Source: Candidatus Hydrogenedentota bacterium | Lineage (GTDB): Bacteria; Hydrogenedentota; Hydrogenedentia; Hydrogenedentales; JAJRTN01 | Reading direction: 5' to 3' | Assembly (NCBI GenBank): GCA_024278275.1 | Contig: JAJRTN010000004.1 | Span: forward strand, 67,149 to 131,148 | Length of the DNA stretch: 64,000 bases | In this document: one piece after another, positions 1 to 64,000 of the stretch | How positions within the stretch are numbered: position 1 is the first letter of the stretch | How the letters are laid out: every line of letters begins with the position of its first letter | Notes under the pieces: generated by a model | What the model saw: the letters and a program-made list of their open reading frames with translations, nothing else | Told to the model about the DNA's origin: nothing | Databases searched by the model: none | Translations under genes and position numbers: made by a program

Positions 1-1055
1 TGGATCTGCCCGGCGCCTCGCCAATAGATCATGTCCGCGCCATATTGGAGCGCGCGCACCGCCGCCTCCACGGGATTCAGCCGGGTGGCAACATCCGAGC
101 TGTCCATGGGGCCGGCAATGACCACCCCCCTGTAACCGAGTTCGCCCCGCAAGATCTCGCGGATAACCACTTCCGACACACAGGCGGGACCGGCCCCCGG
201 ATCGAGACCCGTTACGTGTGTGGGTCCCACGTGCAGGGCCGGTACATTCGCCGACACGGCCGCGGCATAAGGCACCAGGTCCATTTCCGCCAAGTGCATA
301 CGGGGCGTGAGGAGCACGGCCTCGCCCCGCCCGATTCGGTCCGCTCCCCCCCCGGGGAAGCCCATGGGCACGGCCATCACACCCTCTTCGGCGAAACGGT
401 CAACCACCCGCATGCCCGCGCGCGCAACCCAGGCCGGATCACTGCCGAAAATGCGCAACGTGCCCGGCGCGTCACTGAGGGTCGGCGCCAGGTAGAACGC
501 CGGTCCCAAGTGCAGGTCGAAGCCCATGCGCTTCATGTTGGCCGCCATAATCAGCCCGAGCTTGTCAATACAGCCGTCATCCCGTGTCGCGCCGACCGCC
601 AGCGGCGAGGGAAGTTGTACAAAAGCACTCCGGGCGCCCCGCTCCCGCTTCGCCAGCTCCGCCAGGTTGGCACCCACCCAAATGGGAATCCCGCTCACTC
701 CTTCGAGACTCCGTACCCGCGCAACATAGGCGGCGGCGTTACCAGGTTGCCGAACCTGGCGAAGGATGACCGCGCCGGGCGTGTAGGACCGGAGATAAGC
801 CAAGTCGTTCACCGACGGCCGATAACCGCCCTCCAGCGTCACCATCATGATCTGGCACACCCGCCCGCGCAGGTCCAGACCCGCCAATGCCTTTTCGACG
901 GGATCAACCGCGGCGGTTGCGGGCGCGGCCTCCCTGCCCGGGTCATTGTCCACGGGCGACTTGGCGGTCTCACGGCTCGTGAAAGCCGATTTCTGCGCCG
1001 CGGCAACGCCACAAAACAAGCATACGGTCACCAAACCGGCAAGAAAGGTTCGCAT
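1..1055 (-). CDS. GH3-family protein, probable inactive homologue (5' part, runs off the window edge)
   Basis: The protein starts at 1055 with GGAG just upstream and its C-terminus lies beyond position 1. Residues 1-20 form a signal peptide, so it is exported. The next ~330 residues align by eye with the N-terminal barrel of glycoside hydrolase family 3 beta-N-acetylhexosaminidases (NagZ type), including the stretch on Leu-Pro-Tyr fields near 'GELGYRGVVIAGPMDSSDV'. Active enzymes have KHFPGHG, a downstream Asp-x-His dyad and a V(T/S)DD nucleophile motif. Here these read MGFPGGG, no dyad and IAGPM, so the nucleophile Asp, the substrate-binding Lys-His pair and the acid/base dyad all seem absent. 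The fold is likely kept while catalysis is lost; a carbohydrate-binding or regulatory role is inference. A still-active divergent GH3 enzyme is less likely. Confidence 0.75.
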   Translation of the reverse strand, partial: MRTFLAGLVTVCLFCGVAAAQKSAFTSRETAKSPVDNDPGREAAPATAAVDPVEKALAGLDLRGRVCQIMMVTLEGGYRPSVNDLAYLRSYTPGAVILRQVRQPGNAAAYVARVRSLEGVSGIPIWVGANLAELAKRERGARSAFVQLPSPLAVGATRDDGCIDKLGLIMAANMKRMGFDLHLGPAFYLAPTLSDAPGTLRIFGSDPAWVARAGMRVVDRFAEEGVMAVPMGFPGGGADRIGRGEAVLLTPRMHLAEMDLVPYAAAVSANVPALHVGPTHVTGLDPGAGPACVSEVVIREILRGELGYRGVVIAGPMDSSDVATRLNPVEAAVRALQYGADMIYWRGAGQI

Positions 1056-1356
1056 AGAGGGTCTCCGTCTATCCCGCGGACATTCTACCAGAAAAGCGCC
1101 ATGGCTGCGGCTTCGACGTTGAAATGTCATGGGTGAAAAGGCGATTCTCGGCAAGACCGCCACGTACAAAACACGGGGTTCAGGCGCGGTCCGACAGATG
1201 GCACGTGATAACATCCTTCATTTCGGAGGTCCCTCCACTTGAGTCAATCAGCCATTCCGTATGGTATACAGCGCTACTTTCGCCGGCCATTCCGTCGTGA
1301 ACGGGCAAGCATCTTTTCGTGACCGTTTGCGCGGAACTTCACAATCCCCCCATGGC
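1056..1356. other. Intergenic stretch without a gene
   Basis: About 300 bases separate the divergent GH3-like gene from the regulatory region of the sigma54 operon. I see no supported reading frame or RNA gene. A short duplicated phrase (CGGCCATTCCGT, near 1247 and 1293) is the only internal repeat noticed. Confidence 0.5.
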
Positions 1357-1403
1357 TGTGCAAATTGTGCAGCCTTGAGAGGTGATCCGTGACTTTATGC
1401 ACA
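1357..1403. promoter_or_regulatory. Candidate activator-binding repeats upstream of the sigma54 promoter
   Basis: TGTGCA occurs at 1357-1362 and 1366-1371, and its reverse complement TGCACA at 1398-1403. The cluster lies about 55-100 bases upstream of the expected transcription start, the usual distance for the enhancer of an NtrC-type activator. The natural candidate to bind it is the response regulator encoded at 3785-5089. The repeats are seen directly; their function is inferred from spacing. Confidence 0.4.
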
Positions 1404-1432
1404 GTTGGCGGGGAGAAAAGACCTCTATTTCA

Positions 1433-1448
1433 TGGCACGGCGCTTGCC
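1433..1448 (+). promoter_or_regulatory. Sigma54 (-24/-12) promoter
   Basis: TGGCACGGCGCTTGCC matches the sigma54 consensus TGGCACG-N4-TTGC, with GG at 1434-1435, GC at 1446-1447 and exactly ten bases between them. Transcription should start near 1458-1460, about 50 bases before the ATG at 1509. The third gene of the downstream operon is itself a sigma54 activator, which supports a self-regulated unit. Confidence 0.8.
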
Positions 1449-1508
1449 CTTTTCCATGGCAGTAGACGATGGTAAACGGCCCGGACACGGGCCCCACGAA
1501 AGGAGACA

Positions 1509-2483
1509 ATGATGAACAAGATGAGCTTTGCAGGCGTGTTGGTCCTGACGGTGGTGGGTCTCACCGCCTTTGGCCAGCCCAACAGCCCCCTTATGCAGGA
1601 TGCCCACACCCTGGTATTCAACAATGCCGCCCTGCAGCGGCAGGTTGAGGACGTGCCGGGGGGCGTCAAGACCGTCACCACCACCACCGATCCCGACCTG
1701 CTTCCCGTGCTGCGGCGTCACCCCCGCGCCATGTTCGAGCACTACGACGGCGGTGGCGTGGTACGTCGCTGGGATCCCCTGTTTCTTGAGCTGGCCAAGG
1801 TCCAGGACCAGGTCAAGTACGACGTGCGTGATGTCGAGAATGGCGTCGAGGTGGTTTCCACGTCGGACGATGCCAATGTGACGAAGCTGATCCGGGCCCA
1901 TGCGGCGAAGGTCACCGCCATGCTCGAACGCGGTCCGGCGGCCATGCGTGAAACCAGCCCGTTGCCTGAAGGCTATACGGTGTCGAAGGCCACCACGCCC
2001 ACCTTCTGCAAGGTGGGCAGTGGAAAGGGTTCGGGGCCGCGCCGTGGCACCGTGCAAAACGGCCGTGGCTGCGGCTATCATGCCTCTGGAAACCGCAATG
2101 GCGGTTTTGGACAGGGTAATTGCCAGGGCCAAGGCCAGGGCATGGGCCAGATGCGGCGTGGCCAGGGTCAGGGCCAAGGCATGGGCCAGATGCGGCGTGG
2201 ACAGGGTCAGGGCCAGGGCAAGGCCCAGATGCGGCGCGGACAGGGTCAGGGCCAGGGCAAGGCCCAGATGCGGCGCGGACAGGGTCAGGGCCAGGGCAAG
2301 GCCCAGATGCGGCGTGGACAGGGTCAGGGCCAAGGCAAGGGCCAGATGCGGCGCGGACAGGGTCAGGGCCAAGGCATGGGCCAAATGCGGCGTGGACAGG
2401 GCCAAGGCCAGATGCGCGGTGCTTGCCGTGGCAATGGTTGCGGTCAGGGAACCTGCCCGGCCGGGACGCAAAGTAACGGGTAA
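1509..2483 (+). CDS. Exported repeat protein with Gln-Gly-Met-Arg tandem repeats, possible metal-responsive periplasmic protein
   Basis: 324 residues; the start has AAAGGAG seven bases upstream. Residues 1-21 are a signal peptide (cleavage after AFG). Residues ~45-150 contain two similar ~40-residue units of the pattern V-x-x-V-x-x-G-V-x-x-V-(S/T)-x-(D)-P/A-x-x-x-x-x-(I/R)-x-H, each ending near a His. The C-terminal half holds seven 13-residue repeats plus a partial one, rich in Gln, Gly, Arg and Met, framed by Cys/His-rich segments (FCKVG, GCGYH, NCQG, CRGNGCGQGTC). The gene lies directly behind a sigma54 promoter and abuts the kinase gene, an order like zraP-zraS-zraR in enterobacteria. Binding of a soft metal such as copper or zinc through Met, Cys and His is inference; no database family is claimed. 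Confidence 0.7.
   Translation: MMNKMSFAGVLVLTVVGLTAFGQPNSPLMQDAHTLVFNNAALQRQVEDVPGGVKTVTTTTDPDLLPVLRRHPRAMFEHYDGGGVVRRWDPLFLELAKVQDQVKYDVRDVENGVEVVSTSDDANVTKLIRAHAAKVTAMLERGPAAMRETSPLPEGYTVSKATTPTFCKVGSGKGSGPRRGTVQNGRGCGYHASGNRNGGFGQGNCQGQGQGMGQMRRGQGQGQGMGQMRRGQGQGQGKAQMRRGQGQGQGKAQMRRGQGQGQGKAQMRRGQGQGQGKGQMRRGQGQGQGMGQMRRGQGQGQMRGACRGNGCGQGTCPAGTQSNG
2124..2417 (+). repeat. Seven and a half 39-bp tandem repeats inside a coding region
   Basis: Units start at 2124, 2163, 2202, 2241, 2280, 2319 and 2358, with a partial unit from 2397. Each encodes 13 residues beginning QGQGQG and ending QMRRG; the two residues before QMRRG vary between MG, KA and KG. Because 39 is a multiple of three, copy-number changes keep the frame. 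Units 3-5 are nearly identical, which suggests recent expansion. Confidence 0.95.
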
Positions 2484-3779
2484 ATGACGGGTTCACCAAA
2501 ACAAGCCGATGGGCGGGCATGGCGCGCGTGGTTCACGTGCGCCGTGCTTGCCCTTTTATTTGCCGCGGTGGCGGCGGCCTTCGGTGGCTACTACCTCCGC
2601 CAGGTCCGCTGGTTTGCCGACGCGCTGGAAGAACGGGCCCACATGATGCTCGACGTTCAGGAAGCCGCCGTTGCCGCCCATTTGCGCAACGGCAAGTACA
2701 ACCCGGAACAACTGGCGCCCATTTTCAAACGGCTGGCACAGGCGCCCCTCGTGGTGAAGCTGCAACTGCGCACCGGGGAAGGGGTTCTCATACAGGCCCA
2801 GGGAGAACATCCCGACGCGGCCGCCCGGGCCTATGGCCGAAGCGTGGTCATCGCGGCCGAGACGCCCGGCGGCCGCCACGGACGCATGATGCCGCGCGGT
2901 CCCAGCCCCATGGCGGGCTGGCTTCCTTTTCCGCGCGAGGCCGTGACCCTTACGGTGTGGATGGATGAATCGCGTCTTTTGTCCAACCGGGCCGGGGCGA
3001 GGCTCCAGTTATTCCTGAGCCTGCTGGGAACGGCCCTGGCTTTCGGCCTGGCGCTGCTGACGACCCTTTCCCGGTGGCGGCAACGGGGCCTGGAAGTGGA
3101 CCTGGCCGTGGCGCGGGAGCGGGAGGTCCACCACCGGCAGCTTGCTCAACTGGGCGCGGGCCTGGCGCACGAAACGAAAAACCCCCTGGGCCTTGTGCGT
3201 GGCATGGCGCAATTCATTTCCGAGGCGGATGCTCCCGGGGAGGTGCGGAAACAGGCGGCCCTTATCATTGACGAAGTGGACCGAACCGTGCGGCATGTCA
3301 ACGCCTTTCTCGACCTGGCCCGGGAGAAGGAACCCACCCAGGAGCCGGTCTCCCTGGATGCCCTTTTCTCCGGACTCGAAGCCCTGATGAGGCAGGAGGC
3401 CCTTCAGCAACGGGTGAGTATGCGCTGGACTTCCAACCATCTCAGGGTGCGCGCCGACGAGAGTCTTCTGCGACGGGCGTTGCTCAACCTGGTCATTAAC
3501 GCCCTCAAGGCGTGTGCCCAGGGCGGAGAGATATCCGTGACCGCCGGGGCCACCGGGGATGGCGTTCGCATTTCCGTGGAGGACAACGGGTCCGGCATCG
3601 CCCCGGAGGACCTTTCCGCCGTGCGCCGTCCCTATTTCTCCCGTTTTCACGGCGGCACCGGCCTCGGTCTGTCCATCGTGGATCAGATCGCCCGCGCCCA
3701 TGGCTGGCGCCTGGAAATTGAATCCCGGCCCGGCCAGGGCACAAGGGTATCGTTAGACGGCATCCATCCCGTAACATAG
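2484..3779 (+). CDS. Membrane sensor histidine kinase (ZraS/HydH-like)
   Basis: 431 residues. The ATG follows the previous TAA with no gap, so translation is probably coupled. TM helix 1 is at ~17-38 and TM helix 2 at ~174-194, bracketing a ~135-residue periplasmic sensor region with a Met/His-rich patch near 130-145. The HisKA domain carries the phospho-acceptor His229 in LAHETKNPLG. The ATPase domain shows an N box around Asn339, a G1 box DNGSGI at 367-372 and a G2 box GGTGLGLSIV at 390-399. It should phosphorylate the response regulator encoded five bases downstream. The architecture fits kinases that feed NtrC-type regulators; the signal is unknown, with metal or envelope stress inferred from the first gene of the operon. 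Confidence 0.92.
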   Translation: MTGSPKQADGRAWRAWFTCAVLALLFAAVAAAFGGYYLRQVRWFADALEERAHMMLDVQEAAVAAHLRNGKYNPEQLAPIFKRLAQAPLVVKLQLRTGEGVLIQAQGEHPDAAARAYGRSVVIAAETPGGRHGRMMPRGPSPMAGWLPFPREAVTLTVWMDESRLLSNRAGARLQLFLSLLGTALAFGLALLTTLSRWRQRGLEVDLAVAREREVHHRQLAQLGAGLAHETKNPLGLVRGMAQFISEADAPGEVRKQAALIIDEVDRTVRHVNAFLDLAREKEPTQEPVSLDALFSGLEALMRQEALQQRVSMRWTSNHLRVRADESLLRRALLNLVINALKACAQGGEISVTAGATGDGVRISVEDNGSGIAPEDLSAVRRPYFSRFHGGTGLGLSIVDQIARAHGWRLEIESRPGQGTRVSLDGIHPVT

Positions 3780-3784
3780 GGCCC

Positions 3785-5089
3785 ATGAGAACGCAACATA
3801 CCGTAGCCATCATCGACGACGAAGCCGCCCAGCGCGCCCTGCTGGAGAACGCCCTGCAGCGCGCGGGCTATGCCACCCTGACGGGGGAGACGGGCGAGGA
3901 CGCTTTGCGTCACGCCGACACCTGCGACCTCATCCTCCTCGACGTGCGCATGCCCGTCATGACGGGCCTGGAGGCGCTCGAAAGGCTTTCCAGGACCCAC
4001 GCGGGACTTCCCGTTATCCTGCTCACGGCCTTCATCGACGTGCGCGACGCCGTGAACGCCATCAAGCAGGGCGCCGTGGACTACCTGGAGAAACCCGTCG
4101 ACCTGGACGAACTGGTCGTGGCCATCGATGAGGCCCTGGGGGCGCCGGGCCGCGCCATCGCCGCGAACGAACTTGTTTTGCCCGACGGGGTGGTGGCGGA
4201 AAGCGAGGCCATGGGCGATGTGTTTCGACAGGCCGCGCGCGTCGCCGAAACGGAGGCGGCCGTGCTGCTTCTCGGAGAGAGCGGCGTGGGCAAGGAGGTG
4301 GTCGCCCGCTTTATCCATGATAACAGCGCCCGCGCCGAGGGCGCCCTGGTGGTGGTCGATTGCACGACCCTTCCCCGCGATCTCGCGGAAAGTGTTCTTT
4401 TCGGTCATGAGCAGGGGGCCTTCACCGGCGCCGACAGCCGACACGAGGGCCGTTTCACCGAAGCCGACGGCGGCACGGTCTTCCTGGATGAACTGGGCGA
4501 GTTACCGCCGGCCCTTCAACCCAAACTGCTGCGCGTACTCGAAGCGGGAACCTTTCGCCCCGTGGGAGGCACACGGGACCTTCACGCCTCCGTTCGTGTC
4601 ATTGCCGCCACCAACCGCCGCCTGGAGGAAGAAGTGGCGGCCGGTCGTTTCCGGGAAGATTTGTTTTACCGGCTCAATGTCTTTCCCATCGAGATCCCAC
4701 CCCTGCGCGAGCGAAGCGACGACATTCTTCCCCTCGCGGAATCGGTGCTTCGTCCCCACCACAAACGGCTGGCCCCCGCGGCCCAACGCCAGCTTCTCAC
4801 CTACGATTGGCCGGGAAATGTCCGTGAAATGCGCAACGCCATGGAACGCGCGGCCATCCTCGCCACGGGTGACCTCGTGCTGCCCGCCGATCTTCCCCCG
4901 GCCCTGCAACAGGCCCGTCCCGCGACCAAACGTGGCGGCGGCGTACTCGTGGGCGACATGAAGGAAATCCAACGTCAGGCCATTCTGGAGGCCTTGGAAA
5001 AGACCGGCGGCAATAAATCCCACGCCGCCGAGTTGCTGGGCATCAGCCGCAGGAACCTGATTTACAAGCTCCGGGCCTACGGGATGTAA
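3785..5089 (+). CDS. NtrC-family sigma54-dependent response regulator
   Basis: 434 residues in the canonical three-domain order. Receiver domain at 1-115 has Asp11, Asp12, phospho-acceptor Asp53 and Lys103. The AAA+ domain (~135-370) has Walker A GESGVGKE at 164-171, the sigma54-contact loop GAFTGAD at 211-217 and Walker B TVFLDE at 231-236. A Fis-type helix-turn-helix occupies ~405-430 (HAAELLGISRRNLIYKL). It is the partner of the kinase just upstream and very likely activates the sigma54 promoter at 1433-1448, giving positive autoregulation. All key residues are intact. Confidence 0.95.
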   Translation: MRTQHTVAIIDDEAAQRALLENALQRAGYATLTGETGEDALRHADTCDLILLDVRMPVMTGLEALERLSRTHAGLPVILLTAFIDVRDAVNAIKQGAVDYLEKPVDLDELVVAIDEALGAPGRAIAANELVLPDGVVAESEAMGDVFRQAARVAETEAAVLLLGESGVGKEVVARFIHDNSARAEGALVVVDCTTLPRDLAESVLFGHEQGAFTGADSRHEGRFTEADGGTVFLDELGELPPALQPKLLRVLEAGTFRPVGGTRDLHASVRVIAATNRRLEEEVAAGRFREDLFYRLNVFPIEIPPLRERSDDILPLAESVLRPHHKRLAPAAQRQLLTYDWPGNVREMRNAMERAAILATGDLVLPADLPPALQQARPATKRGGGVLVGDMKEIQRQAILEALEKTGGNKSHAAELLGISRRNLIYKLRAYGM

Positions 5090-5248
5090 CGAGCGAAACA
5101 TGGATGGCGAAGCCCATCCACGTTTTCCTCCCTTACCCCTGAACTTCTGTACAAATGGTTACGAAAACGCCTTTGTCCCGACCCGCCACGCCCTGCGTGG
5201 GAAGGGGAGCATCGGCGTTCATCTGCGCCATCTGCGGATACACTATCA

Positions 5249-5365
5249 TGAAGCCCCGCCTTCGCGGAGATGACGGAAAGGTAGGGCCTTGGCCCACCAT
5301 GGCCCCGCCTCCAGGGGAGACGGTTTCGTCGTCAAGGTTTCCGTCTTGGTGGGCCAAGGCCCACG
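5249..5365. repeat. Dispersed palindromic repeats in the 5090-5438 intergenic region
   Basis: The ~350 bases between the response-regulator gene and lptG hold no supported gene. An inverted copy of the CCGCCTTCGCGG-ATGACGG element (also near 15681, 15740, 32701 and 48473) is at about 5250-5278. It is followed by two copies of GGGCC-TT/AA-GGCCC palindromes at 5284-5298 and 5348-5364, a family seen five more times in the window. The arrangement resembles REP/BIME clusters between convergent genes. Confidence 0.7.
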
Positions 5366-5438
5366 TACTACATTTTCTCGCGAACGCGGGGGCCATGGGT
5401 TGATGGCGGTAGCGAATCCTGGTTCCGGCTGCGCCGGG

Positions 5439-6527
5439 CTAGGTGGGTGTTCTGCGGCAGAGGTAGAGACCGACACAGAGAAACACGGCGTTGGGCAGCC
5501 AGGCGGCGGCAGGGGGGGGGAGTTTCCCGATAACGCCAAGGCCCATGCAAATGTAGAAGAGCGTGATGTAGGCCAGCCCCACGGCCAGGCTGATCCCGAA
5601 GCCGATGGCCACGCCGCCCCGGCGCAAACGGATGGCGAAGGGAATGGCCAGGAAGATCATGACAAAGCAGAGGGCGGGCCGGGCGAACTTGGCGTGGAAA
5701 TCCACCCAATGGCGGCGCGTGGGGACACCGAGCCGCCCGGCACGGCGGAGGTCCGCGGCGAGGGTTCGGGCGGTCTTGGTTTCGGCGGGATCTTCCAGGG
5801 CGAACAAGGCACGTGGAGATTCGGAGAAAGGTGCGCGGACCTGGGTGATGCGGTTCTGTATTTCCTCTTCTTTCGCACCATCGAAACGGAGGGACCATCC
5901 GTCTTCGAGAAACCAGGCACCTTTGTCTTCGTCCCAGAAAATCCGTTTCGCCTCGATATGATCCCACTGCCGCCCGTCGTCCCGATGGAGATAGACATCC
6001 TGCCCGGTGAGGGCGGCGCGGTTGAACTTCAGGATATGACAGGTCCATCCGCCGCTGAGACGGGTCCAACTCACGCCCGTGTTTTCGCCTACGGAGAAAC
6101 GGCGAAAGTACTCATGCTCGATGCGATCCGCCAAGGCCGTGGCGCGCACACCGAGGGTTTCTTCCACGGCGAAGGCCGCGACGGCGGTGAGCAGCGCCAG
6201 CAGCACCGGCATGCGCACCATGCGCCACAGGCTCACGCCACCGGCCAGCATGGCGGTCACTTCGTTGTTCTGCGCGGCCCGTCCCAACACCATCAGTCCG
6301 CTCACCAAGACCGCCATGGCAGCGGTCTGATAGGTAAACAGAATGGTGGGAATAAAGGTAATGTAGTACAGAACCAACACATGCCATGGAAAATCGTAAC
6401 GGCCGATCTTGGCCTGCTGCCGGGTGAGGAAATCAATGACGATCACCAGCAGCACCAGCGAAACGAGTACCTTCAGGATCGTGCGCAGAAAACCCTTCGC
6501 GAAATAGCGGTCAAGTTGCGTTATCAT
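5439..6527 (-). CDS. lptG: LPS export permease, LptG-like (YjgQ)
   Basis: 362 residues from the ATG at 6527, which overlaps the stop of the upstream lptF-like gene by four bases (ATGA). Hydrophobic segments lie near 15-35, 55-80 and 95-120, with further helices in the last 100 residues, and a long soluble beta-jellyroll-like segment lies between. This is the YjgP/YjgQ permease layout. The motif NNEVTAMLAGGVSLWR corresponds to the conserved coupling region. With LptF and the ATPase LptB (not in this window) it would extract lipopolysaccharide from the inner membrane. Its stop codon (5439-5441) lies at the edge of a repeat-like GGCTGCGCCGGGCTAGG sequence. Assignment as G rather than F rests on gene order and the LDRYF start. 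Confidence 0.88.
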   Translation of the reverse strand: MITQLDRYFAKGFLRTILKVLVSLVLLVIVIDFLTRQQAKIGRYDFPWHVLVLYYITFIPTILFTYQTAAMAVLVSGLMVLGRAAQNNEVTAMLAGGVSLWRMVRMPVLLALLTAVAAFAVEETLGVRATALADRIEHEYFRRFSVGENTGVSWTRLSGGWTCHILKFNRAALTGQDVYLHRDDGRQWDHIEAKRIFWDEDKGAWFLEDGWSLRFDGAKEEEIQNRITQVRAPFSESPRALFALEDPAETKTARTLAADLRRAGRLGVPTRRHWVDFHAKFARPALCFVMIFLAIPFAIRLRRGGVAIGFGISLAVGLAYITLFYICMGLGVIGKLPPPAAAWLPNAVFLCVGLYLCRRTPT

Positions 6528-7639
6528 ACGCGGTCCACCCGCCAGATCAGCACACCGCCCAGGGCCATGAGCACGGCATTGGGCACCTGCGCCAACAGCA
6601 CCGCCTCGCCCAGGCCCGGAAGGTGATGGGGCGCGGCCAGGGCGCGGATAACATAATATGCCACGATAATGGCGAAGCCGCCGGCGAAGGTAAAACTCCG
6701 TCCACTCCGCGAAGCCCGTGCCCCGATGGGCGCGGCCAGAAAGGCCACCGCGAGACACATCAGGGGCAGGGAGAAGCGGTGGGCCATATGGGTGCGCAGC
6801 TTGTAGAGCTCAAGCTCCACCATCTTGTTGGACGTTTCATGCAGCGTTTTCGTGGCTTTTCGTTCTTCGGCGAAAAGCTGGCGCAGATCCATGCCCTGCC
6901 GCCCTATCACGTCGCTCCGGATGGGCGGATCGGGAATAGGGAGACGCATGGTGCGAAAGGTGGTGTGGGGCAGTACGCCGTCCCGCTCCGCGTCCACCAT
7001 GCGGCCTTTCCGCATGACCAGCGAAGTGCGGCCCCCCGCTTTTTCAAGCCACGCTTTATCGGCATAAAAAGCCTTTGCCTTTCCTCCGTCCAGTGCCTGC
7101 AACACCACCAGGTTGTGGAGCTTTCCATCCTGGTCGCGACGGCCGATGTAGACCCGCCAATCCCCGTAATCCTGCATGACCCCCGTGGGAAATACATCCA
7201 GCGTGGCACGCAGGGGCAGGTCGCTTTTGAGCAGGGAATGGAGTTTGCGATAGGCCCACGGTTGCGCGCCGTCCTGCACCAACAGGCAGATCAGGCTCAA
7301 CGCCGCACCGGTCCACAACACGGGAAGCACCGTGCGCCCCAGGGGGATGCCCGCGGCTTTCATGGCGATAAGCTCGCTGTTCCGGGCCATTTTCCCGAAG
7401 GTCAGCATGATGCCCATGAGGAAAGTTACCGGCAGAATGTAGCCCACGAGCATGGGCGAAGAGTAGAGAGAGATTCGCGAGATATCCCAAAGCGTGATGG
7501 GCGCCATGGGTACATCCTGTAATAGCGCGCGCACTTCGCGCTGAATGGCGCCACCGATGAAGATGAAGCTGATCACCACCAGGGCCGACAAGGCTGGAAT
7601 CCAGATTTGGCGCAATATGTAACGGTTAATCCGCTTCAC
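6524..7639 (-). CDS. lptF: LPS export permease, LptF-like (YjgP)
   Basis: 371 residues from a GTG at 7639. The frame is open further upstream, but the N-terminal MKRINRYILRQIW is the typical family start and AAGG lies upstream. Four to six transmembrane helices flank a soluble jellyroll domain. ARNSELIAMKAAGIPLGR is the conserved cytoplasmic coupling motif for LptB. It is first in a two-gene operon with lptG and overlaps it by four bases. The pair shows the cell has an LPS-type outer membrane. Confidence 0.9.
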   Translation of the reverse strand: MKRINRYILRQIWIPALSALVVISFIFIGGAIQREVRALLQDVPMAPITLWDISRISLYSSPMLVGYILPVTFLMGIMLTFGKMARNSELIAMKAAGIPLGRTVLPVLWTGAALSLICLLVQDGAQPWAYRKLHSLLKSDLPLRATLDVFPTGVMQDYGDWRVYIGRRDQDGKLHNLVVLQALDGGKAKAFYADKAWLEKAGGRTSLVMRKGRMVDAERDGVLPHTTFRTMRLPIPDPPIRSDVIGRQGMDLRQLFAEERKATKTLHETSNKMVELELYKLRTHMAHRFSLPLMCLAVAFLAAPIGARASRSGRSFTFAGGFAIIVAYYVIRALAAPHHLPGLGEAVLLAQVPNAVLMALGGVLIWRVDRV

Positions 7640-7685
7640 GGGGGGGCCTTCGATAAGCAATTTCCAGGGAGAAGGATGAAGCCCT

Positions 7686-7691
7686 ATTATA
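7686..7691 (-). promoter_or_regulatory. Candidate -10 box for lptF-lptG
   Basis: On the minus strand TATAAT lies about 47 bases upstream of the lptF GTG. I see no convincing -35 hexamer at 16-18 bases, so this is a weak call. The 156-base gap serves two divergent genes. Confidence 0.3.
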
Positions 7692-7795
7692 CCCGAAGCC
7701 CGCGGCGGCCCGCACGGGGCGGGCACTTCTTGACATGACTGTTGCCGGGCCGAAAAGATACCGTGTAAAAGGCGTGTCACCGAGGAGATTCCGTC

Positions 7796-8617
7796 ATGGC
7801 CGTTTCCACGTTACTCCTGTCCCTCATGTGCCTGGCTTCGGGTGGGGCCAACCACGATCCGGTATCGCTCAGGCCTCCCCGGCACGGGGGCGTCTACGTG
7901 GTTGCTCACCGCGGCGCCCACCAGGGCCTTCCGGAAAACAGTCTCGCCGCCTACCGAAAAGCGATTGACTTGGGGGTTGATTTTATCGAAATTGACGTGC
8001 GCACCACGAAAGACAATCACTTCGTGAGCATTCACAATAGTGAGATCAACCGCCACGGGCGTGGCACCTCCCTTCGCGTCGCGGATTTGACCCTGGCCGA
8101 AGTCCGCGCGATTGATTTGGGTCCGGCGTGGAAAGGCGAACCCATTCCCACCTTCGAGGAGATTCTGGACCTGTGCAAGGGCCGGATCGGTATCTACCTC
8201 GATCTCAAGGACGCTCCCGTCGAGTCCCTTATTCCGCTTATCCAGGCTCGCAGTATGGAACACGATGTCCTTTGGTATGCCGCACCGCGGACGCTGGATC
8301 AAGTGAAGGCCTTATGCCCCGCGTGTATCGTGATGCCCGATCCCGGCCCGGAGACCATGCTTCCCCCGCTGCTGAAGCGTTTTGAACCCCGGGTGGTGGC
8401 CACGGTCTGGCGATACCACACGAAAAACCTCGTTGATATGTGCCACGCCGCCGGCGCCATGGTCATCCCGGACGAGGATTTCGGCGGTGTTGCCAAGGAC
8501 ATCGAGTCCGGCGTCACGCCCCGTTGCTGGCAAAAGGCCCTGGCATCCGGTGCCGACGGCATTCAGACGGATTGGCCCGAAGCGCTCATTGCTTTCCTCG
8601 ACAAGCGAACCAGGTAG
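7796..8617 (+). CDS. Glycerophosphodiester phosphodiesterase, exported
   Basis: 273 residues; the start has GAGGAG nine bases upstream. Residues 1-18 look like a signal peptide. The GDPD TIM-barrel motifs are present: His38-Arg39 in AHRG, Glu47 in LPEN, the metal-binding pair Glu65 and Asp67 in IEIDVR, and His80 in SIHN. It should hydrolyse glycerophosphodiesters to glycerol 3-phosphate and an alcohol in the periplasm, using a divalent cation. The C-terminal GADGIQTDWPEAL segment is typical of the family end. It stands alone, divergent from lptFG. Confidence 0.9.
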   Translation: MAVSTLLLSLMCLASGGANHDPVSLRPPRHGGVYVVAHRGAHQGLPENSLAAYRKAIDLGVDFIEIDVRTTKDNHFVSIHNSEINRHGRGTSLRVADLTLAEVRAIDLGPAWKGEPIPTFEEILDLCKGRIGIYLDLKDAPVESLIPLIQARSMEHDVLWYAAPRTLDQVKALCPACIVMPDPGPETMLPPLLKRFEPRVVATVWRYHTKNLVDMCHAAGAMVIPDEDFGGVAKDIESGVTPRCWQKALASGADGIQTDWPEALIAFLDKRTR

Positions 8618-8709
8618 TCCGTCCGGTCCGCACCCCGTGCCGGTAATGACGGCGGGATGCGCGGCACCCGCCCCCGGGCAATCGCACGAAAAACAAGAAA
8701 GTACACCAC

Positions 8710-9216
8710 GTGTCCCACATCTATGTCGATGCCGATGCCTGCCCGGTAAAGGAAGAAGTCTACCGGGTCGCGCAACGGCATGGTTTCCCCGTGACCCTGG
8801 TATCGAACTCGACCATGAGGATACCTGCCCATGATTGGCTTCGACTGGAGGTCGTGTCCGACGATTACGACGCGGCGGACGATTGGATCGTCGCGCAGGT
8901 GCGGCCCAACGATATTGTCGTCACCGGCGACATTCCCCTGGCGGCGCGGTGTATCGAGCAACAGGCCCGTGTCCTTGGTCTCAAAGGCCGTCCCTTCACG
9001 GAGGAATCCATCGGCGGGGCCCTGGCGCACCGGGAGTTCCTGTCGCAAATGCGCGAACATGGTGTCATGGGGGGTGGTCCCGCGCCCTTTGAACCCAGGG
9101 ACCGTTCCCGTTTTCTCCAGGCGCTGGAGGCCATGGCGCAAGCCTGCAAACGCAGCGTGGCCCGCGGAAGCAAGGTGGCGCCCCGAGAAGGAATCGAACC
9201 TTCGTCTAACGCTTAG
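8710..9216 (+). CDS. UPF0178 (YaiI/YqxD) family protein
   Basis: 168 residues, from a probable ATG at 8710. The start MSHIYVDADACPVKEE and the later VSDDYDAADDWI and TGDIPLAARC are hallmarks of UPF0178, a small PIN-like conserved family without established function. Typical members are ~150 residues. Here no stop occurs at the usual end, and the reading frame continues ~14 residues into sequence antisense to tRNA-Arg, stopping within it at 9214-9216. The tail is therefore not conserved protein sequence but tRNA complement. Confidence 0.9.
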   Translation: MSHIYVDADACPVKEEVYRVAQRHGFPVTLVSNSTMRIPAHDWLRLEVVSDDYDAADDWIVAQVRPNDIVVTGDIPLAARCIEQQARVLGLKGRPFTEESIGGALAHREFLSQMREHGVMGGGPAPFEPRDRSRFLQALEAMAQACKRSVARGSKVAPREGIEPSSNA

Positions 9217-9250
9217 GAGGCGTTCGTTCTATCCACTGAACTATCGGGGC
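9176..9250 (-). tRNA. tRNA-Arg (anticodon CCU)
   Basis: On the minus strand the acceptor GCCCCGA pairs with TCGGGGC. The anticodon stem AACGC/GCGTT encloses loop CTCCTAA with anticodon CCT, the T-arm has GGTTCGATT, and CCA is encoded (9176-9178). It would read AGG. Its 3' half overlaps, antisense, the 3' end of the UPF0178 gene. Confidence 0.95.
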
Positions 9251-9478
9251 ATGAGGGAGGGGCACGACGTGGCGATGGTAGTCCATTCGTCGCCGAAGAA
9301 TCAACGACGCACCGCCTTCAGGCGGGACCCGCGTCGGCCTCTTCCAGCACCTCTCGGCGATGCGGAACCTTGGTCGAAGTGCCTGGGATGGGGCTTTATC
9401 CCATGCCGCTTTTTCGCGGGCACACGCAATAATGTGTTTTCCGCCCAACCTCCGTTACTTGCCGTAGGCCGCTTCGTG

Positions 9479-10603
9479 TTAGGCTTTGGCGAGTTCCCTG
9501 GACTTATCCGATGACAATTTCGCCAGGCCAATCGCCCGCACCAGGAGACTTCGGATTAGGTCTCGCGTGATGCCCTCTTGGGCACCGGACGCGATGCGGT
9601 CGGCGTTCTCGGGCTTCAGTAGGATCGTGCAATAGCCGATGACGTTGCCCGCTTCGGAATCGGCCATTTTGGTGGCCCACTCGTCCGGCGCCCCGTTGAA
9701 TCCGGGCGGGGCGCGGAAGAGTCCCGTTTCCGCGTCCCACCGCCGCTCCAGGCCGTCGATAAAGGATTCCATGGCGAGAAAAATCTTCGGCCACATGAGC
9801 AGGTCGTTGCGCTTGGACCACTGGCGCAGGGTATGGAGGGCGTTGTGGTTGGTGCATCCACCGGCGGCCGTGAAAGTGCCGTCGGCCGGGTCCTGGTACT
9901 TCAGCACGGTCGTGAGCATCCGGTCCTGGCGCGGCAGCTTGAGTTCAGCGGCGCCCAGGGCCTGGTCCATCTTCATCACCCCGTTCCAGCCGTTGGAATC
10001 AGGATCATCGGGCCGGTTCCAGAAACCGTTCTCGCCCTGGTTCTCCAACAGCCACTGCTGGAGAACGGGGATATAGGGCGAGTCCTGGATCGTCTTACCC
10101 GCTTTCTTCAGGTTCATCACGTGAGGGGCGATGAAGTGGCCAATGAGGGAGCCGGCGGCGTAGGCGTCGTAGGTGGCCCGGACGCGGTCGAGCCATTGGC
10201 GGAAGCGTTCCGGGGCAATCGTTTCGCTGACAATGACATCGCTGTCGTCGGACACGCACCCGTAGTGCAGGTCCTTGCCCACCTGCTGGAGCACGGCCAG
10301 GGGGTATTGGGGCTCGTATCCGAAACGTTTGAGCAGGTAGTAAGCCTTCACCGAGTAAATGTAGTCGCCAAACTTGTCGGAAAAAGTGCCCCGTTCCGGG
10401 TCTTGCGAGTCGATGAGAAACTGGCAATACCTCCGGATTTCCTCGCTGTAGAGATCCTCGCCGGCCTCTTGAAGATAGTTATAGATCTCCTTGATGTGCC
10501 ATTCGCTTGTGTCGACCTTCGGCGTGCCCGCCCATGTCGGCGTTGAAACGAGGAAGGCCATGGCCAGTGCCGGGACGAGAAGCCCTTGGGTGGAATGTTT
10601 CAT
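9479..10603 (-). CDS. Exported protein of unknown function, possible alpha/alpha-toroid, partner of GH51
   Basis: 374 residues; the ATG at 10603 overlaps the stop of the GH51 gene by four bases, with GGAGA upstream. Residues 1-25 form a signal peptide ending TWAG. The rest is mostly helical with recurring motifs (YLQEAGEDLYSEEIRRYCQFL, WLLENQGENGFWNRPDD, YQDPADGTFTAAGG) that resemble the repeated Gln-x-x-x-Gly-x-Phe/Trp motifs of terpene-cyclase-like toroids. I do not recognise a named family. Tight coupling with an arabinofuranosidase suggests a role in handling plant or microbial polysaccharide outside the cytoplasm. Confidence 0.75.
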   Translation of the reverse strand: MKHSTQGLLVPALAMAFLVSTPTWAGTPKVDTSEWHIKEIYNYLQEAGEDLYSEEIRRYCQFLIDSQDPERGTFSDKFGDYIYSVKAYYLLKRFGYEPQYPLAVLQQVGKDLHYGCVSDDSDVIVSETIAPERFRQWLDRVRATYDAYAAGSLIGHFIAPHVMNLKKAGKTIQDSPYIPVLQQWLLENQGENGFWNRPDDPDSNGWNGVMKMDQALGAAELKLPRQDRMLTTVLKYQDPADGTFTAAGGCTNHNALHTLRQWSKRNDLLMWPKIFLAMESFIDGLERRWDAETGLFRAPPGFNGAPDEWATKMADSEAGNVIGYCTILLKPENADRIASGAQEGITRDLIRSLLVRAIGLAKLSSDKSRELAKA

Positions 10604-12621
10604 GGTTGTCTCCTGGTTTGGATGTCGATCCGTGCGATGGTGTAAGGGGGCAGCGTCACCAATGCCCGGTTCGGACTGACCACGGTTACCACCCCCACCC
10701 GCTCCTCAAACAGCGCATCCGGATTACGGAGATCCGCCGCGACCAGGAGTTGCGCCGAAGCCGGTCCGACTATATACGGTTTCGGAATGGAAATGTCAAC
10801 CGTCCGTTCCTCGCGAGGATTACGATTAAGCACGGTCATGACAATGCAACCGCGCTTTTCATCGAAGGAGGCGAGCATATCCACGTCATCCTTTTCTTTC
10901 CGGTCCTCTCCCGGCAGGATGATGCGGAGGTTCCCATGGTGGACACGGAAAAGCTTGAATACCTGGCCGCCGGCGTTGAGAAAGGCATGGTGAGGTGTTA
11001 CGGTGATGCAGCCTTCATTGACCGGCTCGAAGAAGGCCGCCATCGTTATGTTCAGCCGTTTCGCGTTCCGGCAGAACATGTTCAGGCTGCCCGCGAGGTA
11101 CATGCCCTGGACGGGGCCCACGTGCCACTCGTGGTCAAAAGGCCTTCCCATCCATTCGTGGGCCATGTTCCATTCGTCGCAGGCAATCGGGATTTGGGCC
11201 GAATCTTTGTCCGCCGCCGTCATCTTGTCCCGGTCGGCCTGGATCCGCCCCAGGAACTCGCGCGTTGCGTAGCGGCTTTGGGCGAGGGCATCGTCCGTGA
11301 TAAGGGGGCGGGATATGGGGCCGTAGTAGTGAATGGACAGGGTGTCGAAAGCGTCCCGGCCCCGGGTAAGCACATCACGGGTCCACGCCGATGAATCCTC
11401 CAGGCCGCAGGCAATGAGGTCAATCGAAGGGTCGGCGGCCCGCATGGCCTCCGAAAAACGGACCACCAGCGTGCTGTAGGATTTCGAATCGTATTGGGCC
11501 GGCCCCATCCACCGGCCATAAATCTCGTTTCCCATGGACCAATAGCGCACCTTGTAGGGTTCGGGATGGCCCCGTTCGGCGCGAAGACGTCCCCACTTCG
11601 TTTCAACGCCACCATTGCAGTAGGCGACCCAGTCCGCCGCCGATTCAGGGGAGTCCGAGATATTGAGTACGATGGACGGTTCCGCATCGAGATAACGGCA
11701 AAGAGCCATGAACTCGTCGATGCCGATGTCGTGGAAGTCGTAGTTGTCCGTGAAGGGGAGGGTCTGATGGTTGTGGAGCATGGTCGGCGGGCGCTGGTCC
11801 ACCGGGAGAAGCCCTTCTTTCCAACGATAGTTTCGTGTGAAATTGCCGCCGGGCCAGCGCAGCAGGGGCACGGACATTTCCTTGAGTAACTCGATCACAT
11901 CGCGGCGCATGCCGTGGAAATTGTCGGCCCGCATCATGGACGCCGCACCCATCCAGGCGGTGCCTTGTCCCTCGAAAAGGATTTCCAGTTGCGCGTGATC
12001 ATCGCTTTTCGACGGGGTCCAGGAGAACTCCCAGGCCGCCCATTCCCCAAGAGGCAAGGGACGTGATTGACGGGCGTATGTTTCGCCCCCGCCGCGACCG
12101 GTGAGCCGGGCGGACACCCGGACCATTTCATGAGAACGGAGCCAGAGCCGCACCGCGTATTCCACCCCCTCCCGTATGGAAACGTCCAACTGGCGAACGC
12201 CCCCCATGGCATCCTTGTCTTCCAATTCGATTCGTTGCGATGGCCCGCCCGCGAAGCGGATTTCATTATCCAGGGCGAACCGCGTCGCCGCTCCGCCGAC
12301 ACCCTCCCAGTGCGCCGCCACGCCGTCGGGACCGGGCGTGCCCCGCACCATTTCGCAGGGTTCTTTGCCGGCCTCCACGTTCTCCCAATGTTCGATTCGG
12401 GATTCTCCCGCAAACTTCCGGTTGGCCAGCATTTCCGCGCTGATCCCTCGCCACACCGCATGGCGCGTGTGTTCCAGGTTGTGACCGAAAAGCAGGGGTG
12501 AAATGGCGCCGTCTGTTGCACCGGGATCCACGGTGACGCGCACGGGAGTTGATGGCATCGGCGCGGCGTCCGCGATTCCAAGCGCCACGAAGCCAGTGGT
12601 CAGCATCAGACAAACGTCCAT
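10600..12621 (-). CDS. Alpha-L-arabinofuranosidase, GH51 family, exported
   Basis: 673 residues, starting at 12621 after CTGGAGGATG. Residues 1-20 look like a signal peptide. An N-terminal carbohydrate-binding-like beta domain (~100-225) precedes the TIM barrel. The catalytic acid/base is Glu366 in YWSMGNEIYG and the nucleophile is Glu483 in ACDEWN, both in the usual GH51 contexts; a beta-sandwich domain ends the protein. It should release terminal arabinofuranose from arabinan or arabinoxylan. It is first in a two-gene operon with 9479-10603 and divergent from the GH36 gene. Confidence 0.93.
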   Translation of the reverse strand: MDVCLMLTTGFVALGIADAAPMPSTPVRVTVDPGATDGAISPLLFGHNLEHTRHAVWRGISAEMLANRKFAGESRIEHWENVEAGKEPCEMVRGTPGPDGVAAHWEGVGGAATRFALDNEIRFAGGPSQRIELEDKDAMGGVRQLDVSIREGVEYAVRLWLRSHEMVRVSARLTGRGGGETYARQSRPLPLGEWAAWEFSWTPSKSDDHAQLEILFEGQGTAWMGAASMMRADNFHGMRRDVIELLKEMSVPLLRWPGGNFTRNYRWKEGLLPVDQRPPTMLHNHQTLPFTDNYDFHDIGIDEFMALCRYLDAEPSIVLNISDSPESAADWVAYCNGGVETKWGRLRAERGHPEPYKVRYWSMGNEIYGRWMGPAQYDSKSYSTLVVRFSEAMRAADPSIDLIACGLEDSSAWTRDVLTRGRDAFDTLSIHYYGPISRPLITDDALAQSRYATREFLGRIQADRDKMTAADKDSAQIPIACDEWNMAHEWMGRPFDHEWHVGPVQGMYLAGSLNMFCRNAKRLNITMAAFFEPVNEGCITVTPHHAFLNAGGQVFKLFRVHHGNLRIILPGEDRKEKDDVDMLASFDEKRGCIVMTVLNRNPREERTVDISIPKPYIVGPASAQLLVAADLRNPDALFEERVGVVTVVSPNRALVTLPPYTIARIDIQTRRQP

Positions 12622-12749
12622 CGTGTGTCATCCTCCAGGGGTGGAATGGACACGGGAAGTGACGACAAGTTACGTCCTTTTCCCCTGCCCGCTACGGTTT
12701 TCCCCACTATCCTAACGAAACCCGTTCCCGGTGTCCAAAACGGAATCAA

Positions 12750-12871
12750 GGTTCTGACGGTGTTGGAAGTAATGTGGTCGGTGTGCGGCGCTCCCGGGCA
12801 CGTGATGATGCGGGCGGGACGCCCGCGCCATGCATTCCCACGGAGGACCGTGGGAACGAGCGTCGTGGGGA
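12750..12871. repeat. Long dispersed repeat, copy 1
   Basis: The stretch from GGTTCTGACGGTGTTGGA to GTGGGAACGAGCG shares order and much identity with 15764-15935: both contain GGCGCTCCCGGGCACGTGA-GATGCGGGCG, a gap of variable length, then CATTCCCACGGAGGACC-TGGGAACGAGCG. A partial copy lies near 47995-48048. It forms the region upstream of the GH36 gene and codes for nothing convincing, which is why the GH36 start is placed after it. Confidence 0.75.
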
Positions 12872-12960
12872 GGAAAAAAACGGCGGCCATGGCATTTGAA
12901 AAGGGAAGCCTTCATCGCATACCGTGGCGGTGGCCCCGTGAAACGGAGAGTGGCGTCATC

Positions 12961-15492
12961 ATGAATCGCAATGTATGTGTGCTGACATGCCTGTTGGGGA
13001 GTATCGCCATGAACACGGTCGCGGAGTCTCTGGAAGATTTTCAAGCCCGTCCGGTGCGCCTGCCTTATGCAATCACCATGCAGGGCAGCCCGTGTGACTA
13101 CGATGCGCTTTACGCGCTCAGTGGTCCGGGTTTGGAATACATCCTCGTTCCGGGGGAGATCCCCGCGAAGGGATTGGAACTGACCAGCCTGGCGGGGCGA
13201 AGCGGCGCGACCCTGAAACCGTGGCTCATGGTGCGGCACCGGGAATCTCAACAGGGCGCGGCGATTCTACTGGCCTATTCCGGGAATTGGCGAATCTCCT
13301 TTGCACCCGACAGGGACGCCATGGTTTTCCGGGCAGTCACGCTGCCTGAATCGCTGGAACCCTTCGAGTCCGTGAACGGTCTTCCCATTCCGGGCGCGGC
13401 CGTGGTTTCCTTCCGGGGTGATTGGGATGGAGGCGCGCAAGCGTTGGTTCGCTACCAACGCGAGAAGCTCCGCCGCGACCTCGGCGATGACTGGCCTTGG
13501 GTCCAGTTCAACACGTGGTACGACCGCGCACAGAACATTGACGAACCACGCCTGCTGGATTCGGTGCGTGCCGCCAAGGACTTGGGTTGCGAGTTGTTCA
13601 TGGTCGATGCGGGATGGTATGGACGGCACGACGATTGGTCGGCGGCGTTGGGGGACTGGCGTCTCAACACCACCCGCCTTCCCCACGGCATGAAACCCAT
13701 CTCGGACGCCGTTCGGGAAGCGGGCATGCGTTTCGGCATGTGGGTGGAGATCGAGAACGCGAACCCGGAATCTCCGGTGGCCAAGAATCATCCCGACTGG
13801 TACCTGCGCGATGGCGAGACCCTGGCTTCGGGCAGGGGCTGCCTCGACTTTGGGAAGGCGGAGGTCCTTCAATGGGCAACGGAGCAGATTGACCGGATCG
13901 TGACGGAGTATGGCCTCGACTACATCAAGATGGATTTCAACACCAACCTGAACGAGGACAGTGAACGTCACAAGGGCCCCGACAGTCCGCTGTCGCGGCA
14001 CTATGCCGGATTGACAAAGCTGTGGACGCACATGCGGGAACGCTTTCCGAAGCTCGTGATTGAAAACTGTTCGAGCGGCTCTCTCCGTCACGACCTGCTG
14101 ACGGCCGTGCGCACGGATACGCACTGGGTTTCGGACGCCGTCGGCAATATCAACAATCTGGCGATGAACTTCGCGGCCACCTATATCTTTCCGCCGGAGA
14201 CGTGCAATCACTGGACGTGCTTCCCGAAGAACACGGACGCCATGGACGTGCAGGCCTGCTTCAACGCCAACCTCATGGTGGAACCGGGTCTTTCCGGACC
14301 AGTGGCCGACTGGTCGCCCGAGATCCGCTTTCACGCGGCCGACCGCATCGCCCTCTACAAACAGATTCGCCCCATTATCCGGAATGCGGACGTGTATCAC
14401 CTCACGCCGCAGATTGACCACCTTGAGCCACGGAGCATGCAGGCCTGTCTGTACGTTACGCCCAACCAGGAAAAGGCGGTACTCTTCGCCTTTCATGGCG
14501 GCGACCCGAAGATGCAGCATGTCCTGCCGCTACGTGGCCTGGGTTCCGACGCCCTCTACCGAGTGGAAAGACCACCGTCCTTCGGCATGGACAAGGTCAT
14601 GGAAGGCGACGAACTCATCCAGGGGTTCGGGATCACCTTTCCCCACCGTGGCGCGTCCGCCGTCATCCGGTTGACCAAGGTGGCGAAGCATGGCGAACCT
14701 TACCTCACGGATGAACCGGACGCCGAAGGCGAACCGGCCCCCATCAACGGGTTTTCCGTAACCATACCGGACGATGCGCCGCCCACGACGGCCGTGTTGC
14801 GCTGGGAACCCCTTCCCGGCGCGGTTCGGTACCTCATCGGGCAAGGTGAGAGCGCCGGAGACATGTGCTTCGTGGACGAGTGCTTCGTACCCTGGTACCG
14901 CGCCACGGACCTTGCTCCCGGCGGCACTACCCGTTTTCGCGTATGGGCATTCACGGAAGACCGTAAGATTACCGGGGTCAGCCCGGTGCTGAGCCACCAC
15001 GCGGTGATCCACTTCACGGGAACCATCCCGCTCTGGCGCGTGCCCTGGACCACCGCCGAGGCCGGTTGGGGGAACGTGCAACGCAACCGGAACATCGAGG
15101 GAGGACCGCTCCAGGTAAGGGAGCGCCCCTTTGACTATGGCATCGGAACCCACGCGCCCTCCCGCATCTCCTTTGACTTGCGTGCCCTGGCGTTGTCGGG
15201 GCCGCACACGTTCCGTGCCTCAGTGGGCGTCGATGATTCCGCGCGCAACGCGCCCCCGGGCGCCTCGGATTCCATCTTCGTGGTGGTGGCCGATGGGAAA
15301 ACGCTGTTTCGTTCCCCCATGCTGCGCGTTGGCGATGCGCCCGTGGACGTGGCGTCCGCCCTTCCCTCGGAAGCGCAGATGCTGACCCTCATCGTTGAAA
15401 AGGGCGGAGATTACGCCTTTGACCACGCGGACTGGCTTGCACCCAAGCTGGTCCCCACGAACGGCGCCGACGTGGATTTCCGAAAGGAGTAA
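12961..15492 (+). CDS. Alpha-galactosidase-like GH36 (melibiase) with C-terminal NPCBM domain, exported
   Basis: 843 residues from the ATG at 12961. The frame is open upstream to 12625 but that part is repeat DNA; MNRNVCVLTCLLGSIAMNTVAES is a signal peptide. A shortened beta-domain leads into the barrel. The nucleophile is Asp325 in YIKMDF and the acid/base is Asp392 in HWVSDAV, both in family context, with CSSGSLR nearby. After a fibronectin-like segment (~600-680), the last ~150 residues match the NPCBM carbohydrate-binding module (GIGTHAPSRISFDL...FRASVGVDD). It should remove alpha-galactose, or a related alpha-sugar, from polysaccharides or glycans outside the cytoplasm. Confidence 0.9.
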   Translation: MNRNVCVLTCLLGSIAMNTVAESLEDFQARPVRLPYAITMQGSPCDYDALYALSGPGLEYILVPGEIPAKGLELTSLAGRSGATLKPWLMVRHRESQQGAAILLAYSGNWRISFAPDRDAMVFRAVTLPESLEPFESVNGLPIPGAAVVSFRGDWDGGAQALVRYQREKLRRDLGDDWPWVQFNTWYDRAQNIDEPRLLDSVRAAKDLGCELFMVDAGWYGRHDDWSAALGDWRLNTTRLPHGMKPISDAVREAGMRFGMWVEIENANPESPVAKNHPDWYLRDGETLASGRGCLDFGKAEVLQWATEQIDRIVTEYGLDYIKMDFNTNLNEDSERHKGPDSPLSRHYAGLTKLWTHMRERFPKLVIENCSSGSLRHDLLTAVRTDTHWVSDAVGNINNLAMNFAATYIFPPETCNHWTCFPKNTDAMDVQACFNANLMVEPGLSGPVADWSPEIRFHAADRIALYKQIRPIIRNADVYHLTPQIDHLEPRSMQACLYVTPNQEKAVLFAFHGGDPKMQHVLPLRGLGSDALYRVERPPSFGMDKVMEGDELIQGFGITFPHRGASAVIRLTKVAKHGEPYLTDEPDAEGEPAPINGFSVTIPDDAPPTTAVLRWEPLPGAVRYLIGQGESAGDMCFVDECFVPWYRATDLAPGGTTRFRVWAFTEDRKITGVSPVLSHHAVIHFTGTIPLWRVPWTTAEAGWGNVQRNRNIEGGPLQVRERPFDYGIGTHAPSRISFDLRALALSGPHTFRASVGVDDSARNAPPGASDSIFVVVADGKTLFRSPMLRVGDAPVDVASALPSEAQMLTLIVEKGGDYAFDHADWLAPKLVPTNGADVDFRKE

Positions 15493-16296
15493 CCGTTCAC
15501 GGGAACCCGTCAGGTTATGCCGTAGCGCACCAGTTCTTGTGCAACACGACCGCCCTCATCCTCGTCATTGCGAGGGAGCCCCGGCGACCGTGGCAATCTG
15601 GTTTACACGAAGCTACCATGGTTACCCCAGATGGCGGAGTCGTTCCTCCTGTTAAGAAAGGATCTCTCTCTACCCACCACCGTCATTCCCGCGAAGGCGG
15701 GAATCCACGAAAAAGGCCAAGACCTTGCTGTCAACGCATGGATCCCCGCCTTCGCGGGATGACGGTTCTGACGGTGTTGGAGCAAGGCGGGTCGGCGCGC
15801 GGCGCTCCCGGGCACGTGACGATGCGGGCGACCGCTCCGGGCCAGATACGCGGCCCACGGGATGTCCGCGCCAGGCATTCCCACGGAGGACCTTGGGAAC
15901 GAGCGTTGTGAGGGTAAGGACCGTGGGAACGAGCGTACCGTTCACGGGGTAATCCGTGGACCTGCCTTGTCAACGTTTCCGGGAGAGGACTGAGGGCAGG
16001 GTGTTCCTTGTGTGGCACCGCCCCCCCCTTATTGTCATTTCGAACGCTGGCGGGGAGCAGTCCCGTATACTGGCCGTCCGTGTGTGTGCACGCGGGCCTT
16101 GGTGTGGCAAACAGTCCGTGAGAAATCTGGAGCCACATCCCTCACAGACTGACTGCGAAGCGTGTCTGTTCCCACGGGTGCTTGGCTTGCGTGGGAGTCA
16201 AAGCCGATCATGGAAACGTTCGGGATGACAGATAGGGCGATGCCGATCCGCCCATCTTGGATGTGGCACGCTTATTCTTTCGTTAACGGTTACCGA
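15493..16296. repeat. 800-base gene-free region filled with dispersed repeats
   Basis: Convergent genes end on both sides. Seen here: CGTCATTCCCGCGAAGGCGG-GAATCC at 15681-15707; its inverted partner at 15740-15765; and copy 2 of the long repeat at 15764-15935, including CACGGAGGACCTTGGGAACGAGCG. A duplicated GGACCGTGGGAACGAGCG phrase follows, as does a second CCGTTCACGGGGTAATCCGTGGA phrase near 15940 resembling 15494. Another repeat-like AATCTGGAGCCACATCCCTCAC stretch lies near 16120. No open frame has protein-like composition. Confidence 0.7.
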
Positions 16297-17784
16297 CTAG
16301 AAATAGATCACCGTGGACAGATAGAAGAGATGCTGGTCCACGTTGGCGTCCGTCTCGGCCAGGCCGAAGCTGTCCACGCGCACGCTATTACCCCAATGGT
16401 AGGTGTACGCCAGGTCGATGTTCACCCGGTCCTTGATCAGGAGCCCCAGGCCGAGGGCAATGCCGAAGTAGTCGTCCGGGTTGCCATCGCCCTTGTTGAG
16501 GCCGAAGAGCCCGCTGCTGCGTCCGCTCGACGGTTCGGGGTCGTAAAAGATACCCGCGCGGACGCTGGGCAGGTAGTCCTGCCGGGGCTTCTTGTCGTTG
16601 ACAAAGACGTACTCACCGCCGAAGCGGACGGTATAGGTCGGGTCGATGTTGACATTGCTCGCGGGGCCGCCCGTCACCCCGGAAATACGGCGGTTCTTCC
16701 GGGTGTCAATAAGACTGCGCACCAGGGCCACGCCACCCGCGCCTCGTCCGATGAAGCTCCGAATGGTTCGCAGCGCGGCCTTACCCGAGTCGGTGTCTTC
16801 GATGACGAACTGGTCCCATTCCCGGCGGGTGATGTCGAGGGAGAGGGTGAGCTTGTCGTTGGGAAAGCGGTAGGCCACGCCTAAACCGATGGCGCTCGGG
16901 AAGGTGATCTCCTGTTTTCGCCGGTCACGGGCGTACTGGAAGCCCCCCAGGATGGGGGCGATCCGGTCAATACGGGTGTAGTCCACGTCAGCGGTGAACT
17001 TCGTGTGGTACACGGCGCCGATGTTCAGCCGCTCGGTGGCCCGGTAAAGCACGCCGAAGGTGTAATTGGTCCCGGAAAAGTTGTCGTAGTTTTCTTTCAC
17101 GCTGCCCCTGGCATAGGCGCCGAAGAGGGGGTTGTTGTTAATGAAGGTCCGTGTGCGGAAGGTGCGCGTGATGGACCACTCATTGTCGGGGAGCAGGGAC
17201 TGATCCCACAGGTTAACGACGATGCCGGCGGAGAGCCGGTCGGTAATCTCGAAACCGAAGGCGGGTGAAATGGTGGCCAGGCCGCCCCGTTGGGTCATGT
17301 CCTGTTGCGTGCGCCGTCCCAGGATGGTCCCTCCCGCCCCCGCCATGGTCTCGTAGAACTGGATGTCCACGTCCCGGTCAAAGTCGTACTTGGCCTGGTA
17401 ATTCAGGCTGAGAACGAGGTTGCGCCCGCCAATGGTTCGCTTGATGGGGTAGACGAAGCTGGCGTAGTTAAGATCATCGAAAGAGACATGCCGCCCGCCG
17501 TCCAACTCGGGGTGGGTGCCCGAGTTAAAGTCTTCGCCCAGCCACTTGTGACTGAGCACGAGGGACAACTCGGGCCGTTCCAATTGGGTCAGACCGCCCG
17601 GATTCCACGAAGCCGAGGTCGCGTCGTCGGCAATGGCAATAAACGCCCCCCCCATGCCGAGGGCACGGGCGCCGCTGCCCACCACGTTGGGCGACGAATT
17701 GATATCCACCTGTGCAACGGCGGAACCCGCCAGCATCAGCGCGGCGAAAAGGCTACATCGTAATCGCTGGCATGCCCTTTTCAA
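16297..17784 (-). CDS. OmpP1/FadL-family outer-membrane beta-barrel protein
   Basis: 495 residues from a TTG at 17784, with GAGGAGG nine bases upstream. The start overlaps the end of the upstream lipoprotein gene by 32 bases. The signal peptide ends GSAVAQ. The mature N-terminus INSSPNVVGSGARALGMGGAF, followed by ADDATSASWNPGGL, is the diagnostic FadL/toluene-transporter hatch sequence. The rest alternates aromatic beta strands and ends in Tyr-Phe, as expected for a Bam-inserted barrel. It probably moves hydrophobic compounds across the outer membrane; the substrate is unknown. Overlap with the CsgG-type lipoprotein gene argues for joint production. Confidence 0.88.
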   Translation of the reverse strand: MKRACQRLRCSLFAALMLAGSAVAQVDINSSPNVVGSGARALGMGGAFIAIADDATSASWNPGGLTQLERPELSLVLSHKWLGEDFNSGTHPELDGGRHVSFDDLNYASFVYPIKRTIGGRNLVLSLNYQAKYDFDRDVDIQFYETMAGAGGTILGRRTQQDMTQRGGLATISPAFGFEITDRLSAGIVVNLWDQSLLPDNEWSITRTFRTRTFINNNPLFGAYARGSVKENYDNFSGTNYTFGVLYRATERLNIGAVYHTKFTADVDYTRIDRIAPILGGFQYARDRRKQEITFPSAIGLGVAYRFPNDKLTLSLDITRREWDQFVIEDTDSGKAALRTIRSFIGRGAGGVALVRSLIDTRKNRRISGVTGGPASNVNIDPTYTVRFGGEYVFVNDKKPRQDYLPSVRAGIFYDPEPSSGRSSGLFGLNKGDGNPDDYFGIALGLGLLIKDRVNIDLAYTYHWGNSVRVDSFGLAETDANVDQHLFYLSTVIYF

Positions 17785-19825
17785 GCTTAACGCCCTCCTC
17801 GTTGATCTCGACGCTGCGCGCCTTGGCACTCGTATCGGTCACGCTGACAATTCTAGCGCGCCCCACCGGAAGGTAATCGACCTCCAGCACTTCGCCCGTG
17901 TCTTCATCGATCCAGGGGTCCTCCTGGATGACCAGCATTTGCATACCCGGCCGAACACCATCCGCCTTGCCCCAATCCACCAGGAACTCCTCGGCCCCCC
18001 GTCGGACCCGGGCATCGCTGCGCAGTTCACCGGAGAGGCGGGGGAACAGGTCGTTGAGTTGCGCGGCCAGCTTCCGGCAGCCCTTGGTCACCGACGCCAC
18101 GTCACTCCCGTCCTCGATAAACACGTCGACAATGGCCACCAAGTCCGTGGTCTCCGTGTCGATCACCCGGGCCTTGATCTCCAGCCCCGACTGCTCATGG
18201 GAAAAGATGTCGGCCACGATAAAGGCTTGGGCATTCGCGATTTTCCCCAAGGAGATGGCGGTTTCCGGGTCGGCCAGTGCGCCCAACTGTTGCTCCGTAA
18301 GCACCTGCTCCAGTTGCATGCGATCCACCAGCCGGAAACGGTCGAGCTTTTGCAGCGCACCCTCCGTGTTGACCCGCAACGCTTCACTCACCGAGCCATC
18401 CACGTTCTGTCCCGCGAAGGACAACACCGCCAGGGCCATGCGCGACTCGGGCGTGTCCAGTTCAACGGGACGGACCTCCACGGTGAAGCTCTGCTTCATC
18501 GCCGCGCCCGCGTCATCCGTGGCCTCGATATTAATGGCCACCTTGTCTTCCGCGGTGTCTATGGGGATACGCCGGTTGAAGCTTTCCCTGGGCGCGCCCG
18601 TCAGAGATTCAAAGGCTTCGCCATTGATGGTCAGCGACGTCACCTTGCTCTGGGTCACCACCTCGCCGGAAACGCGCAGGGTACGGTTGTGCCGGTAGGG
18701 CCGGTCCGGCGATGGTGATTTCACGCGGATTTCGGCGGTCGTTTCCGCCGGTTGCGCCAGGAGCATGTCGAGGGTGACGCCCGGCAACGCCGCCAGCTTG
18801 AGACGTTCGGGAAACTTCTGTTTGATCAGCCACAGCTTGGCTTCCGTCGAATTGGGATTACCCTTGAACACCTTGATGGCCGACCGCGTTTCGTTGCCCG
18901 CCACATCCCGCGCCGCGAGAATGAAGGTGTTCTCACCCGCCCCCAGGGGCAGGGGCGTGTTGAAACTCACGCGCTTCCGGCCATTCCCCCGGGCCACTTC
19001 ACGCTCACCCAGGGACACCGAGGCGACACCGTTCTTATCCACCGTGGCGCCTTCAAGTATGATCTCGCCCGATTCCGTCACCGCGGGCTCGATGGGCGAG
19101 AAAATACCAATGGTCGGACCCGTGAGATCCACCACCACCTCCACGGTGGTTTTCTCTACCTTGTCCGACAGATCCGTCGCGGCCACCTGGATCTCGTGGG
19201 TACCTTCCTTCAGCAGAAGATCCTGCTTCAACCGAACGGTCTCCGAACTGCCGCGTTGCGGCAGGGCATCGCCGTTGACGGTCACTTCCGAAACCCCCAC
19301 GTCGTCCACGGCATCCACTTCGATGGATAATTCGCGGGTGGCGATAATCGTGCCCGTCTCGACGGAGGTATCCACGGCGGGCGCATCCGTATCCTGGACG
19401 GTGCCTTGGGCCAGCTTCGCCCGAGTCACCTGGTCCAGGAAATAATGGGTCCGGTCCGTATCTACTTGCCCAAGCGACTTCCGCAAATAGGTTTCCGCCT
19501 CCTCCAGCCGTCCAAGCTCGAAGAGGGCAATGCCCATTTCGCGGTTCGGGAAATACTCGGTAAAATGAAGGCCATAGGTGCGCGCACGCCACGAATCGGA
19601 ACTGCGCAGCGCCAGGGCACGGTCAAAATCGGCGACGGCCTCGTCCAGGTATTGGCCCGCCAGGAAGGACGAACCACGCTCGTAGTAGCTCCACCATCGC
19701 CCGCGGAACACCCCTTGGGTCACCCCGTAAGAAACCCCGTCTCGCTGGTAGGCCGTTTTGGTATCCGATGCGCAAGCGGCAACGAGGGCCGCCAGTAGCA
19801 TTGCTGCGGCGAATCTTCTGCTCAT
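17753..19825 (-). CDS. Lipoprotein with TPR, Ig-like and CsgG-type domains
   Basis: 690 residues. A lipobox LVAAC places the lipidated Cys at 18. Residues ~40-140 are TPR-like (tandem helices around YLDEAVADFDRALAL). Residues ~160-460 contain repeated Ig-like folds with signature phrases such as DDVGVSEVTVNGDALP and ARDVAGNETRS. Residues ~465-585 match the CsgG nucleating domain (LAVLSF..., FRLVDRMQLEQVLTEQQLG). The C-terminal ~90 residues resemble the FlgT/GNA barrel extension (VDWGKADGVRPGMQMLV). CsgG-type proteins assemble in or at the outer membrane. With the FadL-like barrel encoded by the overlapping downstream gene it may form an export or surface complex; this is inference. Confidence 0.85.
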   Translation of the reverse strand: MSRRFAAAMLLAALVAACASDTKTAYQRDGVSYGVTQGVFRGRWWSYYERGSSFLAGQYLDEAVADFDRALALRSSDSWRARTYGLHFTEYFPNREMGIALFELGRLEEAETYLRKSLGQVDTDRTHYFLDQVTRAKLAQGTVQDTDAPAVDTSVETGTIIATRELSIEVDAVDDVGVSEVTVNGDALPQRGSSETVRLKQDLLLKEGTHEIQVAATDLSDKVEKTTVEVVVDLTGPTIGIFSPIEPAVTESGEIILEGATVDKNGVASVSLGEREVARGNGRKRVSFNTPLPLGAGENTFILAARDVAGNETRSAIKVFKGNPNSTEAKLWLIKQKFPERLKLAALPGVTLDMLLAQPAETTAEIRVKSPSPDRPYRHNRTLRVSGEVVTQSKVTSLTINGEAFESLTGAPRESFNRRIPIDTAEDKVAINIEATDDAGAAMKQSFTVEVRPVELDTPESRMALAVLSFAGQNVDGSVSEALRVNTEGALQKLDRFRLVDRMQLEQVLTEQQLGALADPETAISLGKIANAQAFIVADIFSHEQSGLEIKARVIDTETTDLVAIVDVFIEDGSDVASVTKGCRKLAAQLNDLFPRLSGELRSDARVRRGAEEFLVDWGKADGVRPGMQMLVIQEDPWIDEDTGEVLEVDYLPVGRARIVSVTDTSAKARSVEINEEGVKLEKGMPAITM

Positions 19826-19855
19826 GAACGAATCACCCTCCCATCCTTAATACTA

Positions 19856-19884
19856 AGCCTACCATATCCTTGCCGAAGTGTAAA
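19856..19884 (-). promoter_or_regulatory. Candidate sigma70 promoter for the lipoprotein-FadL operon
   Basis: On the minus strand TTTACA (19879-19884) and TAGGCT (19856-19861) are 17 bases apart, about 30 bases upstream of the ATG at 19825, which has GGGAGGGTGA as ribosome binding site. The -10 match is only moderate. Confidence 0.4.
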
Positions 19885-20014
19885 CAGATAATCGTGCCCC
19901 CTGCCATGTTGTGAAACCGGGGCCCAGGAGGCGGCCAACGGATAACCGCCCATGAACGAAGCGGGTGGGAATGTTTGTCCTCTCCCGTCCACGGGTCCAT
20001 GAAGGGGCATTTCC

Positions 20015-21382
20015 CTATTCTCCATTGCGCACACGCCAGGGCCAGTCGCCCGCCTGCCAATCGCGGGAGCCGCCTTCGTCGCTGAGGTTTCGGCCCACAC
20101 TGTAAAGCCGAAACGTGTCGCCCTCGGGGATGTAGCGGTAGGGATTGCCCGTGAAAGGGTCCACGGGAACCGGCTCCCCCAGGTCCTCCGCGATGGCATT
20201 AAGCGAATCGGGATATCGGCCGGTCTCCGCATATTGTTCTTCAAGCAGCAGGCCCATGCGCATGAGATCCACCTCCGCCACGTGGCGGGCCTGGGCTTCC
20301 AGCACGTTGGTGAGGGCCGGGACGAGCGCGCGCGTTAAGAGGCGCGTAAAGGGGAATCCTTCCTGGAGACGGGCCTGGAGGGCCTCCATTTCACCGCGCA
20401 CCTGGTAGTAGGGCCGGTCCGAGGCGGCAATAAGCGCTTCCATGGCTTCCGCATGGGCCGCGGCATCGGCATCGAGGAGGGGGCGCAAAGGCATACTCCC
20501 GTAAAGGCGGTCCAACACCACGTCCCCATATTGGGGGTCACCGGACTCCCCGTTGCGCATGGCCTCGAAGGCTCCCATACCCATGCCGGCCTCGTTGGCC
20601 AAGGCCCGGGTGAACGCGTCATGGCCGTAGGCATCGCCCAGGGCGTCCACCAGCGCGCGGGTCCGTTCCGGGCCGAGCGTGCCCGGCACGACGGCGTCGC
20701 GCAGGATGTTTTGCGCGATACCGCCGATGGCGATAGACACCAGGTTGGAAATGACGATCCCGTCTTGCGCCACGCCGTGGGCCAGCCCCAGGCAGGCCTC
20801 CACGTCGGCCACAATCCGGTCCATGTCCTTCCCGTGCCCGCCCACGAGGGCATCCATGGCGAGGAGCCGCGCCATGGCGCGAATCTTCGCGAGATGTTCC
20901 AGGGAGGTATCGAAGCGCAGGGGATGCTCCAGTTGCACCAGGGGACCGTTCGCGGCCGCCATGGCGCGGATGGCCTCCACCAGGTCCTGGTTCTCCGCCA
21001 TAAAGGTGGACATCTGTTTCCACTGGGCGTCCGTCCACTCGGCGGGCGGCGTATCCCCCTGGAAAAGCCTGTACATCTCACGCCAGGCCTCCGTCTTGTT
21101 ACGTTCCATGAAAGGACCGGCCAAATCTTTGTATGCCTGTCGGGCCGTGTCTTTCCCGACCGCTGGCACGGGCGGCGGCGTTTCGGACGACGATGGGTGG
21201 GAAGCCTGGTCCGCCAGGGGGCCTTCATCGAGCACAATGCCCTTCGCCGCCAGCGTCGCTTTCAACCGCTTGACCGAGGCTGCGCGGTTATTGCCGGTAA
21301 TCATGGTGGCGGCAATCATGACGCACACGGTACCGACGAAGAGAAAGGCCACGGTATAGAGAAAACAGGATCGTAGTCGCAT
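20015..21382 (-). CDS. Membrane-anchored protein with GspG-like C-terminal segment
   Basis: 455 residues. One N-terminal transmembrane helix (~8-30) is followed by a low-complexity Pro/Ser linker and a large helical domain rich in Ala and Leu. Residues ~385-440 (YPDSLNAI, PVDPFTGNPYRY, GDTFRLYSVGRN) match the C-terminal calcium-loop region of type II secretion pseudopilins (GspG), without the prepilin N-terminus. The same architecture occurs at 33330-34619, so the two are paralogues. The family is common in Planctomycetes and Verrucomicrobia but has no assigned function that I know of. The adjacent phosphoesterase is on the same strand. Confidence 0.75.
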   Translation of the reverse strand: MRLRSCFLYTVAFLFVGTVCVMIAATMITGNNRAASVKRLKATLAAKGIVLDEGPLADQASHPSSSETPPPVPAVGKDTARQAYKDLAGPFMERNKTEAWREMYRLFQGDTPPAEWTDAQWKQMSTFMAENQDLVEAIRAMAAANGPLVQLEHPLRFDTSLEHLAKIRAMARLLAMDALVGGHGKDMDRIVADVEACLGLAHGVAQDGIVISNLVSIAIGGIAQNILRDAVVPGTLGPERTRALVDALGDAYGHDAFTRALANEAGMGMGAFEAMRNGESGDPQYGDVVLDRLYGSMPLRPLLDADAAAHAEAMEALIAASDRPYYQVRGEMEALQARLQEGFPFTRLLTRALVPALTNVLEAQARHVAEVDLMRMGLLLEEQYAETGRYPDSLNAIAEDLGEPVPVDPFTGNPYRYIPEGDTFRLYSVGRNLSDEGGSRDWQAGDWPWRVRNGE

Positions 21383-21442
21383 GGGTTGTTCCCCGCGGAT
21401 TGGGGTTGTCCATCGGAAACCTATTCATGTCTGTCGGAACGG

Positions 21443-22420
21443 CTATTCTTCCCCCTCCATCAAATCGGCCCGCCGCAGGGTGATAAGCGCCGCCTCGGGG
21501 GGACAGTGAAAACGCACGGGAACCTCGGTAACACCGAGTCCCGCCGAGGTGTACCCCTGCATTCCTCCATGCCGCCAGAGGCCGGCCGTATAGGCGCGGG
21601 GACAACGCGCGTTGGTGTGGATCGCGCCGACGCGGGGCAGTCGAACCTGTCCGGCGTGGGTGTGGCCGCAAAGGTAAAGCTGGGCGCCTAGGGCGGCGGC
21701 CCCGGCATAAACTTCCGGGGTGTGGGCGAGGAAGAGTTTGAAGGCGGCGGCCGGTGCGCCCGCCATGGCCGCCTCGGGATCGGCGCACCGGAACATGTGG
21801 GGGTCGTCCACGCCCGCTATCCACAGGCAAGCCCCGCCGAGGTCCAGCCCCCTTCCCCGGTTTACCAGCACGGTCACCCCCATGGCCTCCAGGTCCGGGA
21901 CCATGTCGCCCAGGTCGTGGTTGCCAAGCACGGCGAAGACCCCGTGGCGGCTTTGAAGGCGCGGCATCAATGCCGCCAGGTGCTCCATCGCCGGACCGGG
22001 CAACATCCCCCGGCCGAAACGGTAGTCCCCGGTGAGTACGCAAAGGTCCGCCGCCACCGCCGCCACCAGGCGCGTCACGCCTTGCGTGAAATCCTCGGCG
22101 GCGGGCGGGTAGTGCAAGTCGCTTAAGTGAAGGATTCGGAAGCCGTCGAGTGGACGGGGAAGCCTGTTGAAGTGGAGGGACCATTCCCGCAGCAGGGGCG
22201 AACAGGCATTGCGCCAGCCGCGCCGCGCCAGTCCCAGGGAACGCAAGAGCCCCATCGCCACGCGGGCACGGGGACTTAACGGCAGGGTATGGGCACTTTT
22301 CCATGGGCGACCCGGTTTCAACCGCCAATACTGCTCAAACTGGCGTCGATGCGCCCACAACCGGGCAACGCGCTCCTCGCGGGCGATACCGGACGCGAAC
22401 AGAGGGGGAACGGGCTTCAC
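21443..22420 (-). CDS. Calcineurin-like metallophosphoesterase (YkuE/YaeI type)
   Basis: 325 residues from a GTG at 22420, with GGGAG upstream. The dimetal phosphoesterase motifs occur in order: HLSDLHYPP, LTGDY, VLGNHD, FLAHTPE and LCGHTHAGQVRLP. The spacing matches YaeI/YkuE enzymes, which act at the membrane on lipid or nucleotide phosphoesters. The N-terminal ~90 residues are Arg-rich and not part of the fold, and no clear signal peptide is seen. The substrate is not predictable from sequence. Confidence 0.88.
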   Translation of the reverse strand: MKPVPPLFASGIAREERVARLWAHRRQFEQYWRLKPGRPWKSAHTLPLSPRARVAMGLLRSLGLARRGWRNACSPLLREWSLHFNRLPRPLDGFRILHLSDLHYPPAAEDFTQGVTRLVAAVAADLCVLTGDYRFGRGMLPGPAMEHLAALMPRLQSRHGVFAVLGNHDLGDMVPDLEAMGVTVLVNRGRGLDLGGACLWIAGVDDPHMFRCADPEAAMAGAPAAAFKLFLAHTPEVYAGAAALGAQLYLCGHTHAGQVRLPRVGAIHTNARCPRAYTAGLWRHGGMQGYTSAGLGVTEVPVRFHCPPEAALITLRRADLMEGEE

Positions 22421-22937
22421 ACAAGACTCCCGGTTTGGTGGACCATAAAACGTACCACCACTGTACCCGAAAGGGGGACCGTGTGCCAATACCCTTTTCC
22501 GGCGTAGCTGGAACCACCGTAATGTCCGATTTCGCGTGGTGACGAAAGAAAGGGACAAACACCTGTTCGTGTCCATTTGTAAGGATTTCATGGAATATGG
22601 CGCCAAAGGGAATGGGGCAGCAAGCTGCCCCATTCCAGGTAACACCCTCTCCGGTGTGAAGCCCGGCAGACCTTGGCAATTGCCCCCGCAACCGGCTCCA
22701 TTCCGCCGTGGGCAGATCCCTGCCGCTGTGTTATACTGAATAATACAGGCTTGTCCAGGAGGTATTGGCGAGATTGCGGTTTTCCCGCAATGCCCGCCGC
22801 AGGGCCGTGTTCCGTCCCGGTATGTCCTGTGTCGCGATCTAGCCGACAGCAACATCCGGGAACATGTGGCAACCTCGCTGACAGTCGTCTTTTTCGTCAA
22901 TGACATTTTGATACCACCCAAGGGGAGATTTCGCAAG
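22421..22937. other. Divergent intergenic region with a perfect palindrome
   Basis: About 515 bases lie between the phosphoesterase gene (minus) and the 109-residue gene (plus). Apart from the palindrome at 22609-22636 it holds a GTGTTATACTGAATAAT stretch near 22730 that could be a -10 region, but no matching -35 box. No RNA gene could be folded with confidence. Confidence 0.5.
22609..22636. repeat. Perfect 13-bp inverted repeat, possible terminator or REP element
   Basis: GGAATGGGGCAGC and GCTGCCCCATTCC flank a two-base AA loop. No T-run follows on either strand. It could be a protein-binding palindrome or a single REP unit. Confidence 0.7.
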
Positions 22938-23267
22938 ATGATAAAAGATCGCATTGTGCGCATCAAGTTGAAGAGAGGCTATCAACAGCGTCCACTGAGC
23001 TACCTGGGCAAAGTCACCGCCTTTAACGACCATTGGGTTGTGCTCGATGGACGCGCGCTGCTTGTCTGCCGCGCTCAACCCAACGGCGTGCAAATCGACA
23101 AGCGGCCCAGTGCCACCATGGTGCCTCGCGAAAACATCGAATCCATCCGCGTACTGCCCGATACGTTCAACGTCGATGACATCCGCGTCACCACCGAGGG
23201 CCAGCAACTCCAAATCGTGGTGGACGGTGCTGTTGACTGTTACGTGGGCGAATTGGGCGAAGGGTGA
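22938..23267 (+). CDS. Small conserved-looking protein of unknown function
   Basis: 109 residues from the ATG at 22938, with AGGGGAG eleven bases upstream; an upstream in-frame ATG at 22866 lacks a binding site. It is basic at the N-terminus (KDRIVRIKLKRGYQQRP) and then looks all-beta (LGKVTAFNDHWVVLDGRALLV). Short strands and a conserved-looking GKV-x-x-x-x-D-HW-VVLDG phrase resemble Sm/SH3-like barrels. No signal peptide or membrane helix is present. An RNA-binding role is speculation. Confidence 0.6.
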   Translation: MIKDRIVRIKLKRGYQQRPLSYLGKVTAFNDHWVVLDGRALLVCRAQPNGVQIDKRPSATMVPRENIESIRVLPDTFNVDDIRVTTEGQQLQIVVDGAVDCYVGELGEG

Positions 23268-23553
23268 CACCGCGTAAAAAAGAAACCATCCTGGCGTTCC
23301 CCCTTGACCTGAGGCCTTCGCCGCCCATGATCGCGCGGGAGCACGACCCTATCGAATATCCGTGAACGGTTGCGAAAAGCCCAACCCGTCCAGGGTTGCT
23401 CATGGGCCGTGTAATCCGTTGAGACTCCTGATATACTGTCTTCAGGTTGCCCTGGTGTGACGGGGTGGGTTATTGATGGTAGCATTAGGCAGGTGGCTCA
23501 TGTCGGCGCATGTGGCGCGGACGGCCTGCCCCAGACAAGGGAGTGAGGACACG

Positions 23554-23706
23554 ATGAAGACCATGAAGCATGTACCTGCGAAGGCTGTGGGCATTGAGTC
23601 CATTCTGGACGTTATCCTGCAAATCCTGAGCGTCATCGAAGCGTTCTTGCGCGTCTTCGGCATCGAAATCAACTTGGGCGGCCTTTTCGGCGGCGGCACC
23701 GCCTGA
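23554..23706 (+). CDS. 50-residue hydrophobic small protein
   Basis: The ATG at 23554 has GGGAGTGAGG upstream, and the gene is followed by a strong hairpin at 23724-23762. After a short basic start (MKTMKHVPAKAVG), residues 14-40 form one amphipathic-to-hydrophobic helix with regularly spaced Ile/Leu/Val and a few acidic residues. The chain ends in LGGLFGGGTA. Start, stop and terminator in a compact unit make it a likely real gene. Size and helix resemble small membrane proteins, toxin peptides or leaderless bacteriocins, but no homologue is recognised. Confidence 0.55.
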   Translation: MKTMKHVPAKAVGIESILDVILQILSVIEAFLRVFGIEINLGGLFGGGTA

Positions 23707-23723
23707 AGCCGGGATAGACGCAA

Positions 23724-23762
23724 CGAGGGAAACCGCCTGTCCTGGAGAGGTGGTTTCCCTCG
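23724..23762. terminator. Hairpin between convergent genes
   Basis: CGAGGGAAACC pairs perfectly with GGTTTCCCTCG around a 17-base loop that can add further pairs. There is no T-run, so termination may be weak or Rho-assisted. It serves the small gene on the plus strand and the dehydrogenase gene (ending 23788) on the minus strand. Confidence 0.6.
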
Positions 23763-23787
23763 TGTGCGCTCCAGGGCCGTCTTTGCT

Positions 23788-24771
23788 TCAGACCTTGATC
23801 ATGCGCCCGGCCTTCATGGACTGGTAGGCGGCGACCGTCACTTCCGTGGCGCGCAGGCCGTCTTCGCCGGTGATCGCCGGGTCGCGCCGCTCGTCCACGG
23901 CGGCCGCGAACTCCGCCACCAGCCCGAGATCCGGGTTGTCACCCCAGGGCGCGTAGGTGTGGCGCATGGTGGTGTCGGAGTAGACGTCAATCTTCTGGTT
24001 GAAAGCGTCCACGTTGAGCACGCCCTTCTCGCCGATGAATTCCAGGGTAACATCGCCCCAGATGGGAAAACTCTTGGCGCGGCTCCAACTGGCGATGTGC
24101 GAGACCTGCACCCCGCCTTCCATCTCCAGGTGAACACAGCCCAGGTCGTCGGTCTTGAGCGATTTCCCGTGGAGCACATTGTCCAGTTCGCAATACACCC
24201 GGGTGAACTCCTTGCCGAGAATCCAGCGCAGCAGGTCGGCCACATGCACCGTGTGATCCATGGTGGCGCCACCGCCCGATAGTTTGGGGTCGGCAAACCA
24301 CCCGCCGGGATTCTGGCCGTGGTTGGTGCAGCAGGCCGCGTGGATCTCGCCGTATTGTCCGGCCTGGATTTGCGCGCGCGCCGCCATGAGGGCGGGCACG
24401 TAACGGCAGGGAAAGGCCGTGCCGAGGCCGACCTTCGCCTTCCTGCACGCCGCGACGATGGCCTTGGCATCCTTCACCGCGGGCGCGAGGGGTTTCTCGC
24501 AGAGAATCCACTTCCCCGCGGCGGCGGCGGCCTCCACCAGTTCCCGGTGCCGCATGTTTTCCGAGGTGATGATGACCCCGTCCAAATCACTGTCGAGAAA
24601 GTTCTCCAGCCTGGGCACAAAACGTGTCCCGAACTGCTTCGCCGCGGCGCGCCCGCGTTTCGCGTTGTCATCCCAGATCGCCGTGAAGGTGGCGTTGGGC
24701 ACTTCGGCCAGGCTGGCCGCGTATCCGTAGGCGTGCATGTGGGCGAAGCTCATGATGCCGATCTTTGCCAT
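23788..24771 (-). CDS. Gfo/Idh/MocA-family oxidoreductase
   Basis: 327 residues from the ATG at 24771, with AAAGGAGATAG upstream. The Rossmann N-terminus is variant: MAKIGIMSFAHMHAYGYA replaces the usual GxGxxG, with SFAHMH at the turn. ILCEKPLAP is the conserved family motif (Lys of E-K-P), and GGWFADPKLSGGGATMDHTVHVADLL is the C-terminal catalytic region with a D-x-x-x-H pattern. The enzyme oxidises or reduces a sugar or inositol-like substrate with NAD(P). It lies 14 bases downstream of a second family member, so the two likely act on one pathway together with the aldolase at 26030. Confidence 0.9.
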   Translation of the reverse strand: MAKIGIMSFAHMHAYGYAASLAEVPNATFTAIWDDNAKRGRAAAKQFGTRFVPRLENFLDSDLDGVIITSENMRHRELVEAAAAAGKWILCEKPLAPAVKDAKAIVAACRKAKVGLGTAFPCRYVPALMAARAQIQAGQYGEIHAACCTNHGQNPGGWFADPKLSGGGATMDHTVHVADLLRWILGKEFTRVYCELDNVLHGKSLKTDDLGCVHLEMEGGVQVSHIASWSRAKSFPIWGDVTLEFIGEKGVLNVDAFNQKIDVYSDTTMRHTYAPWGDNPDLGLVAEFAAAVDERRDPAITGEDGLRATEVTVAAYQSMKAGRMIKV

Positions 24772-24785
24772 GGTAGCTATCTCCT

Positions 24786-25757
24786 TTACAGGGCGACCGC
24801 GCGGCCGGTTTTCGAGGACTTCAACACGGCGGCGGCCATCTCCACGGCACGCAGTCCGTCTTCCGGGGTCACGCGGGGCGTGCGATCCGTTTCGAGCCAG
24901 GCGCGGAAATCCTCCCACTCCAACTGGTAGGGACTCTTGAGCACGGGACTGCCGGGGATAACCGTGCCGCCGCCCCCGTCCGCGTTCCGGGGCTGGCCGA
25001 CCAAGGAGGCTTCGGCGCTATCGAACTGGACCATGCCGTTATCGCCGCAAACTTCCGCCTTCACGCGGAAGCCGCCGGGATGGGCCCAGGTGCCCGTGGC
25101 ACTGGCGATGAGACCGCTCTTCATTTTCATGGTCACCTGCGCGTAGTCCAGGTATTGCGGCTTCGACCGCATGAGGGTCTGCCCGAAGATGCGTTCCGGC
25201 TCGCCGAAGGTAAAACGCAACCAGTCCAGATCATGGATGAGGCAATCAAAGGCCACCCCGCCGCTCTGGTCATAATCGCGGTACCAGTGCTTTGACCCCG
25301 TGGGAAAGCCGCCGCCCCGATGGACCTTGGCGAAGCCCGGCGTGCCCACCACGCCCGACGCCACTTGCGCGCGCAGGGCGTCGAAGTCCTGAAAATAGCG
25401 GACCACGTGGGCGATGAACAGTTTCACGCCCCCTTTCTCCACCGCCTTCATGGCCTGGCGGCACTGCGCCGCCGTGCGGCAGAAGGGCTTTTCGCAGAAA
25501 ACGGCCTTGCCCGCCTTCGCCGCGGCCTTCACGTAGTCCCCGTGGGACGGCGTCGGTACGCAGACCGCCACGATGTCCACGTCGGGATTCTTGATGGCGG
25601 CCTCCGGCGTGGCGGTCTTCGCGCCGTATTGCTTCGCCATGGCGGACGCCGCCTTGCGCGACGTATCCGCGCAGACCGCCAGTTTCAGGCCCGCGCCCGT
25701 CATGCTGGCCGCATGCACCCCGCCAATGGTGCCGCAGCCGATCAATGCCACGTTCAT
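24786..25757 (-). CDS. Gfo/Idh/MocA-family oxidoreductase
   Basis: 323 residues; the start has GAGGGAGAAGGAAC before the ATG. A canonical dinucleotide-binding GCGTIGGVHA is at residues 8-17, AVFCEKPFC is the E-K-P motif, and FDCLIHDLDWLRF is the catalytic D-x-x-x-H region. It is cytoplasmic and probably NAD(P)-dependent on a sugar or sugar acid. It precedes the related gene at 23788 in the same direction and follows a small membrane gene and a KDPG/KHG aldolase, which points to sugar-acid catabolism. Confidence 0.92.
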   Translation of the reverse strand: MNVALIGCGTIGGVHAASMTGAGLKLAVCADTSRKAASAMAKQYGAKTATPEAAIKNPDVDIVAVCVPTPSHGDYVKAAAKAGKAVFCEKPFCRTAAQCRQAMKAVEKGGVKLFIAHVVRYFQDFDALRAQVASGVVGTPGFAKVHRGGGFPTGSKHWYRDYDQSGGVAFDCLIHDLDWLRFTFGEPERIFGQTLMRSKPQYLDYAQVTMKMKSGLIASATGTWAHPGGFRVKAEVCGDNGMVQFDSAEASLVGQPRNADGGGGTVIPGSPVLKSPYQLEWEDFRAWLETDRTPRVTPEDGLRAVEMAAAVLKSSKTGRAVAL

Positions 25758-25819
25758 GTTCCTTCTCCCTCGGTAATCCCTGAAACGTTGAACCCCATCG
25801 CCATGATAGGGCCGTCTCC

Positions 25820-25975
25820 CTACCCGAAAAACTTCTCGGCCAAGTACAACCCCGCCATGATGACAGCCCAGAGAACGAAGGGCAAGCCCAGCATCATCCC
25901 GATGACCACCACGATGGTGACCAGGTGGAAGGTCTCGATGATGGCGGACCGTTGTTCGTCCTTGTTCGAGGGCAT
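25820..25975 (-). CDS. 51-residue single-span membrane protein
   Basis: The short frame starts at ATG 25975 and stops at TAG 25820-25822. It begins with a polar MPSNKDEQRSAIIETF, followed by a long hydrophobic stretch at ~17-46 (HLVTIVVVIGMMLGLPFV... to LYLAEKFFG). It fills most of the gap between the aldolase and the dehydrogenase on the same strand. The binding site is weak (GAGAAT). It could be a small membrane-tethered accessory protein; the function is unknown. Confidence 0.5.
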   Translation of the reverse strand: MPSNKDEQRSAIIETFHLVTIVVVIGMMLGLPFVLWAVIMAGLYLAEKFFG

Positions 25976-26029
25976 GGCACGATTCTCGACCACGGCGAAG
26001 GGCAGGAATCCGGTGCGCTGAAACGCACC

Positions 26030-26689
26030 CTACGATTCATTGCCCCGTGCGGCGCGTAGTGCTTCGCTGAAGGCCCGTGCGTTGCGGGTCAACCCTTCCA
26101 GGTCGCCGGCCTGAACGAGGGCGGGGTTCACGAGCCCGTTGCCCACGCCCACCGCCACGGCGCCCGCCTCGAAGAAATCGCCCATGTTGTCCACGGTGAC
26201 ACCGCCCGTTGGGACAAGGGGAATATGCGGGAAGGGGGCACGCACGGTCTTGAGGTAGTCCACGCCGCCGAAACCGGCGGGAAAGAGCTTGACAAGATCC
26301 GCGCCGAAATCCCGGGCCTGAAAGATCTCGGTGGGGGTGTAGGCGCCGGCCAGCACGGGCTTGTTGAGTTCGTGGGCGGCATCGATAACGGGCGGGGCGA
26401 TGACGGGGGACACCACGTATTGCGCCCCCGCCCCGATGGCTTCGTAGCACACCTCTTCATGGGTCACGGTGCCCACGCCGAGAAAGAGGGGCGATCCCTC
26501 GAACCGTCGTGCCGCCTGCTCGATGCAATCCAGGGCGCCGGGGGTGGTCATGGATACCTCGATGCAGCGTATGCCCCCTTCGAGCACCGCGCCAATGGCC
26601 GCCACCACGTTCTCCACGGACGTGTCGGCCCGGACAATGGCCACCAGGCCGCATTCAACAATCCGATCCGTCAACAGGTCTATCGTCAT
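26030..26689 (-). CDS. eda: KDPG/KHG aldolase
   Basis: 219 residues, the usual family length. Arg20 in IVRAD, Glu44 in CIEVSMTTP and the Schiff-base Lys134 in DLVKLFPA are present in the class I aldolase order, with GGVTVDN after them. It cleaves 2-keto-3-deoxy-6-phosphogluconate (and often 4-hydroxy-2-oxoglutarate) to pyruvate plus an aldehyde. It starts three bases after the stop of the CocE-like gene, so the two are co-transcribed, and two dehydrogenase genes follow. The substrate could also be a related deoxy-sugar acid. Confidence 0.92.
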   Translation of the reverse strand: MTIDLLTDRIVECGLVAIVRADTSVENVVAAIGAVLEGGIRCIEVSMTTPGALDCIEQAARRFEGSPLFLGVGTVTHEEVCYEAIGAGAQYVVSPVIAPPVIDAAHELNKPVLAGAYTPTEIFQARDFGADLVKLFPAGFGGVDYLKTVRAPFPHIPLVPTGGVTVDNMGDFFEAGAVAVGVGNGLVNPALVQAGDLEGLTRNARAFSEALRAARGNES

Positions 26690-26692
26690 GGT

Positions 26693-28324
26693 TCAAAACC
26701 TCACGGGCAGGTAGAGCGCACTGGGATGACCGGAGCCGAAATAGACCGTGTTAGTCGCCTTGCGCTTGTTGTCGTCGGTTGGATAATCGTCGCCGCTGTT
26801 CGGATTCACCTCGAAACGGGGATAGTTGCTGCTGGAAATCTGCACGCCGATACGGTGGCCCGTGTTGAAAACCACGCTGCCCAGGGCCAGGTTGATGGTG
26901 AGTTGTCCCGTTTTTCCCAGTGGAAGCGGCGCGGGCCGGGCGAAGCCGTTGCGAAACTTCACCCGCTGGATGCCGTCCTGCAGCAGTATTTCGCGGCCAT
27001 CGGGATAGATGTCCACCAGCTTCGCCGTAAAATCCGTGTCCGGCGCGTCGCTGGACACATAGAGCTTCACCGAATACGCGCCGGTCGCCTCGACGGGCGT
27101 TTCCAGGGGGGGCGTGGCGAACTTGAGCACGTCGGAACGGCCGCTCACTTCCCGCTGGTCGAAGGGCCCCGGCGGCAGGGAGAGATTACCGCCCCCCTTC
27201 GTGGGCACGGGGTTGTCGGGGTCATAGACGAAACTTCGCGTGCCGGTCTTCGGCGGGTCACGCTGCAACGCGCCGTCCCCGGCCAGGTAGAAAGCGGTGG
27301 GTTTCGTTTTCACCGGCGGCCAGGTCGCCGCCGTGCGCCATTCATTCCCCGGCGCCTTGGGGTCGTCCACATCGCCCAGGGTGTAATAGTGGACGCGCGG
27401 TTCCCGGTCGATGCCCGTGTCTTCCCCGAGGAGCCAATAGCGCAGGAAACGGTCCTGCAAACCCTCCACGTCGAAGCCGTAGTTCTCGGGCAGTTTCAGC
27501 GCGCCGTAATCACGGGGGGTGTGGTTAAGGCCGTGACCCCACGGCCCCATGACAAGGATTTGATTGCCCCGCGCGCCCTGCCCCCCTTTGTTCTGGCGCA
27601 TGAGGAAGTTGGCCGGGGGCGCGGCGGGCCACAGGTCCCAGTATCCGCCCACGTGCAGGGCCGGCGCGGTCACCTTGGACACCCGCCGCCGATTGTCGAA
27701 TTGGCGCCAGTAGTCGTCCAGCGTGGGATGACTTTTCCAAAGGTCGATGACGTGGGCGTCCCCCTGGCCGGTGAGCCAGTTCTCGCACATATGCTTGCGC
27801 CACGCGCCGCCTTGGTGGGCGAAATCCCGGTAAAAATCCGACGAGGCCGTGAGGATGACCTGGGCTTTTACGGCCTGCGTGGCCCGCGCGAGACGCTCCT
27901 GCACGATGCCCAGGGCGGAACCGCCCCAGGTGCCCACCGTGCCGTTGCACCAGGGTTGTTTCAGCACCCACGTTATCGTGTCCGCGCCGTCCTGCAACGT
28001 GCCCCAGCCATCGTCCTCGAAAACACGGTCCACGCCCTCCGAGTCTCCCCGGCCCCGGCAGTCCTGCACCACGAAGCCCGCGCCCATGTCGAGGAAGGGC
28101 CGGGCAAAGGTCACGTCACCCCGCCCATAGACGCTGCGGGCCACGACGATGGGAAAGGGACCGTCCCCCTTGGGAAGATACACGTCCGCCGCGAGCAGCT
28201 TCCCGTCGCGCATGGGGGCCATCTGCTTTTCGAGGACGGTGTAGTCGTTCTGCACGAAAGCCGGCGGCATGAGCCCCAGCACAAGCAGAACGGCGCAACA
28301 AGACAGCAGGCGACAGCGTTTCAT
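26693..28324 (-). CDS. CocE/NonD-family hydrolase, exported
   Basis: 543 residues from the ATG at 28324 with GGGAGA upstream. Residues 1-24 form a signal peptide. The alpha/beta-hydrolase domain has MRDGKLLAADVYLP, QDCRGRGDSEG and the nucleophile Ser136 in GTWGGSALG. The C-terminal ~240 residues are the X-Pro dipeptidyl-peptidase-type jellyroll (PDTDFTAKLVDIYPDGR, GHRIGVQISSSNYPRF). Family members hydrolyse esters, amides or beta-lactams in the periplasm. WGGS instead of the more common G-x-S-Y-x-G is a mild deviation. Confidence 0.9.
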   Translation of the reverse strand: MKRCRLLSCCAVLLVLGLMPPAFVQNDYTVLEKQMAPMRDGKLLAADVYLPKGDGPFPIVVARSVYGRGDVTFARPFLDMGAGFVVQDCRGRGDSEGVDRVFEDDGWGTLQDGADTITWVLKQPWCNGTVGTWGGSALGIVQERLARATQAVKAQVILTASSDFYRDFAHQGGAWRKHMCENWLTGQGDAHVIDLWKSHPTLDDYWRQFDNRRRVSKVTAPALHVGGYWDLWPAAPPANFLMRQNKGGQGARGNQILVMGPWGHGLNHTPRDYGALKLPENYGFDVEGLQDRFLRYWLLGEDTGIDREPRVHYYTLGDVDDPKAPGNEWRTAATWPPVKTKPTAFYLAGDGALQRDPPKTGTRSFVYDPDNPVPTKGGGNLSLPPGPFDQREVSGRSDVLKFATPPLETPVEATGAYSVKLYVSSDAPDTDFTAKLVDIYPDGREILLQDGIQRVKFRNGFARPAPLPLGKTGQLTINLALGSVVFNTGHRIGVQISSSNYPRFEVNPNSGDDYPTDDNKRKATNTVYFGSGHPSALYLPVRF

Positions 28325-28458
28325 GGCGGACAATCTCCCGATTATTGGCCGGCAATGGAAACAGGATGAATTTGCAGCCTCGTTCCCCGCCCTCTTTCCG
28401 CCCATGGTACACCGAAAGCACGCCCGATGAAAAGGTGTCCGGTCCACAGCGGGTCTTC

Positions 28459-29298
28459 CTACTTCCCTTCAGGCCAAACCAGCGCACGAAAGTCGGGGGC
28501 GTTCCTTATGCTTTCAAAATCCGGGTCGGTGGCGGCTTCCTTGCGCAGGATGTCGGCGCGTTTCACGGCTTCGCGGAGGTTGGCGACCGCCTCCGCCGTA
28601 CGGCCCTGCAAGGCGTACACACAGGCCAGGTTGTAGTGGGGTTTGGGGTGCTCCGGCGATAGGCTGATTGCTTTTTGGAAATAGGTCTCGGCCTCTTTGA
28701 GCCGGCCCAGCGCCACGAGGAGGTTGGCAAAATTATTGTTCGCGGCCAGGCTGTCGGGAGCAAGCTCGAGGGCGGAACGCGCTTCCACCTCCGCTTCATC
28801 AAGACGGCCCTCGATTCGCAGCAGCACGGCCAGGCTGTTGTGTGGTACGGCCCACGACGGATTCAGCTCAACCGCCCGCCGAAGCAGCCGCTCCGCTTCG
28901 AGCGAACGGCCAAAGCCGTGGCGGCCGAGCAGGGCGCCGAGACTGGCGTAGGGCCGCGCCCATCCGGGCCGCAACGTGATGGCGCGGCGAAAGAACGTTT
29001 CCGCGCCCTTCATGTGATGCTCCTGTTCATACTGTAGCGCCAGCACGCAAGCCGCTTCGGCCGTCTTCGCACCGTCGGCTTCCGCGGCAACCGCGGCGGC
29101 GCGCACGGCGGCACGGGTCTCCCGGCGCAGCAGCGACGGATCTTCATCCACCAAGGCCAACGCGCCCACCATTCGTGCCTGCAGGGCCGCCGCACGACGA
29201 TCCTCCCGGACCTGGCGGACCATCGCCAGGGCCAGGGCACAAACCATCGCCCCCAGGGCCAGGGTCCAGGCAATTCGGTGTTGTCTCATCCTGGGCAT
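28459..29298 (-). CDS. TPR-repeat membrane-anchored protein
   Basis: 279 residues (or 276 if the second ATG at 29289 is used). An N-terminal helix (~10-27) is a membrane anchor or signal. From residue ~80 onward come five tetratricopeptide units, for example AETFFRRAITLRPGWARPYASLG and AETYFQKAISLSPEHPKPHYNLA. This is a protein-interaction scaffold facing the periplasm, and the partner is unknown. It is transcribed toward the CocE-like gene with a 134-base gap. Confidence 0.82.
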   Translation of the reverse strand: MPRMRQHRIAWTLALGAMVCALALAMVRQVREDRRAAALQARMVGALALVDEDPSLLRRETRAAVRAAAVAAEADGAKTAEAACVLALQYEQEHHMKGAETFFRRAITLRPGWARPYASLGALLGRHGFGRSLEAERLLRRAVELNPSWAVPHNSLAVLLRIEGRLDEAEVEARSALELAPDSLAANNNFANLLVALGRLKEAETYFQKAISLSPEHPKPHYNLACVYALQGRTAEAVANLREAVKRADILRKEAATDPDFESIRNAPDFRALVWPEGK

Positions 29299-29439
29299 TC
29301 CACGAGCGCCGCACCTCTTGCGTCCTGCGTGAATCAGCGGCTATGCTTTCGCGTTTCAGTAACGTCCGACGTGCTGCCCCGTAGTGTAAGGGACGGGGGC
29401 GGTGCAAGGCCAACCTCCACACGTTGCAGGAGTTGAATC

Positions 29440-30225
29440 GTGGAAGTGATTATACGAAAGAACCGGATCGAAGCCCGTGAACTGACCGCCCGGCTCATCG
29501 CCGACGCGTTGCGGGCCAAGCCAAACCTGGTGCTGGGCCTGGCAACGGGCCGGACGATGGAGGAGCTTTATGCGCGGCTGGTCAGGGAACACACGGATAC
29601 GGGCCTGGATTTCTCCGCCGTGACCACGTTCAACCTGGATGAATACATCGGGCTTGCCCCCTCCGATCCGAACTCCTATCGCTCCTACATGAATCATCAC
29701 TTCTTCGACCGGATCAATATCAAGAAGGAGAACACCCATCTCCCCATCGGTGTGGCGGCCGATCTCAATGCGGAATGCGCGGACTACGAGGCACGAATCA
29801 AGGCGGCGGGCGGTATCGACCTTCAACTGCTGGGTATCGGCAAATCAGGCCATGTGGGGTTCAACGAACCCCTCAGCGCGATGCGGTCGCGCACGCGGTG
29901 CAAAGCGCTCACGCCGGAAACCATTGCCCAAAACAGTCCGCTCTTCGACAATCCGTCGGACATGCCGAAGCGGGCCATCACCATGGGCGTCGGCACCATC
30001 CTGGACGCGCGCCGCTGCCTCATGCTGGTGACGGGCGCGGACAAGGCCCCCGTTCTGGCCAAAGCCGTCGAGGGCCCCATCACTTCCATGATCTCGGCCT
30101 CCGCGTTACAATTGCACCCCCGATGCACGGTTATCGCCGATGAAAAGGCCGCGGCCGCGCTGGAGCAGAAAGACTACTACCGATGGATCTTCGCCAACGA
30201 CCCGGAATGGGAGCCTTACCGCTAG
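29440..30225 (+). CDS. nagB: Glucosamine-6-phosphate deaminase
   Basis: 261 residues from a GTG at 29440, with AGGAG eight bases before. Motifs: LGLATGRTMEELY, FNLDEYIGL (catalytic Asp), NSYRSYMNHHFF, and LGIGKSGHVGFNEP with the ring-opening His. The enzyme converts glucosamine 6-phosphate to fructose 6-phosphate and ammonia. The usual LGIGxNGH reads LGIGKSGH here. Length and order match NagB. No other nag gene is adjacent. Confidence 0.94.
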   Translation: MEVIIRKNRIEARELTARLIADALRAKPNLVLGLATGRTMEELYARLVREHTDTGLDFSAVTTFNLDEYIGLAPSDPNSYRSYMNHHFFDRINIKKENTHLPIGVAADLNAECADYEARIKAAGGIDLQLLGIGKSGHVGFNEPLSAMRSRTRCKALTPETIAQNSPLFDNPSDMPKRAITMGVGTILDARRCLMLVTGADKAPVLAKAVEGPITSMISASALQLHPRCTVIADEKAAAALEQKDYYRWIFANDPEWEPYR

Positions 30226-30229
30226 ATTC

Positions 30230-31108
30230 ATGGCCTCGAATCATGTGCCCACGCGAATGCGTATCACCACCCGGAACCAATGGTTCCAGCGGGTGCAAAC
30301 CATCAAGACAAACCGGAAGAAACGATGGAAAAACCGATGCTTTGCGGTGGAAGGCGTGCGCGGCATCAACCAGCTTCGGGCCAACCCTCGTTGGGAAGTG
30401 GAGGCGTTGCTCCATGCCCACGGCGCACGTCTCTCCCGCTGGGCGCGGGATATCCTGACGGAGCTCCCCGCAGTGTATCATCTGGCGCTGGATCCCGCGT
30501 TGATGCGGGACTTGAGCGACAAGGAAGACACGTCGGAACTCATGGCGGTGGTGCGCATACCGCCCATCGAGGACCGGTGTCCGTCGCCCGCGCGGACCGA
30601 CCTTGCCATCGTGCTGGACCGGCCGGCCAATCCGGGGAATCTCGGAACCATCATCCGAAGTGGCGACGCCCTGGGCGGACAGGCCGTGGTGATTACGGGG
30701 CATGCGGCGGACCCCTTCGACCCCCTCACCATTCGTGCCACGGCGGGCTCGTTTTTCAATATGGAAATCAGCCGCATGACATCGCGCGCGGCGCTTACGG
30801 ATTGGTTCGCGGCGGCAAGGAAGGCGTTGCCCGGTCTTCAGCTTGCCGGCACGAGCGCCCAGGGCAATACCCCGCCATGGGTGTGCGACTTTACGCGGCC
30901 CACCGTGCTGGTCATGGGGAACGAAACGCGCGGCCTAAGCGACTGGCTGCGTGACCAATGTGATGTGTTGCTCCGCATCGACATGGCCGGCAGCGCATCG
31001 TCCCTCAACCTCGCTTGCGCAACCACGGCCTTTCTCTATGAAGCCCATGCCCAACGCCAGCGTGCCGCGGATTCCAGGGGGCTCGCCGAACAAGAAAGCA
31101 TTGCTTGA
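30230..31108 (+). CDS. TrmH/SpoU-family RNA 2'-O-methyltransferase
   Basis: 292 residues if started at ATG 30230; a shorter start at 30257 (MRITTRNQWFQ) is possible since neither has a good binding site. SPOUT motifs are all present: motif 1 RPANPGNLGTIIRSGDALG, motif 2 VLVMGNETRGLSDWL and motif 3 IDMAGSASSLNLACATTAFLYE, forming the knotted AdoMet site. An N-terminal substrate-binding segment precedes them. It should methylate a ribose in rRNA or tRNA. It lies four bases after nagB but is functionally unrelated. Confidence 0.9.
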   Translation: MASNHVPTRMRITTRNQWFQRVQTIKTNRKKRWKNRCFAVEGVRGINQLRANPRWEVEALLHAHGARLSRWARDILTELPAVYHLALDPALMRDLSDKEDTSELMAVVRIPPIEDRCPSPARTDLAIVLDRPANPGNLGTIIRSGDALGGQAVVITGHAADPFDPLTIRATAGSFFNMEISRMTSRAALTDWFAAARKALPGLQLAGTSAQGNTPPWVCDFTRPTVLVMGNETRGLSDWLRDQCDVLLRIDMAGSASSLNLACATTAFLYEAHAQRQRAADSRGLAEQESIA

Positions 31109-31133
31109 CTGATCGGGTGTTTGGTGCGATAAT
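31105..31133 (+). promoter_or_regulatory. Strong sigma70-type promoter
   Basis: TTGACT (31105-31110) and GATAAT (31128-31133) are separated by 17 bases. The -35 box overlaps the stop codon of the methyltransferase gene. Transcription would start near 31140 and serve the gene at 31157. Confidence 0.75.
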
Positions 31134-31156
31134 TAGCTCGGAGAGGCGTTCGGACA

Positions 31157-31639
31157 GTGCGTCCGGCGTACGCAAGACGGGATCAGACGGCCATGGGGCT
31201 GAATATCGGACAGATTCCCGTGTCGTTAGCGGCGCGGCCCGACAAGGCCGTCGTGACAAGGCCGTCACGACGTGATGGGGGAGATGCGCCCGGGCAGGAG
31301 CAAACCCGGGCGGGTTTCGGCGAGAATACCCTGTCGCCGGGGAGCGCCGCCTTGCGGGCCATCGACGTGAGCCTTCGTGAGGCACGCCGGGTGGTGCCGA
31401 CGGTCGAGGAACTCCGGGAGGACTTCCGCGCGCGCCGCGCGGAAACCGAGGCTGCCGTGGCGGCACGCGAGGCGACCGCCAACGATGCCCGCGACCCGGC
31501 AACCGAAGAAGCGGTTCCGGCGGAACAGGCCACCCGCCCCGAACCCGCGCCGCAGGTGCGCGCTTTTGAAGCGCAACGGAACGCGGCTTCCACACCGGCC
31601 TCCAATCCCGCCCCGAGTCGCCTGGACGTATCGGTCTGA
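31157..31639 (+). CDS. Unknown Ala/Pro/Glu-rich protein
   Basis: 160 residues from a GTG at 31157 with GGAGAGG ten bases upstream; ATG 31193 (MGLNIGQIPVSLAARP) is the alternative. There is no signal peptide or membrane helix. A single amphipathic helix (~65-110, EELREDFRARRAETEAAVAAREA) is followed by a Pro/Ala-rich, probably disordered tail. A strong promoter directly upstream supports a real transcript. I recognise no family; it could be a regulatory or flagellar-type small protein. Confidence 0.55.
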   Translation: MRPAYARRDQTAMGLNIGQIPVSLAARPDKAVVTRPSRRDGGDAPGQEQTRAGFGENTLSPGSAALRAIDVSLREARRVVPTVEELREDFRARRAETEAAVAAREATANDARDPATEEAVPAEQATRPEPAPQVRAFEAQRNAASTPASNPAPSRLDVSV

Positions 31640-31761
31640 GGGGTTTTCCGCTTCCGCGGCCGATGCCCCGGATTTTGTCCCCACGCATGATCATGCGTCA
31701 ACCCCGGGCGGGCTGTCATGCGTTTGTCCATCGTCACTTCTGTCGCAGGTGGAGTCTTGCC

Positions 31762-32658
31762 ATGAAACGCAATGTGTGGTTCGTGGCGGCCGGTGTGGCC
31801 GCCACGGTGTTGGTTATCGTGGGCGCCGTAACCTTCAGCGGGCGTGGCGACGGCTTTCTTGGCGCAAAGAGCGGCGTGGACCGCGTATGCGCGGCGTTGC
31901 AGCAGTATCGCGCCGAACACGGCACCTTCCCCGCCGCCTACGGTTTTATTCGTCGCGACATGGCCCACCGGGATCACAACCGGGTTTCCGAACGCGACTA
32001 CTACCATTTGCAATCCTACACCGCCGCGCTGGCCCTGTATGAGGAGGGCGCTTTCAATGATCCCCACGCGACCTCCGGGGACGCCAACGGCGACGGCCGG
32101 ATCAGTCTGCTGGAGTTTGTGCCCACCGAAGGTGAATCGCGGCGTTACCTGGGCAAGGGCTTCGACGAAGCGGTCCGCAAAATCAAGGCCGCGAGTACCC
32201 GGCCGCTGATCTACGCGCCCGTAAACCTGGCCCAATTCGAGAAAGCCAAGGCCTTCTGGTTGAGCCGGGGCGAGTTTCGGGCGGAATCGTGGAATAATTC
32301 GCACCCCATCTTGCGGGGCATGCAGTTTACACCCCCCGTGTACGACGCCTGCGTGCTCATCAGCGTGGGGCCCGGGGGGAGCACGGGCGGGGTGGCCGCG
32401 CCGGAGATGGTTCGCGGCCGGCAGCGTAACGGCCGCTGGGACCTGCGTACCGTCTACCACATCGCGGCCCTGCGGGCTTACTTCCTGGCAACACGGGATC
32501 TGAACGAAAACGGCCTGCCCGACCTGGAATACAACGCCCGCACCCAACAGGGCGAAGGCGCGCTGACCTACACGGTGAACGGAAAGCCCGTCGATAACAA
32601 GCTCCCGGACCCCGCGAACCCCGATGGCGACGGTCCCCTGGTGTGGGTGTTGAAGTAG
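31762..32658 (+). CDS. Membrane-anchored pseudopilin-like protein with an EF-hand loop
   Basis: 298 residues; the ATG at 31762 has GGTGGAG upstream. The N-terminal helix (~5-25) is followed by a helix typical of pseudopilin headpieces (VCAALQQYRAEHGTFPAAYGF). Residues ~118-130 read DANGDGRISLLEF, a canonical calcium-binding EF-hand/dockerin loop. The later DLNENGLPDLEYN may be a second, looser loop. It is probably a periplasmic calcium-binding protein. There is no prepilin peptidase site, and its partner is not known. Confidence 0.65.
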   Translation: MKRNVWFVAAGVAATVLVIVGAVTFSGRGDGFLGAKSGVDRVCAALQQYRAEHGTFPAAYGFIRRDMAHRDHNRVSERDYYHLQSYTAALALYEEGAFNDPHATSGDANGDGRISLLEFVPTEGESRRYLGKGFDEAVRKIKAASTRPLIYAPVNLAQFEKAKAFWLSRGEFRAESWNNSHPILRGMQFTPPVYDACVLISVGPGGSTGGVAAPEMVRGRQRNGRWDLRTVYHIAALRAYFLATRDLNENGLPDLEYNARTQQGEGALTYTVNGKPVDNKLPDPANPDGDGPLVWVLK

Positions 32659-32830
32659 TCGTAGCCGTTAACCTCTCCCCAAACCGGCCCCGCCGGAACC
32701 CGTCATTCCCGCGAACGCGGAGGTCCGTATAGGACGGATGGGACAGATGGGACAGATGGGACGTCACCCCCGCGAACGCGCGGCTCCTTCCAGAAAACCC
32801 CCATGTTTCGTGACAGAACCATCCGCTTCG
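32659..32830. repeat. CGTCATTCCCGCG element and GGGACAGAT mini-repeat
   Basis: CGTCATTCCCGCGAACGCGG begins at about 32701, with a related ACGTCACCCCCGCGAACGCGCGG at about 32760. Three near-identical 10-base units (GATGGGACA) lie between them at about 32737-32762. This belongs to a repeat family found several times in the window. Confidence 0.65.
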
Positions 32831-32859
32831 TTGAACGCCGTGCCGAACTGGCATAGAAT
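32831..32859 (+). promoter_or_regulatory. Sigma70-type promoter predicting a leaderless mRNA
   Basis: TTGAAC (32831-32836), 17 bases, TAGAAT (32854-32859). Only six bases separate the -10 box from the ATG at 32866, so transcription should begin at or within one or two bases of the start codon. Confidence 0.7.
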
Positions 32860-32865
32860 AGGGGC

Positions 32866-33273
32866 ATGAACTGTCCAGTCTGCCGCGAAGCCATGATTAT
32901 CCTCGAGTACGAGCAGGTGGAACTCGATTTCTGCGCGAGGTGCCGGGGGGTGTGGCTCGACGCGGGGGAACTGGAACTGCTCCTGGGCGGAAACACGCCG
33001 GTGCGGGGTTTCATGACGGCGGGCGGCAAGGCCGGCGCCTCAAAGGAAAAACCACGGCGATGTCCCATTTGCCGGAAGAAAATGGCCAAGGAGGTAACCG
33101 GCGGTCCGCGACCGGTTACCTATGATCGATGCCTTCGCGGCGACGGCATCTGGTTTGACCGGGGGGAGTTGCTTACCGTGATCAGGTACGGCAGCGCCTC
33201 GCCGGATACGGAGACGGTGGTGGCCTGGCTCCGCGACATGTTCCCGGAAGAGGCCGATAGGGAGAATGAATAG
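32866..33273 (+). CDS. Double TFIIB-type zinc-finger protein
   Basis: 135 residues. Finger 1 has Cys3, Cys6, Cys23 and Cys26 followed by GVWLDAGELE, the zf-TFIIB signature. Finger 2 has Cys66, Cys69 and Cys89 and ends GIWFDRGEL, but the expected fourth Cys is Gly92, so the second zinc site looks incomplete. The protein is cytoplasmic, of unknown role, possibly nucleic-acid or chaperone related. The start codon sits six bases behind a -10 box, with no usable ribosome-binding site. Confidence 0.85.
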   Translation: MNCPVCREAMIILEYEQVELDFCARCRGVWLDAGELELLLGGNTPVRGFMTAGGKAGASKEKPRRCPICRKKMAKEVTGGPRPVTYDRCLRGDGIWFDRGELLTVIRYGSASPDTETVVAWLRDMFPEEADRENE

Positions 33274-33329
33274 ACGGTCCGCCCGCCGTGTAGTATCTCT
33301 TGGCCATGGTGGCGCAGAAAAGGATGTCC

Positions 33330-34619
33330 ATGAACGGCCCTGCTTCCTCAAGCAATCCCATTCGGCGAGTCATTTTTTGGACCGCCGCCCTACTCGCCCT
33401 CCTGATGGCGGCCCACGCCTTTCTCGACTGGCACTACCGGACGTTGTATGAAAAGCAGGTGGCAAAGGCGGTGAAAGCCGGGCGGCTCCCCGATCCCGGG
33501 GAACACGCGCGGGATACGCTGCCTCCCGATGAAAATGCCATGACGGCATTGCGCGAGGCGGCCGCTCCCTTAATGGAGCGGCACCGGAAGAACCCCAAGG
33601 GCGATCCCTCCTATGTACTCCTGGCCTACACGCCGGAAATCTGGCGATCCGGTGATTTCGCGCTTTCGGAGGAAGAGGATCAAATGGTCAGCTTCGGCAT
33701 TGCCAGCGCCGGCACGGCGCTCAAGGCGCTGCGATCCGCCGAAAGGATGCCCCATTTCGCCCTCGACGAAAGGGATGACACGAAAGCCGGTGAAACCACC
33801 CACGCGGACGATCTGACCGCGCTGTACCTGCTCAGCCGCTACGCCGCCGCGCGGGGGTGGTGGGAAAGCTCGCGCGGCAATGTGAGTGGGGCATGCCGCT
33901 GGATATCCAGCGCCCTGGCACTCGCGGCCCGGCTGAACAATGAACCCCGGATCGTGGACGCCATCACCCGCGTGAACATGGGGCAGAATGCCCTGACCAT
34001 CCTCAAAACCATCATGGAACGACACCCTTTGCCCCGGGCCTGGGAGGAGGTCCTGGCCGGGCAGATGGAAGATCTCAGGAACCGCCGTATTTTTGCCCGC
34101 GCCTTCGCGGGCGAGGCGGGCGCGAACACACGGCAGGTGATGAAAAACATTGATGAGGATGACCGTTTCCGGGCTTACCTCACGCGTCCCCTGGCCCGCC
34201 GTTTCATGTGCGGCCTGTTCGACCGTTTCGACGCCGTGATCCGGGGGATCGAGGAAAAGGACACCCAGAAACGTCTGGACGAATATGCATTGCTCGCGCA
34301 GGATGCCTCTTCCTCCCGCGCCCTGCCGAACCTGTTGCGGACGGTGCTGCAATTCGAGGACAGTGTCGCACGCTGTGATATGCTGCTCTTGTCGATGAAG
34401 TTGAAACGTTACAAGGCCGATCACGGGTCTTATCCCGAGACACTTGAGGCGTTGGTGCCCGATTATGTCAAGGCGCTCCCCGTGGATGCCCATGCCGCAG
34501 ACGGCTATGCCTACACCCGTGAAAAAGAAGGCTTCATGCTATACAGTGCCGGCGCGCCGTGGCTGAGCGAAGCCGCGCCGGACAGGGACTTCGTTATCAT
34601 CTGCCGTTTTGGCGGCTAA
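33330..34619 (+). CDS. Membrane-anchored protein with GspG-like C-terminal segment (paralogue of 20015-21382)
   Basis: 429 residues from the ATG at 33330, the only start with a fitting AAAGG; in-frame ATGs at 33306 and 33324 also exist. One membrane helix (~14-34) is followed by a large helical domain. At ~370-410 comes [26 protein letters not shown], then [17 protein letters not shown], the pseudopilin-like tail. Overall layout and tail match the protein at 20015-21382. Function unknown; such multi-copy families in Planctomycetes-like bacteria are usually annotated as hypothetical. Confidence 0.75.
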
Positions 34620-34659
34620 CCGTTGCGAACATACGGCCGCGGCCGTGGGAGGTAGGAAA

Positions 34660-35226
34660 ATGATTGTACTCGTGGCACTGGGGATCATCGTGGGGCTCGG
34701 CGTACTGCTCTTCCTGTGGTTTATCGGCATCTACAACGGCCTGGTACGGTTGAAGAACGCCGTGAAGAATGCCTGGTCGCAGATCGACGTGCAACTGAAA
34801 CGGCGTCACGACCTCATCCCGAACCTCATCGAAACGGTGAAGGGATACATGACCCACGAACGGGAAACGCTGGAAAACATCACCAAGGCCCGCAATCTCG
34901 CGGCCAACGCCTCCGGCGTGGGCGAACAGGCCAAGGCCGAAGGCCAACTGAACCAGGCCCTGAGCAGCTTCTTCCTCGTGGTGGAAAACTACCCCGATCT
35001 CAAGGCCAACACCAATTTCCTGTCCTTGCAGGAAGAGTTGACCTCCACCGAAAACAAGATCGGTTTCGCACGGCAGGCCTACAACGACGCGGCCATGCAG
35101 TTCAACAACAAGATCGAGATGTTTCCCAGCAACATCGTTGCGGGCATGTTCAACTTCCGCCAGGCCGAGTTCTTCGAGATCGAAGACGAAGCCGAACGGG
35201 CCGTGCCCAAGGTCAGTTTCTCCTGA
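34660..35226 (+). CDS. lemA: LemA family protein
   Basis: 188 residues; the ATG at 34660 has GGGAGGTAGG upstream. An N-terminal membrane helix (~3-24) is followed by the LemA four-helix core with [32 protein letters not shown] and [20 protein letters not shown]. LemA proteins are membrane-anchored and often paired with M48 proteases or TPM-domain proteins. Here an M48 protease gene follows 186 bases downstream in the same direction. Confidence 0.93.
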
Positions 35227-35412
35227 ACATGGTGGGGCGTGGCAGGACCTGGCCCACCATCGCTTCGTTTTACGGCATAGTGGTCTCGTTGTCAGGGTTC
35301 AGGCTTTTGGGGCGTGCGACGGCTTGCCGGCGCTTTCTCTACCGGCGGCTGGCCGCCTCTTGGATCCCGGCACGAGGATACGAGAAACAGGACAGGAATC
35401 CACAGGCCGGCC

Positions 35413-36906
35413 ATGTTTGAACTGATTCGCGCGAACAAGCGGCGTTCCGTCATCCTCGTGTTCGTCATGCTGCTGGTGCTGCTGGCGCTCGGCTTCCTCA
35501 TCGGCGCGGCGGTGGTGCCCTCGGTCGGGGCGTCGCGGGTGGACTATCGCGGCGACCAGGCCTCCATTCAACCGGGCTTCGCCTTCGATCCCACCGGCGG
35601 TTTCCTCGGCATGGGCGTGGCCTTCTTCATCTGGATGATTCAATCGGCCATCGCCTATTTTGCCGGGGGCAGAATCCTGCTTTCCATCAGCGGGGCGCGG
35701 GAGATTAAAAAGGAGGATCACCCCCAACTCTTCAACGTGGTCGAAGAGATGACCATCGCGGCGCGTCTGCCCAAGATGCCCCGGGTTTTCCTCATCGACA
35801 ACATGGCGCTGAACGCCTTTGCCACGGGCCGTTCCCCCGACAACGCCGCCGTGGCCGTGACGGCGGGGCTCCTCGGCAAGCTCGACCGGGACCAGCTCCA
35901 GGGCGTCATTGCCCACGAAATTTCCCACATCGTCCACCGCGACGTGCTGTTCATGACCATGGTGGGCATCATGCTGGGCACCATCGTCATGATCTCCGAG
36001 GTTTTCCTGCGGAGCCTGTGGTATTCAAGCGCCACGCGCCGCTACCGCTCCTCCAGCCGCCGCGAAGGGGGCGGCGCGCAGATGATCCTCATGGTGGTGG
36101 CCATCGTTTTTGCCATCCTCGCGCCCATCATCGCCCAGCTGATCTACTTTGCCGTCTCCCGGCGCCGCGAGTACCTGGCCGACGCGGGCGCGGCGGTCTA
36201 TACACGTTATCCCGAGGGGCTCGCCGGGGCGCTTGAAGTACTCGCACGCGACAACCAGCCCATGGAAAACGTGAGCCGCGCCACCGCGCCCATGTACATC
36301 GTCAATCCCCTGAACAAAATGAGCGCCGCAGGCCTCATGAGCACGCACCCGCCCCTCCAGGACCGCATCAAAGTGCTCCGCTGCATCGCCGGAGGCGTCT
36401 CCTACGCCGATTACCAGACCGCCTGGTCCAAGGCCCTCGGCAAGAAAGCCGGTTCCATTCCCGCCAGTGCCCTGGCCTCCAAAGAGCGCGCGCCCCTGCG
36501 CAAGCCCTCGGGGAAATCCGCCAAGGCGGCCCGGCGGCGCATGCGCGAAGCCGGCGACCTCCTGCGCAACGTGAACGACTTCCTCTTCCTCGCCTGTGTC
36601 TGCGGCATGCGGGTCAAGCTGCCCCCCGACTTCAAGAAAGACCATGTCGATTGCCCGCGCTGCAAGCGCACGCTCCAGGTGCCCGTGGCGCAACTGGCGG
36701 CCATCGGCGCCATCGGCGACCAGCTCACCGGCGCCACGGCTTCCCCCGCGCAAGGGAAGGAAGCCCTCACCGTCACCCGTCACGGCCGGGAATGGATGTC
36801 TTTCAAGTGTCGCTGCGGGGCCATGAAGAACCTGTCCCCCTCCTTCACGGCGGATCACACCACCTGCACGCAATGCGGCCGCAGTATTCAGATCGTGCAG
36901 GGCTGA
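35413..36906 (+). CDS. M48 (HtpX-like) membrane metalloprotease with C-terminal zinc ribbons
   Basis: 497 residues from the ATG at 35413. Transmembrane segments lie at ~13-35 and 65-92, plus two after the active site. The zinc site is His168-Glu169-x-x-His172 (HEISH), with the downstream Glu in RREYLADA. Standard HtpX is ~290 residues. Here ~190 extra residues carry two similar Cys4 motifs, C-x-C ... C-x-x-C (ACVCGMRVKLP ... CPRC; KCRCGAMKNLS ... CTQC), like zinc ribbons. It probably degrades misfolded membrane proteins, with the ribbons giving added recognition. Pairing with lemA supports the assignment. A repeat has invaded the gap between the two genes. Confidence 0.92.
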   Translation: MFELIRANKRRSVILVFVMLLVLLALGFLIGAAVVPSVGASRVDYRGDQASIQPGFAFDPTGGFLGMGVAFFIWMIQSAIAYFAGGRILLSISGAREIKKEDHPQLFNVVEEMTIAARLPKMPRVFLIDNMALNAFATGRSPDNAAVAVTAGLLGKLDRDQLQGVIAHEISHIVHRDVLFMTMVGIMLGTIVMISEVFLRSLWYSSATRRYRSSSRREGGGAQMILMVVAIVFAILAPIIAQLIYFAVSRRREYLADAGAAVYTRYPEGLAGALEVLARDNQPMENVSRATAPMYIVNPLNKMSAAGLMSTHPPLQDRIKVLRCIAGGVSYADYQTAWSKALGKKAGSIPASALASKERAPLRKPSGKSAKAARRRMREAGDLLRNVNDFLFLACVCGMRVKLPPDFKKDHVDCPRCKRTLQVPVAQLAAIGAIGDQLTGATASPAQGKEALTVTRHGREWMSFKCRCGAMKNLSPSFTADHTTCTQCGRSIQIVQG

Positions 36907-36920
36907 AGAACATGGATCAT

Positions 36921-37090
36921 TTGGAGTGCGGAAGCTTGCTTCCGCTTTCACTACCGGCGGCTTGCCGCCTCCCCCTTCGTCTTGACTTCCACCGGCAATT
37001 CACCCACGTGTGGGAATAGATGGGGGCTCGTAACCCCAAGAGGCAGCAAGCTGCCAGTAGTGAAAGCGGCGGCAAGCCGCCGCACTCCAA
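36921..37090. repeat. Inverted pair of CTTTCACTACNGGC repeats
   Basis: Copy 1 (36921-36972) contains GGAGTGCGGAAGCTTGCTTCCG-CTTTCACTACCGG-CGGCTTGCCGCC. Copy 2 (37040-37090) is inverted: GGCAGCAAGCTGCC-AGTAGTGAAAG-CGGCGGCAAGCCGCCGCACTCC. Each holds two small hairpins around the shared core. A degenerate copy lies between lemA and the protease gene near 35320-35362. Confidence 0.75.
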
Positions 37091-37175
37091 ACAATACCGT
37101 CCATTTCCAATCGGCGATCCCCATGTGGTATCACTTCTCATTGTGTGGACGGGCAAGACCGGGGAGAGCTTCACC

Positions 37176-38417
37176 ATGCAATCGAATAGCGAAGGCCTGA
37201 ACCGACGCCAGTTTCTGGCGGCGAGCGGCGTGGCCGCGACGGTCGGCTGCATAACCTGCCCAGGGGAGCCTGATATGCGTAAACCCGGCACCGCGTTTGA
37301 ACCCGTGGAGCCCGCGTCGGTGGGAGTGGATCCCGAACGCCTCGCCAGGGTGACCGCCTTCCTCGACGACGAACGGGCGAAGGGTTCTTTTCCCGGCGCG
37401 GCCCTCGTGGCCACGCGGCACGGCAAGACTTTCCTGTCCGCCTTTCGGGGCGGCTACTGCGACGGTACCACCCGCGACGTCCCGTATGGTCCCGACGTGG
37501 TGAACATGGTCTATTCCTTCTCCAAGGTGGTCACCGCCACCGTGGTGGTCATGGTGCATCAGGACGGTCTTCTCGACTACGATGCACCGGTATCGACCTA
37601 CATTCCCGAATTCAAGGGGGGCGGGAAAGACGGGATCACCGTGCGCCAGTGCCTGACCCATTCGGCGGGCATCCCCAATCCGCCCATGAGCACGGCCCTC
37701 ACCGAGGAAGACTGGCAGCGGAATCTCGACGCGGTGTGCGCGCACGAAGTGGAATGGCCCCTCGGCAGCAAAACCCTGTACCACGGTTTGAGCGGCGCGT
37801 TCGTGTCCGCCGCCGTGGTCCGGTGTGTCTGCGGCAACAAGCCCTGGAACGATATCTGCCGCGAGCGGCTTTTCGATCCGATAGGTGCCCGTACCATGAC
37901 CTTCGGCCTGCCGCCGGAAAAGGAGAAGGTGGCCCTCACGCCGCAGCCGAAGAAACTCCCCGTCACCCTGAAGGGCGGCTACAGCGGCATGCTCGGCCAT
38001 CCCGGCGGCGGATGCTTCGCCCGTCCCGAGGACATGCTCCGTCTGCTTAACCTGCACCTCAATGGCGGCCTGTGGAACGGAAAGCGGCTCATCAGGAAGA
38101 ACGCCTTCCAGGAGATGCACCGCGTCCAATACGCCGACCAGATCGCGGCGGCGCTGAAGGCCGGTAAGAAACCGACCCACGAATACTGGGCCCTTGGCTG
38201 GCTCACGCGCGGCAAAACCGACACGGGCTGGTTCGGCTTCGGCAACGTCGTCTCCGAACACGCCTACGGCCACGCGGGCATCAATACGGTCATCGGCATC
38301 GCCGATCCGGAAACGGGGCTGGCCCTGGCCTTCCTCACCACCGACAGCCCCGGGAGCGACGAGGAAACCGTCCGGCTGCGGAACACGGTGACCAATCTCG
38401 TGGCCGGGACGTTGTAA
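37176..38417 (+). CDS. Serine hydrolase of the beta-lactamase/esterase family, Tat-exported
   Basis: 413 residues; the ATG at 37176 has GGGGAGAG upstream. Arg10-Arg11 in NRRQFLAASG is a twin-arginine signal, and a Cys at 25 could be lipidated. The class C/DD-peptidase fold is indicated by Ser114-x-x-Lys117 (SFSK) and a C-terminal HAG in place of KTG. The middle Tyr-x-Asn position reads YHG, so it is more esterase-like than lactamase-like. It likely acts on esters or peptides in the periplasm. It is first in a run of exported hydrolase genes up to 45857. Confidence 0.88.
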   Translation: MQSNSEGLNRRQFLAASGVAATVGCITCPGEPDMRKPGTAFEPVEPASVGVDPERLARVTAFLDDERAKGSFPGAALVATRHGKTFLSAFRGGYCDGTTRDVPYGPDVVNMVYSFSKVVTATVVVMVHQDGLLDYDAPVSTYIPEFKGGGKDGITVRQCLTHSAGIPNPPMSTALTEEDWQRNLDAVCAHEVEWPLGSKTLYHGLSGAFVSAAVVRCVCGNKPWNDICRERLFDPIGARTMTFGLPPEKEKVALTPQPKKLPVTLKGGYSGMLGHPGGGCFARPEDMLRLLNLHLNGGLWNGKRLIRKNAFQEMHRVQYADQIAAALKAGKKPTHEYWALGWLTRGKTDTGWFGFGNVVSEHAYGHAGINTVIGIADPETGLALAFLTTDSPGSDEETVRLRNTVTNLVAGTL

Positions 38418-38436
38418 GCTTGTTGCCAACGCTGCG

Positions 38437-38454
38437 GGTGGGCCTTGGCCCACC
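38437..38454. repeat. GGTGGGCCTTGGCCCACC palindrome
   Basis: A perfect 18-bp palindrome between two co-directional genes. The same or near-identical palindrome occurs at about 5284, 5348, 48223, 60021 and 60086, with a degenerate one near 35232. Confidence 0.8.
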
Positions 38455-38503
38455 TCACATTCTTGTCAATCGAGTCGAAAAACAGGCAAACGGAGTACGT
38501 ACC

Positions 38504-39580
38504 ATGGACATCACACAGGCATTCGGCATGGGGCTGGGCGGGATTCCGCTCCTTTCTTCCGCGAAAACGCGGTCCATTTCGGCGGAGAATCCGAACGGCG
38601 CGGTGGGCGGCGGGGCGAAAGAAAGTCCGACGGATGAGAAGCACCCGTCGCGACGGCTGGGCAAGGGGTGGAAGGTGCGTCCTTGCATCACCCTGGAAGC
38701 GGGCGAAACGACGACCCTGGCCGAGATCGACGGGCCGGGCGTGATCCAGCATATCTGGATTACCGTGGACCCCAAAGGCTTCCGGGATTGCGTGCTGCGT
38801 TTCTACTGGGATGACGAGGAGACGCCGTCCGTCGAGGCGCCTTTGGGCGATTTCTTCGCGAACGGCCACGCCTTGCGGGCGAAGGTGAACTCCATGCCCG
38901 TCGCGGTGAATCCCGCGGGGGCGCTCAATTCCTACTGGCCCATGCACTTCCGCAAAAGCGCGAAGGTGACCATCGAGAACCAGCGCTGGGAAAAGATCGA
39001 GGGCTTCTTCTACCAGATCACCTACGCCTTGCAGGAGGTGCCCGAGGACGCGGCCTACCTCCACGCCCAGTGGCGGCGCTCGGTGACCCGGCGGGACTGT
39101 CCCGAGCATGTCCTCCTGGAAGGCATTCGCGGCCGGGGCCACTACGTGGGTACCTACCTCGCCTGGACCCAGTTGGCCAACGGCTGGTGGGGCGAGGGGG
39201 AGATCAAGTTCTTCATGGACGGCGACGGCGAGTATCCCACCATCTGCGGCACGGGCACGGAGGACTACTTCGGCGGGGCCTGGGGCTTTTATGGTCCCGA
39301 GGGCCGCGAGGAAGCCTATTCGACGCCCTTCCTCGGGCTGCCGCTCGTCGTGCATGAACCGAACCAGGTGCCCAAGTTCGGGCTGTACCGCTGGCACATC
39401 ATGGACCCCGTCCGTTTCGAGCAGGACCTGAAGGTGACGATCCAGGCCCTGGGCTGGTGGCCCGACGGCACCTTCCAGCCCCTGGAAGACGACATCGCCT
39501 CCACCGCCTTCTGGTACCAGGTCGAACCGCACGCCCCCTTCCCGGAGCTGCCCGGCGCGGAACAGCGCTGGCCGCGGTAG
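38504..39580 (+). CDS. DUF2961 (GH172-type) glycoside hydrolase
   Basis: 358 residues from the ATG at 38504, with ACGGAG upstream; no signal peptide. The DUF2961 core is clear: GPGVIQHIWITVDPKG, LGDFFANGH, LNSYWPMHFRKSAKV, then GEGEIKFFMDGDGEYPTICG and GTGTEDYFGGAWGF, and a final RWHIMDPVRFEQDL. DUF2961 members have been shown to act on D-fructofuranosides and D-arabinofuranosides (family GH172), with two Glu residues in catalysis. The Glu residues of GEGE and TEDY are the natural candidates here. Its neighbours are other glycosidases, so it may process furanosyl sugars or lipoarabinan-like glycans. Confidence 0.9.
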   Translation: MDITQAFGMGLGGIPLLSSAKTRSISAENPNGAVGGGAKESPTDEKHPSRRLGKGWKVRPCITLEAGETTTLAEIDGPGVIQHIWITVDPKGFRDCVLRFYWDDEETPSVEAPLGDFFANGHALRAKVNSMPVAVNPAGALNSYWPMHFRKSAKVTIENQRWEKIEGFFYQITYALQEVPEDAAYLHAQWRRSVTRRDCPEHVLLEGIRGRGHYVGTYLAWTQLANGWWGEGEIKFFMDGDGEYPTICGTGTEDYFGGAWGFYGPEGREEAYSTPFLGLPLVVHEPNQVPKFGLYRWHIMDPVRFEQDLKVTIQALGWWPDGTFQPLEDDIASTAFWYQVEPHAPFPELPGAEQRWPR

Positions 39581-39626
39581 GGCTTTCCGCCAGACCACGC
39601 CGTTTCACCTACGAGGAGAGCAACCC

Positions 39627-42600
39627 ATGGACTTGCCCACCTATGTTGTCTTGGCTTTGCTCGTGGGCACGGGCACGCCGGCGCCTGCCGACCCGGTCCT
39701 CCTGCGTGGCATCGTGCTCGACACGCCGGCACCCTACCGTGACGGCACCACCCGCTTCCACCTCCTGGAGCCGTGGGCCAATCCGGACGGCACCATGATC
39801 CCCGTGCCGGTCGCGGGGATCCTGGAGGAGGAAGTGCTCCTCGATTTGGCCGCGGAATCGGCCCCGGAACACCCCTGGCGTGATCTCGTCGGGACCATGC
39901 GCCGGGAAAAGGACGTGATCGTGGCCGCGGGGCCGCGGGACGTCATCGCTTTTGAAGGGGTGACCGCCCCGGGTTCGCGCGTGACTTTCACCGCGAAGGC
40001 CTCCCTCCAGTGCGGCGTGGTGGGGCATCTGGCCGACGCGGACAACTTCGTGCTGGCCTTCTACTCCCCCGAGCATCGCATCGTGGGCTTCCACAATGTG
40101 CGCGGGGGGAACTACGGCCCCTGGCTCCAGACCGTCTCCACGGCCCACCTCACCGGCGACACCGTCGATTTCGAGGTGGACCTCGGGCAGGACCGGGTGA
40201 CCGCCACCCTTCGCGACCGCGCGGGGCACCAGGCCGCGACCACCCTTCGCCCGGAGCGACCCATGTCCGACGGGGGCGTGGGGCTCTATTACGACACGGG
40301 CGCGCGGGCCGGTACCCAGCGCTTCACGAACGTGCGGGTGGCCGCCCTCCGGCGCGCCGTGCCGTCCAATGCCATCGAGGTCGTGCTGCCGCCGGAGCAT
40401 CGCGGCGAAAACCAAGTCTACCGGCCCGGCGACACGGTCACCTTTCGCGGCATCGAAGCGCCCCGTGGCGCGGGGGCCTCGCGCAGGCTCCGTGTTCCCG
40501 CGGACCCCGGACCCGTGAATGGGCGAACGAACCGGGCCGTGGACCGCCTTTTCCCCATCGACCTGCCGCGCCGGGACTGGGCGCACTTCCGCGCAACCGG
40601 TTTCAGCGCCCCCGCCTGCGGCGTCATCTACCGCCTGGAAGACACCGTCACCAACGGCCTGGCCCTGGGTGGCATCGACACGGGATGCCTCGACCTGGAG
40701 ACCACCGGGCTCCTCGGCTACGCCACCCTGTTCAACACCCACGTGCCGCGCCGGGGGCCGATCAACCTGCCCATCCTCGGACTGAGTGTGGCGGGCGAGA
40801 CGTGGGTGCTGTGCGACCCCCAACCCAAGCAGGGCTGGGGCGGCGCGCAGGTGCCCGTCGAGCCGGTGCTCGCCGATCTTGACCTGGCGGGCGTGAAGAC
40901 GGCCCGGCAGATTCACTACTGGGGCCACTACCCCGTGGCCGACCTGGAATTCGAGACCAGCGCGCCCGTGAGTGCCGGCCTGCGCGCCTGGGCTCCCTTC
41001 CTGCCCGGCGACGTGAAGGGGTCCATGATCCCCGCCATCGTCTTCGAGGTACGCCTGCGCAACGGCACCGCCGAAAGGCAAACCGGCACCCTGGCCTTTT
41101 CCTTTCCCGGGCCCACCAACAAGGAAGCGGGCAGTGAAACCTTTGTTCGCGAGGCGATGACCGGCGACGTGACCGGCGTGGAGGTGAAAGGCGACCTGGC
41201 CTCCTGGGCCCTAGGGGTCATCGGCGAGAACGCGGTCCGGCAGGGGGGCGAACTCGGCGCCGACGGCGCGGCTTGGGCGCGCATTCACGAGACCCTTCCC
41301 CCCATAACCGCCGGCCGGGCGGGCGCGTCGGCCGCCATCGATTTTTCACTGGCGCCGGGCGCTTCCCGCGTGGTGCGCTACGTGGTGAGCTGGAGCGCGC
41401 CGACCTGGAACGGGGGCGGCTACAACTGGAGCGAACGGCCCAACACCTTCACCCACATGTATGACACCTACTATCCCCGTGCCGCGGACACCGCCCGAAT
41501 GATGGCCGCGCGGCACGAGGAGCTGCTGCGCCGGATTCTCGCGTGGCAGCAGGTCATCTACACGGAAAACCGCCTGCCCGTCTGGCTGCGCGATTCCCTG
41601 GTCAACGTGCTCTACCTCATCACCGAAACGGCGCACTGGGCGCAGGCCGGTCCGCCCCTGCCCGACTGGGTGCGGCCGGAGGACGGCCTTTTCGGGATGA
41701 ACGAATGTCCCCGTGGGTGTCCGCAGATTGAGTGCATTCCATGCAGCTTCTACGGCAACATGCCGCTGGTTTACTTTTTCCCCGAGACGGCCCTCTCGAC
41801 CCTGCGCGGTTACCAGGGCTATCAATACCCCGACGGCGCGCCGCCCTGGATCTTCGGGGGCAACGGCCCCGAGTTTGCCGAGCCCACGAAGGGCTACCAA
41901 TTCGCCTCGAACGGCATCAGTCTCGCCTCATTGGTGTACCGGTACCTCCTGTGCCACGACACGCCGGACAAGGCCCGGCTCCGCGAGTTCTACCCCGCCG
42001 TGAAGCGTGCCATGGAATGGACCATGGGACTGCGCACGACACCCGGCTACACCCTCGGCGAACGGGTCATCGCCATGCCCGACCCGGACTCGAAGGAGGC
42101 CATCACCCCGCCCACGGAGTGGTTCGAGGCCGCGGAACCGGGCTGGGCCGGCATGACCGCCCACATCGGCGGGCTTCACCTGGCGCAACTGCGCATCACG
42201 GAGAAGATGGCCCGGGACGCGGGCGACACGGCCTTTGCCGAGCAATGCGCCGCCTGGATTCGCGCGGGCGCGAAGGCCATGGAGGAGCGCCTGTGGACCG
42301 GCTCCTACTACCTGAACTATCTCGACCCCGCGACCGGGCGGCGGTCCGATTTCGTTTTCGGCTACCAACTGGACGGCGAGTGGATTACCGATCACCATGG
42401 CCTGGCGAGCGCCCTGCCCGAGGACCGCGTGCTCACGGTGCTCGAAACCATCAAGCGAACCAACATCGCCCTCACCCGCTACGGCGCGGTGAACTACGCC
42501 AACCCCGACGGCACCGCCATTCGCCCGCCCAGGGCCGGCACCTGGGATTACGGCCAATTCAGCTACTTCCCGCCCGAAGCGCTCATGCTGGCCATGACCT

Positions 42601-42863
42601 ACATGTACCAGGGACAGGCGGCCTTCGGCACGGAACTCGCCCGCCGGGTCTGGCACAACCTCATCTGCCAGCAGGGCTACACCTGGGACCTGCCCAACAT
42701 CATGCGCGGCGACGTGGACACGGGCGAACGTACCTTCGGCAACGACTACTACCAGGACATGATGCTCTGGTCCCTCCCCGCCGCCATGGCCGGGGAAGAC
42801 CTCGCCCGAACCACGCGTCCCGGCGGCCTCGTGGCGCGGATCATCCGGGCCGCCGCGGAGTAG
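39627..42863 (+). CDS. GH116-type glycosidase with N-terminal lectin-like domain, exported
   Basis: 1078 residues; AGGAGAG precedes the ATG. Residues 1-21 form a signal peptide. Residues ~95-250 are a LamG/3-keto-disaccharide-hydrolase-like beta-jellyroll (FEGVTAPGSRVTF ... GGVGLYYDTGARAGTQRFTNVRV). From ~330 the GBA2/GH116 N-terminal beta domain appears (GGIDTGCLDLETTGLLGY), then an alpha6 barrel around NECPRGCPQIECIPCSFYG (Asn692-Glu693). The length is large but fits GH116 plus one extra domain. Family enzymes cleave beta-glucosides or glucosylceramide. The acid/base Asp is not obvious in WFEAAEPGWAGMTAHIGG, so the subfamily is unclear. Confidence 0.85.
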   Translation: MDLPTYVVLALLVGTGTPAPADPVLLRGIVLDTPAPYRDGTTRFHLLEPWANPDGTMIPVPVAGILEEEVLLDLAAESAPEHPWRDLVGTMRREKDVIVAAGPRDVIAFEGVTAPGSRVTFTAKASLQCGVVGHLADADNFVLAFYSPEHRIVGFHNVRGGNYGPWLQTVSTAHLTGDTVDFEVDLGQDRVTATLRDRAGHQAATTLRPERPMSDGGVGLYYDTGARAGTQRFTNVRVAALRRAVPSNAIEVVLPPEHRGENQVYRPGDTVTFRGIEAPRGAGASRRLRVPADPGPVNGRTNRAVDRLFPIDLPRRDWAHFRATGFSAPACGVIYRLEDTVTNGLALGGIDTGCLDLETTGLLGYATLFNTHVPRRGPINLPILGLSVAGETWVLCDPQPKQGWGGAQVPVEPVLADLDLAGVKTARQIHYWGHYPVADLEFETSAPVSAGLRAWAPFLPGDVKGSMIPAIVFEVRLRNGTAERQTGTLAFSFPGPTNKEAGSETFVREAMTGDVTGVEVKGDLASWALGVIGENAVRQGGELGADGAAWARIHETLPPITAGRAGASAAIDFSLAPGASRVVRYVVSWSAPTWNGGGYNWSERPNTFTHMYDTYYPRAADTARMMAARHEELLRRILAWQQVIYTENRLPVWLRDSLVNVLYLITETAHWAQAGPPLPDWVRPEDGLFGMNECPRGCPQIECIPCSFYGNMPLVYFFPETALSTLRGYQGYQYPDGAPPWIFGGNGPEFAEPTKGYQFASNGISLASLVYRYLLCHDTPDKARLREFYPAVKRAMEWTMGLRTTPGYTLGERVIAMPDPDSKEAITPPTEWFEAAEPGWAGMTAHIGGLHLAQLRITEKMARDAGDTAFAEQCAAWIRAGAKAMEERLWTGSYYLNYLDPATGRRSDFVFGYQLDGEWITDHHGLASALPEDRVLTVLETIKRTNIALTRYGAVNYANPDGTAIRPPRAGTWDYGQFSYFPPEALMLAMTYMYQGQAAFGTELARRVWHNLICQQGYTWDLPNIMRGDVDTGERTFGNDYYQDMMLWSLPAAMAGEDLARTTRPGGLVARIIRAAAE

Positions 42864-42917
42864 AAAACGTCTTCCCGGAAAAATGTCCCGGGAAAAAGGC
42901 AAGAGGAGTTTCGGATC

Positions 42918-44336
42918 ATGTTGAGAAAGTGGGTTTGCCTGATGCTTCTCCTGGCCGCCCTGGGCAACGGGGCCGCCGCCCCCTTGCCGAAGGACGCCAT
43001 CCCCATGTGGTTCCAGGACGAGGCGGGGCGGCACCTCATTCCCCGGGGCTTCGTGGTGGTGACGGAGCAGAACGGGGTGCCCACGGAGTACACCTTGGAC
43101 GATTACCGCCGCATGGTCCGACTGGGCGCGAACTTCCAGGTCATTCGCCTGACCCTAGGGCCCCTGGGCGGGTGGCCCGGCAATGAACTCCGGCAGGATT
43201 ACCTGGAGAAACTCGACCGCTTCGTGGCCTATGGGCGCGAGGTGGGGTTGCAAACCACCTTCAAGCTGACGGTCTACTATTCAAAAGGATTCAACTGGAC
43301 CGCCCTGTGGAAGAACGAGAACGGGGAGCAGGACTTTGTGTCCAGGGCCTGGCACGTCGTCTGGAAACGCTACCAGGACGAACCCACGGTCTTCGGCTAC
43401 GACCTGCTCAACGAACCGCACAAGGGGACCCTTCCCGACTACCGCACCTGCGAGACCGACTACCTTGTGCCGCTCTACCGTCGCCTCATCGACGAACTGC
43501 ACCGCGTCGATTCGTCGAAATGGGCCTTCTTCCAACCCCTGTTGCGCAATAACGAAGACCGTCCCCAACACTACAATCCTTTCGTCGCAATGCTGACCCC
43601 CCTGGATCGGGAGAAGGTGGTCTATGCGCCCCATACCTACGAGGGAAAGCTGGACAAGATCGCCCCCACCCTCGACCGCTATCAAACCGAGGCCGCCCGG
43701 TCCAACGCCCCCATGATGATGGGAGAATGGGGGCCGGCCACACCCGAAGCCATGGACCGCGACTGGGAGAAGCAGGTCAACTTTCAGCGCATCTATCTCA
43801 CCACGGTACGCGAGTTCGACCGCCGTGGCCTGGGCGGCATGAAGGCTTGGTTCACCGGGTCGGATTTCATGATGAAAAACAAGAACGGCCCCTTCACCAG
43901 GGCCGTCTTCCGCGACCCCGTCGCCGTGGGCACGGCGGAGCGCAAGTACCTCATGTACTACGTGGCCCGGCCCGGTCCCCTGGCCGTGGCGGGCCGCATC
44001 GAGCAATATGCCTTCGATGTCGCCACGCGTACCTTCGCCATGCGCTTCCGGCCCGACCGGACGGTGGAGGGCTCAACCATCTTTCTCGGCGCCGACCGAC
44101 ACTACCCGGACGGGTTTTCCGTGGCGTTTGATGAAAACCTAGTGCTCGCCTGCGACCCCTTGCACGGCGGTAAACTGCGCGTCATCCGCGGCTCCCGGGG
44201 CGACGCCGAGAAACTTGCGTGGGATGGGAAGACCCAACGCCTCACCGTGTCCCGCTGGCCCGGCAATGGTGAAGTCTCCACGCTCAAAGTCTTCCCCGGC
44301 ACCACCGGTCTCGAACAGGCCTACTCGACGGAATGA
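42918..44336 (+). CDS. Endoglycoceramidase-like GH5 glycosidase, exported
   Basis: 472 residues; signal peptide 1-21. The GH5 barrel shows the acid/base Glu166 in GYDLLNEPH, the nucleophile Glu270 in MMMGEWGP, and HTYEGK at 239-244. After ~345 comes a beta domain (AVAGRIEQYAFDVATRTFAMRF ... TIFLGADRHYPDGFSV) that matches the C-terminal domain of endoglycoceramidases. Such enzymes release oligosaccharide from glycosphingolipids. The GH116 gene ends 55 bases upstream; GH116 includes glucosylceramidases, so the pair could degrade glycolipids. That substrate is inference. Confidence 0.9.
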   Translation: MLRKWVCLMLLLAALGNGAAAPLPKDAIPMWFQDEAGRHLIPRGFVVVTEQNGVPTEYTLDDYRRMVRLGANFQVIRLTLGPLGGWPGNELRQDYLEKLDRFVAYGREVGLQTTFKLTVYYSKGFNWTALWKNENGEQDFVSRAWHVVWKRYQDEPTVFGYDLLNEPHKGTLPDYRTCETDYLVPLYRRLIDELHRVDSSKWAFFQPLLRNNEDRPQHYNPFVAMLTPLDREKVVYAPHTYEGKLDKIAPTLDRYQTEAARSNAPMMMGEWGPATPEAMDRDWEKQVNFQRIYLTTVREFDRRGLGGMKAWFTGSDFMMKNKNGPFTRAVFRDPVAVGTAERKYLMYYVARPGPLAVAGRIEQYAFDVATRTFAMRFRPDRTVEGSTIFLGADRHYPDGFSVAFDENLVLACDPLHGGKLRVIRGSRGDAEKLAWDGKTQRLTVSRWPGNGEVSTLKVFPGTTGLEQAYSTE

Positions 44337-44735
44337 TGGCGGGAGACGCAGGCAGGCAAAAGGGTTTCAACCTTCAATCCACCAGCCATGGGACCGGACC
44401 CCGGGCGAACGAACGGCCGTGGAACATTGAACACGACCGGTCATACCGACATCCGGGCAGCATGAAAAAGGATGAACTATGGAATCCGTCTACTACTTCA
44501 CCATGGAGCGCCGCCTTTGCGGGGATGAGGTATTATAAGGGCCGGTGAGACCGGGTAACCGCTTTTCCCGACCTCTATCGGATTTCCGTGAACCGTTGGC
44601 TGCTTTTCTTTGGAACCACGGTTTTCCATGGAAACGAAACTCGGTTCCGGCTTGGCCGGGTTAGGGTCGTGTATGATGTTTCCCGGAGCGAGCGGAATTC
44701 CCGCACGAAGGGAAGCACTGACAGGAAGCAAGACG
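44337..44735. repeat. Gene-free stretch with a 60-bp dispersed repeat
   Basis: The segment at about 44607-44669 (GGAACCACGGTTTTCC ... CCGGCTTGGCCGGGTTAGGGT) resembles 48166-48228 (GGAACTACGGTTCTCC ... CCGGCTTAGCCGGGTTAGGGT). A shorter related phrase lies at about 5413-5442. The rest shows no supported gene. Confidence 0.6.
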
Positions 44736-45857
44736 ATGACGAATCCCGGGAACGCATCGGGACCCTCCACCGTTTCAGAGATCCTTCCGCGGCGTACCAC
44801 CGTGGCGGCGGTTTCTCTGGCGTTGTTCCTGGTGGTGGGCACGGCTTTTACGTATACCCTCCTGAAAGAACCGGCGCGGCCCGAAACGGCGCCCATGGAG
44901 GACGGGGAGGAATCCCCGCCCCGTCCCGTGGAATATGCCGTGGTGAATGGACACGAGCATCTGTACCGGGAAAAGGATTTGATGCGTTACTTTGAGGCCG
45001 CGGACCGGACGGGCGTGGTAAAAACCCTGTTCGTTGCCAGTTCCAGTTTCACCATCATGGGAAAAGGGCACAGTCCGGCCGAAGGAAATGAAGTAAACAG
45101 CCGCGAGATTCTTCGGCTGGCGAAGAAGTATCCGGAAAAGATAATCCCCTTCGTCACCCTGCACCCGGACGATGAAAACAAAGTGGCCCTGCTGGAACGG
45201 TACCGGGCCGATGGCGCCATGGGGCTGAAGCTCTACACGGCCCACGGGGCCTTTTATGATCGTTCCCTGTTGGCGGAGGAAATGCTGCCCGTTTACGCCT
45301 GGTGCGAAGCGAAGGGCTTTCCCCTGTGCTGGCATGTCAATTTGGGCCGCTATGCCGGTGAGTTCACCCGTGTACTCCTCAAGTATCCGAAACTGAAGAT
45401 TATCGTGCCCCATTTCGGTCAAGGTTACTACCGGCCCGGGGGCAGGGAAATGCGGATCCTGGGTGAGATAATGGACATGTACCCCGGCGTATATACCGAT
45501 TGCAGCTTCGGTACCCGCCGGATCCTGGTGGCCGGCCTGGAAAGTGTGAGCCGGAATCCGGGCGTTTTCCGGGCGTTCATCGAGAAATACCAGGACCGGA
45601 TCATGTATGGTTCGGACATGGTGGTAACGGGAAACAGGGAAAAGACCCCGGCCTGGCAGGCATCCGTACTGCAAGCCTACCGCGACATGCTGGAAAAGGA
45701 CGTGTATTACTTCCCCATGGCGGCTTCGGGCAGTCCGTACGCCGCCAAGGGTTCCGCCAATCCCGACGGGAGGCTCCGGGGACTCAACCTGCCGGACGGG
45801 ATTCTGCGGAAAATATACGAGACCAATATAGCGGATTTTTTCGCGCTTGAGCCGTAA
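44736..45857 (+). CDS. Membrane-anchored amidohydrolase (amidohydrolase 2 family)
   Basis: 373 residues from the ATG at 44736 with AGGAAG upstream; an upstream in-frame extension is repeat DNA. TM helix at ~22-43, then a metal-dependent TIM-barrel hydrolase: His73-x-His75 (GHEH), MGLKLYTAHGAF, CWHVNLGRY, IIVPHFGQGY, TDCSFGTRR and the terminal metal ligand in MYGSDMVV. The family covers decarboxylases and lactone or amide hydrolases. Membrane anchoring puts the active domain in the periplasm. It follows the glycosidase run but has its own intergenic region. Confidence 0.85.
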   Translation: MTNPGNASGPSTVSEILPRRTTVAAVSLALFLVVGTAFTYTLLKEPARPETAPMEDGEESPPRPVEYAVVNGHEHLYREKDLMRYFEAADRTGVVKTLFVASSSFTIMGKGHSPAEGNEVNSREILRLAKKYPEKIIPFVTLHPDDENKVALLERYRADGAMGLKLYTAHGAFYDRSLLAEEMLPVYAWCEAKGFPLCWHVNLGRYAGEFTRVLLKYPKLKIIVPHFGQGYYRPGGREMRILGEIMDMYPGVYTDCSFGTRRILVAGLESVSRNPGVFRAFIEKYQDRIMYGSDMVVTGNREKTPAWQASVLQAYRDMLEKDVYYFPMAASGSPYAAKGSANPDGRLRGLNLPDGILRKIYETNIADFFALEP

Positions 45858-45938
45858 GCGTGGGAGAACCCGGGCCGCGTGCGGGGGCACCAGGATGGAA
45901 AAAGTATCCACGAACCGTGGATTACCCGAGCCGGCGCC

Positions 45939-46742
45939 TCAGCTTTCCTTCCCGTTTTCATAGATCTTGTGGTCCATGTCAAGAGCGGGTTGATCCGTGC
46001 GGGCGCGGCCAACGGGCCTGGCGGGTACGCCCACCACCGTTGTGTGTGGGGCGACATCGTTGAGCACGACGGCGCCACAACCCACTTTCGCACCTTCGCC
46101 AATGGTGATGTTGCCCAGGAGCTTGGCCCCGGCGGAGAGGAGCACGCCTTTCCTGATCTTGGGATGGCGGTCACCGGATTCCTTGCCCGTGCCGCCAAGC
46201 GTCACCGCGTGAAGCATGGACACGTTGTCACCCACCACGGCGGTTTCGCCGATGACGACGCCCGTGGCGTGGTCGACGAAGACGCCCCTGCCGATGACCG
46301 CCGCGGGATGGATAGCGACCCCGAAGACTTCCGAGGTGCGGCTCTGCAGGAAATGGGCGAGGGACTTTCGCCCCCGCTCCCAGTAATAGTGGGACACGCG
46401 GTAGGCCTGGAGGGCCTGAAAACCCTTGAGGTACAGCAAGGGCAGGGAAAAGGTGTCGCACGCGGGGTCGCGGTCGCGAACCGCGCGAATGTCTTCGCGT
46501 ACAGCCGCACCGATGGCGGGGTCGCGCTCGAAAGCCGCCGCGATGAGATCGCGCAAGGTGAGCGCGGGCAGGGTGGAACTCTCCAGCTTGCTCGCCAGGT
46601 GGTAACTCAGCGCATCCTCCAGGGACTTGTGATTCAGGATGATGGCGTGGAAAAAACTGGCGAGCATGGGTTCCGCCGCGGTTTGCTCCCGCGCCTCGGA
46701 CCGTATCTGTTCCCAAATGGGGTCGGCAACCATATCACTCAT
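45939..46742 (-). CDS. cysE: Serine O-acetyltransferase
   Basis: 267 residues from ATG 46742 (MSDMVADPIWEQIRSEA), chosen because it aligns with the usual CysE start; the frame is open further upstream. The N-terminal helical domain (LASFFHAIILNHKSLEDALSYHLASKL, PLLYLKGFQALQAYRVSHYYW) is followed by the left-handed beta-helix (IHPAAVIGRGVFVDHATGVVIGETAVVGDNV, GDRHPKIRKGVLLSAGAKLLGN). The enzyme makes O-acetylserine for cysteine synthesis and is usually inhibited by cysteine. It is divergent from the UroD-like gene. Confidence 0.95.
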   Translation of the reverse strand: MSDMVADPIWEQIRSEAREQTAAEPMLASFFHAIILNHKSLEDALSYHLASKLESSTLPALTLRDLIAAAFERDPAIGAAVREDIRAVRDRDPACDTFSLPLLYLKGFQALQAYRVSHYYWERGRKSLAHFLQSRTSEVFGVAIHPAAVIGRGVFVDHATGVVIGETAVVGDNVSMLHAVTLGGTGKESGDRHPKIRKGVLLSAGAKLLGNITIGEGAKVGCGAVVLNDVAPHTTVVGVPARPVGRARTDQPALDMDHKIYENGKES

Positions 46743-46921
46743 GGGGAAGGGGGCTCCGTTTTTCTGCCGCGGCGGTCCGGGCCGCCGCGGGTTCTTGATC
46801 ATGGCAACATGCACAGGATAGCACGCCCCCCCCCACGGCGGCACGGACTCGATGGGGACTCGATGGGGCAAGAGGCTTCTGCTATGATGCCGCCAAGGCG
46901 GGGCAGAGGAGCACGACCCCC

Positions 46922-47971
46922 ATGAAACGGGAAAGCATGACCGGCCGCGAGCGCTGGCTGGCGGTCTTGAATCGGCAGACGCCCGACCGCATCCCCATGG
47001 ACTACTGGGCCACGCCGGAGGCGACGGCACGGCTGTGTAAACACCTGGATCGCGATTGGCCGGAGGTGGAGGCAAAGCTCCATCTCGATGTGCCCCTGGG
47101 CGTGGCCGGGAACTACGTCGGACCGCCGCCCAAGCCGGGCGAGGACCTCTGGGGCATTCGCTACCGGGAAGTGAACTACGGATCCGGGGTCTATGCAGAG
47201 GCCGAGAATTGTCCCCTGGCGGGCTACACCACCGTGGACGAGATGGAGGCCGACTTCACCTGGCCCAGCCCCGACCACTGGGACTACAGCCACCTGCCGG
47301 AACAGGTCAAGGGGCAGGAACACCGCGTCGTGCGGGGCGGCGGCTCGGAGCCTTTCCTGACCTACAAGTTGCTGCGCGGCGAGGAGCAAGCCTTTCTCGA
47401 CCTGCTCCTGTACCCGGAGCTGGTGGAATATATCCTGGACAAGCTTTTCGACCTCGCCTACGAAAGCACGCGGCGCATCTTCGAGACCATCCCCGGCGTG
47501 GTGAGCATCACCTACGTGGCCGAGGACCTGGGCGGCCAGGACGGCCTCCTCTTCGCCCCGGAACAGATTCGCCGGTATCTCCTGCCCCGCATGAAACGCA
47601 TGATGGACCTCACGCGGGAACACGGGTCCTTCGTCTTCACCCACAGCGACGGCGCCGTCCGGGACATCCTGCCCGACCTCATCGGCATCGGCACCCAGGT
47701 GCTCAACCCCGTCCAATGGCGTTGCCCCGGCATGGACCGGGAAGGTCTGAAGCGCGACTTCGGCGACCGGCTCATCTTCCACGGCGGCGTCTGCAACCAG
47801 CAGACCCTTCCCTTCGGCAGCCCGGAAGACGTGCGCCGGGAAGTGGCGGAGAACATCCGCATCCTCGGCAAAGGCGGCGGCTACATCCTCGCCCCCTGCC
47901 ACAACATTCAGGCCGTCAGCCCGCCGGAAAACGTGGTGGCCTTGTACGAAGCAGGCCTGGAATGCGGGTAG
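46922..47971 (+). CDS. Uroporphyrinogen decarboxylase-like protein (URO-D/MtaA superfamily)
   Basis: 349 residues; AGAGGAG lies upstream of the ATG. It begins MTGRERWLAVLNRQTPDRIPMDYW, then YVAEDLGGQDGLLFAPEQ, HSDGAVRDILPDLI, LIFHGGVCNQQTLPFGSPEDVR and a C-terminal ILAPCHNIQAVSPPENV, all in family positions. The substrate Arg/Asp set of true HemE is not seen. This clade, with many copies in Planctomycetes and Hydrogenedentes, is closer to corrinoid-dependent methyltransferases (MtaA, MtbA). A Zn-binding His/Cys set may be HSD and CNQ...APCH. The reaction remains unproven. Confidence 0.82.
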   Translation: MKRESMTGRERWLAVLNRQTPDRIPMDYWATPEATARLCKHLDRDWPEVEAKLHLDVPLGVAGNYVGPPPKPGEDLWGIRYREVNYGSGVYAEAENCPLAGYTTVDEMEADFTWPSPDHWDYSHLPEQVKGQEHRVVRGGGSEPFLTYKLLRGEEQAFLDLLLYPELVEYILDKLFDLAYESTRRIFETIPGVVSITYVAEDLGGQDGLLFAPEQIRRYLLPRMKRMMDLTREHGSFVFTHSDGAVRDILPDLIGIGTQVLNPVQWRCPGMDREGLKRDFGDRLIFHGGVCNQQTLPFGSPEDVRREVAENIRILGKGGGYILAPCHNIQAVSPPENVVALYEAGLECG

Positions 47972-48132
47972 GGCGGCAGTTTCTCCACCTACGGCAGGCG
48001 GAACGCCTGTGAAACGCATTCCCACGGGGGGGACCATGGGAACGGGCGACCCCCGGCCATCATTCCCGTATAAGGATGGAATCCACGAGAAGGGTCAAGG
48101 TGTTGCCCCTCCCCGTTCGCGGGGATGCGATA
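47972..48132. repeat. Partial long-repeat copy and REP-like element
   Basis: Downstream of the UroD-like gene lies GGCGGAACGCC...CATTCCCACGGGGGG-ACCATGGGAACGGGCG (47998-48048), a partial copy of the 12750/15764 repeat. It is followed by CATTCCCGTATAAGGATGGAATCCACGAGAAGG (48060-48093). Confidence 0.6.
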
Positions 48133-48168
48133 ACGTAGAAGCGGCTGAAAGCCGCTTCTACGTTTTTT
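48133..48168 (+). terminator. Intrinsic terminator
   Basis: A 14-bp perfect stem (ACGTAGAAGCGGCT / AGCCGCTTCTACGT) with a three-base loop, followed by five more T residues. It should end the UroD-like transcript. The same GTAGAAGCGGCT arm recurs at 53287, so it is also a repeat-family member. Confidence 0.85.
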
Positions 48169-48546
48169 CGGAACTACGGTTCTCCCCGGAGACGATTCTT
48201 GGCCCCGGCTTAGCCGGGTTAGGGTGGGCCATGGCCCACCATTCTTTCCGCGAAGGAGGATTTTTTTTCTTATGTGGAACAGCCGCCCTCGGCTGTGAGG
48301 CCGACAGGCCTCAAAGCGCCGAAAGTAACGCGGCGCATGGTTTCCCTGGTGGAACGACCCTTTTCGGAGTCCTTGCGGACGCCACAGCCCCCGGTTCGGG
48401 CCGAGTACGGCCCACAAGGGGCGGCTGTGCCACATCAGCAACACCGCAATCATTCACGCCTTCTTACACCCGTCATTCCCGCGTTCGCGGGGGTGACGGT
48501 TTGGGTGGCGTCAACGGCTGCCGGTATTCTGGTATCACCTTGGGGC
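48166..48546. repeat. Repeat-dense intergenic region downstream of the PilT-like gene
   Basis: It contains the 60-bp repeat (48166-48228), the GGTGGGCCATGGCCCACC palindrome (48223-48240) and, at about 48473-48499, CGTCATTCCCGCGTTCGCGGG. Between them, 48260-48470 has a short AGCCGCCCTCGGCTGTGAGGCCGACAGGCCT hairpin and no supported gene. Confidence 0.7.
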
Positions 48547-49596
48547 CTACTCGACGCTGTCGAGTTCCTTGGGATTGCGCATGTTGGCCATGGCGTCGTC
48601 GTGGGTGATGAGACCGCTCTTGTAGAGGTGCTTGATATGGCTGTCGAGGGTGACCATGCCCTCTTTCCGGCTGGTTTCGACGACGCTGTAGATCTGGTGC
48701 GTCTTCTTCTCGCGGATGAGGTTGGCGATGGCCGTGTTGTTGCGAAGGATCTCGCAGGCCAGCACGCGGCCGGTCTGGTCGGCGCGGGGCAACAGGCGCT
48801 GGGAAAGGATGGCGAGGAGCGTCATGGAAAGCTGGAAACGGATCTGTTGCTGCTCGCCGCCGGGGAAGACGTCGATAATGCGGTCCACGGTCTGGATGGC
48901 ATCGTTGGTGTGCAGGGTGGCGAAGACGAGGTGCCCCGTTTCGGCCGCCGTGAGCGCCGCCTTGATGGTGGGCAGATCGCGCATTTCGCCGATGAGAATG
49001 ACATCGGGATCCTGGCGAAGAACATACTTGAGGGCCACGGCGAAGTCTTCCGTGTCCGTGCCCACTTCCCGCTGGTCCACGATGCTGCGCTTGTGGGTGT
49101 GAACGTATTCGATGGGGTCTTCCACGGTGATGATGTGGCAGGCCCGCTCCTTGTTGATGAGATCGACGATAGCGGCCTGGCTGGTGGTCTTTCCGTGCCC
49201 CGTGGGGCCGGTCACCAGCACCAGTCCCTGCCGGGCGTGGGCCAGGTCCCGCACGGAATCGGGCAGCCCCAGTTCCGTCATGTCGGGGATACGCTCGGGT
49301 ATGGGCCGCAGGGCCGCGGTGACGGCTTCCTTCTGGCGGTACACATTGACGCGGAACCGGTGCTTGCGTCCCACGGCGAGCGAGATGTCGAGTTCCTTGT
49401 TGCTCTCGAACACGACCAACTGATCCTCGGTGAGCAAATCATAGATAAGTTTCTGGGTCTGCTCGGCGGTGAGCGGATCGGTATGACTTCGGTAGAGCTG
49501 GCCATTGATACGGAGGATGGGCGGCGCGCCGGCGCTGATGAGCAGATCGGAGGCCTTTTCACTGGCCACCAGTTCGAAAAGGTCATGGATGTCCAT
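48547..49596 (-). CDS. pilT: PilT-type twitching-motility ATPase
   Basis: 349 residues from ATG 49596 (MDIHDLFEL), with GGAG upstream. Walker A is GPTGHGKT at 130-137 (usually GPTGSGKS), followed by ITVEDPIEYVH (Asp box), DPDVILIGEMRDLPTI (Walker B) and ATLHTND (His box). The AIRNLIREGK-like family motif reads IANLIREKKTHQI. It is a hexameric ATPase that retracts type IV pili at the inner membrane, or a PilT-like relative. No other pil gene is adjacent. Confidence 0.92.
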   Translation of the reverse strand: MDIHDLFELVASEKASDLLISAGAPPILRINGQLYRSHTDPLTAEQTQKLIYDLLTEDQLVVFESNKELDISLAVGRKHRFRVNVYRQKEAVTAALRPIPERIPDMTELGLPDSVRDLAHARQGLVLVTGPTGHGKTTSQAAIVDLINKERACHIITVEDPIEYVHTHKRSIVDQREVGTDTEDFAVALKYVLRQDPDVILIGEMRDLPTIKAALTAAETGHLVFATLHTNDAIQTVDRIIDVFPGGEQQQIRFQLSMTLLAILSQRLLPRADQTGRVLACEILRNNTAIANLIREKKTHQIYSVVETSRKEGMVTLDSHIKHLYKSGLITHDDAMANMRNPKELDSVE

Positions 49597-49707
49597 GCAA
49601 GCAACTCCAAGCGTTAGGGTGAACGGTACGCATGATAAGCCGGGCATGGTGGCCAATGCAAAGCCACCGATCCGCCACCCGGGCCGCCGGCCGGGCCGGC
49701 AAAAAGT

Positions 49708-49737
49708 TTGACATGCTTTGCCGTCCTTCGCTAGACT
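49708..49737 (+). promoter_or_regulatory. Sigma70 promoter of the tRNA-Phe/tRNA-Thr operon
   Basis: TTGACA (49708-49713), 18 bases, TAGACT (49732-49737). Transcription would start near 49744, just before tRNA-Phe. Confidence 0.75.
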
Positions 49738-49750
49738 ACCCGTTCCCGGT

Positions 49751-49826
<76 letters not shown>

Positions 49827-49843
49827 CTTTTTTGTTCCTTTTC

Positions 49844-49919
49844 GCTGGAATAGCTCAGTTGGTAGAGCGCGTCACTCGTAATGACGAGGTCCGGGGTTCG
49901 ACTCCCCGTTCCAGCTCCA
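49844..49919 (+). tRNA. tRNA-Thr (anticodon CGU)
   Basis: Acceptor GCTGGAA pairs with TTCCAGC. The anticodon stem CGTCA/TGACG encloses loop CTCGTAA (anticodon CGT), the T-arm is CGGGG-TTCGACT-CCCCG, and CCA is encoded. It lies 17 bases behind tRNA-Phe, on the same transcript. Confidence 0.97.
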
Positions 49920-49933
49920 TTATAAAAGCATAT

Positions 49934-49973
49934 GGCCCAGGGACTTACGGAAGAAGTCCCCGGGCCGTTTTTT
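49934..49973 (+). terminator. Intrinsic terminator of the tRNA operon
   Basis: GGCCC-A-GGGACTT pairs with AAGTCCC-C-GGGCC around a seven-base loop, followed by GTTTTTTC. Confidence 0.9.
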
Positions 49974-50041
49974 CTTTCCCATCGTGGTGCCGCGTGCCGT
50001 CACCAAGAGCAGCCCATGGGCGCATGCCGCGGTGGGTTACG

Positions 50042-50974
50042 CTAAATCACGGAGCGGAAGTAGTCGATGGTGGGAACCAGGCCCTCTTGGAGGGGGATGG
50101 TGGGCTCCCAGGCGAGCTTTTCCTTGGCCAGGGCAATGTCGGGGCGGCGGCGGGTGGGGTCGTTTTCGGGGAGGGGGCCGAAGTCGAGGGTGGAGGCCGA
50201 GCCGGTGAGCCTGATGACTTCTTCGGCCAGTTCCCGGATGGTGAATTCGCCGGGGTTGCCGAGGTTCACGGGGCCGTGAAAATCGTCGCAGTCCATCATG
50301 GCGATCATGCCGCGGACGAGGTCGCTCACGAAGCAGAAGGAGCGGGTCTGTTGGCCGTCGCCGTAGAGGGTGATGGTGTCGCCGCGCAGGGCCTGGACGA
50401 CGAAGTTGCTTACCACGCGCCCGTCGTTGATCAGCATGCGGGGGCCGTAGGTGTTGAAGATGCGGATGAGGCGGATATCGACGTCGTTCTGGCGGTGGTA
50501 ATCGAAGAAGAGGGCCTCGGCCACGCGCTTGCCTTCGTCGTAGCAACTGCGGGGGCCGATGGTGTTCACGTTGCCCCAGTAGCTTTCCACCTGGGGGTGG
50601 ACCGCCGGGTCGCCGTAGACTTCGGAGGTGGAGGCCTGGAGGACGCGTGCGTGGACGCGTTTGGCGAGACCGAGCACGTTGAGGGCGCCCATGACGTTGG
50701 TCTTGATGGTTTTCACGGGGTTGTGCTGGTAATGCACGGGGGAGGCGGGGCAGGCCAGGTTATAGATGCGGTCCACTTCGACCATGAAGGGGTTGATGAC
50801 GTCGTGGCGGATGAGTTCGAACTTGGGGTCGGGAAGGAGGTGGGCGATGTTGTCTTTGCGGCCGGTGAAGAAGTTGTCGAGACAAAGCACCTCTTCGCCC
50901 CGTGCCAGCAGTGTTTCGCAGAGGTGGGAACCGATGAATCCCGCGCCGCCCGTGACCAGATTGATGTGTGACAT
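50042..50974 (-). CDS. uxs: UDP-glucuronate decarboxylase (UDP-xylose synthase)
   Basis: 310 residues; GGAGAGG precedes the ATG at 50974. NAD site GGAGFIGS at 9-16; Tyr145-x-x-x-Lys149 in YDEGK; catalytic Ser/Thr in ASTSEVYG. The UXS-specific signature [21 protein letters not shown] and [11 protein letters not shown] are present. The enzyme converts UDP-glucuronate to UDP-xylose for surface polysaccharide synthesis. It stands alone here. Confidence 0.93.
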
Positions 50975-51330
50975 TTCGCGATCCTCTCCCGATGTGGTGA
51001 ATCCCGATTAGACCACAGGATTTCGCGGCAATGCAAGGGGAGGTGCAAGGGGAGGCATTTGCGAAATGGACCGGTACCTTAATATGGAACGTTGGGGGGA
51101 GGGTGTGCCCGTACCCGGTCGGGCGTCGACGGGGCATGGGCGCGTGGGGGCGGTGAAGGGTTTGTGAACAATCTCCCGGGAGGGTCCTCACCGCCCGTTG
51201 CCGAAGCTTGGCGGTTCCTGTCCGTTTTCTTCATTCATGAAGGACCGGGCAACCGGCGCCCATGTTCGGGGATGACAAGGGGGGAAGCGCAGGGGGATCC
51301 GGGCGGGTATTGTCGTGGAATCCGTAACCC
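50975..51330. other. Divergent intergenic region
   Basis: No supported gene or RNA lies between the decarboxylase gene and the promoter of the lipoprotein gene. A short direct repeat, GCAAGGGGAGG, is at 51032 and 51044. Confidence 0.5.
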
Positions 51331-51359
51331 TTGATCCGCCACCAGTCATAGGCTACAAT
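51331..51359 (+). promoter_or_regulatory. Sigma70 promoter of the lipoprotein gene
   Basis: TTGATC (51331-51336), 17 bases, TACAAT (51354-51359), about 32 bases upstream of ATG 51392, which has AGGAGG. Confidence 0.75.
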
Positions 51360-51391
51360 CATGGGCACCTGACAAAAGGAGGTTCCTTAAC

Positions 51392-51943
51392 ATGCGTATC
51401 TCGAATCGTTCGATCCTGAGTTTGGCGTTCCTGCTGGCTGCCGGGGCCCTCCTGGCCTTTGGCATGATGGGATGCCAACCGGAAAACAGTGGCGGAAAGA
51501 CGCCGCCCCCCAAGCCCAAGGTGGATCTTCCCACACCGCCGGCGACGCCGGCCGTGGTTGAAGGTTCCGCCCCGGAAGCCCCTAAACCGATGGCAAACGA
51601 GAAAGCTCCCGCCGAGGCTCCTGTCAATCCGAAAAAGACTATTTTCAAGGTAAATTACCCCAAGGGCGCGCCTGAAACCATCACGGCGAAGGCCGGCGAA
51701 GACTTGCAGGTGCGTGGTTTTTACGCGACGGATTGGGCGCCGAAGGTCACGGCGAAGCTGAACGGGAAGAACTGGCTGGTTAAACTGAAGCAGAGCGCGA
51801 AGATCAGTGAGAGCTTCGGCCAGTACGCCAATAAGGGTGTCTGGATCGTGGACGTGGCCGCCAACCGTTTATCCGGTAAGGACGAGCTGGTGATTTCCTT
51901 CCGTGGCAAAGAGCGCTACAAGGCGACCATTGTCACGGAGTAG
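51392..51943 (+). CDS. Small lipoprotein of unknown function
   Basis: 183 residues. The lipobox FGMMGC gives lipidated Cys28. A Pro/Ala/Lys linker (~30-80) leads to a ~100-residue beta-rich domain (FKVNYPKGAPETITAKAGEDLQVRGFYATDW ... DELVISFRGKERYKATI) that looks Ig-like or PPIase-linker-like. It has its own promoter and is followed by a hairpin terminator, so it is monocistronic. I recognise no family. Confidence 0.8.
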   Translation: MRISNRSILSLAFLLAAGALLAFGMMGCQPENSGGKTPPPKPKVDLPTPPATPAVVEGSAPEAPKPMANEKAPAEAPVNPKKTIFKVNYPKGAPETITAKAGEDLQVRGFYATDWAPKVTAKLNGKNWLVKLKQSAKISESFGQYANKGVWIVDVAANRLSGKDELVISFRGKERYKATIVTE

Positions 51944-51988
51944 ATTCCGGGAACCCGAACGGGTTGCATCGTACAGGACGTGCTGTAC

Positions 51989-52025
51989 CGACGGCACCCC
52001 CACCGGCAGGTGCGGGGTGCTGTCG
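51989..52025 (+). terminator. Hairpin after the lipoprotein gene
   Basis: CGACGGCACCCC pairs with GGGGTGCTGTCG (one G-T wobble) around a 13-base loop that can pair internally; weak TTCC follows. Confidence 0.65.
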
Positions 52026-52083
52026 TTCCATCGGGACGTTCCATGATCGGTTTGAGCAGGTATTTTCGACGATTGGAGACACC

Positions 52084-53193
52084 ATGGCGGCAGCGGTGAA
52101 GCGGCTTCCAAATCCTTCCCGGTTCCACACCTGGGCGCTCGCAAACGTGCAAAAGCATTTTTCGGCGCCCGCCCTGGTCGGTCGAACGGAGCAGATAGAT
52201 TCCGTTCTGGCGACGGCCAATGCCGAGGAGACGCCCCGCGCCCTTTACCGTTTGGGGGACGCATCGCCCGCGCCGGACCCGGCGCGTCGCCATGACCTGG
52301 TCGTTATCGCGGATTTTGATACGACGGGCGCGACCCGCGCCGCGGCGGAGCGCGTGGCGGCGGGCCAGGCACCCATGGTACATCTCTACACCGATGTGTA
52401 CCTGAACTTCCAGGCGGCGCTGCCGGTTATTTCCGACGCTCGAAGCGTGTTCCGCGAATTCAGCGCGGCGCCCGACGCCCCGGAACTGGTCTACGCCATC
52501 GTGACGCCGCCCCGCACGGGCAGCACCATTCTTTCGGACGCCCTTTCGGCCACGAACCTGGCGGGCGGACCCACCGAGCACATCAATCCGCTCACGACCC
52601 TGATTTGCAAGAAGGGTCTTCTCGACGGATCGACCATCCTGAGCCGCCTGGCCTCGTCGGCGCGGACGCGGAACGGCGTGTTTGGCACGAAGCTCATCTT
52701 CTCCAACTACGAGCGTTTCCTTGCCGCGTGCGCCGAGACCGACAAGGCGGACCGCGGCCTTACCCAAACTTTTGGCCGGGTGAAGTGGATCCGGTTGACC
52801 CGCGAAGACCGTGTCCGCCAGGCCATCAGCCTGTTCAAGGCCGTGAAATCGGGGGTGTTCAATGCCACCAACGAGGTCAAGTACGCCCCGGGCCTTGATT
52901 ACGACGGCGCGGCCATCCGTAAACACCTGAACGACCTTAACGCCATGGAAGACCGCATTACCGCGTATCTCGAAGCGCGGGGCGGAGAGGTTATCGGCTT
53001 TTCCTATGAACACGTGGCGGCCCACCTGGAGGAGGTGACCCTGGAGGTGCTGCGTTTTCTGGGCATTGCCATCCCCGAGGATCTGAAAATCCCCCAGCCA
53101 CGCCTCGTCAAGCTCGCGGACGAAACCACCGAGCGCTGGTATGCCGCCTTCATGGAAGAGGAAGAGGTGAAGAGCCGGCGGTCCGCGCACTGA
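52084..53193 (+). CDS. Stf0-type sulfotransferase
   Basis: 369 residues from ATG 52084 with TTGGAGAC upstream. The PAPS 5'-phosphosulfate loop is PPRTGSTIL at 142-150. The Stf0 family pattern continues with GTKLIFSNYERFL, WIRLTREDRVRQAISLFKA and GFSYEHVAAHLEEVTLEVLRFLGI. An N-terminal ~130-residue extension (residues 1-130) is not part of the fold. Stf0 enzymes sulfate sugars such as trehalose in mycobacteria; the substrate here is unknown, possibly a surface glycan. Confidence 0.88.
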   Translation: MAAAVKRLPNPSRFHTWALANVQKHFSAPALVGRTEQIDSVLATANAEETPRALYRLGDASPAPDPARRHDLVVIADFDTTGATRAAAERVAAGQAPMVHLYTDVYLNFQAALPVISDARSVFREFSAAPDAPELVYAIVTPPRTGSTILSDALSATNLAGGPTEHINPLTTLICKKGLLDGSTILSRLASSARTRNGVFGTKLIFSNYERFLAACAETDKADRGLTQTFGRVKWIRLTREDRVRQAISLFKAVKSGVFNATNEVKYAPGLDYDGAAIRKHLNDLNAMEDRITAYLEARGGEVIGFSYEHVAAHLEEVTLEVLRFLGIAIPEDLKIPQPRLVKLADETTERWYAAFMEEEEVKSRRSAH

Positions 53194-53385
53194 CGAGTAT
53201 TCCCCGGCGACCGGTGCCGTGCCCGTGGAAGCGTTTCTTTCGCGACGAAGGCTTATAATCCGTCATCCCCGTGTTCGCGGAAAAATGTAGAAGCGGCTTC
53301 CAGCCGCTTTTGAAGAGGCTGGAAGCCTCTTCTACGTGCGCCTTCGTGTTGTGGATTCCCGGTTCCGGCCACAACGCGCCCGGAT
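53194..53385. terminator. Convergent intergenic region with a bidirectional hairpin
   Basis: A CCGTCATCCCCGTGTTCGCGG element (about 53261-53281) is followed by a 19-bp inverted repeat, GTAGAAGCGGCTTCCAGCC (53287-53305) and GGCTGGAAGCCTCTTCTAC (53317-53335), with one mismatch. It lies between two convergent stop codons and would act on both strands. It shares the GTAGAAGCGGCT arm with the terminator at 48133. Confidence 0.75.
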
Positions 53386-54483
53386 TCAACCGGTGCCGCG
53401 CAGGTGCTTGTCGAAGAAGGCCATGACCCTGGCCCGCGTTTCGGGGGAGCGAAAGAAGGGACCGCCGTGCTCGGCCTTCTCGTCGAGCACGAGTTCCGCG
53501 CTTACGCCTGCCTCGGTGAGCCGGGCGTGCAGTTCTTCGCTCTGCTGGAAGGGAACGGTCTTGTCCTGCCTGCCGTGCATGATGAGGAAAGGCGGGTCGT
53601 CCCCGGAGATGTAGGTGACGGGGCTGGCCCGGCGCGCCAGGTTTTCTTTCCCGGAGACGGGGCCGCCCAGGAGCCGTTCGAGGGGTCCGCGGGGGGTGCC
53701 TGCGTGGTTTTCGGGGACGGTTCGGGCGAAGCGCATGAAATCGGTCGGTCCGAACCAGTCGCAAACGGCCTGAACACGACTTGATGCCTCGGGCCATCCG
53801 CCTTTTCCCTCGAGGGCCTTTACACCACCCGAAGTGCCCAGCAGGGCGGCGAGATGTCCGCCCGCCGACGCGCCCCACACGCCAATGCGCGCGGGATCGA
53901 TGCCATATTTCTCCGCATGGGCGCGCAGATAGCGAATGGCGCATTTACTGTCGTAAACCTGGGCGGGAAAGATGGCCTCGTCGGTGAGGCGGTAGTTGAT
54001 GGTGGCGCAAAAGTAGCCCGCCTGCGCGAAGGGGAGGAGTTTTGGGAGCGCCACCGTTTTGTCTCCCCCGCGCCATCCGCCGCCGTGAATGAAAACAATC
54101 ACCGCCATGGGGGCGTCCGGCGGGTCCCTGGGTTGAAGGATGTCGAGAAAGAGCGGACGATCCCCTCCTTTGCCGTATGGTACGTTTTTCACATGAATTA
54201 CGTCTTCGGGCGGTATGAAGAAGGGGATTGGGGCGCGCCCGCCCTTTTCGCGTTGTCCCATGCGCTGAAAGACCTCGCGGCGGGTGACGTAGCCGTCACC
54301 GTTCTTGTCGAGTTGCCGGAAAACGCGGTCCGGTCCGGAAAACTCTTCCCGGCTTACCTTTCCGTCCCGGTTGACATCTTCCCGTTGAAAACGGCTGTTT
54401 TCCCGATCCTGTGCCGCGCCGGAAAAGGCGACCCCGAGGAGGATCATGGTTCCCATGAGGGTGGTGCGGTGAAGTAAATACAT
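53386..54483 (-). CDS. Exported alpha/beta-hydrolase with two N-terminal EF-hands
   Basis: 365 residues; the ATG at 54483 has AAGGA upstream. The signal peptide ends SGAAQ. Two canonical EF-hand loops follow (DVNRDGKVSREEF at 36-48 and DKNGDGYVTRREV at 59-71). The BD-FAE/esterase-lipase domain has the HGGGW oxyanion motif at 133-137, nucleophile Ser207 in GASAGG, FLIMHGRQDKTVPF (Asp) and the His in EKAEHGG. It should be a calcium-binding carbohydrate or lipid esterase in the periplasm. Confidence 0.9.
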   Translation of the reverse strand: MYLLHRTTLMGTMILLGVAFSGAAQDRENSRFQREDVNRDGKVSREEFSGPDRVFRQLDKNGDGYVTRREVFQRMGQREKGGRAPIPFFIPPEDVIHVKNVPYGKGGDRPLFLDILQPRDPPDAPMAVIVFIHGGGWRGGDKTVALPKLLPFAQAGYFCATINYRLTDEAIFPAQVYDSKCAIRYLRAHAEKYGIDPARIGVWGASAGGHLAALLGTSGGVKALEGKGGWPEASSRVQAVCDWFGPTDFMRFARTVPENHAGTPRGPLERLLGGPVSGKENLARRASPVTYISGDDPPFLIMHGRQDKTVPFQQSEELHARLTEAGVSAELVLDEKAEHGGPFFRSPETRARVMAFFDKHLRGTG

Positions 54484-54624
54484 GTTTCCGAATCCTTGCC
54501 GTTGGATACCACTGTGCTTTCAACACGGATAGGGCGGGGAAGGTTCCCCGGCTGCAACAGGAGGCGCACTCCTTAACGGGGGTTGTGGACCCCGCAATGC
54601 CGGAAAGTACAGGAAAGGGAACAC

Positions 54625-55878
54625 ATGGCCGGGTGGATTGATTGGCTTCGGGGCAAGGCGTCGGGGCGCCGTGGGGCGCGTCCGGCGCCACGGCCCCCGG
54701 TGGGATCGTTTAAGACGGTGTCCTTGGCGGAGGATGCGGGAGCGTTGGGCTTCGGGCCGGCGTCGTTCGTGGGACTGCCCAATGAAACGCCTTTTCCCAT
54801 GCTGCGGGTCTACCGCTTCCTGCGGGACGCCATCCCCGACATTTCGGATGCGGTGTGGACGTGGAAGCGGTTGTGTCAGACGGGCTACTCGGTGGCGATT
54901 ACCGAGGCGAGTTCGGACAGGGCCAAGGTTCGGGCGGAACGGCTGGTCCGGGCGCTGGACCGGCGGGTGAACGGCGGCGACCGGGGCATGACGGGTTTGC
55001 TGGACATCCTGTACGCGTCGCTCTTCACCTACGGCGCGGCAGCGTGCGAGATCGTGCTGTCGAAAAGCCGGGAATCGATCTGGGACGTGGTGCCGGTGGA
55101 CGTGTGGACCGTGCGCTTCCGGCGAGAGGACGGACGGTTGCAGGCGTATCAGATGCAGGGGGGCGAGGCGGTTCCGCTGCCCATGGAACGCTTCGTCTAT
55201 ATCGGGATGGACCGGGACGGGACGAACCCCTATGGGCGGAGCATGTTGCGGTCGATTCCGTTTGTGGTGAAGATTCAGCAGCGGCTGATGGAAGACATGG
55301 CGAAGGCGACGCACAACGCGGGCTGGAGCAAGCTGCATGTGCAGTATGCGGGGGAGGAGCGGCAACGCGGTGAGAGCGCCGAGGCGTACCGCGAGCGGAT
55401 GGCGGGGAACCTGGAATCGCTTCGGAGCCGACTGAGCGGGTTGGAAACGGATCAGAATCTGGTGACCTATGACAATGTGAAGGTTTCACTGTTGCGGGGG
55501 GACCAGCAGGCGCAGGTTTTCTACGACAACCACAAGGCCATCGAGGAGCAGGTGATCACGGGGATGCACCTCATGCCGATCCTGATGGGACGCAACTACG
55601 GCACGACGGAGACCTATGGTACGGCGCAGTTCGAGATCATCAATCGCCAGGTGGAGACGGTGAACCGGGAAATCGAGGCGTTGCTGTCGCGGCTGTACAA
55701 CTTCGAGCTGGCGTTGATGTGGGGCGAGGCGCGGGCGGAGGTGAGGATGAAGACGAACCGGACGGTGGATGTGTTGAAGGAGGCGCAGGCCCGGGGCAGG
55801 GAAATCGCGAACGCGGTGGCGTTGCGGGAGCAGGGGTTTGTGGACCAGGCGGGGGCCGTGAAACTGCTGGGGGTTTGA
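54625..55878 (+). CDS. Phage portal protein
   Basis: 417 residues from ATG 54625 with GGAAAGGG upstream. It shows portal-family features: an N-terminal arm, the wing domain, NPYGRSMLRSIPFVVKIQQRLMEDMAKATH, and a long helical stem/crown (EIINRQVETVNREIEALLSRLYNFELALMW). It is the ring at the capsid vertex through which DNA would pass. It is the first gene of the phage-type module; the next upstream gene is a host-type esterase on the opposite strand, so no terminase precedes it. Codons are heavily G-ending, unlike flanking host genes. Confidence 0.88.
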   Translation: MAGWIDWLRGKASGRRGARPAPRPPVGSFKTVSLAEDAGALGFGPASFVGLPNETPFPMLRVYRFLRDAIPDISDAVWTWKRLCQTGYSVAITEASSDRAKVRAERLVRALDRRVNGGDRGMTGLLDILYASLFTYGAAACEIVLSKSRESIWDVVPVDVWTVRFRREDGRLQAYQMQGGEAVPLPMERFVYIGMDRDGTNPYGRSMLRSIPFVVKIQQRLMEDMAKATHNAGWSKLHVQYAGEERQRGESAEAYRERMAGNLESLRSRLSGLETDQNLVTYDNVKVSLLRGDQQAQVFYDNHKAIEEQVITGMHLMPILMGRNYGTTETYGTAQFEIINRQVETVNREIEALLSRLYNFELALMWGEARAEVRMKTNRTVDVLKEAQARGREIANAVALREQGFVDQAGAVKLLGV

Positions 55879-55887
55879 GCGGGGGAA

Positions 55888-55918
55888 ACACGGACCGGCA
55901 CGGACCGGCACGGACGAG
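55888..55918. repeat. ACACGGACCGG tandem repeat in the phage module
   Basis: ACACGGACC followed by two GGCACGGACC/GGCACGGACG units (10-base period) lies between portal and protease genes. Related copies are at 58387-58403 and 63061-63134, and an inverted copy at 63191-63215. Confidence 0.75.
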
Positions 55919-55929
55919 GAGGAGGAAGC

Positions 55930-56631
55930 ATGGAACTTGAGCCGTTTGTTTTTCGGCGTTCGGGGCGGTTGCTGGGGGTGCGCGGGGCACCCGATGGGGA
56001 GGACGCCGCGTTGATGGAGGCGGTGAATCGTTATGCGCTTCGGCCTTTGGGGCGGGAGGAGTTCGCGGTGTTCACGCTGGACCTCTGTCACAACCAGGTG
56101 GATCGCCATTTCAGCCGTTTCCCGGAGGAGGAATTGGAACGGATCAACGACATGACACCGGGACGGCCTTTGCTGGAGCGTCACGATCTGCGGGGTTCGC
56201 TGCCGCGGGGGATGTTTTTCCGGTCGTCGCTGCACCACGGGGAGGAGCGTGTGTCGGTGCGGCCGGACGTGTACGTGATGCGCACGGTGGAGAACGGGGA
56301 CTTCATCACGAACATCGAGGGCGGGGTGTACCGGGAGACGTCGATTGGCTTTTCTTTCCGTCTGCCGGAGTGCGGTATCTGCGGGAAGGACCTGCGGACG
56401 TGCGAGCACATTCCGGGACGCAGCTATGGCGACAAGACGTGCCACTTCATCATGCGTGACGTGATGGAGGTGATCGAGGGATCGGTGGTGTCGTCGGGGT
56501 CGCAGGGGACGGGGTTTGTGCCGGGCGCGCGCTCGGCGCCCCTGGAGGCGCGGGCCGCCCTGACGGCGGCGCGGGAACAATTCCATCAGCCCATCGAGCT
56601 GTGCTCGCCGGGGCTGTGGGCGGAGGAATGA
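55930..56631 (+). CDS. Phage prohead protease (HK97 type)
   Basis: 233 residues; GAGGAGGAAGC precedes the ATG. Pattern of family U35: GRPLLERHDLRGSLPRGMFFR (catalytic His in ERHD), then GGVYRETSIGFSFRLPECG (catalytic Ser in TSIGFS). A Cys-rich insert follows (GICGKDLRTCEHIPG with a CxxC pattern) that could bind zinc. It should cut scaffold and capsid N-termini during maturation. It lies between portal and capsid as expected. Confidence 0.82.
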   Translation: MELEPFVFRRSGRLLGVRGAPDGEDAALMEAVNRYALRPLGREEFAVFTLDLCHNQVDRHFSRFPEEELERINDMTPGRPLLERHDLRGSLPRGMFFRSSLHHGEERVSVRPDVYVMRTVENGDFITNIEGGVYRETSIGFSFRLPECGICGKDLRTCEHIPGRSYGDKTCHFIMRDVMEVIEGSVVSSGSQGTGFVPGARSAPLEARAALTAAREQFHQPIELCSPGLWAEE

Positions 56632-56634
56632 AGG

Positions 56635-57438
56635 ATGCGGAAGACCTTGTGGATGGTGCTCATCCTGGCGGGGCTGCTGGCGGCGATGGGGCCGAGTCCG
56701 CGCTACCTGGAGGAACTGGTAATCGGCGGCGGGTACGGTTCGCCGCCGGACGGGGGGATGGACCTGGAGGCGGACGGGAACGTGCTGACGGACGGCAGCG
56801 TGACGGTCGGCGGCGCGGTCACCCTGGGGGGGAATCTCGCGGTGGCGGGCGACACGGGCCTGGGCGTGGACTACACGCCGGGTGCGCGGCTCCATGTGCG
56901 GACGGCGAGTGATGGCGACTTCGCGCCCACCCTGTTGTTGCACAACGCCAGCCAGACCGTCGGCACGGCGGCGGGGGTGCAATTCCAGACGGCGGGGGCG
57001 GACGTGGACCGCGCGAAGGGGGCGATTATTTATGAATCGACCACGTCTTACGGGCGCGGGGACATGCACTTTCTGAACAGCGATTACGCGGGCGCGGGCA
57101 GCGCCGGTCTCGCGTCGGACATTCGCATGACGTTGACCAACGACGGGCGGCTGCTGATCACCCAGTACCTGGGCACGCTCACGGATCATGATTTGCTGTC
57201 CCTGGCGACCGGCGCGGTATCGGTGAATGGCGATCTCGACGCGGGGGTGGACGGCTTGGCCCGGGGTGTGCTGACGGCGTGGGATGGGGTGGGCGGCACG
57301 GCGCCGGGCGTGGTGCGGCTTCACGCGCCCGGCGGCAGTGATTGGTTCCTCTTTGTCGAGGACGATGGCACGCTTCGGATCCATGACGTGCTGCCCACGT
57401 CGAATACGGACGGATCGATAGTGGGCCTGCAGAATTAA
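56635..57438 (+). CDS. Signal-peptide-bearing beta-repeat protein in the phage module
   Basis: 267 residues, starting four bases after the protease stop. It opens MRKTLWMVLILAGLLAAMG, an export signal or membrane anchor, unusual for a virion gene. Then come hexapeptide-like beta repeats (TDGSVTVGGAVTLGGNLAVAGDTGLGVD) and a jellyroll-like C-terminus (GVVRLHAPGGSDWFLFVEDDGTLRI), resembling phage tail-fibre or trimeric surface proteins. It may be displayed on the host envelope. No family is named with confidence. Confidence 0.65.
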   Translation: MRKTLWMVLILAGLLAAMGPSPRYLEELVIGGGYGSPPDGGMDLEADGNVLTDGSVTVGGAVTLGGNLAVAGDTGLGVDYTPGARLHVRTASDGDFAPTLLLHNASQTVGTAAGVQFQTAGADVDRAKGAIIYESTTSYGRGDMHFLNSDYAGAGSAGLASDIRMTLTNDGRLLITQYLGTLTDHDLLSLATGAVSVNGDLDAGVDGLARGVLTAWDGVGGTAPGVVRLHAPGGSDWFLFVEDDGTLRIHDVLPTSNTDGSIVGLQN

Positions 57439-57455
57439 ATGTGAGGGGTGTGGTG

Positions 57456-57644
57456 ATGCACGAAGGTTGTGACGCGTGCGCCTTTGAAAAGGTGGCCGAG
57501 GTGCAATTTCGGAATCTTGGCGAGGATCTGCGTGAGTTGAAGGATCGGGTGGGACGGCTGGAGACGACCCTGGCGCGGGGTGTGCTGCTGCTGGTGGCGA
57601 ACCTGGTCGGGGTGATCGTCACGCTGGCGGGGCAGGTGTTCTGA
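57456..57644 (+). CDS. Small holin-like protein (XhlA-type)
   Basis: 62 residues from ATG 57456 with GAGGGG seven bases before. A CxxC (Cys5, Cys8) precedes a heptad coiled coil (VAEVQFRNLGEDLRELKDRVGRLETTLARG) and one C-terminal transmembrane helix (~42-60). This matches XhlA-like proteins that accompany holins and endolysins. It lies in the head module instead of with the endolysin at 63237, which is atypical. Confidence 0.65.
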   Translation: MHEGCDACAFEKVAEVQFRNLGEDLRELKDRVGRLETTLARGVLLLVANLVGVIVTLAGQVF

Positions 57645-57664
57645 CACGAAGGGAGGGAACGGGC

Positions 57665-58369
57665 ATGTATTGGACACTGAAGGTGCTTCCGCCGGGGGAG
57701 GAGGAGACGAAGGCGGCGGCGGATCCCTGTGGCCGGTTTGTCTTGCAGCGCCATCGCGACCGCGAGGGGGCCCATCTCGATCTGCGGCTGGAACAGGATG
57801 GCTGTTGTTGCGGTTGGCGCATCGACGGGGCGGGGCTGGAGGAAGGGGCGCCGGCCACGGAGAAGGGGCCGCACCCGTTGCGCTGGCTGGAGCAGGACGG
57901 CAACGCGGAACGGCTGGACCAGGGAAGGTACGGCTGGGAATATCGCCGGGACGGCGAGGGCGTGCTGGTGCTTCACGGCCGGGACGGGACGCGGCGTGTC
58001 GCGGTTTCGCGGGTGAAGTTGCTGCCCTTGTCGGCGGTGCGGGCGGTCCATGATGCCGTGATCGAGCTGGGGGTGGAACCGGGAGCGGCGGCACAGTTGT
58101 TGCGGGACGGTCACCTGGCGCGGCGGCGGGCGGTAGCGCGGTTTTACGGCCTGGGGCGTGAACTGGATGGCCGGGCCTTTGACGAGGCGTTGTGGCGGCG
58201 GACCTTACGGGAGTGTTCGCTGGAGGAAGTGGAGTCCCACCTGCGGGGCTACGAGATCCGCTTCGATGAAAAAAATCCGCCCGTGCCGGTGTCGCGGCCG
58301 GAGGCGCTGGACGAGGAAGACGCGTCGGGGGACGCCTCGCGGGCGATGGCGATCCTGGCGGTGGAATAA
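57665..58369 (+). CDS. LigD-type 3'-phosphoesterase domain protein in the phage module
   Basis: 234 residues. Residues ~22-120 match the LigD N-terminal phosphoesterase domain: FVLQRH (His30), AHLDLRLEQDG (His37, Arg41, Glu43, Asp45), KGPHPLRWLEQDG (His70) and RYGWEYRRDG. These occupy the positions of the catalytic His residues in the bacterial non-homologous end-joining ligase LigD, whose domain trims 3' ends of broken DNA. The C-terminal ~110 residues are helical, acidic and unassigned. No ligase or polymerase domain is attached. It sits between a holin-like gene and the capsid genes, so a DNA-end function in the particle is possible. The homology is by eye. Confidence 0.7.
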   Translation: MYWTLKVLPPGEEETKAAADPCGRFVLQRHRDREGAHLDLRLEQDGCCCGWRIDGAGLEEGAPATEKGPHPLRWLEQDGNAERLDQGRYGWEYRRDGEGVLVLHGRDGTRRVAVSRVKLLPLSAVRAVHDAVIELGVEPGAAAQLLRDGHLARRRAVARFYGLGRELDGRAFDEALWRRTLRECSLEEVESHLRGYEIRFDEKNPPVPVSRPEALDEEDASGDASRAMAILAVE

Positions 58370-58429
58370 GCCGCGGGTGTTCAGTTGGACGAACACGGAC
58401 GGGAAGGTAAACACTGAGGAGGATATACG

Positions 58430-58810
58430 ATGGCTTTTGGCGATGTGGGGGGCGCGGTGACGGCGCTGGTGATTACGTGCCGGACGAAGGCGTCGGGCAC
58501 GGTGGCGATCAGCAAGGGTGACGCGGTGAAGTTGACGGGGGCGTACACGGTGGACAACGCGACGGACGCGGAGGACGTGATCTTCGGGCAGGCCCTGGCG
58601 GACGCGGCGGACAACGGGCTGGCGCTTCCGGTTAAGGTGCGGGGCATTGGGATCTTCGCCTATGACGGCACGGCGCCCGTGGTGGACGGCGTGTCGGGGG
58701 TGCTGGCCTCGGCGACGGACGGCAAGGTGAAGGCGCCGGCCGCGGGCAATGGCGTGGGGATCAATGTGAAGGTGGACAGCGCGGCGGGCAAGGTCCACGT
58801 ACTGCTGTAG
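58430..58810 (+). CDS. Capsid decoration protein
   Basis: 126 residues; AGGAGGATATACG precedes the ATG. It is small, all-beta and Gly/Ala-rich, with the phrase VTISKGDAVKLTG-like (GTVAISKGDAVKLTGAY) and ALPVKVRGIGIFAYDGTAP, as in head-decoration/stabilisation proteins. It is directly upstream of the capsid gene, the usual order. Confidence 0.75.
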   Translation: MAFGDVGGAVTALVITCRTKASGTVAISKGDAVKLTGAYTVDNATDAEDVIFGQALADAADNGLALPVKVRGIGIFAYDGTAPVVDGVSGVLASATDGKVKAPAAGNGVGINVKVDSAAGKVHVLL

Positions 58811-58827
58811 GAGCGGGGGAGCAGAGC

Positions 58828-59877
58828 GTGGGATATGACACGGGATTGATTCGGGACCGGGTGGCTTTCCTGGGGCAGGCCCCGGAACGGCTGCGCGAGA
58901 TTCGCGGGCGGGAGCTGTACGAGACGCTGAACACGCTGGGCCTGACGCACAGCCAGTTTTTCCGCGCCCTGGGCAGCAATGTGCAGGCCTATTGCGCGGA
59001 GGAGTTCGGGGTGGACACGAGCCGGGTGACGGTGGACCGGTTTTTTCAGTCCGACCCGAACGCGAAGTGGCTTTTCCCCGACGTGGTGCGCGAGGCGGTG
59101 CTGGAGGGGATGCGGCGCAAGCCGGTGTACCCGGAGCTCATCGCGGGGGACGAACACATCGAGGGCACGGCCTATGACGTTCCCTACGTGAACGAGTCGG
59201 CGGAGGACGAAGAGCTTCGGACGGTGGCGGAAGGCGCGGCGATCCCGGAATCGGAGATTACCTACGGTGACCGTATCGTGCGGGTGGACAAGAAGGGGCG
59301 CGGCGTGGTGGCGTCGTACGAGGTGATCCGGCGCATGTCCATGGACCTGTTGCGGGTCCACCTGCGCCGCATGGGCGAACGGCTGGGGCGCGACCTGGAC
59401 GCGCGGTTGGCGTCGGTGCTGGTGAACGGTGATTCGAGTGGTGCGAGCACCGCGCCGGTGACGTTGAACACGGCGACAAGCGGGACGTGGACCTATGGCG
59501 ACCTGGTGTCGGGCTTCATCAGGCTCTCCCAGGAGCACTTCTTCTCGCCCACCCACCTGGTGGCGGACGCGGCGACCCTGGAGGATCTGCTGAACCTGGC
59601 GGAGTTCAAGGACGGGCGGCTCTTCGACTTCGCGCGGACGGGCGAGATGATGACGCCCCTGGGGATGAAACTGGTTCATCTTTCGGATCAGCCGGCGGGC
59701 AAGGTGACCCTGCTCGACGCGGGTTTCGCGGTGCAGAAGCTGACGGAGCAGGAGCTGCTGGTGGAAAGCGACAAGCTGATCAACCAGCAGTGGGACCGGA
59801 CCTACCTGACGGTGGTGACGGATTTCGCGGTGCTTTATCCGAAGGCGCGGGTGGTCATCGACGGGACCTGGGCCTAA
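58828..59877 (+). CDS. HK97-fold major capsid protein
   Basis: 349 residues from a GTG at 58828 with GGGGAG upstream. It shows the helical N-arm (RELYETLNTLGLTHSQFFRALG), E-loop region (VPYVNESAEDEELRTVAEGAAIPESEITY) and spine-helix/P-domain (YEVIRRMSMDLLRVHLRRMGERLGRDLDARL), then A-domain strands. The length is typical of HK97-fold capsids. Position after decoration and before connector supports it. Confidence 0.85.
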   Translation: MGYDTGLIRDRVAFLGQAPERLREIRGRELYETLNTLGLTHSQFFRALGSNVQAYCAEEFGVDTSRVTVDRFFQSDPNAKWLFPDVVREAVLEGMRRKPVYPELIAGDEHIEGTAYDVPYVNESAEDEELRTVAEGAAIPESEITYGDRIVRVDKKGRGVVASYEVIRRMSMDLLRVHLRRMGERLGRDLDARLASVLVNGDSSGASTAPVTLNTATSGTWTYGDLVSGFIRLSQEHFFSPTHLVADAATLEDLLNLAEFKDGRLFDFARTGEMMTPLGMKLVHLSDQPAGKVTLLDAGFAVQKLTEQELLVESDKLINQQWDRTYLTVVTDFAVLYPKARVVIDGTWA

Positions 59878-60020
59878 GGGGGCGGGGGAGGCCTTTTCCG
59901 GCATGGGAGGAGGCCTCCCAACGTGGGGACTGACGCAAGCGAAGCGAGGAACGAGCGGAGATGTGTCTGTCCCCATGTTTGCGCCCCGGCGAGACTGGCA
60001 TGGCGCCGTGCGAAGGGTAT

Positions 60021-60103
60021 GGTGGGCCTTGGCCCGCCAAGCCTGTGTGCTGGTGACGGGATTGTCCAGCCATGGGGGAGGTTATGGTGGGCCAAGGCCC
60101 ACC
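60021..60103. repeat. Two host-type palindromes inside the phage module
   Basis: GGTGGGCCTTGGCCCGCC (60021-60038) and GGTGGGCCAAGGCCCACC (60086-60103) lie in the 244-base gap between capsid and connector genes. The same palindrome family is scattered in host intergenic regions (about 5284, 5348, 38437, 48223). Confidence 0.8.
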
Positions 60104-60121
60104 CTACGGGAGGAGGTAGAG

Positions 60122-60541
60122 ATGGCTGCTTTTGCGGTGGAAGCGGAGGTGCGGCGGAAGTTTCAGTTGGAGGAGGTGTCGGTGGTGCCTTCGGAGTTGG
60201 TGCAGGCGAGCATTGATGACGCCCATGGGGAGGTGATGGCGCGGCTGTCGCCGATAGTGGATACGGGCGCGCCGTCGGCGGGGCTGGTGCTGGGCGAGAC
60301 GCTGCTGGCGGGGGCGCACCTGTTGACGTCGATGGCCTCGAAGGACGCGGCGGATCAGAAGGATCTGTCGCTGGGCGGACAGCGCATCGGGACGGGCGAC
60401 CGCTTCGCTTCCCTGTTGGCCATGGCGTCGAAGGCGGAGGCGCGGGCCTGGTTGACGCTGGCGCCCTATCTCGCGGCGGTGCCGGGTGAAGCGGCGGGTA
60501 ATGTGACGGATACGGTGGCGGTGCTGGGAACGGAGCAATAA
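60122..60541 (+). CDS. Head-tail connector (gp6-like)
   Basis: 139 residues from ATG 60122 with GGGAGGAGG upstream. All-helical start (VRRKFQLEEVSVVPSELVQASIDDAHGEVMARL) is the gp6/gp15 connector pattern that reads DNA-exit ring geometry. The C-terminus (KAEARAWLTLAPYLAAVPGEAA) is a short helix-rich tail. It follows the capsid gene as expected. Confidence 0.72.
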   Translation: MAAFAVEAEVRRKFQLEEVSVVPSELVQASIDDAHGEVMARLSPIVDTGAPSAGLVLGETLLAGAHLLTSMASKDAADQKDLSLGGQRIGTGDRFASLLAMASKAEARAWLTLAPYLAAVPGEAAGNVTDTVAVLGTEQ

Positions 60542-60556
60542 CAAGGAGCCGGGGCC

Positions 60557-61240
60557 GTGGCGATAGTCTTGGGAAACTACAGCTTCGACGAGGGGCGTGT
60601 GTCCGTGGCGGAGCGCCAGGAAGAGGTGGGGGGCCGCGACGGCCGGGTGATTGTGCTGAAAGGCATGACACCCGCCCTGGCCTCGGTGGCGGCGGTCGAG
60701 GCGGCGCTGGACGCCATTCTCGCGGCGGCCTCGGACGGCGCGCCGGTAGCCTTGTCCCTGCGCGCGGGGCGGCGGATGTGGGTGACGCGGTCGGACTTCG
60801 CGCGGGAGGTGGCGCGGGGGTCCCGGGTGGGCAGCTTCGCGCTGACGCTGACGGCGGAGGTGCCCTGGGAGGAGTCGGAGGCGGAGACGGTCCAAACATG
60901 GAGCGTGTCGGCTTCGGGTACGGGGCAGGGCCTGGCCGCCGCGGGCAACACCTGGACACCGCCGCGTGTGACGCTCACGGCCGCGGACGATCTGGTCTGT
61001 CCCGAGCTGAGCGACGGGGACCGGAGCCTGGTGTACCCGGGGGTGGTGGAGAAGGGAGCGGTGATCGTCTTCGACGGTGCGGCGGAGGTGATCACGCTGG
61101 ATGGCGAGGATGTGACGCCTTACGGGGAGGGCACGTTTCCACGCATCACGCCGGAGGGCGTCACGCTGACCTTCAGGGATGATGTGACAAGTTCACACAT
61201 GGCCTTGGTCGAAGCGGCGTGGCGTGATCGATGGTGGTGA
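60557..61240 (+). CDS. Distal-tail (Dit)-like protein, 3' end altered by an insert
   Basis: 227 residues from GTG 60557 with AAGGAG upstream. The N-terminal beta domain with GGRDGRVIVLKG resembles Dit proteins; the C-terminal galectin-like domain includes GNTWTPPRVTLTAADDLVCPELSDGDR and DGEDVTPYGEGTFPRI. The last ~16 codons come from a segment flanked by two 15-base repeats (61183 and 61327). Without that segment the frame would end about 12 codons after the repeat, in a GTGA overlap with the next gene. Dit proteins form the hub at the tail end. Confidence 0.55.
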   Translation: MAIVLGNYSFDEGRVSVAERQEEVGGRDGRVIVLKGMTPALASVAAVEAALDAILAAASDGAPVALSLRAGRRMWVTRSDFAREVARGSRVGSFALTLTAEVPWEESEAETVQTWSVSASGTGQGLAAAGNTWTPPRVTLTAADDLVCPELSDGDRSLVYPGVVEKGAVIVFDGAAEVITLDGEDVTPYGEGTFPRITPEGVTLTFRDDVTSSHMALVEAAWRDRWW

Positions 61241-61341
61241 TAGTCTGGTTTGGGCAATTGAGGCGATAAGGTGGCAGGCTTGCGATTGGGGCGTTTTTCC
61301 GGTTGCAGGCCCGGCCCCAGGTCAACTGTGACAAGTTCACA
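61183..61341. repeat. 144-base insert flanked by TGTGACAAGTTCACA direct repeats
   Basis: Identical 15-base copies are at 61183-61197 and 61327-61341, 144 bases apart. Removing one repeat unit keeps the Dit frame open to TGA at 61364, overlapping the GTG at 61363 of the next gene. The 129 bases between have no clear terminal inverted repeats. Each repeat is itself TGTGA-N5-TCACA. Confidence 0.8.
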
Positions 61342-61389
61342 TATTGTTGCGGGTAAGGCTGCGTGACGGGACCGAGGGTGGCGAGGGAC

Positions 61390-63051
61390 ATGGACTACGT
61401 AATCGAGGTTTTCGACGCGGCGGGTTTGCGGGTGGGGAGGTTTCGCGAGCCGCCGTTGCTGGACGCGACGCGGAACGGGCCGGACGAGGCGGACGTGATC
61501 CGGGACCTGGCGCCGGTGGATTTGCCGTCGCTGGCGCCGGGTTACCGGGTGCGCGTGCTGGTGGAAGGCGATCTTTTCTGCGAGGGCATCGTGACCTGGA
61601 CGGGGCCGGCCTGGGGGGATACGAAGAAGCTGGTGCTGGATCGGTATGTGCGGTTTCACGAGGTGCTGGCCTTCGAGGCGCGGGGGGAGGCGCGCGCGGG
61701 GAACACGTGGATGTCGGAAGCGTACCTGAACCGGCGGATAAGCGACCTGGTGAAGGATGTGATCAACCGGGCGCCCGGTCCGATGCATTACACGGTGGAA
61801 CACGGCGCCTATCCCGAGGGGGCGCAGCGGGAGTATGCCAAGTTCGTGGCGCGGAAAAAGGACGCGAACGAATTGGCGGTGGGGGGCATCGACACGGGCC
61901 AATGGGTGGACGCTTCCCGCATTGACGCCACGTTGGCCTACGCGAAGGACGGCGACACCATCGCGGGGTTGAAGGTGGACGGCGCGGCCTGGCCCGACCT
62001 GCGGCTCATGATGATCGACGCGGAGGAAACGTCGCTGAACAGCCATGCCGTGGCGCGTCATCCCGAGGTGGCGGACTGGAGCGCGGCGCGCTATGAGAAC
62101 AGCCCCTACGCGCTGCGCGGGGAAAAGGCGAAGGTTTTCCTGCAGGCCCTCCTGGACGGGGACGGCCTGGACATCATCGAGCTGAACCCCCATCGTGACG
62201 GCACGGGGGCCTTCGATGATCGGGTGGACAGCTATGGGCGCTACCTGGAGCTGGTGTACGGCGGGGGCAAGTGTTTCAACGCGGCGTTGGTCGAGCAGGG
62301 CCTGGCGGAGGTTTACCTGTACGAGGAGGGGCGCTACCTGGAGCCGTCCCTGGCGCTGAAGGAGTTCTACTCTTACGGAGGGGAACACGGCGACTCCGTG
62401 GAATGGACGGCGGAATCGCTGAGCGCCTTCGGCGCGCGGGGCGGCGTGCTTGAAGTGTTGACGTTGTTGGCTTACGCGGCCGGGGGCCGGGTGTTCTCGG
62501 TGGGACCGGAGCTCGCGGTGACCTTTCGCGGCGGGGACGTGGTGGACCGGGTGGTGTGCTATGACGCGACCCGGGTGAGCGTCCAATACGGAAGTGAGAC
62601 GGCGCGACTGGTGAACGCGCTGGCCCTGTCGGGCCATCCCCTGTCGGGGCCGTTGGTGAAGGCGTACCGGCGGGAGGAGAGCGTGGCCGCCTTTGGGGAG
62701 AACGGGGAAACCCTGGCCTGCTTCGCGTTGACGGACGGGCGGGACCTGGACCAACTGGCGGCGGGGTGGGCCTTTATCGACGGCCACCCGTTCCGCCTGG
62801 CGGAGGCCGTGGAAACGGTGGATGTGCCGGCGCCCCTATCGGCGGACCGGGTGGACCTGGTGCAGGCGCGGCTCGACGGCTGGGCTGTTGATATCAAGCA
62901 GGGGACGGAGAGCGCCACGCCGGCCGCGCCCGCGGCGGACACGGACTGTATCGCCCTGGCGGAGATCTATCTGCGGCCCGGCATGACGTCCATCGGGGAC
63001 AGCGACGACGGGACCAACGGCTATATCACCGACCGGCGGGTGTTCCTGTAG
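61390..63051 (+). CDS. Tail-tip hub (Tal-like) protein with an internal staphylococcal-nuclease domain
   Basis: 553 residues from ATG 61390 (alternative GTG 61363). Residues 1-170 form the baseplate-hub first domain (YVIEVFDAAGLRVGRF ... WMSEAYLNRRISDLVKDVINRAPG). Residues ~176-330 are an SNase domain: Asp187-Gly-Asp189-Thr190, Arg205 in DLRLMMID, Asp210 and Glu213 in IDAEE, Arg284 in DSYGRYL, and CFNAALVEQGLAEVYL. All catalytic and calcium residues of SNase are matched. Residues ~340-420 resume the hub fold (GGVLEVLTLLAYAAGGRVFSV). The nuclease is therefore inserted within, not appended to, the hub. It would be delivered with the tail tip. Confidence 0.75.
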   Translation: MDYVIEVFDAAGLRVGRFREPPLLDATRNGPDEADVIRDLAPVDLPSLAPGYRVRVLVEGDLFCEGIVTWTGPAWGDTKKLVLDRYVRFHEVLAFEARGEARAGNTWMSEAYLNRRISDLVKDVINRAPGPMHYTVEHGAYPEGAQREYAKFVARKKDANELAVGGIDTGQWVDASRIDATLAYAKDGDTIAGLKVDGAAWPDLRLMMIDAEETSLNSHAVARHPEVADWSAARYENSPYALRGEKAKVFLQALLDGDGLDIIELNPHRDGTGAFDDRVDSYGRYLELVYGGGKCFNAALVEQGLAEVYLYEEGRYLEPSLALKEFYSYGGEHGDSVEWTAESLSAFGARGGVLEVLTLLAYAAGGRVFSVGPELAVTFRGGDVVDRVVCYDATRVSVQYGSETARLVNALALSGHPLSGPLVKAYRREESVAAFGENGETLACFALTDGRDLDQLAAGWAFIDGHPFRLAEAVETVDVPAPLSADRVDLVQARLDGWAVDIKQGTESATPAAPAADTDCIALAEIYLRPGMTSIGDSDDGTNGYITDRRVFL

Positions 63052-63060
63052 GGGGGCAGG

Positions 63061-63215
63061 GTGACGCGGACGGACACGGACGGGACACGGACAAACACGG
63101 ACGGGCGCGGACGGGCGAAACACGGACGACCAGGGATGACCAAGGACGACCAGGGGCAGGCGCGGACGGGGGCGCGGCGCTTGTGCCTTGGTCCGTGCCG
63201 GTCCGTGTTCGTCCC
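63061..63215. repeat. ACACGGACGGG repeat array with inverted copy
   Basis: Degenerate ~10-base units (GGACACGGAC, GGACACGGACAAACACGGACGGG) fill 63061-63134, followed by GATGACCAAGGACGACCAGG units. GTCCGTGCCGGTCCGTGTTCG (63191-63211) is the reverse complement of the ACACGGACCGGCACGGAC type seen at 55888. Confidence 0.75.
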
Positions 63216-63236
63216 TTATGAAGAAGGAGAAACGAC

Positions 63237-63692
63237 ATGCCTCGAGGCCGCAACGACATACCGCTCATGACCCTTCTGGACGGTGAGATGGTGAGCCACT
63301 TCCGGCTTCGCGAGTTCGAGAACGCCGAGGGGCTCGCCATGGTACATCCCTCGGTTCTGCTGTCGCTGGAAAAGACGCGGCGCGACCTGTGTGCCCTGGA
63401 AGGCGAAACGGTGTGCGTCCTCATTACCGACGCGGTACGCACGGCGGCGGACATGGCGCGGCTGGCCGCACGTTTGGGCTGGACCGACGAGGGCGGGTTG
63501 GTGTCGCGCCGGTCGAAACACCAGGCGAAGTACGGCGGCATTGCGGTGGACCTGGTGGCGGTGCGCGCGGCGTCGGGCGTGCGGGTATCCCAACGGAACG
63601 TGGGCCTGGTGTGCCGAAAGTATTTTGATTTTGTGAAGGATGACTACGCGGACGGGCACGTCCACGCGGACAACCGGGGCGTGCTGAAATGA
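63237..63692 (+). CDS. M15-family peptidase, endolysin-like
   Basis: 151 residues; AGAAGGAG precedes the ATG. M15 (D-Ala-D-Ala type) zinc site: SRRSKHQAKYGGIAVDLV (His95, Asp105) and GHVHAD (His141/His143, Asp145). N-terminal HFRLREFENAEG is the usual peptidase M15_3 start. It should cut peptidoglycan cross-bridges for lysis or DNA entry. It lies just before a holin-like gene. Confidence 0.82.
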   Translation: MPRGRNDIPLMTLLDGEMVSHFRLREFENAEGLAMVHPSVLLSLEKTRRDLCALEGETVCVLITDAVRTAADMARLAARLGWTDEGGLVSRRSKHQAKYGGIAVDLVAVRAASGVRVSQRNVGLVCRKYFDFVKDDYADGHVHADNRGVLK

Positions 63693-63713
63693 ACAAAGAC
63701 ATGGAGAAGGCAC

Positions 63714-64000
63714 ATGAGTATTGGAACAGTGTTGACATCGGACGCGGGGCTGACCCTGCTGGGGACGGTGCTGGGCGGGGTATGGACCTGGATCCGGTCG
63801 AGTGAATGGCTTGCGCGGCGGCGGCGCGAAAGTACGCGGCGGGCGTTGCAGGTGTTGGAGACGGCGGTGGAACAAACCTACCGTTGTTACGTGGAGGCCA
63901 TCAAGGAGGGGCGCGCCGACGGCAAGCTGACCTCCGCCGAGCGGGTGAAGGCGCGCATGATGGCGCGGGAGCGCGCCCTGGCCATTGCGCGCACGGAAGG
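63714..64000 (+). CDS. Holin-like/phage membrane protein, partial
   Basis: Starts at ATG 63714 with GGAGAAGG upstream and runs off the window. An N-terminal hydrophobic helix (~8-26: GLTLLGTVLGGVWTWI) is followed by Arg-rich amphipathic helices (SSEWLARRRRESTRRALQVLETAVEQTYR). The combination resembles class II/III phage holins encoded after endolysin genes. The C-terminus is unseen. Confidence 0.6.
   Translation, partial: MSIGTVLTSDAGLTLLGTVLGGVWTWIRSSEWLARRRRESTRRALQVLETAVEQTYRCYVEAIKEGRADGKLTSAERVKARMMARERALAIARTE

Follow-up and report, generated by a model that had tools for sequence, protein, structure and literature searches.

A staphylococcal nuclease domain within the tail-tip hub of a gene transfer agent-like gene cluster in Hydrogenedentota

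What would a nuclease do inside the tail tip of a phage-type particle? Staphylococcal nucleases (SNases) are typically secreted, and calcium dependence is established enzymology for the family; in other systems, hubs and VgrG spikes carry enzyme domains as effectors. A sequence-only reading of a 64,000-nucleotide stretch of a Candidatus Hydrogenedentota genome (contig JAJRTN010000004.1; hereafter the window) proposed that a tail-tip hub encoded there contains a full SNase domain, a combination that it set apart from the known hubs with lysozyme or peptidase domains, and that the domain would reach the target cell with the particle, like a DNA-degrading effector. Here we examine this hub, the gene cluster around it and its relatives across the order, and weigh what the nuclease might be for.

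The open reading frame in the window spans 61363–63051 (562 amino acids), and relatives favour a start at the ATG at 61390, which gives a protein of 553 residues (Table 1). A Pfam profile search with this protein matched the SNase family PF00565 above the cut-off (E = 6e-7, 30.3 bits versus 21), and Foldseek with its own predicted structure retrieved staphylococcal nuclease 1ihz (target TM-score 0.73), revealing an OB-type nuclease fold. No other SNase is encoded in the 5.35-Mb host genome. The calcium ligands and the equivalents of the catalytic Arg35, Glu43 and Arg87 are complete: residues D187, D189, R205, D210, E213 and R284 of the hub correspond to D19, D21, R35, D40, E43 and R87 of SNase (first base of each codon at 61948, 61954, 62002, 62017, 62026 and 62239, respectively). 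In the orthologue alignment, D187, R205, E213 and R284 are invariant (25 of 25), and D189 and D210 are conserved in 23 and 24 of the 25 sequences, which confirms the set of DGDT aspartates, Arg205, Asp210, Glu213 and Arg284 originally picked out by eye. The SNase stretch is the most conserved portion of the hub protein, with a mean pairwise identity of 65–70% versus 44–54% in the remaining hub. The domain thus shares its fold and catalytic residues with staphylococcal nuclease (PF00565), but is embedded in a virion-type protein, whereas that enzyme is secreted alone.

The hub part matched none of the Pfam and PHROG hub profiles and was recognized by structure alone. We modelled an intact orthologue, the 587-residue hub of genome G002 (pLDDT 88.6, pTM 0.87), whose best PDB matches are contractile injection system (CIS) baseplates, the tips of a Haloferax virus and T5, Mu gp44, T4 gp27, Listeria gp18 Tal and VgrG, with a Foldseek probability of 1.00 for 1wru, 1k28, 3gs9, the T5 tip, VgrG and the CIS hubs. 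Nucleases rank below hubs among these PDB matches, and viral structure models concur. The query-normalized TM-scores of the hub matches in the PDB are only 0.28–0.36, a range to be anticipated when several domains and a long insert make up the query, and because the individual scores are low, we base the family assignment on the many independent hub matches. The model of the window protein itself is good across most of the SNase domain and poor beyond residue 460, and Foldseek also matched it to contractile injection system hubs. Structure prediction and the PF00565 match therefore bear out the reading of a complete SNase within a phage-type tail-tip hub, whereas the gp27 and Tal domains that it anticipated gave no profile match. 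The protein resembles the gp27/gp44/Tal hub family in fold and in being encoded directly downstream of the distal tail protein (Dit; 60557–61240), and differs from it in an SNase-bearing insertion of ~210 residues between the N- and C-terminal hub parts. The inserted segment is delimited by a natural SNase-less hub in genome G046 (L182, 56–1162, minus strand), in which these two parts are contiguous and residues ~134/175 to 345 are absent. An SNase held in this position would, as proposed, accompany the particle to its target, provided that a particle is formed, as we infer from the genes.

The C-terminal end of the window protein has a different origin. In relatives, a hub of ~580 residues is followed by a separate 173-residue protein, an intact copy of which matches the baseplate protein phrog_20556 at 5.5e-6. 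In the window, the hub stops near residue 459 and runs on in frame as residues 79–173 of this tip protein, so that the final ~95 residues (about 62764–63051) are homologous to the tip protein and ~120 hub residues are gone; consistently, a profile of intact hubs aligns to the window protein only up to position 475 of 583. Hub sequence therefore resumes past the SNase domain, as first read, only to about residue 459. The fused part is predicted with low confidence (pLDDT mostly <45), and in this fusion the window hub differs from all other hubs seen. The fusion is either a genuine change or an assembly error, and the function of the window copy, with its C-terminal domain lost, may be impaired.

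Table 1. Features of the hub and its gene cluster in the window, and of the terminase locus
Feature	Position	Strand	Evidence and remarks
Portal protein, Portal_Mu type	54583–55878	+	phrog_3753 1e-44, PF06074 1.4e-8; orthologues 68–76% identical
Presumed head maturation protease	55930–56631	+	Named by position; phrog_16951 (function unknown) 1e-33; conserved across the order
Accessory protein, fibre-like by eye	56635–57438	+	Homologues at just two other loci
67-aa conserved protein, putatively XhlA/holin-like	57441–57644	+	Position conserved; by eye, a coiled coil with a membrane helix at the C terminus
234-aa conserved head-cluster protein	57665–58369	+	Conserved in the loci compared
126-aa virion (decoration-like) protein	58430–58810	+	phrog_4588 virion structural protein 2.3e-8
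Major capsid protein (MCP)	58828–59877	+	phrog_3922 2.3e-54, PF25209 2.9e-13; one copy each in 52 of the 68 genomes
Head–tail adaptor-like protein, conserved core	60122–60541	+	ORF opens at 59903; ~138 aa conserved in 19 loci; named by position
Distal tail protein (Dit)	60557–61240	+	PF22768 SPP1_Dit 1.8e-5, barely above cut-off; phrog_33 1.7e-5
Tail-tip hub with inserted SNase, C terminus fused to a portion of the adjacent tip protein	61390–63051	+	Alignment, Pfam, structure models
SNase domain	61876–62379	+	Residues ~163–330 of 553; PF00565 6e-7; segment absent from the G046 hub
C-terminal part from the 173-aa tip/receptor-binding-like protein	62764–63051	+	Matches residues 79–173 of separate tip ORFs
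Presumed M15-type peptidase/endolysin	63237–63692	+	phrog_465 endolysin, weak (0.0017); orthologues 63–71% identical
Presumed holin, 122 aa, running beyond the window end	63714–64000	+	Position after endolysin conserved; weak DUF533 matches only, in relatives
G000 terminase locus	Contig C190, L113:7098–10639		TerS-like ORF, 3D-domain lipoprotein, then the TerL that is conserved phylum-wide

The hub belongs to an ordered head-to-lysis cluster found in many families, which runs from portal, presumed protease, small membrane-type protein, 234-residue protein, decoration-like protein and capsid through adaptor, Dit, hub and tip protein to a presumed endolysin and a presumed holin. The names of the lysis genes are based on position and weak matches; Pfam searches with the presumed endolysin and with the 67-residue protein gave no match. 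The fibre-like gene lies here between the protease and the small conserved gene and is placed elsewhere in one of the two other loci that carry it, and a longer homologue of its product has a weak C-terminal match to a phage depolymerase. In the phage relative fHoEfm07, the terminase is encoded next to the portal, and the gene between adaptor and Dit specifies a tape measure; the Hydrogenedentota cluster has neither.

The terminase proved to be encoded elsewhere. An absence of terminase, suggested by blank PF03237 searches in most cluster-bearing genomes, was overturned by phrog_2, which reached a divergent but conserved large subunit (TerL); used as a query, this TerL is present in 57 of the 68 genomes of the order and in 37 of the 38 good ones, the full-length copies being mostly 54–71% identical. 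TerL and the capsid cluster lie on one contig yet ~48 kb apart in G012 and ~13 kb apart in G029, so the split is real; in G014, TerL is directly downstream of the capsid cluster. No conserved tape measure was found, PF10145 matches being sparse (5 of the 19 cluster-bearing genomes), and a search for the tail tube with phrog_21417 was blank, as was its control throughout. A further locus with the tail tube or tape measure could have been overlooked.

A contig scan for the cluster returned 28 loci, nearly all from Candidatus Hydrogenedentota/Hydrogenedentes; two titled 'uncultured bacterium' and 'Rhodothermaeota' match contigs of genomes that we place in the same order. Alignment-based pattern scans of viral contigs found no close relatives of the hub or the capsid, and the phage relatives of the MCP reach only 23–35% identity; locus L023 gave a single weak, partial hub match. 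Among the genomes compared, nearly all of them fragmented metagenome assemblies, the MCP is single copy in 34 of the 38 good ones and occurs as two fragments in two genomes, with 59–71% identity across families. Patristic distances correlate with those of RpoB in Mantel tests for the MCP (r = 0.71, 27 genomes), TerL (r = 0.73, 28 genomes) and the weakly resolved hub tree (r = 0.43, 19 genomes); none of 2,000 permutations reached the observed r for any of the three, and most families were recovered. For six close pairs, dN/dS was 0.11–0.18 for the whole hub, 0.04–0.15 for its SNase part and 0.06–0.14 for the MCP, values that are rough because some dS exceed 1. The SNase is under purifying selection. 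The flanking proteins sampled at three loci are host-type or unmatched and include no integrase. These phage-derived particle genes appear, from their sequences, to be inherited vertically across the whole phylum. Outside the order, three loci of family f40 (L223, L224 and L225) carry close capsid relatives (426–434 bits) with a decoration-like gene, a portal in two of the three and, in one, a stop inside the capsid gene; no hub was found at these loci, which possibly represent a related element in another lineage.

Several lineages lack parts of the system. A hub profile search found no hub in families f6 and f7 and in most of f10, whose hub-less genomes keep the head genes, mostly TerL, and in most cases the genes in the endolysin and holin positions. 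At L163–L177, in these three families, head-plus-lysis clusters lack both hub and tip protein, and some retain the adaptor and/or Dit only; in G047, G009 and G016, adaptor and Dit are present and the hub is absent. Lineages that lost the tip thus lost the SNase as well but retain head, terminase and lysis genes, so that the domain most probably acts in attachment or delivery and not in packaging. SNase-bearing relatives in the family of G046 suggest that the domain was lost from its hub and not ancestrally absent. In G021 and G024 (L029 and L031), the calcium ligand D189 (D21) is replaced by N or R, and in G021 D210 (D40) is also replaced by E, which suggests that nuclease activity is lost or altered in these two. 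With a calcium ligand lost there and the SNase absent from the G046 hub, catalysis is not essential everywhere. The hub gene of G003 (L041) contains a TAG stop.

Gene transfer agents (GTAs) package mostly random host DNA, are inherited vertically and have their genes at multiple loci. Phage-derived head and packaging genes, vertical inheritance with purifying selection and a distribution over several loci are likewise found here. The GTA of Rhodobacter capsulatus (RcGTA), the closest comparison, brings its DNA as far as the periplasm and depends on competence proteins, and the paper on its structure mentions no nuclease (PMC7296036). Both systems have phage-derived head and tail-tip genes, a T4 gp27-related hub, a ~150-residue peptidase gene in the tip region, vertical inheritance and several loci (PMC7296036, PMC10883770), whereas RcGTA belongs to another phylum and encodes a tail tube and a tape measure, neither of which was found here, and in Hydrogenedentota the terminase lies away from the head cluster. 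An SNase in a hub is not without precedent, contrary to the initial impression: a hub homologue with an N-terminal SNase-like domain was described in 2007 in the BtI1 prophage of Bacillus thuringiensis israelensis, a single phage-like element of a large-phage lineage (PMC2147016), whereas the domain described here is internal, conserved and phylum-wide. Our literature search, which most subscription papers lay outside, found nothing linking Hydrogenedentes/Hydrogenedentota with GTAs and no built-in entry nuclease described for any GTA; as far as that literature shows, the combination of a GTA-like element with an SNase hub is new, as is the phylum.

On balance, we think it probable that the hub of a vertically inherited GTA-like particle carries an SNase-type nuclease that processes delivered DNA for uptake. 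More tentatively, and with less confidence than we place in that core, the element may be an ancient, phylum-wide GTA in which the particle is reduced, perhaps to the point of having almost no tail, and the nuclease of the tip hub readies delivered DNA for uptake. We infer the formation of the particle, its DNA content, the nuclease activity and its site of action, and keep the label 'GTA-like' because the evidence for the particle is genomic. The presumed lysis genes of the cluster would release the particle. The low-calcium cytoplasm of the producer would keep the nuclease silent, making an immunity gene needless, and the enzyme would turn active outside the producer, at the tip where DNA exits the particle. 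Delivered DNA would then be trimmed or nicked at or in the recipient envelope, enabling its uptake by the competence machinery (ComEC). ComEC is present in 65 of the 68 genomes, and this near-universal occurrence fits uptake by the competence route. Against the model stand the tail tube and tape measure that were not found, the loss of a calcium ligand or of the whole SNase in some genomes, the possibly impaired hub of the window, and the risk that an enzyme placed where DNA exits would degrade the cargo itself.

The same GTA-like particle might instead leave its cargo untouched and use the nuclease to clear extracellular DNA, from the lysed producer chromosome or biofilm, that would trap particles. 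The typically secreted, calcium-dependent nature of SNases, the lysis-type genes within the cluster and the placement of the domain in an exposed tip module all speak for such a role, but a free secreted nuclease would be a simpler solution, and the lysis-position genes persist in tip-less lineages without the SNase; we consider this rather unlikely, and place it behind DNA processing at the recipient envelope and ahead of an effector. That the particle is an antibacterial weapon with the SNase as its effector, a role resembling the one first suggested, we hold to be improbable, even though the hub fold matches CIS and VgrG hubs and effector enzymes are known on hubs and VgrG spikes elsewhere. 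The same domain occupies the slot in all lineages that have it (every full hub seen except one) and varies less than any other part of the protein, whereas the slots of polymorphic toxins do the opposite; this uniformity disfavours a diversifying effector; moreover, there is no conserved immunity-like neighbour in the loci compared, and the capsid, portal and terminase are kept, which would be pointless for a tailocin-like device.

We give very little credence to the idea that the loci are ordinary decaying prophage remnants with the SNase hub as a leftover. The tube and tape measure that were not found, the fused window hub, the stop codon in G003 and the loss of the hub in several lineages point in that direction, but the single copy, the 59–71% MCP identity across families, an RpoB-like tree, low dN/dS and sampled flanks free of integrase speak against it. 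An active or ordinary prophage was rejected because the element occurs once per genome across the order, its trees agree with that of RpoB, dN/dS is low and the sampled flanks hold no integrase.

GTAs have been recognized in few lineages so far. Hydrogenedentota, an uncultured group, would provide a phylum-wide GTA candidate in which a phage seems to have been domesticated independently and carries a nuclease at the delivery end. The natural series of SNase-bearing hub, SNase-less hub and no tip, with head genes kept throughout, would make the role of a particle-borne nuclease in gene transfer directly testable.
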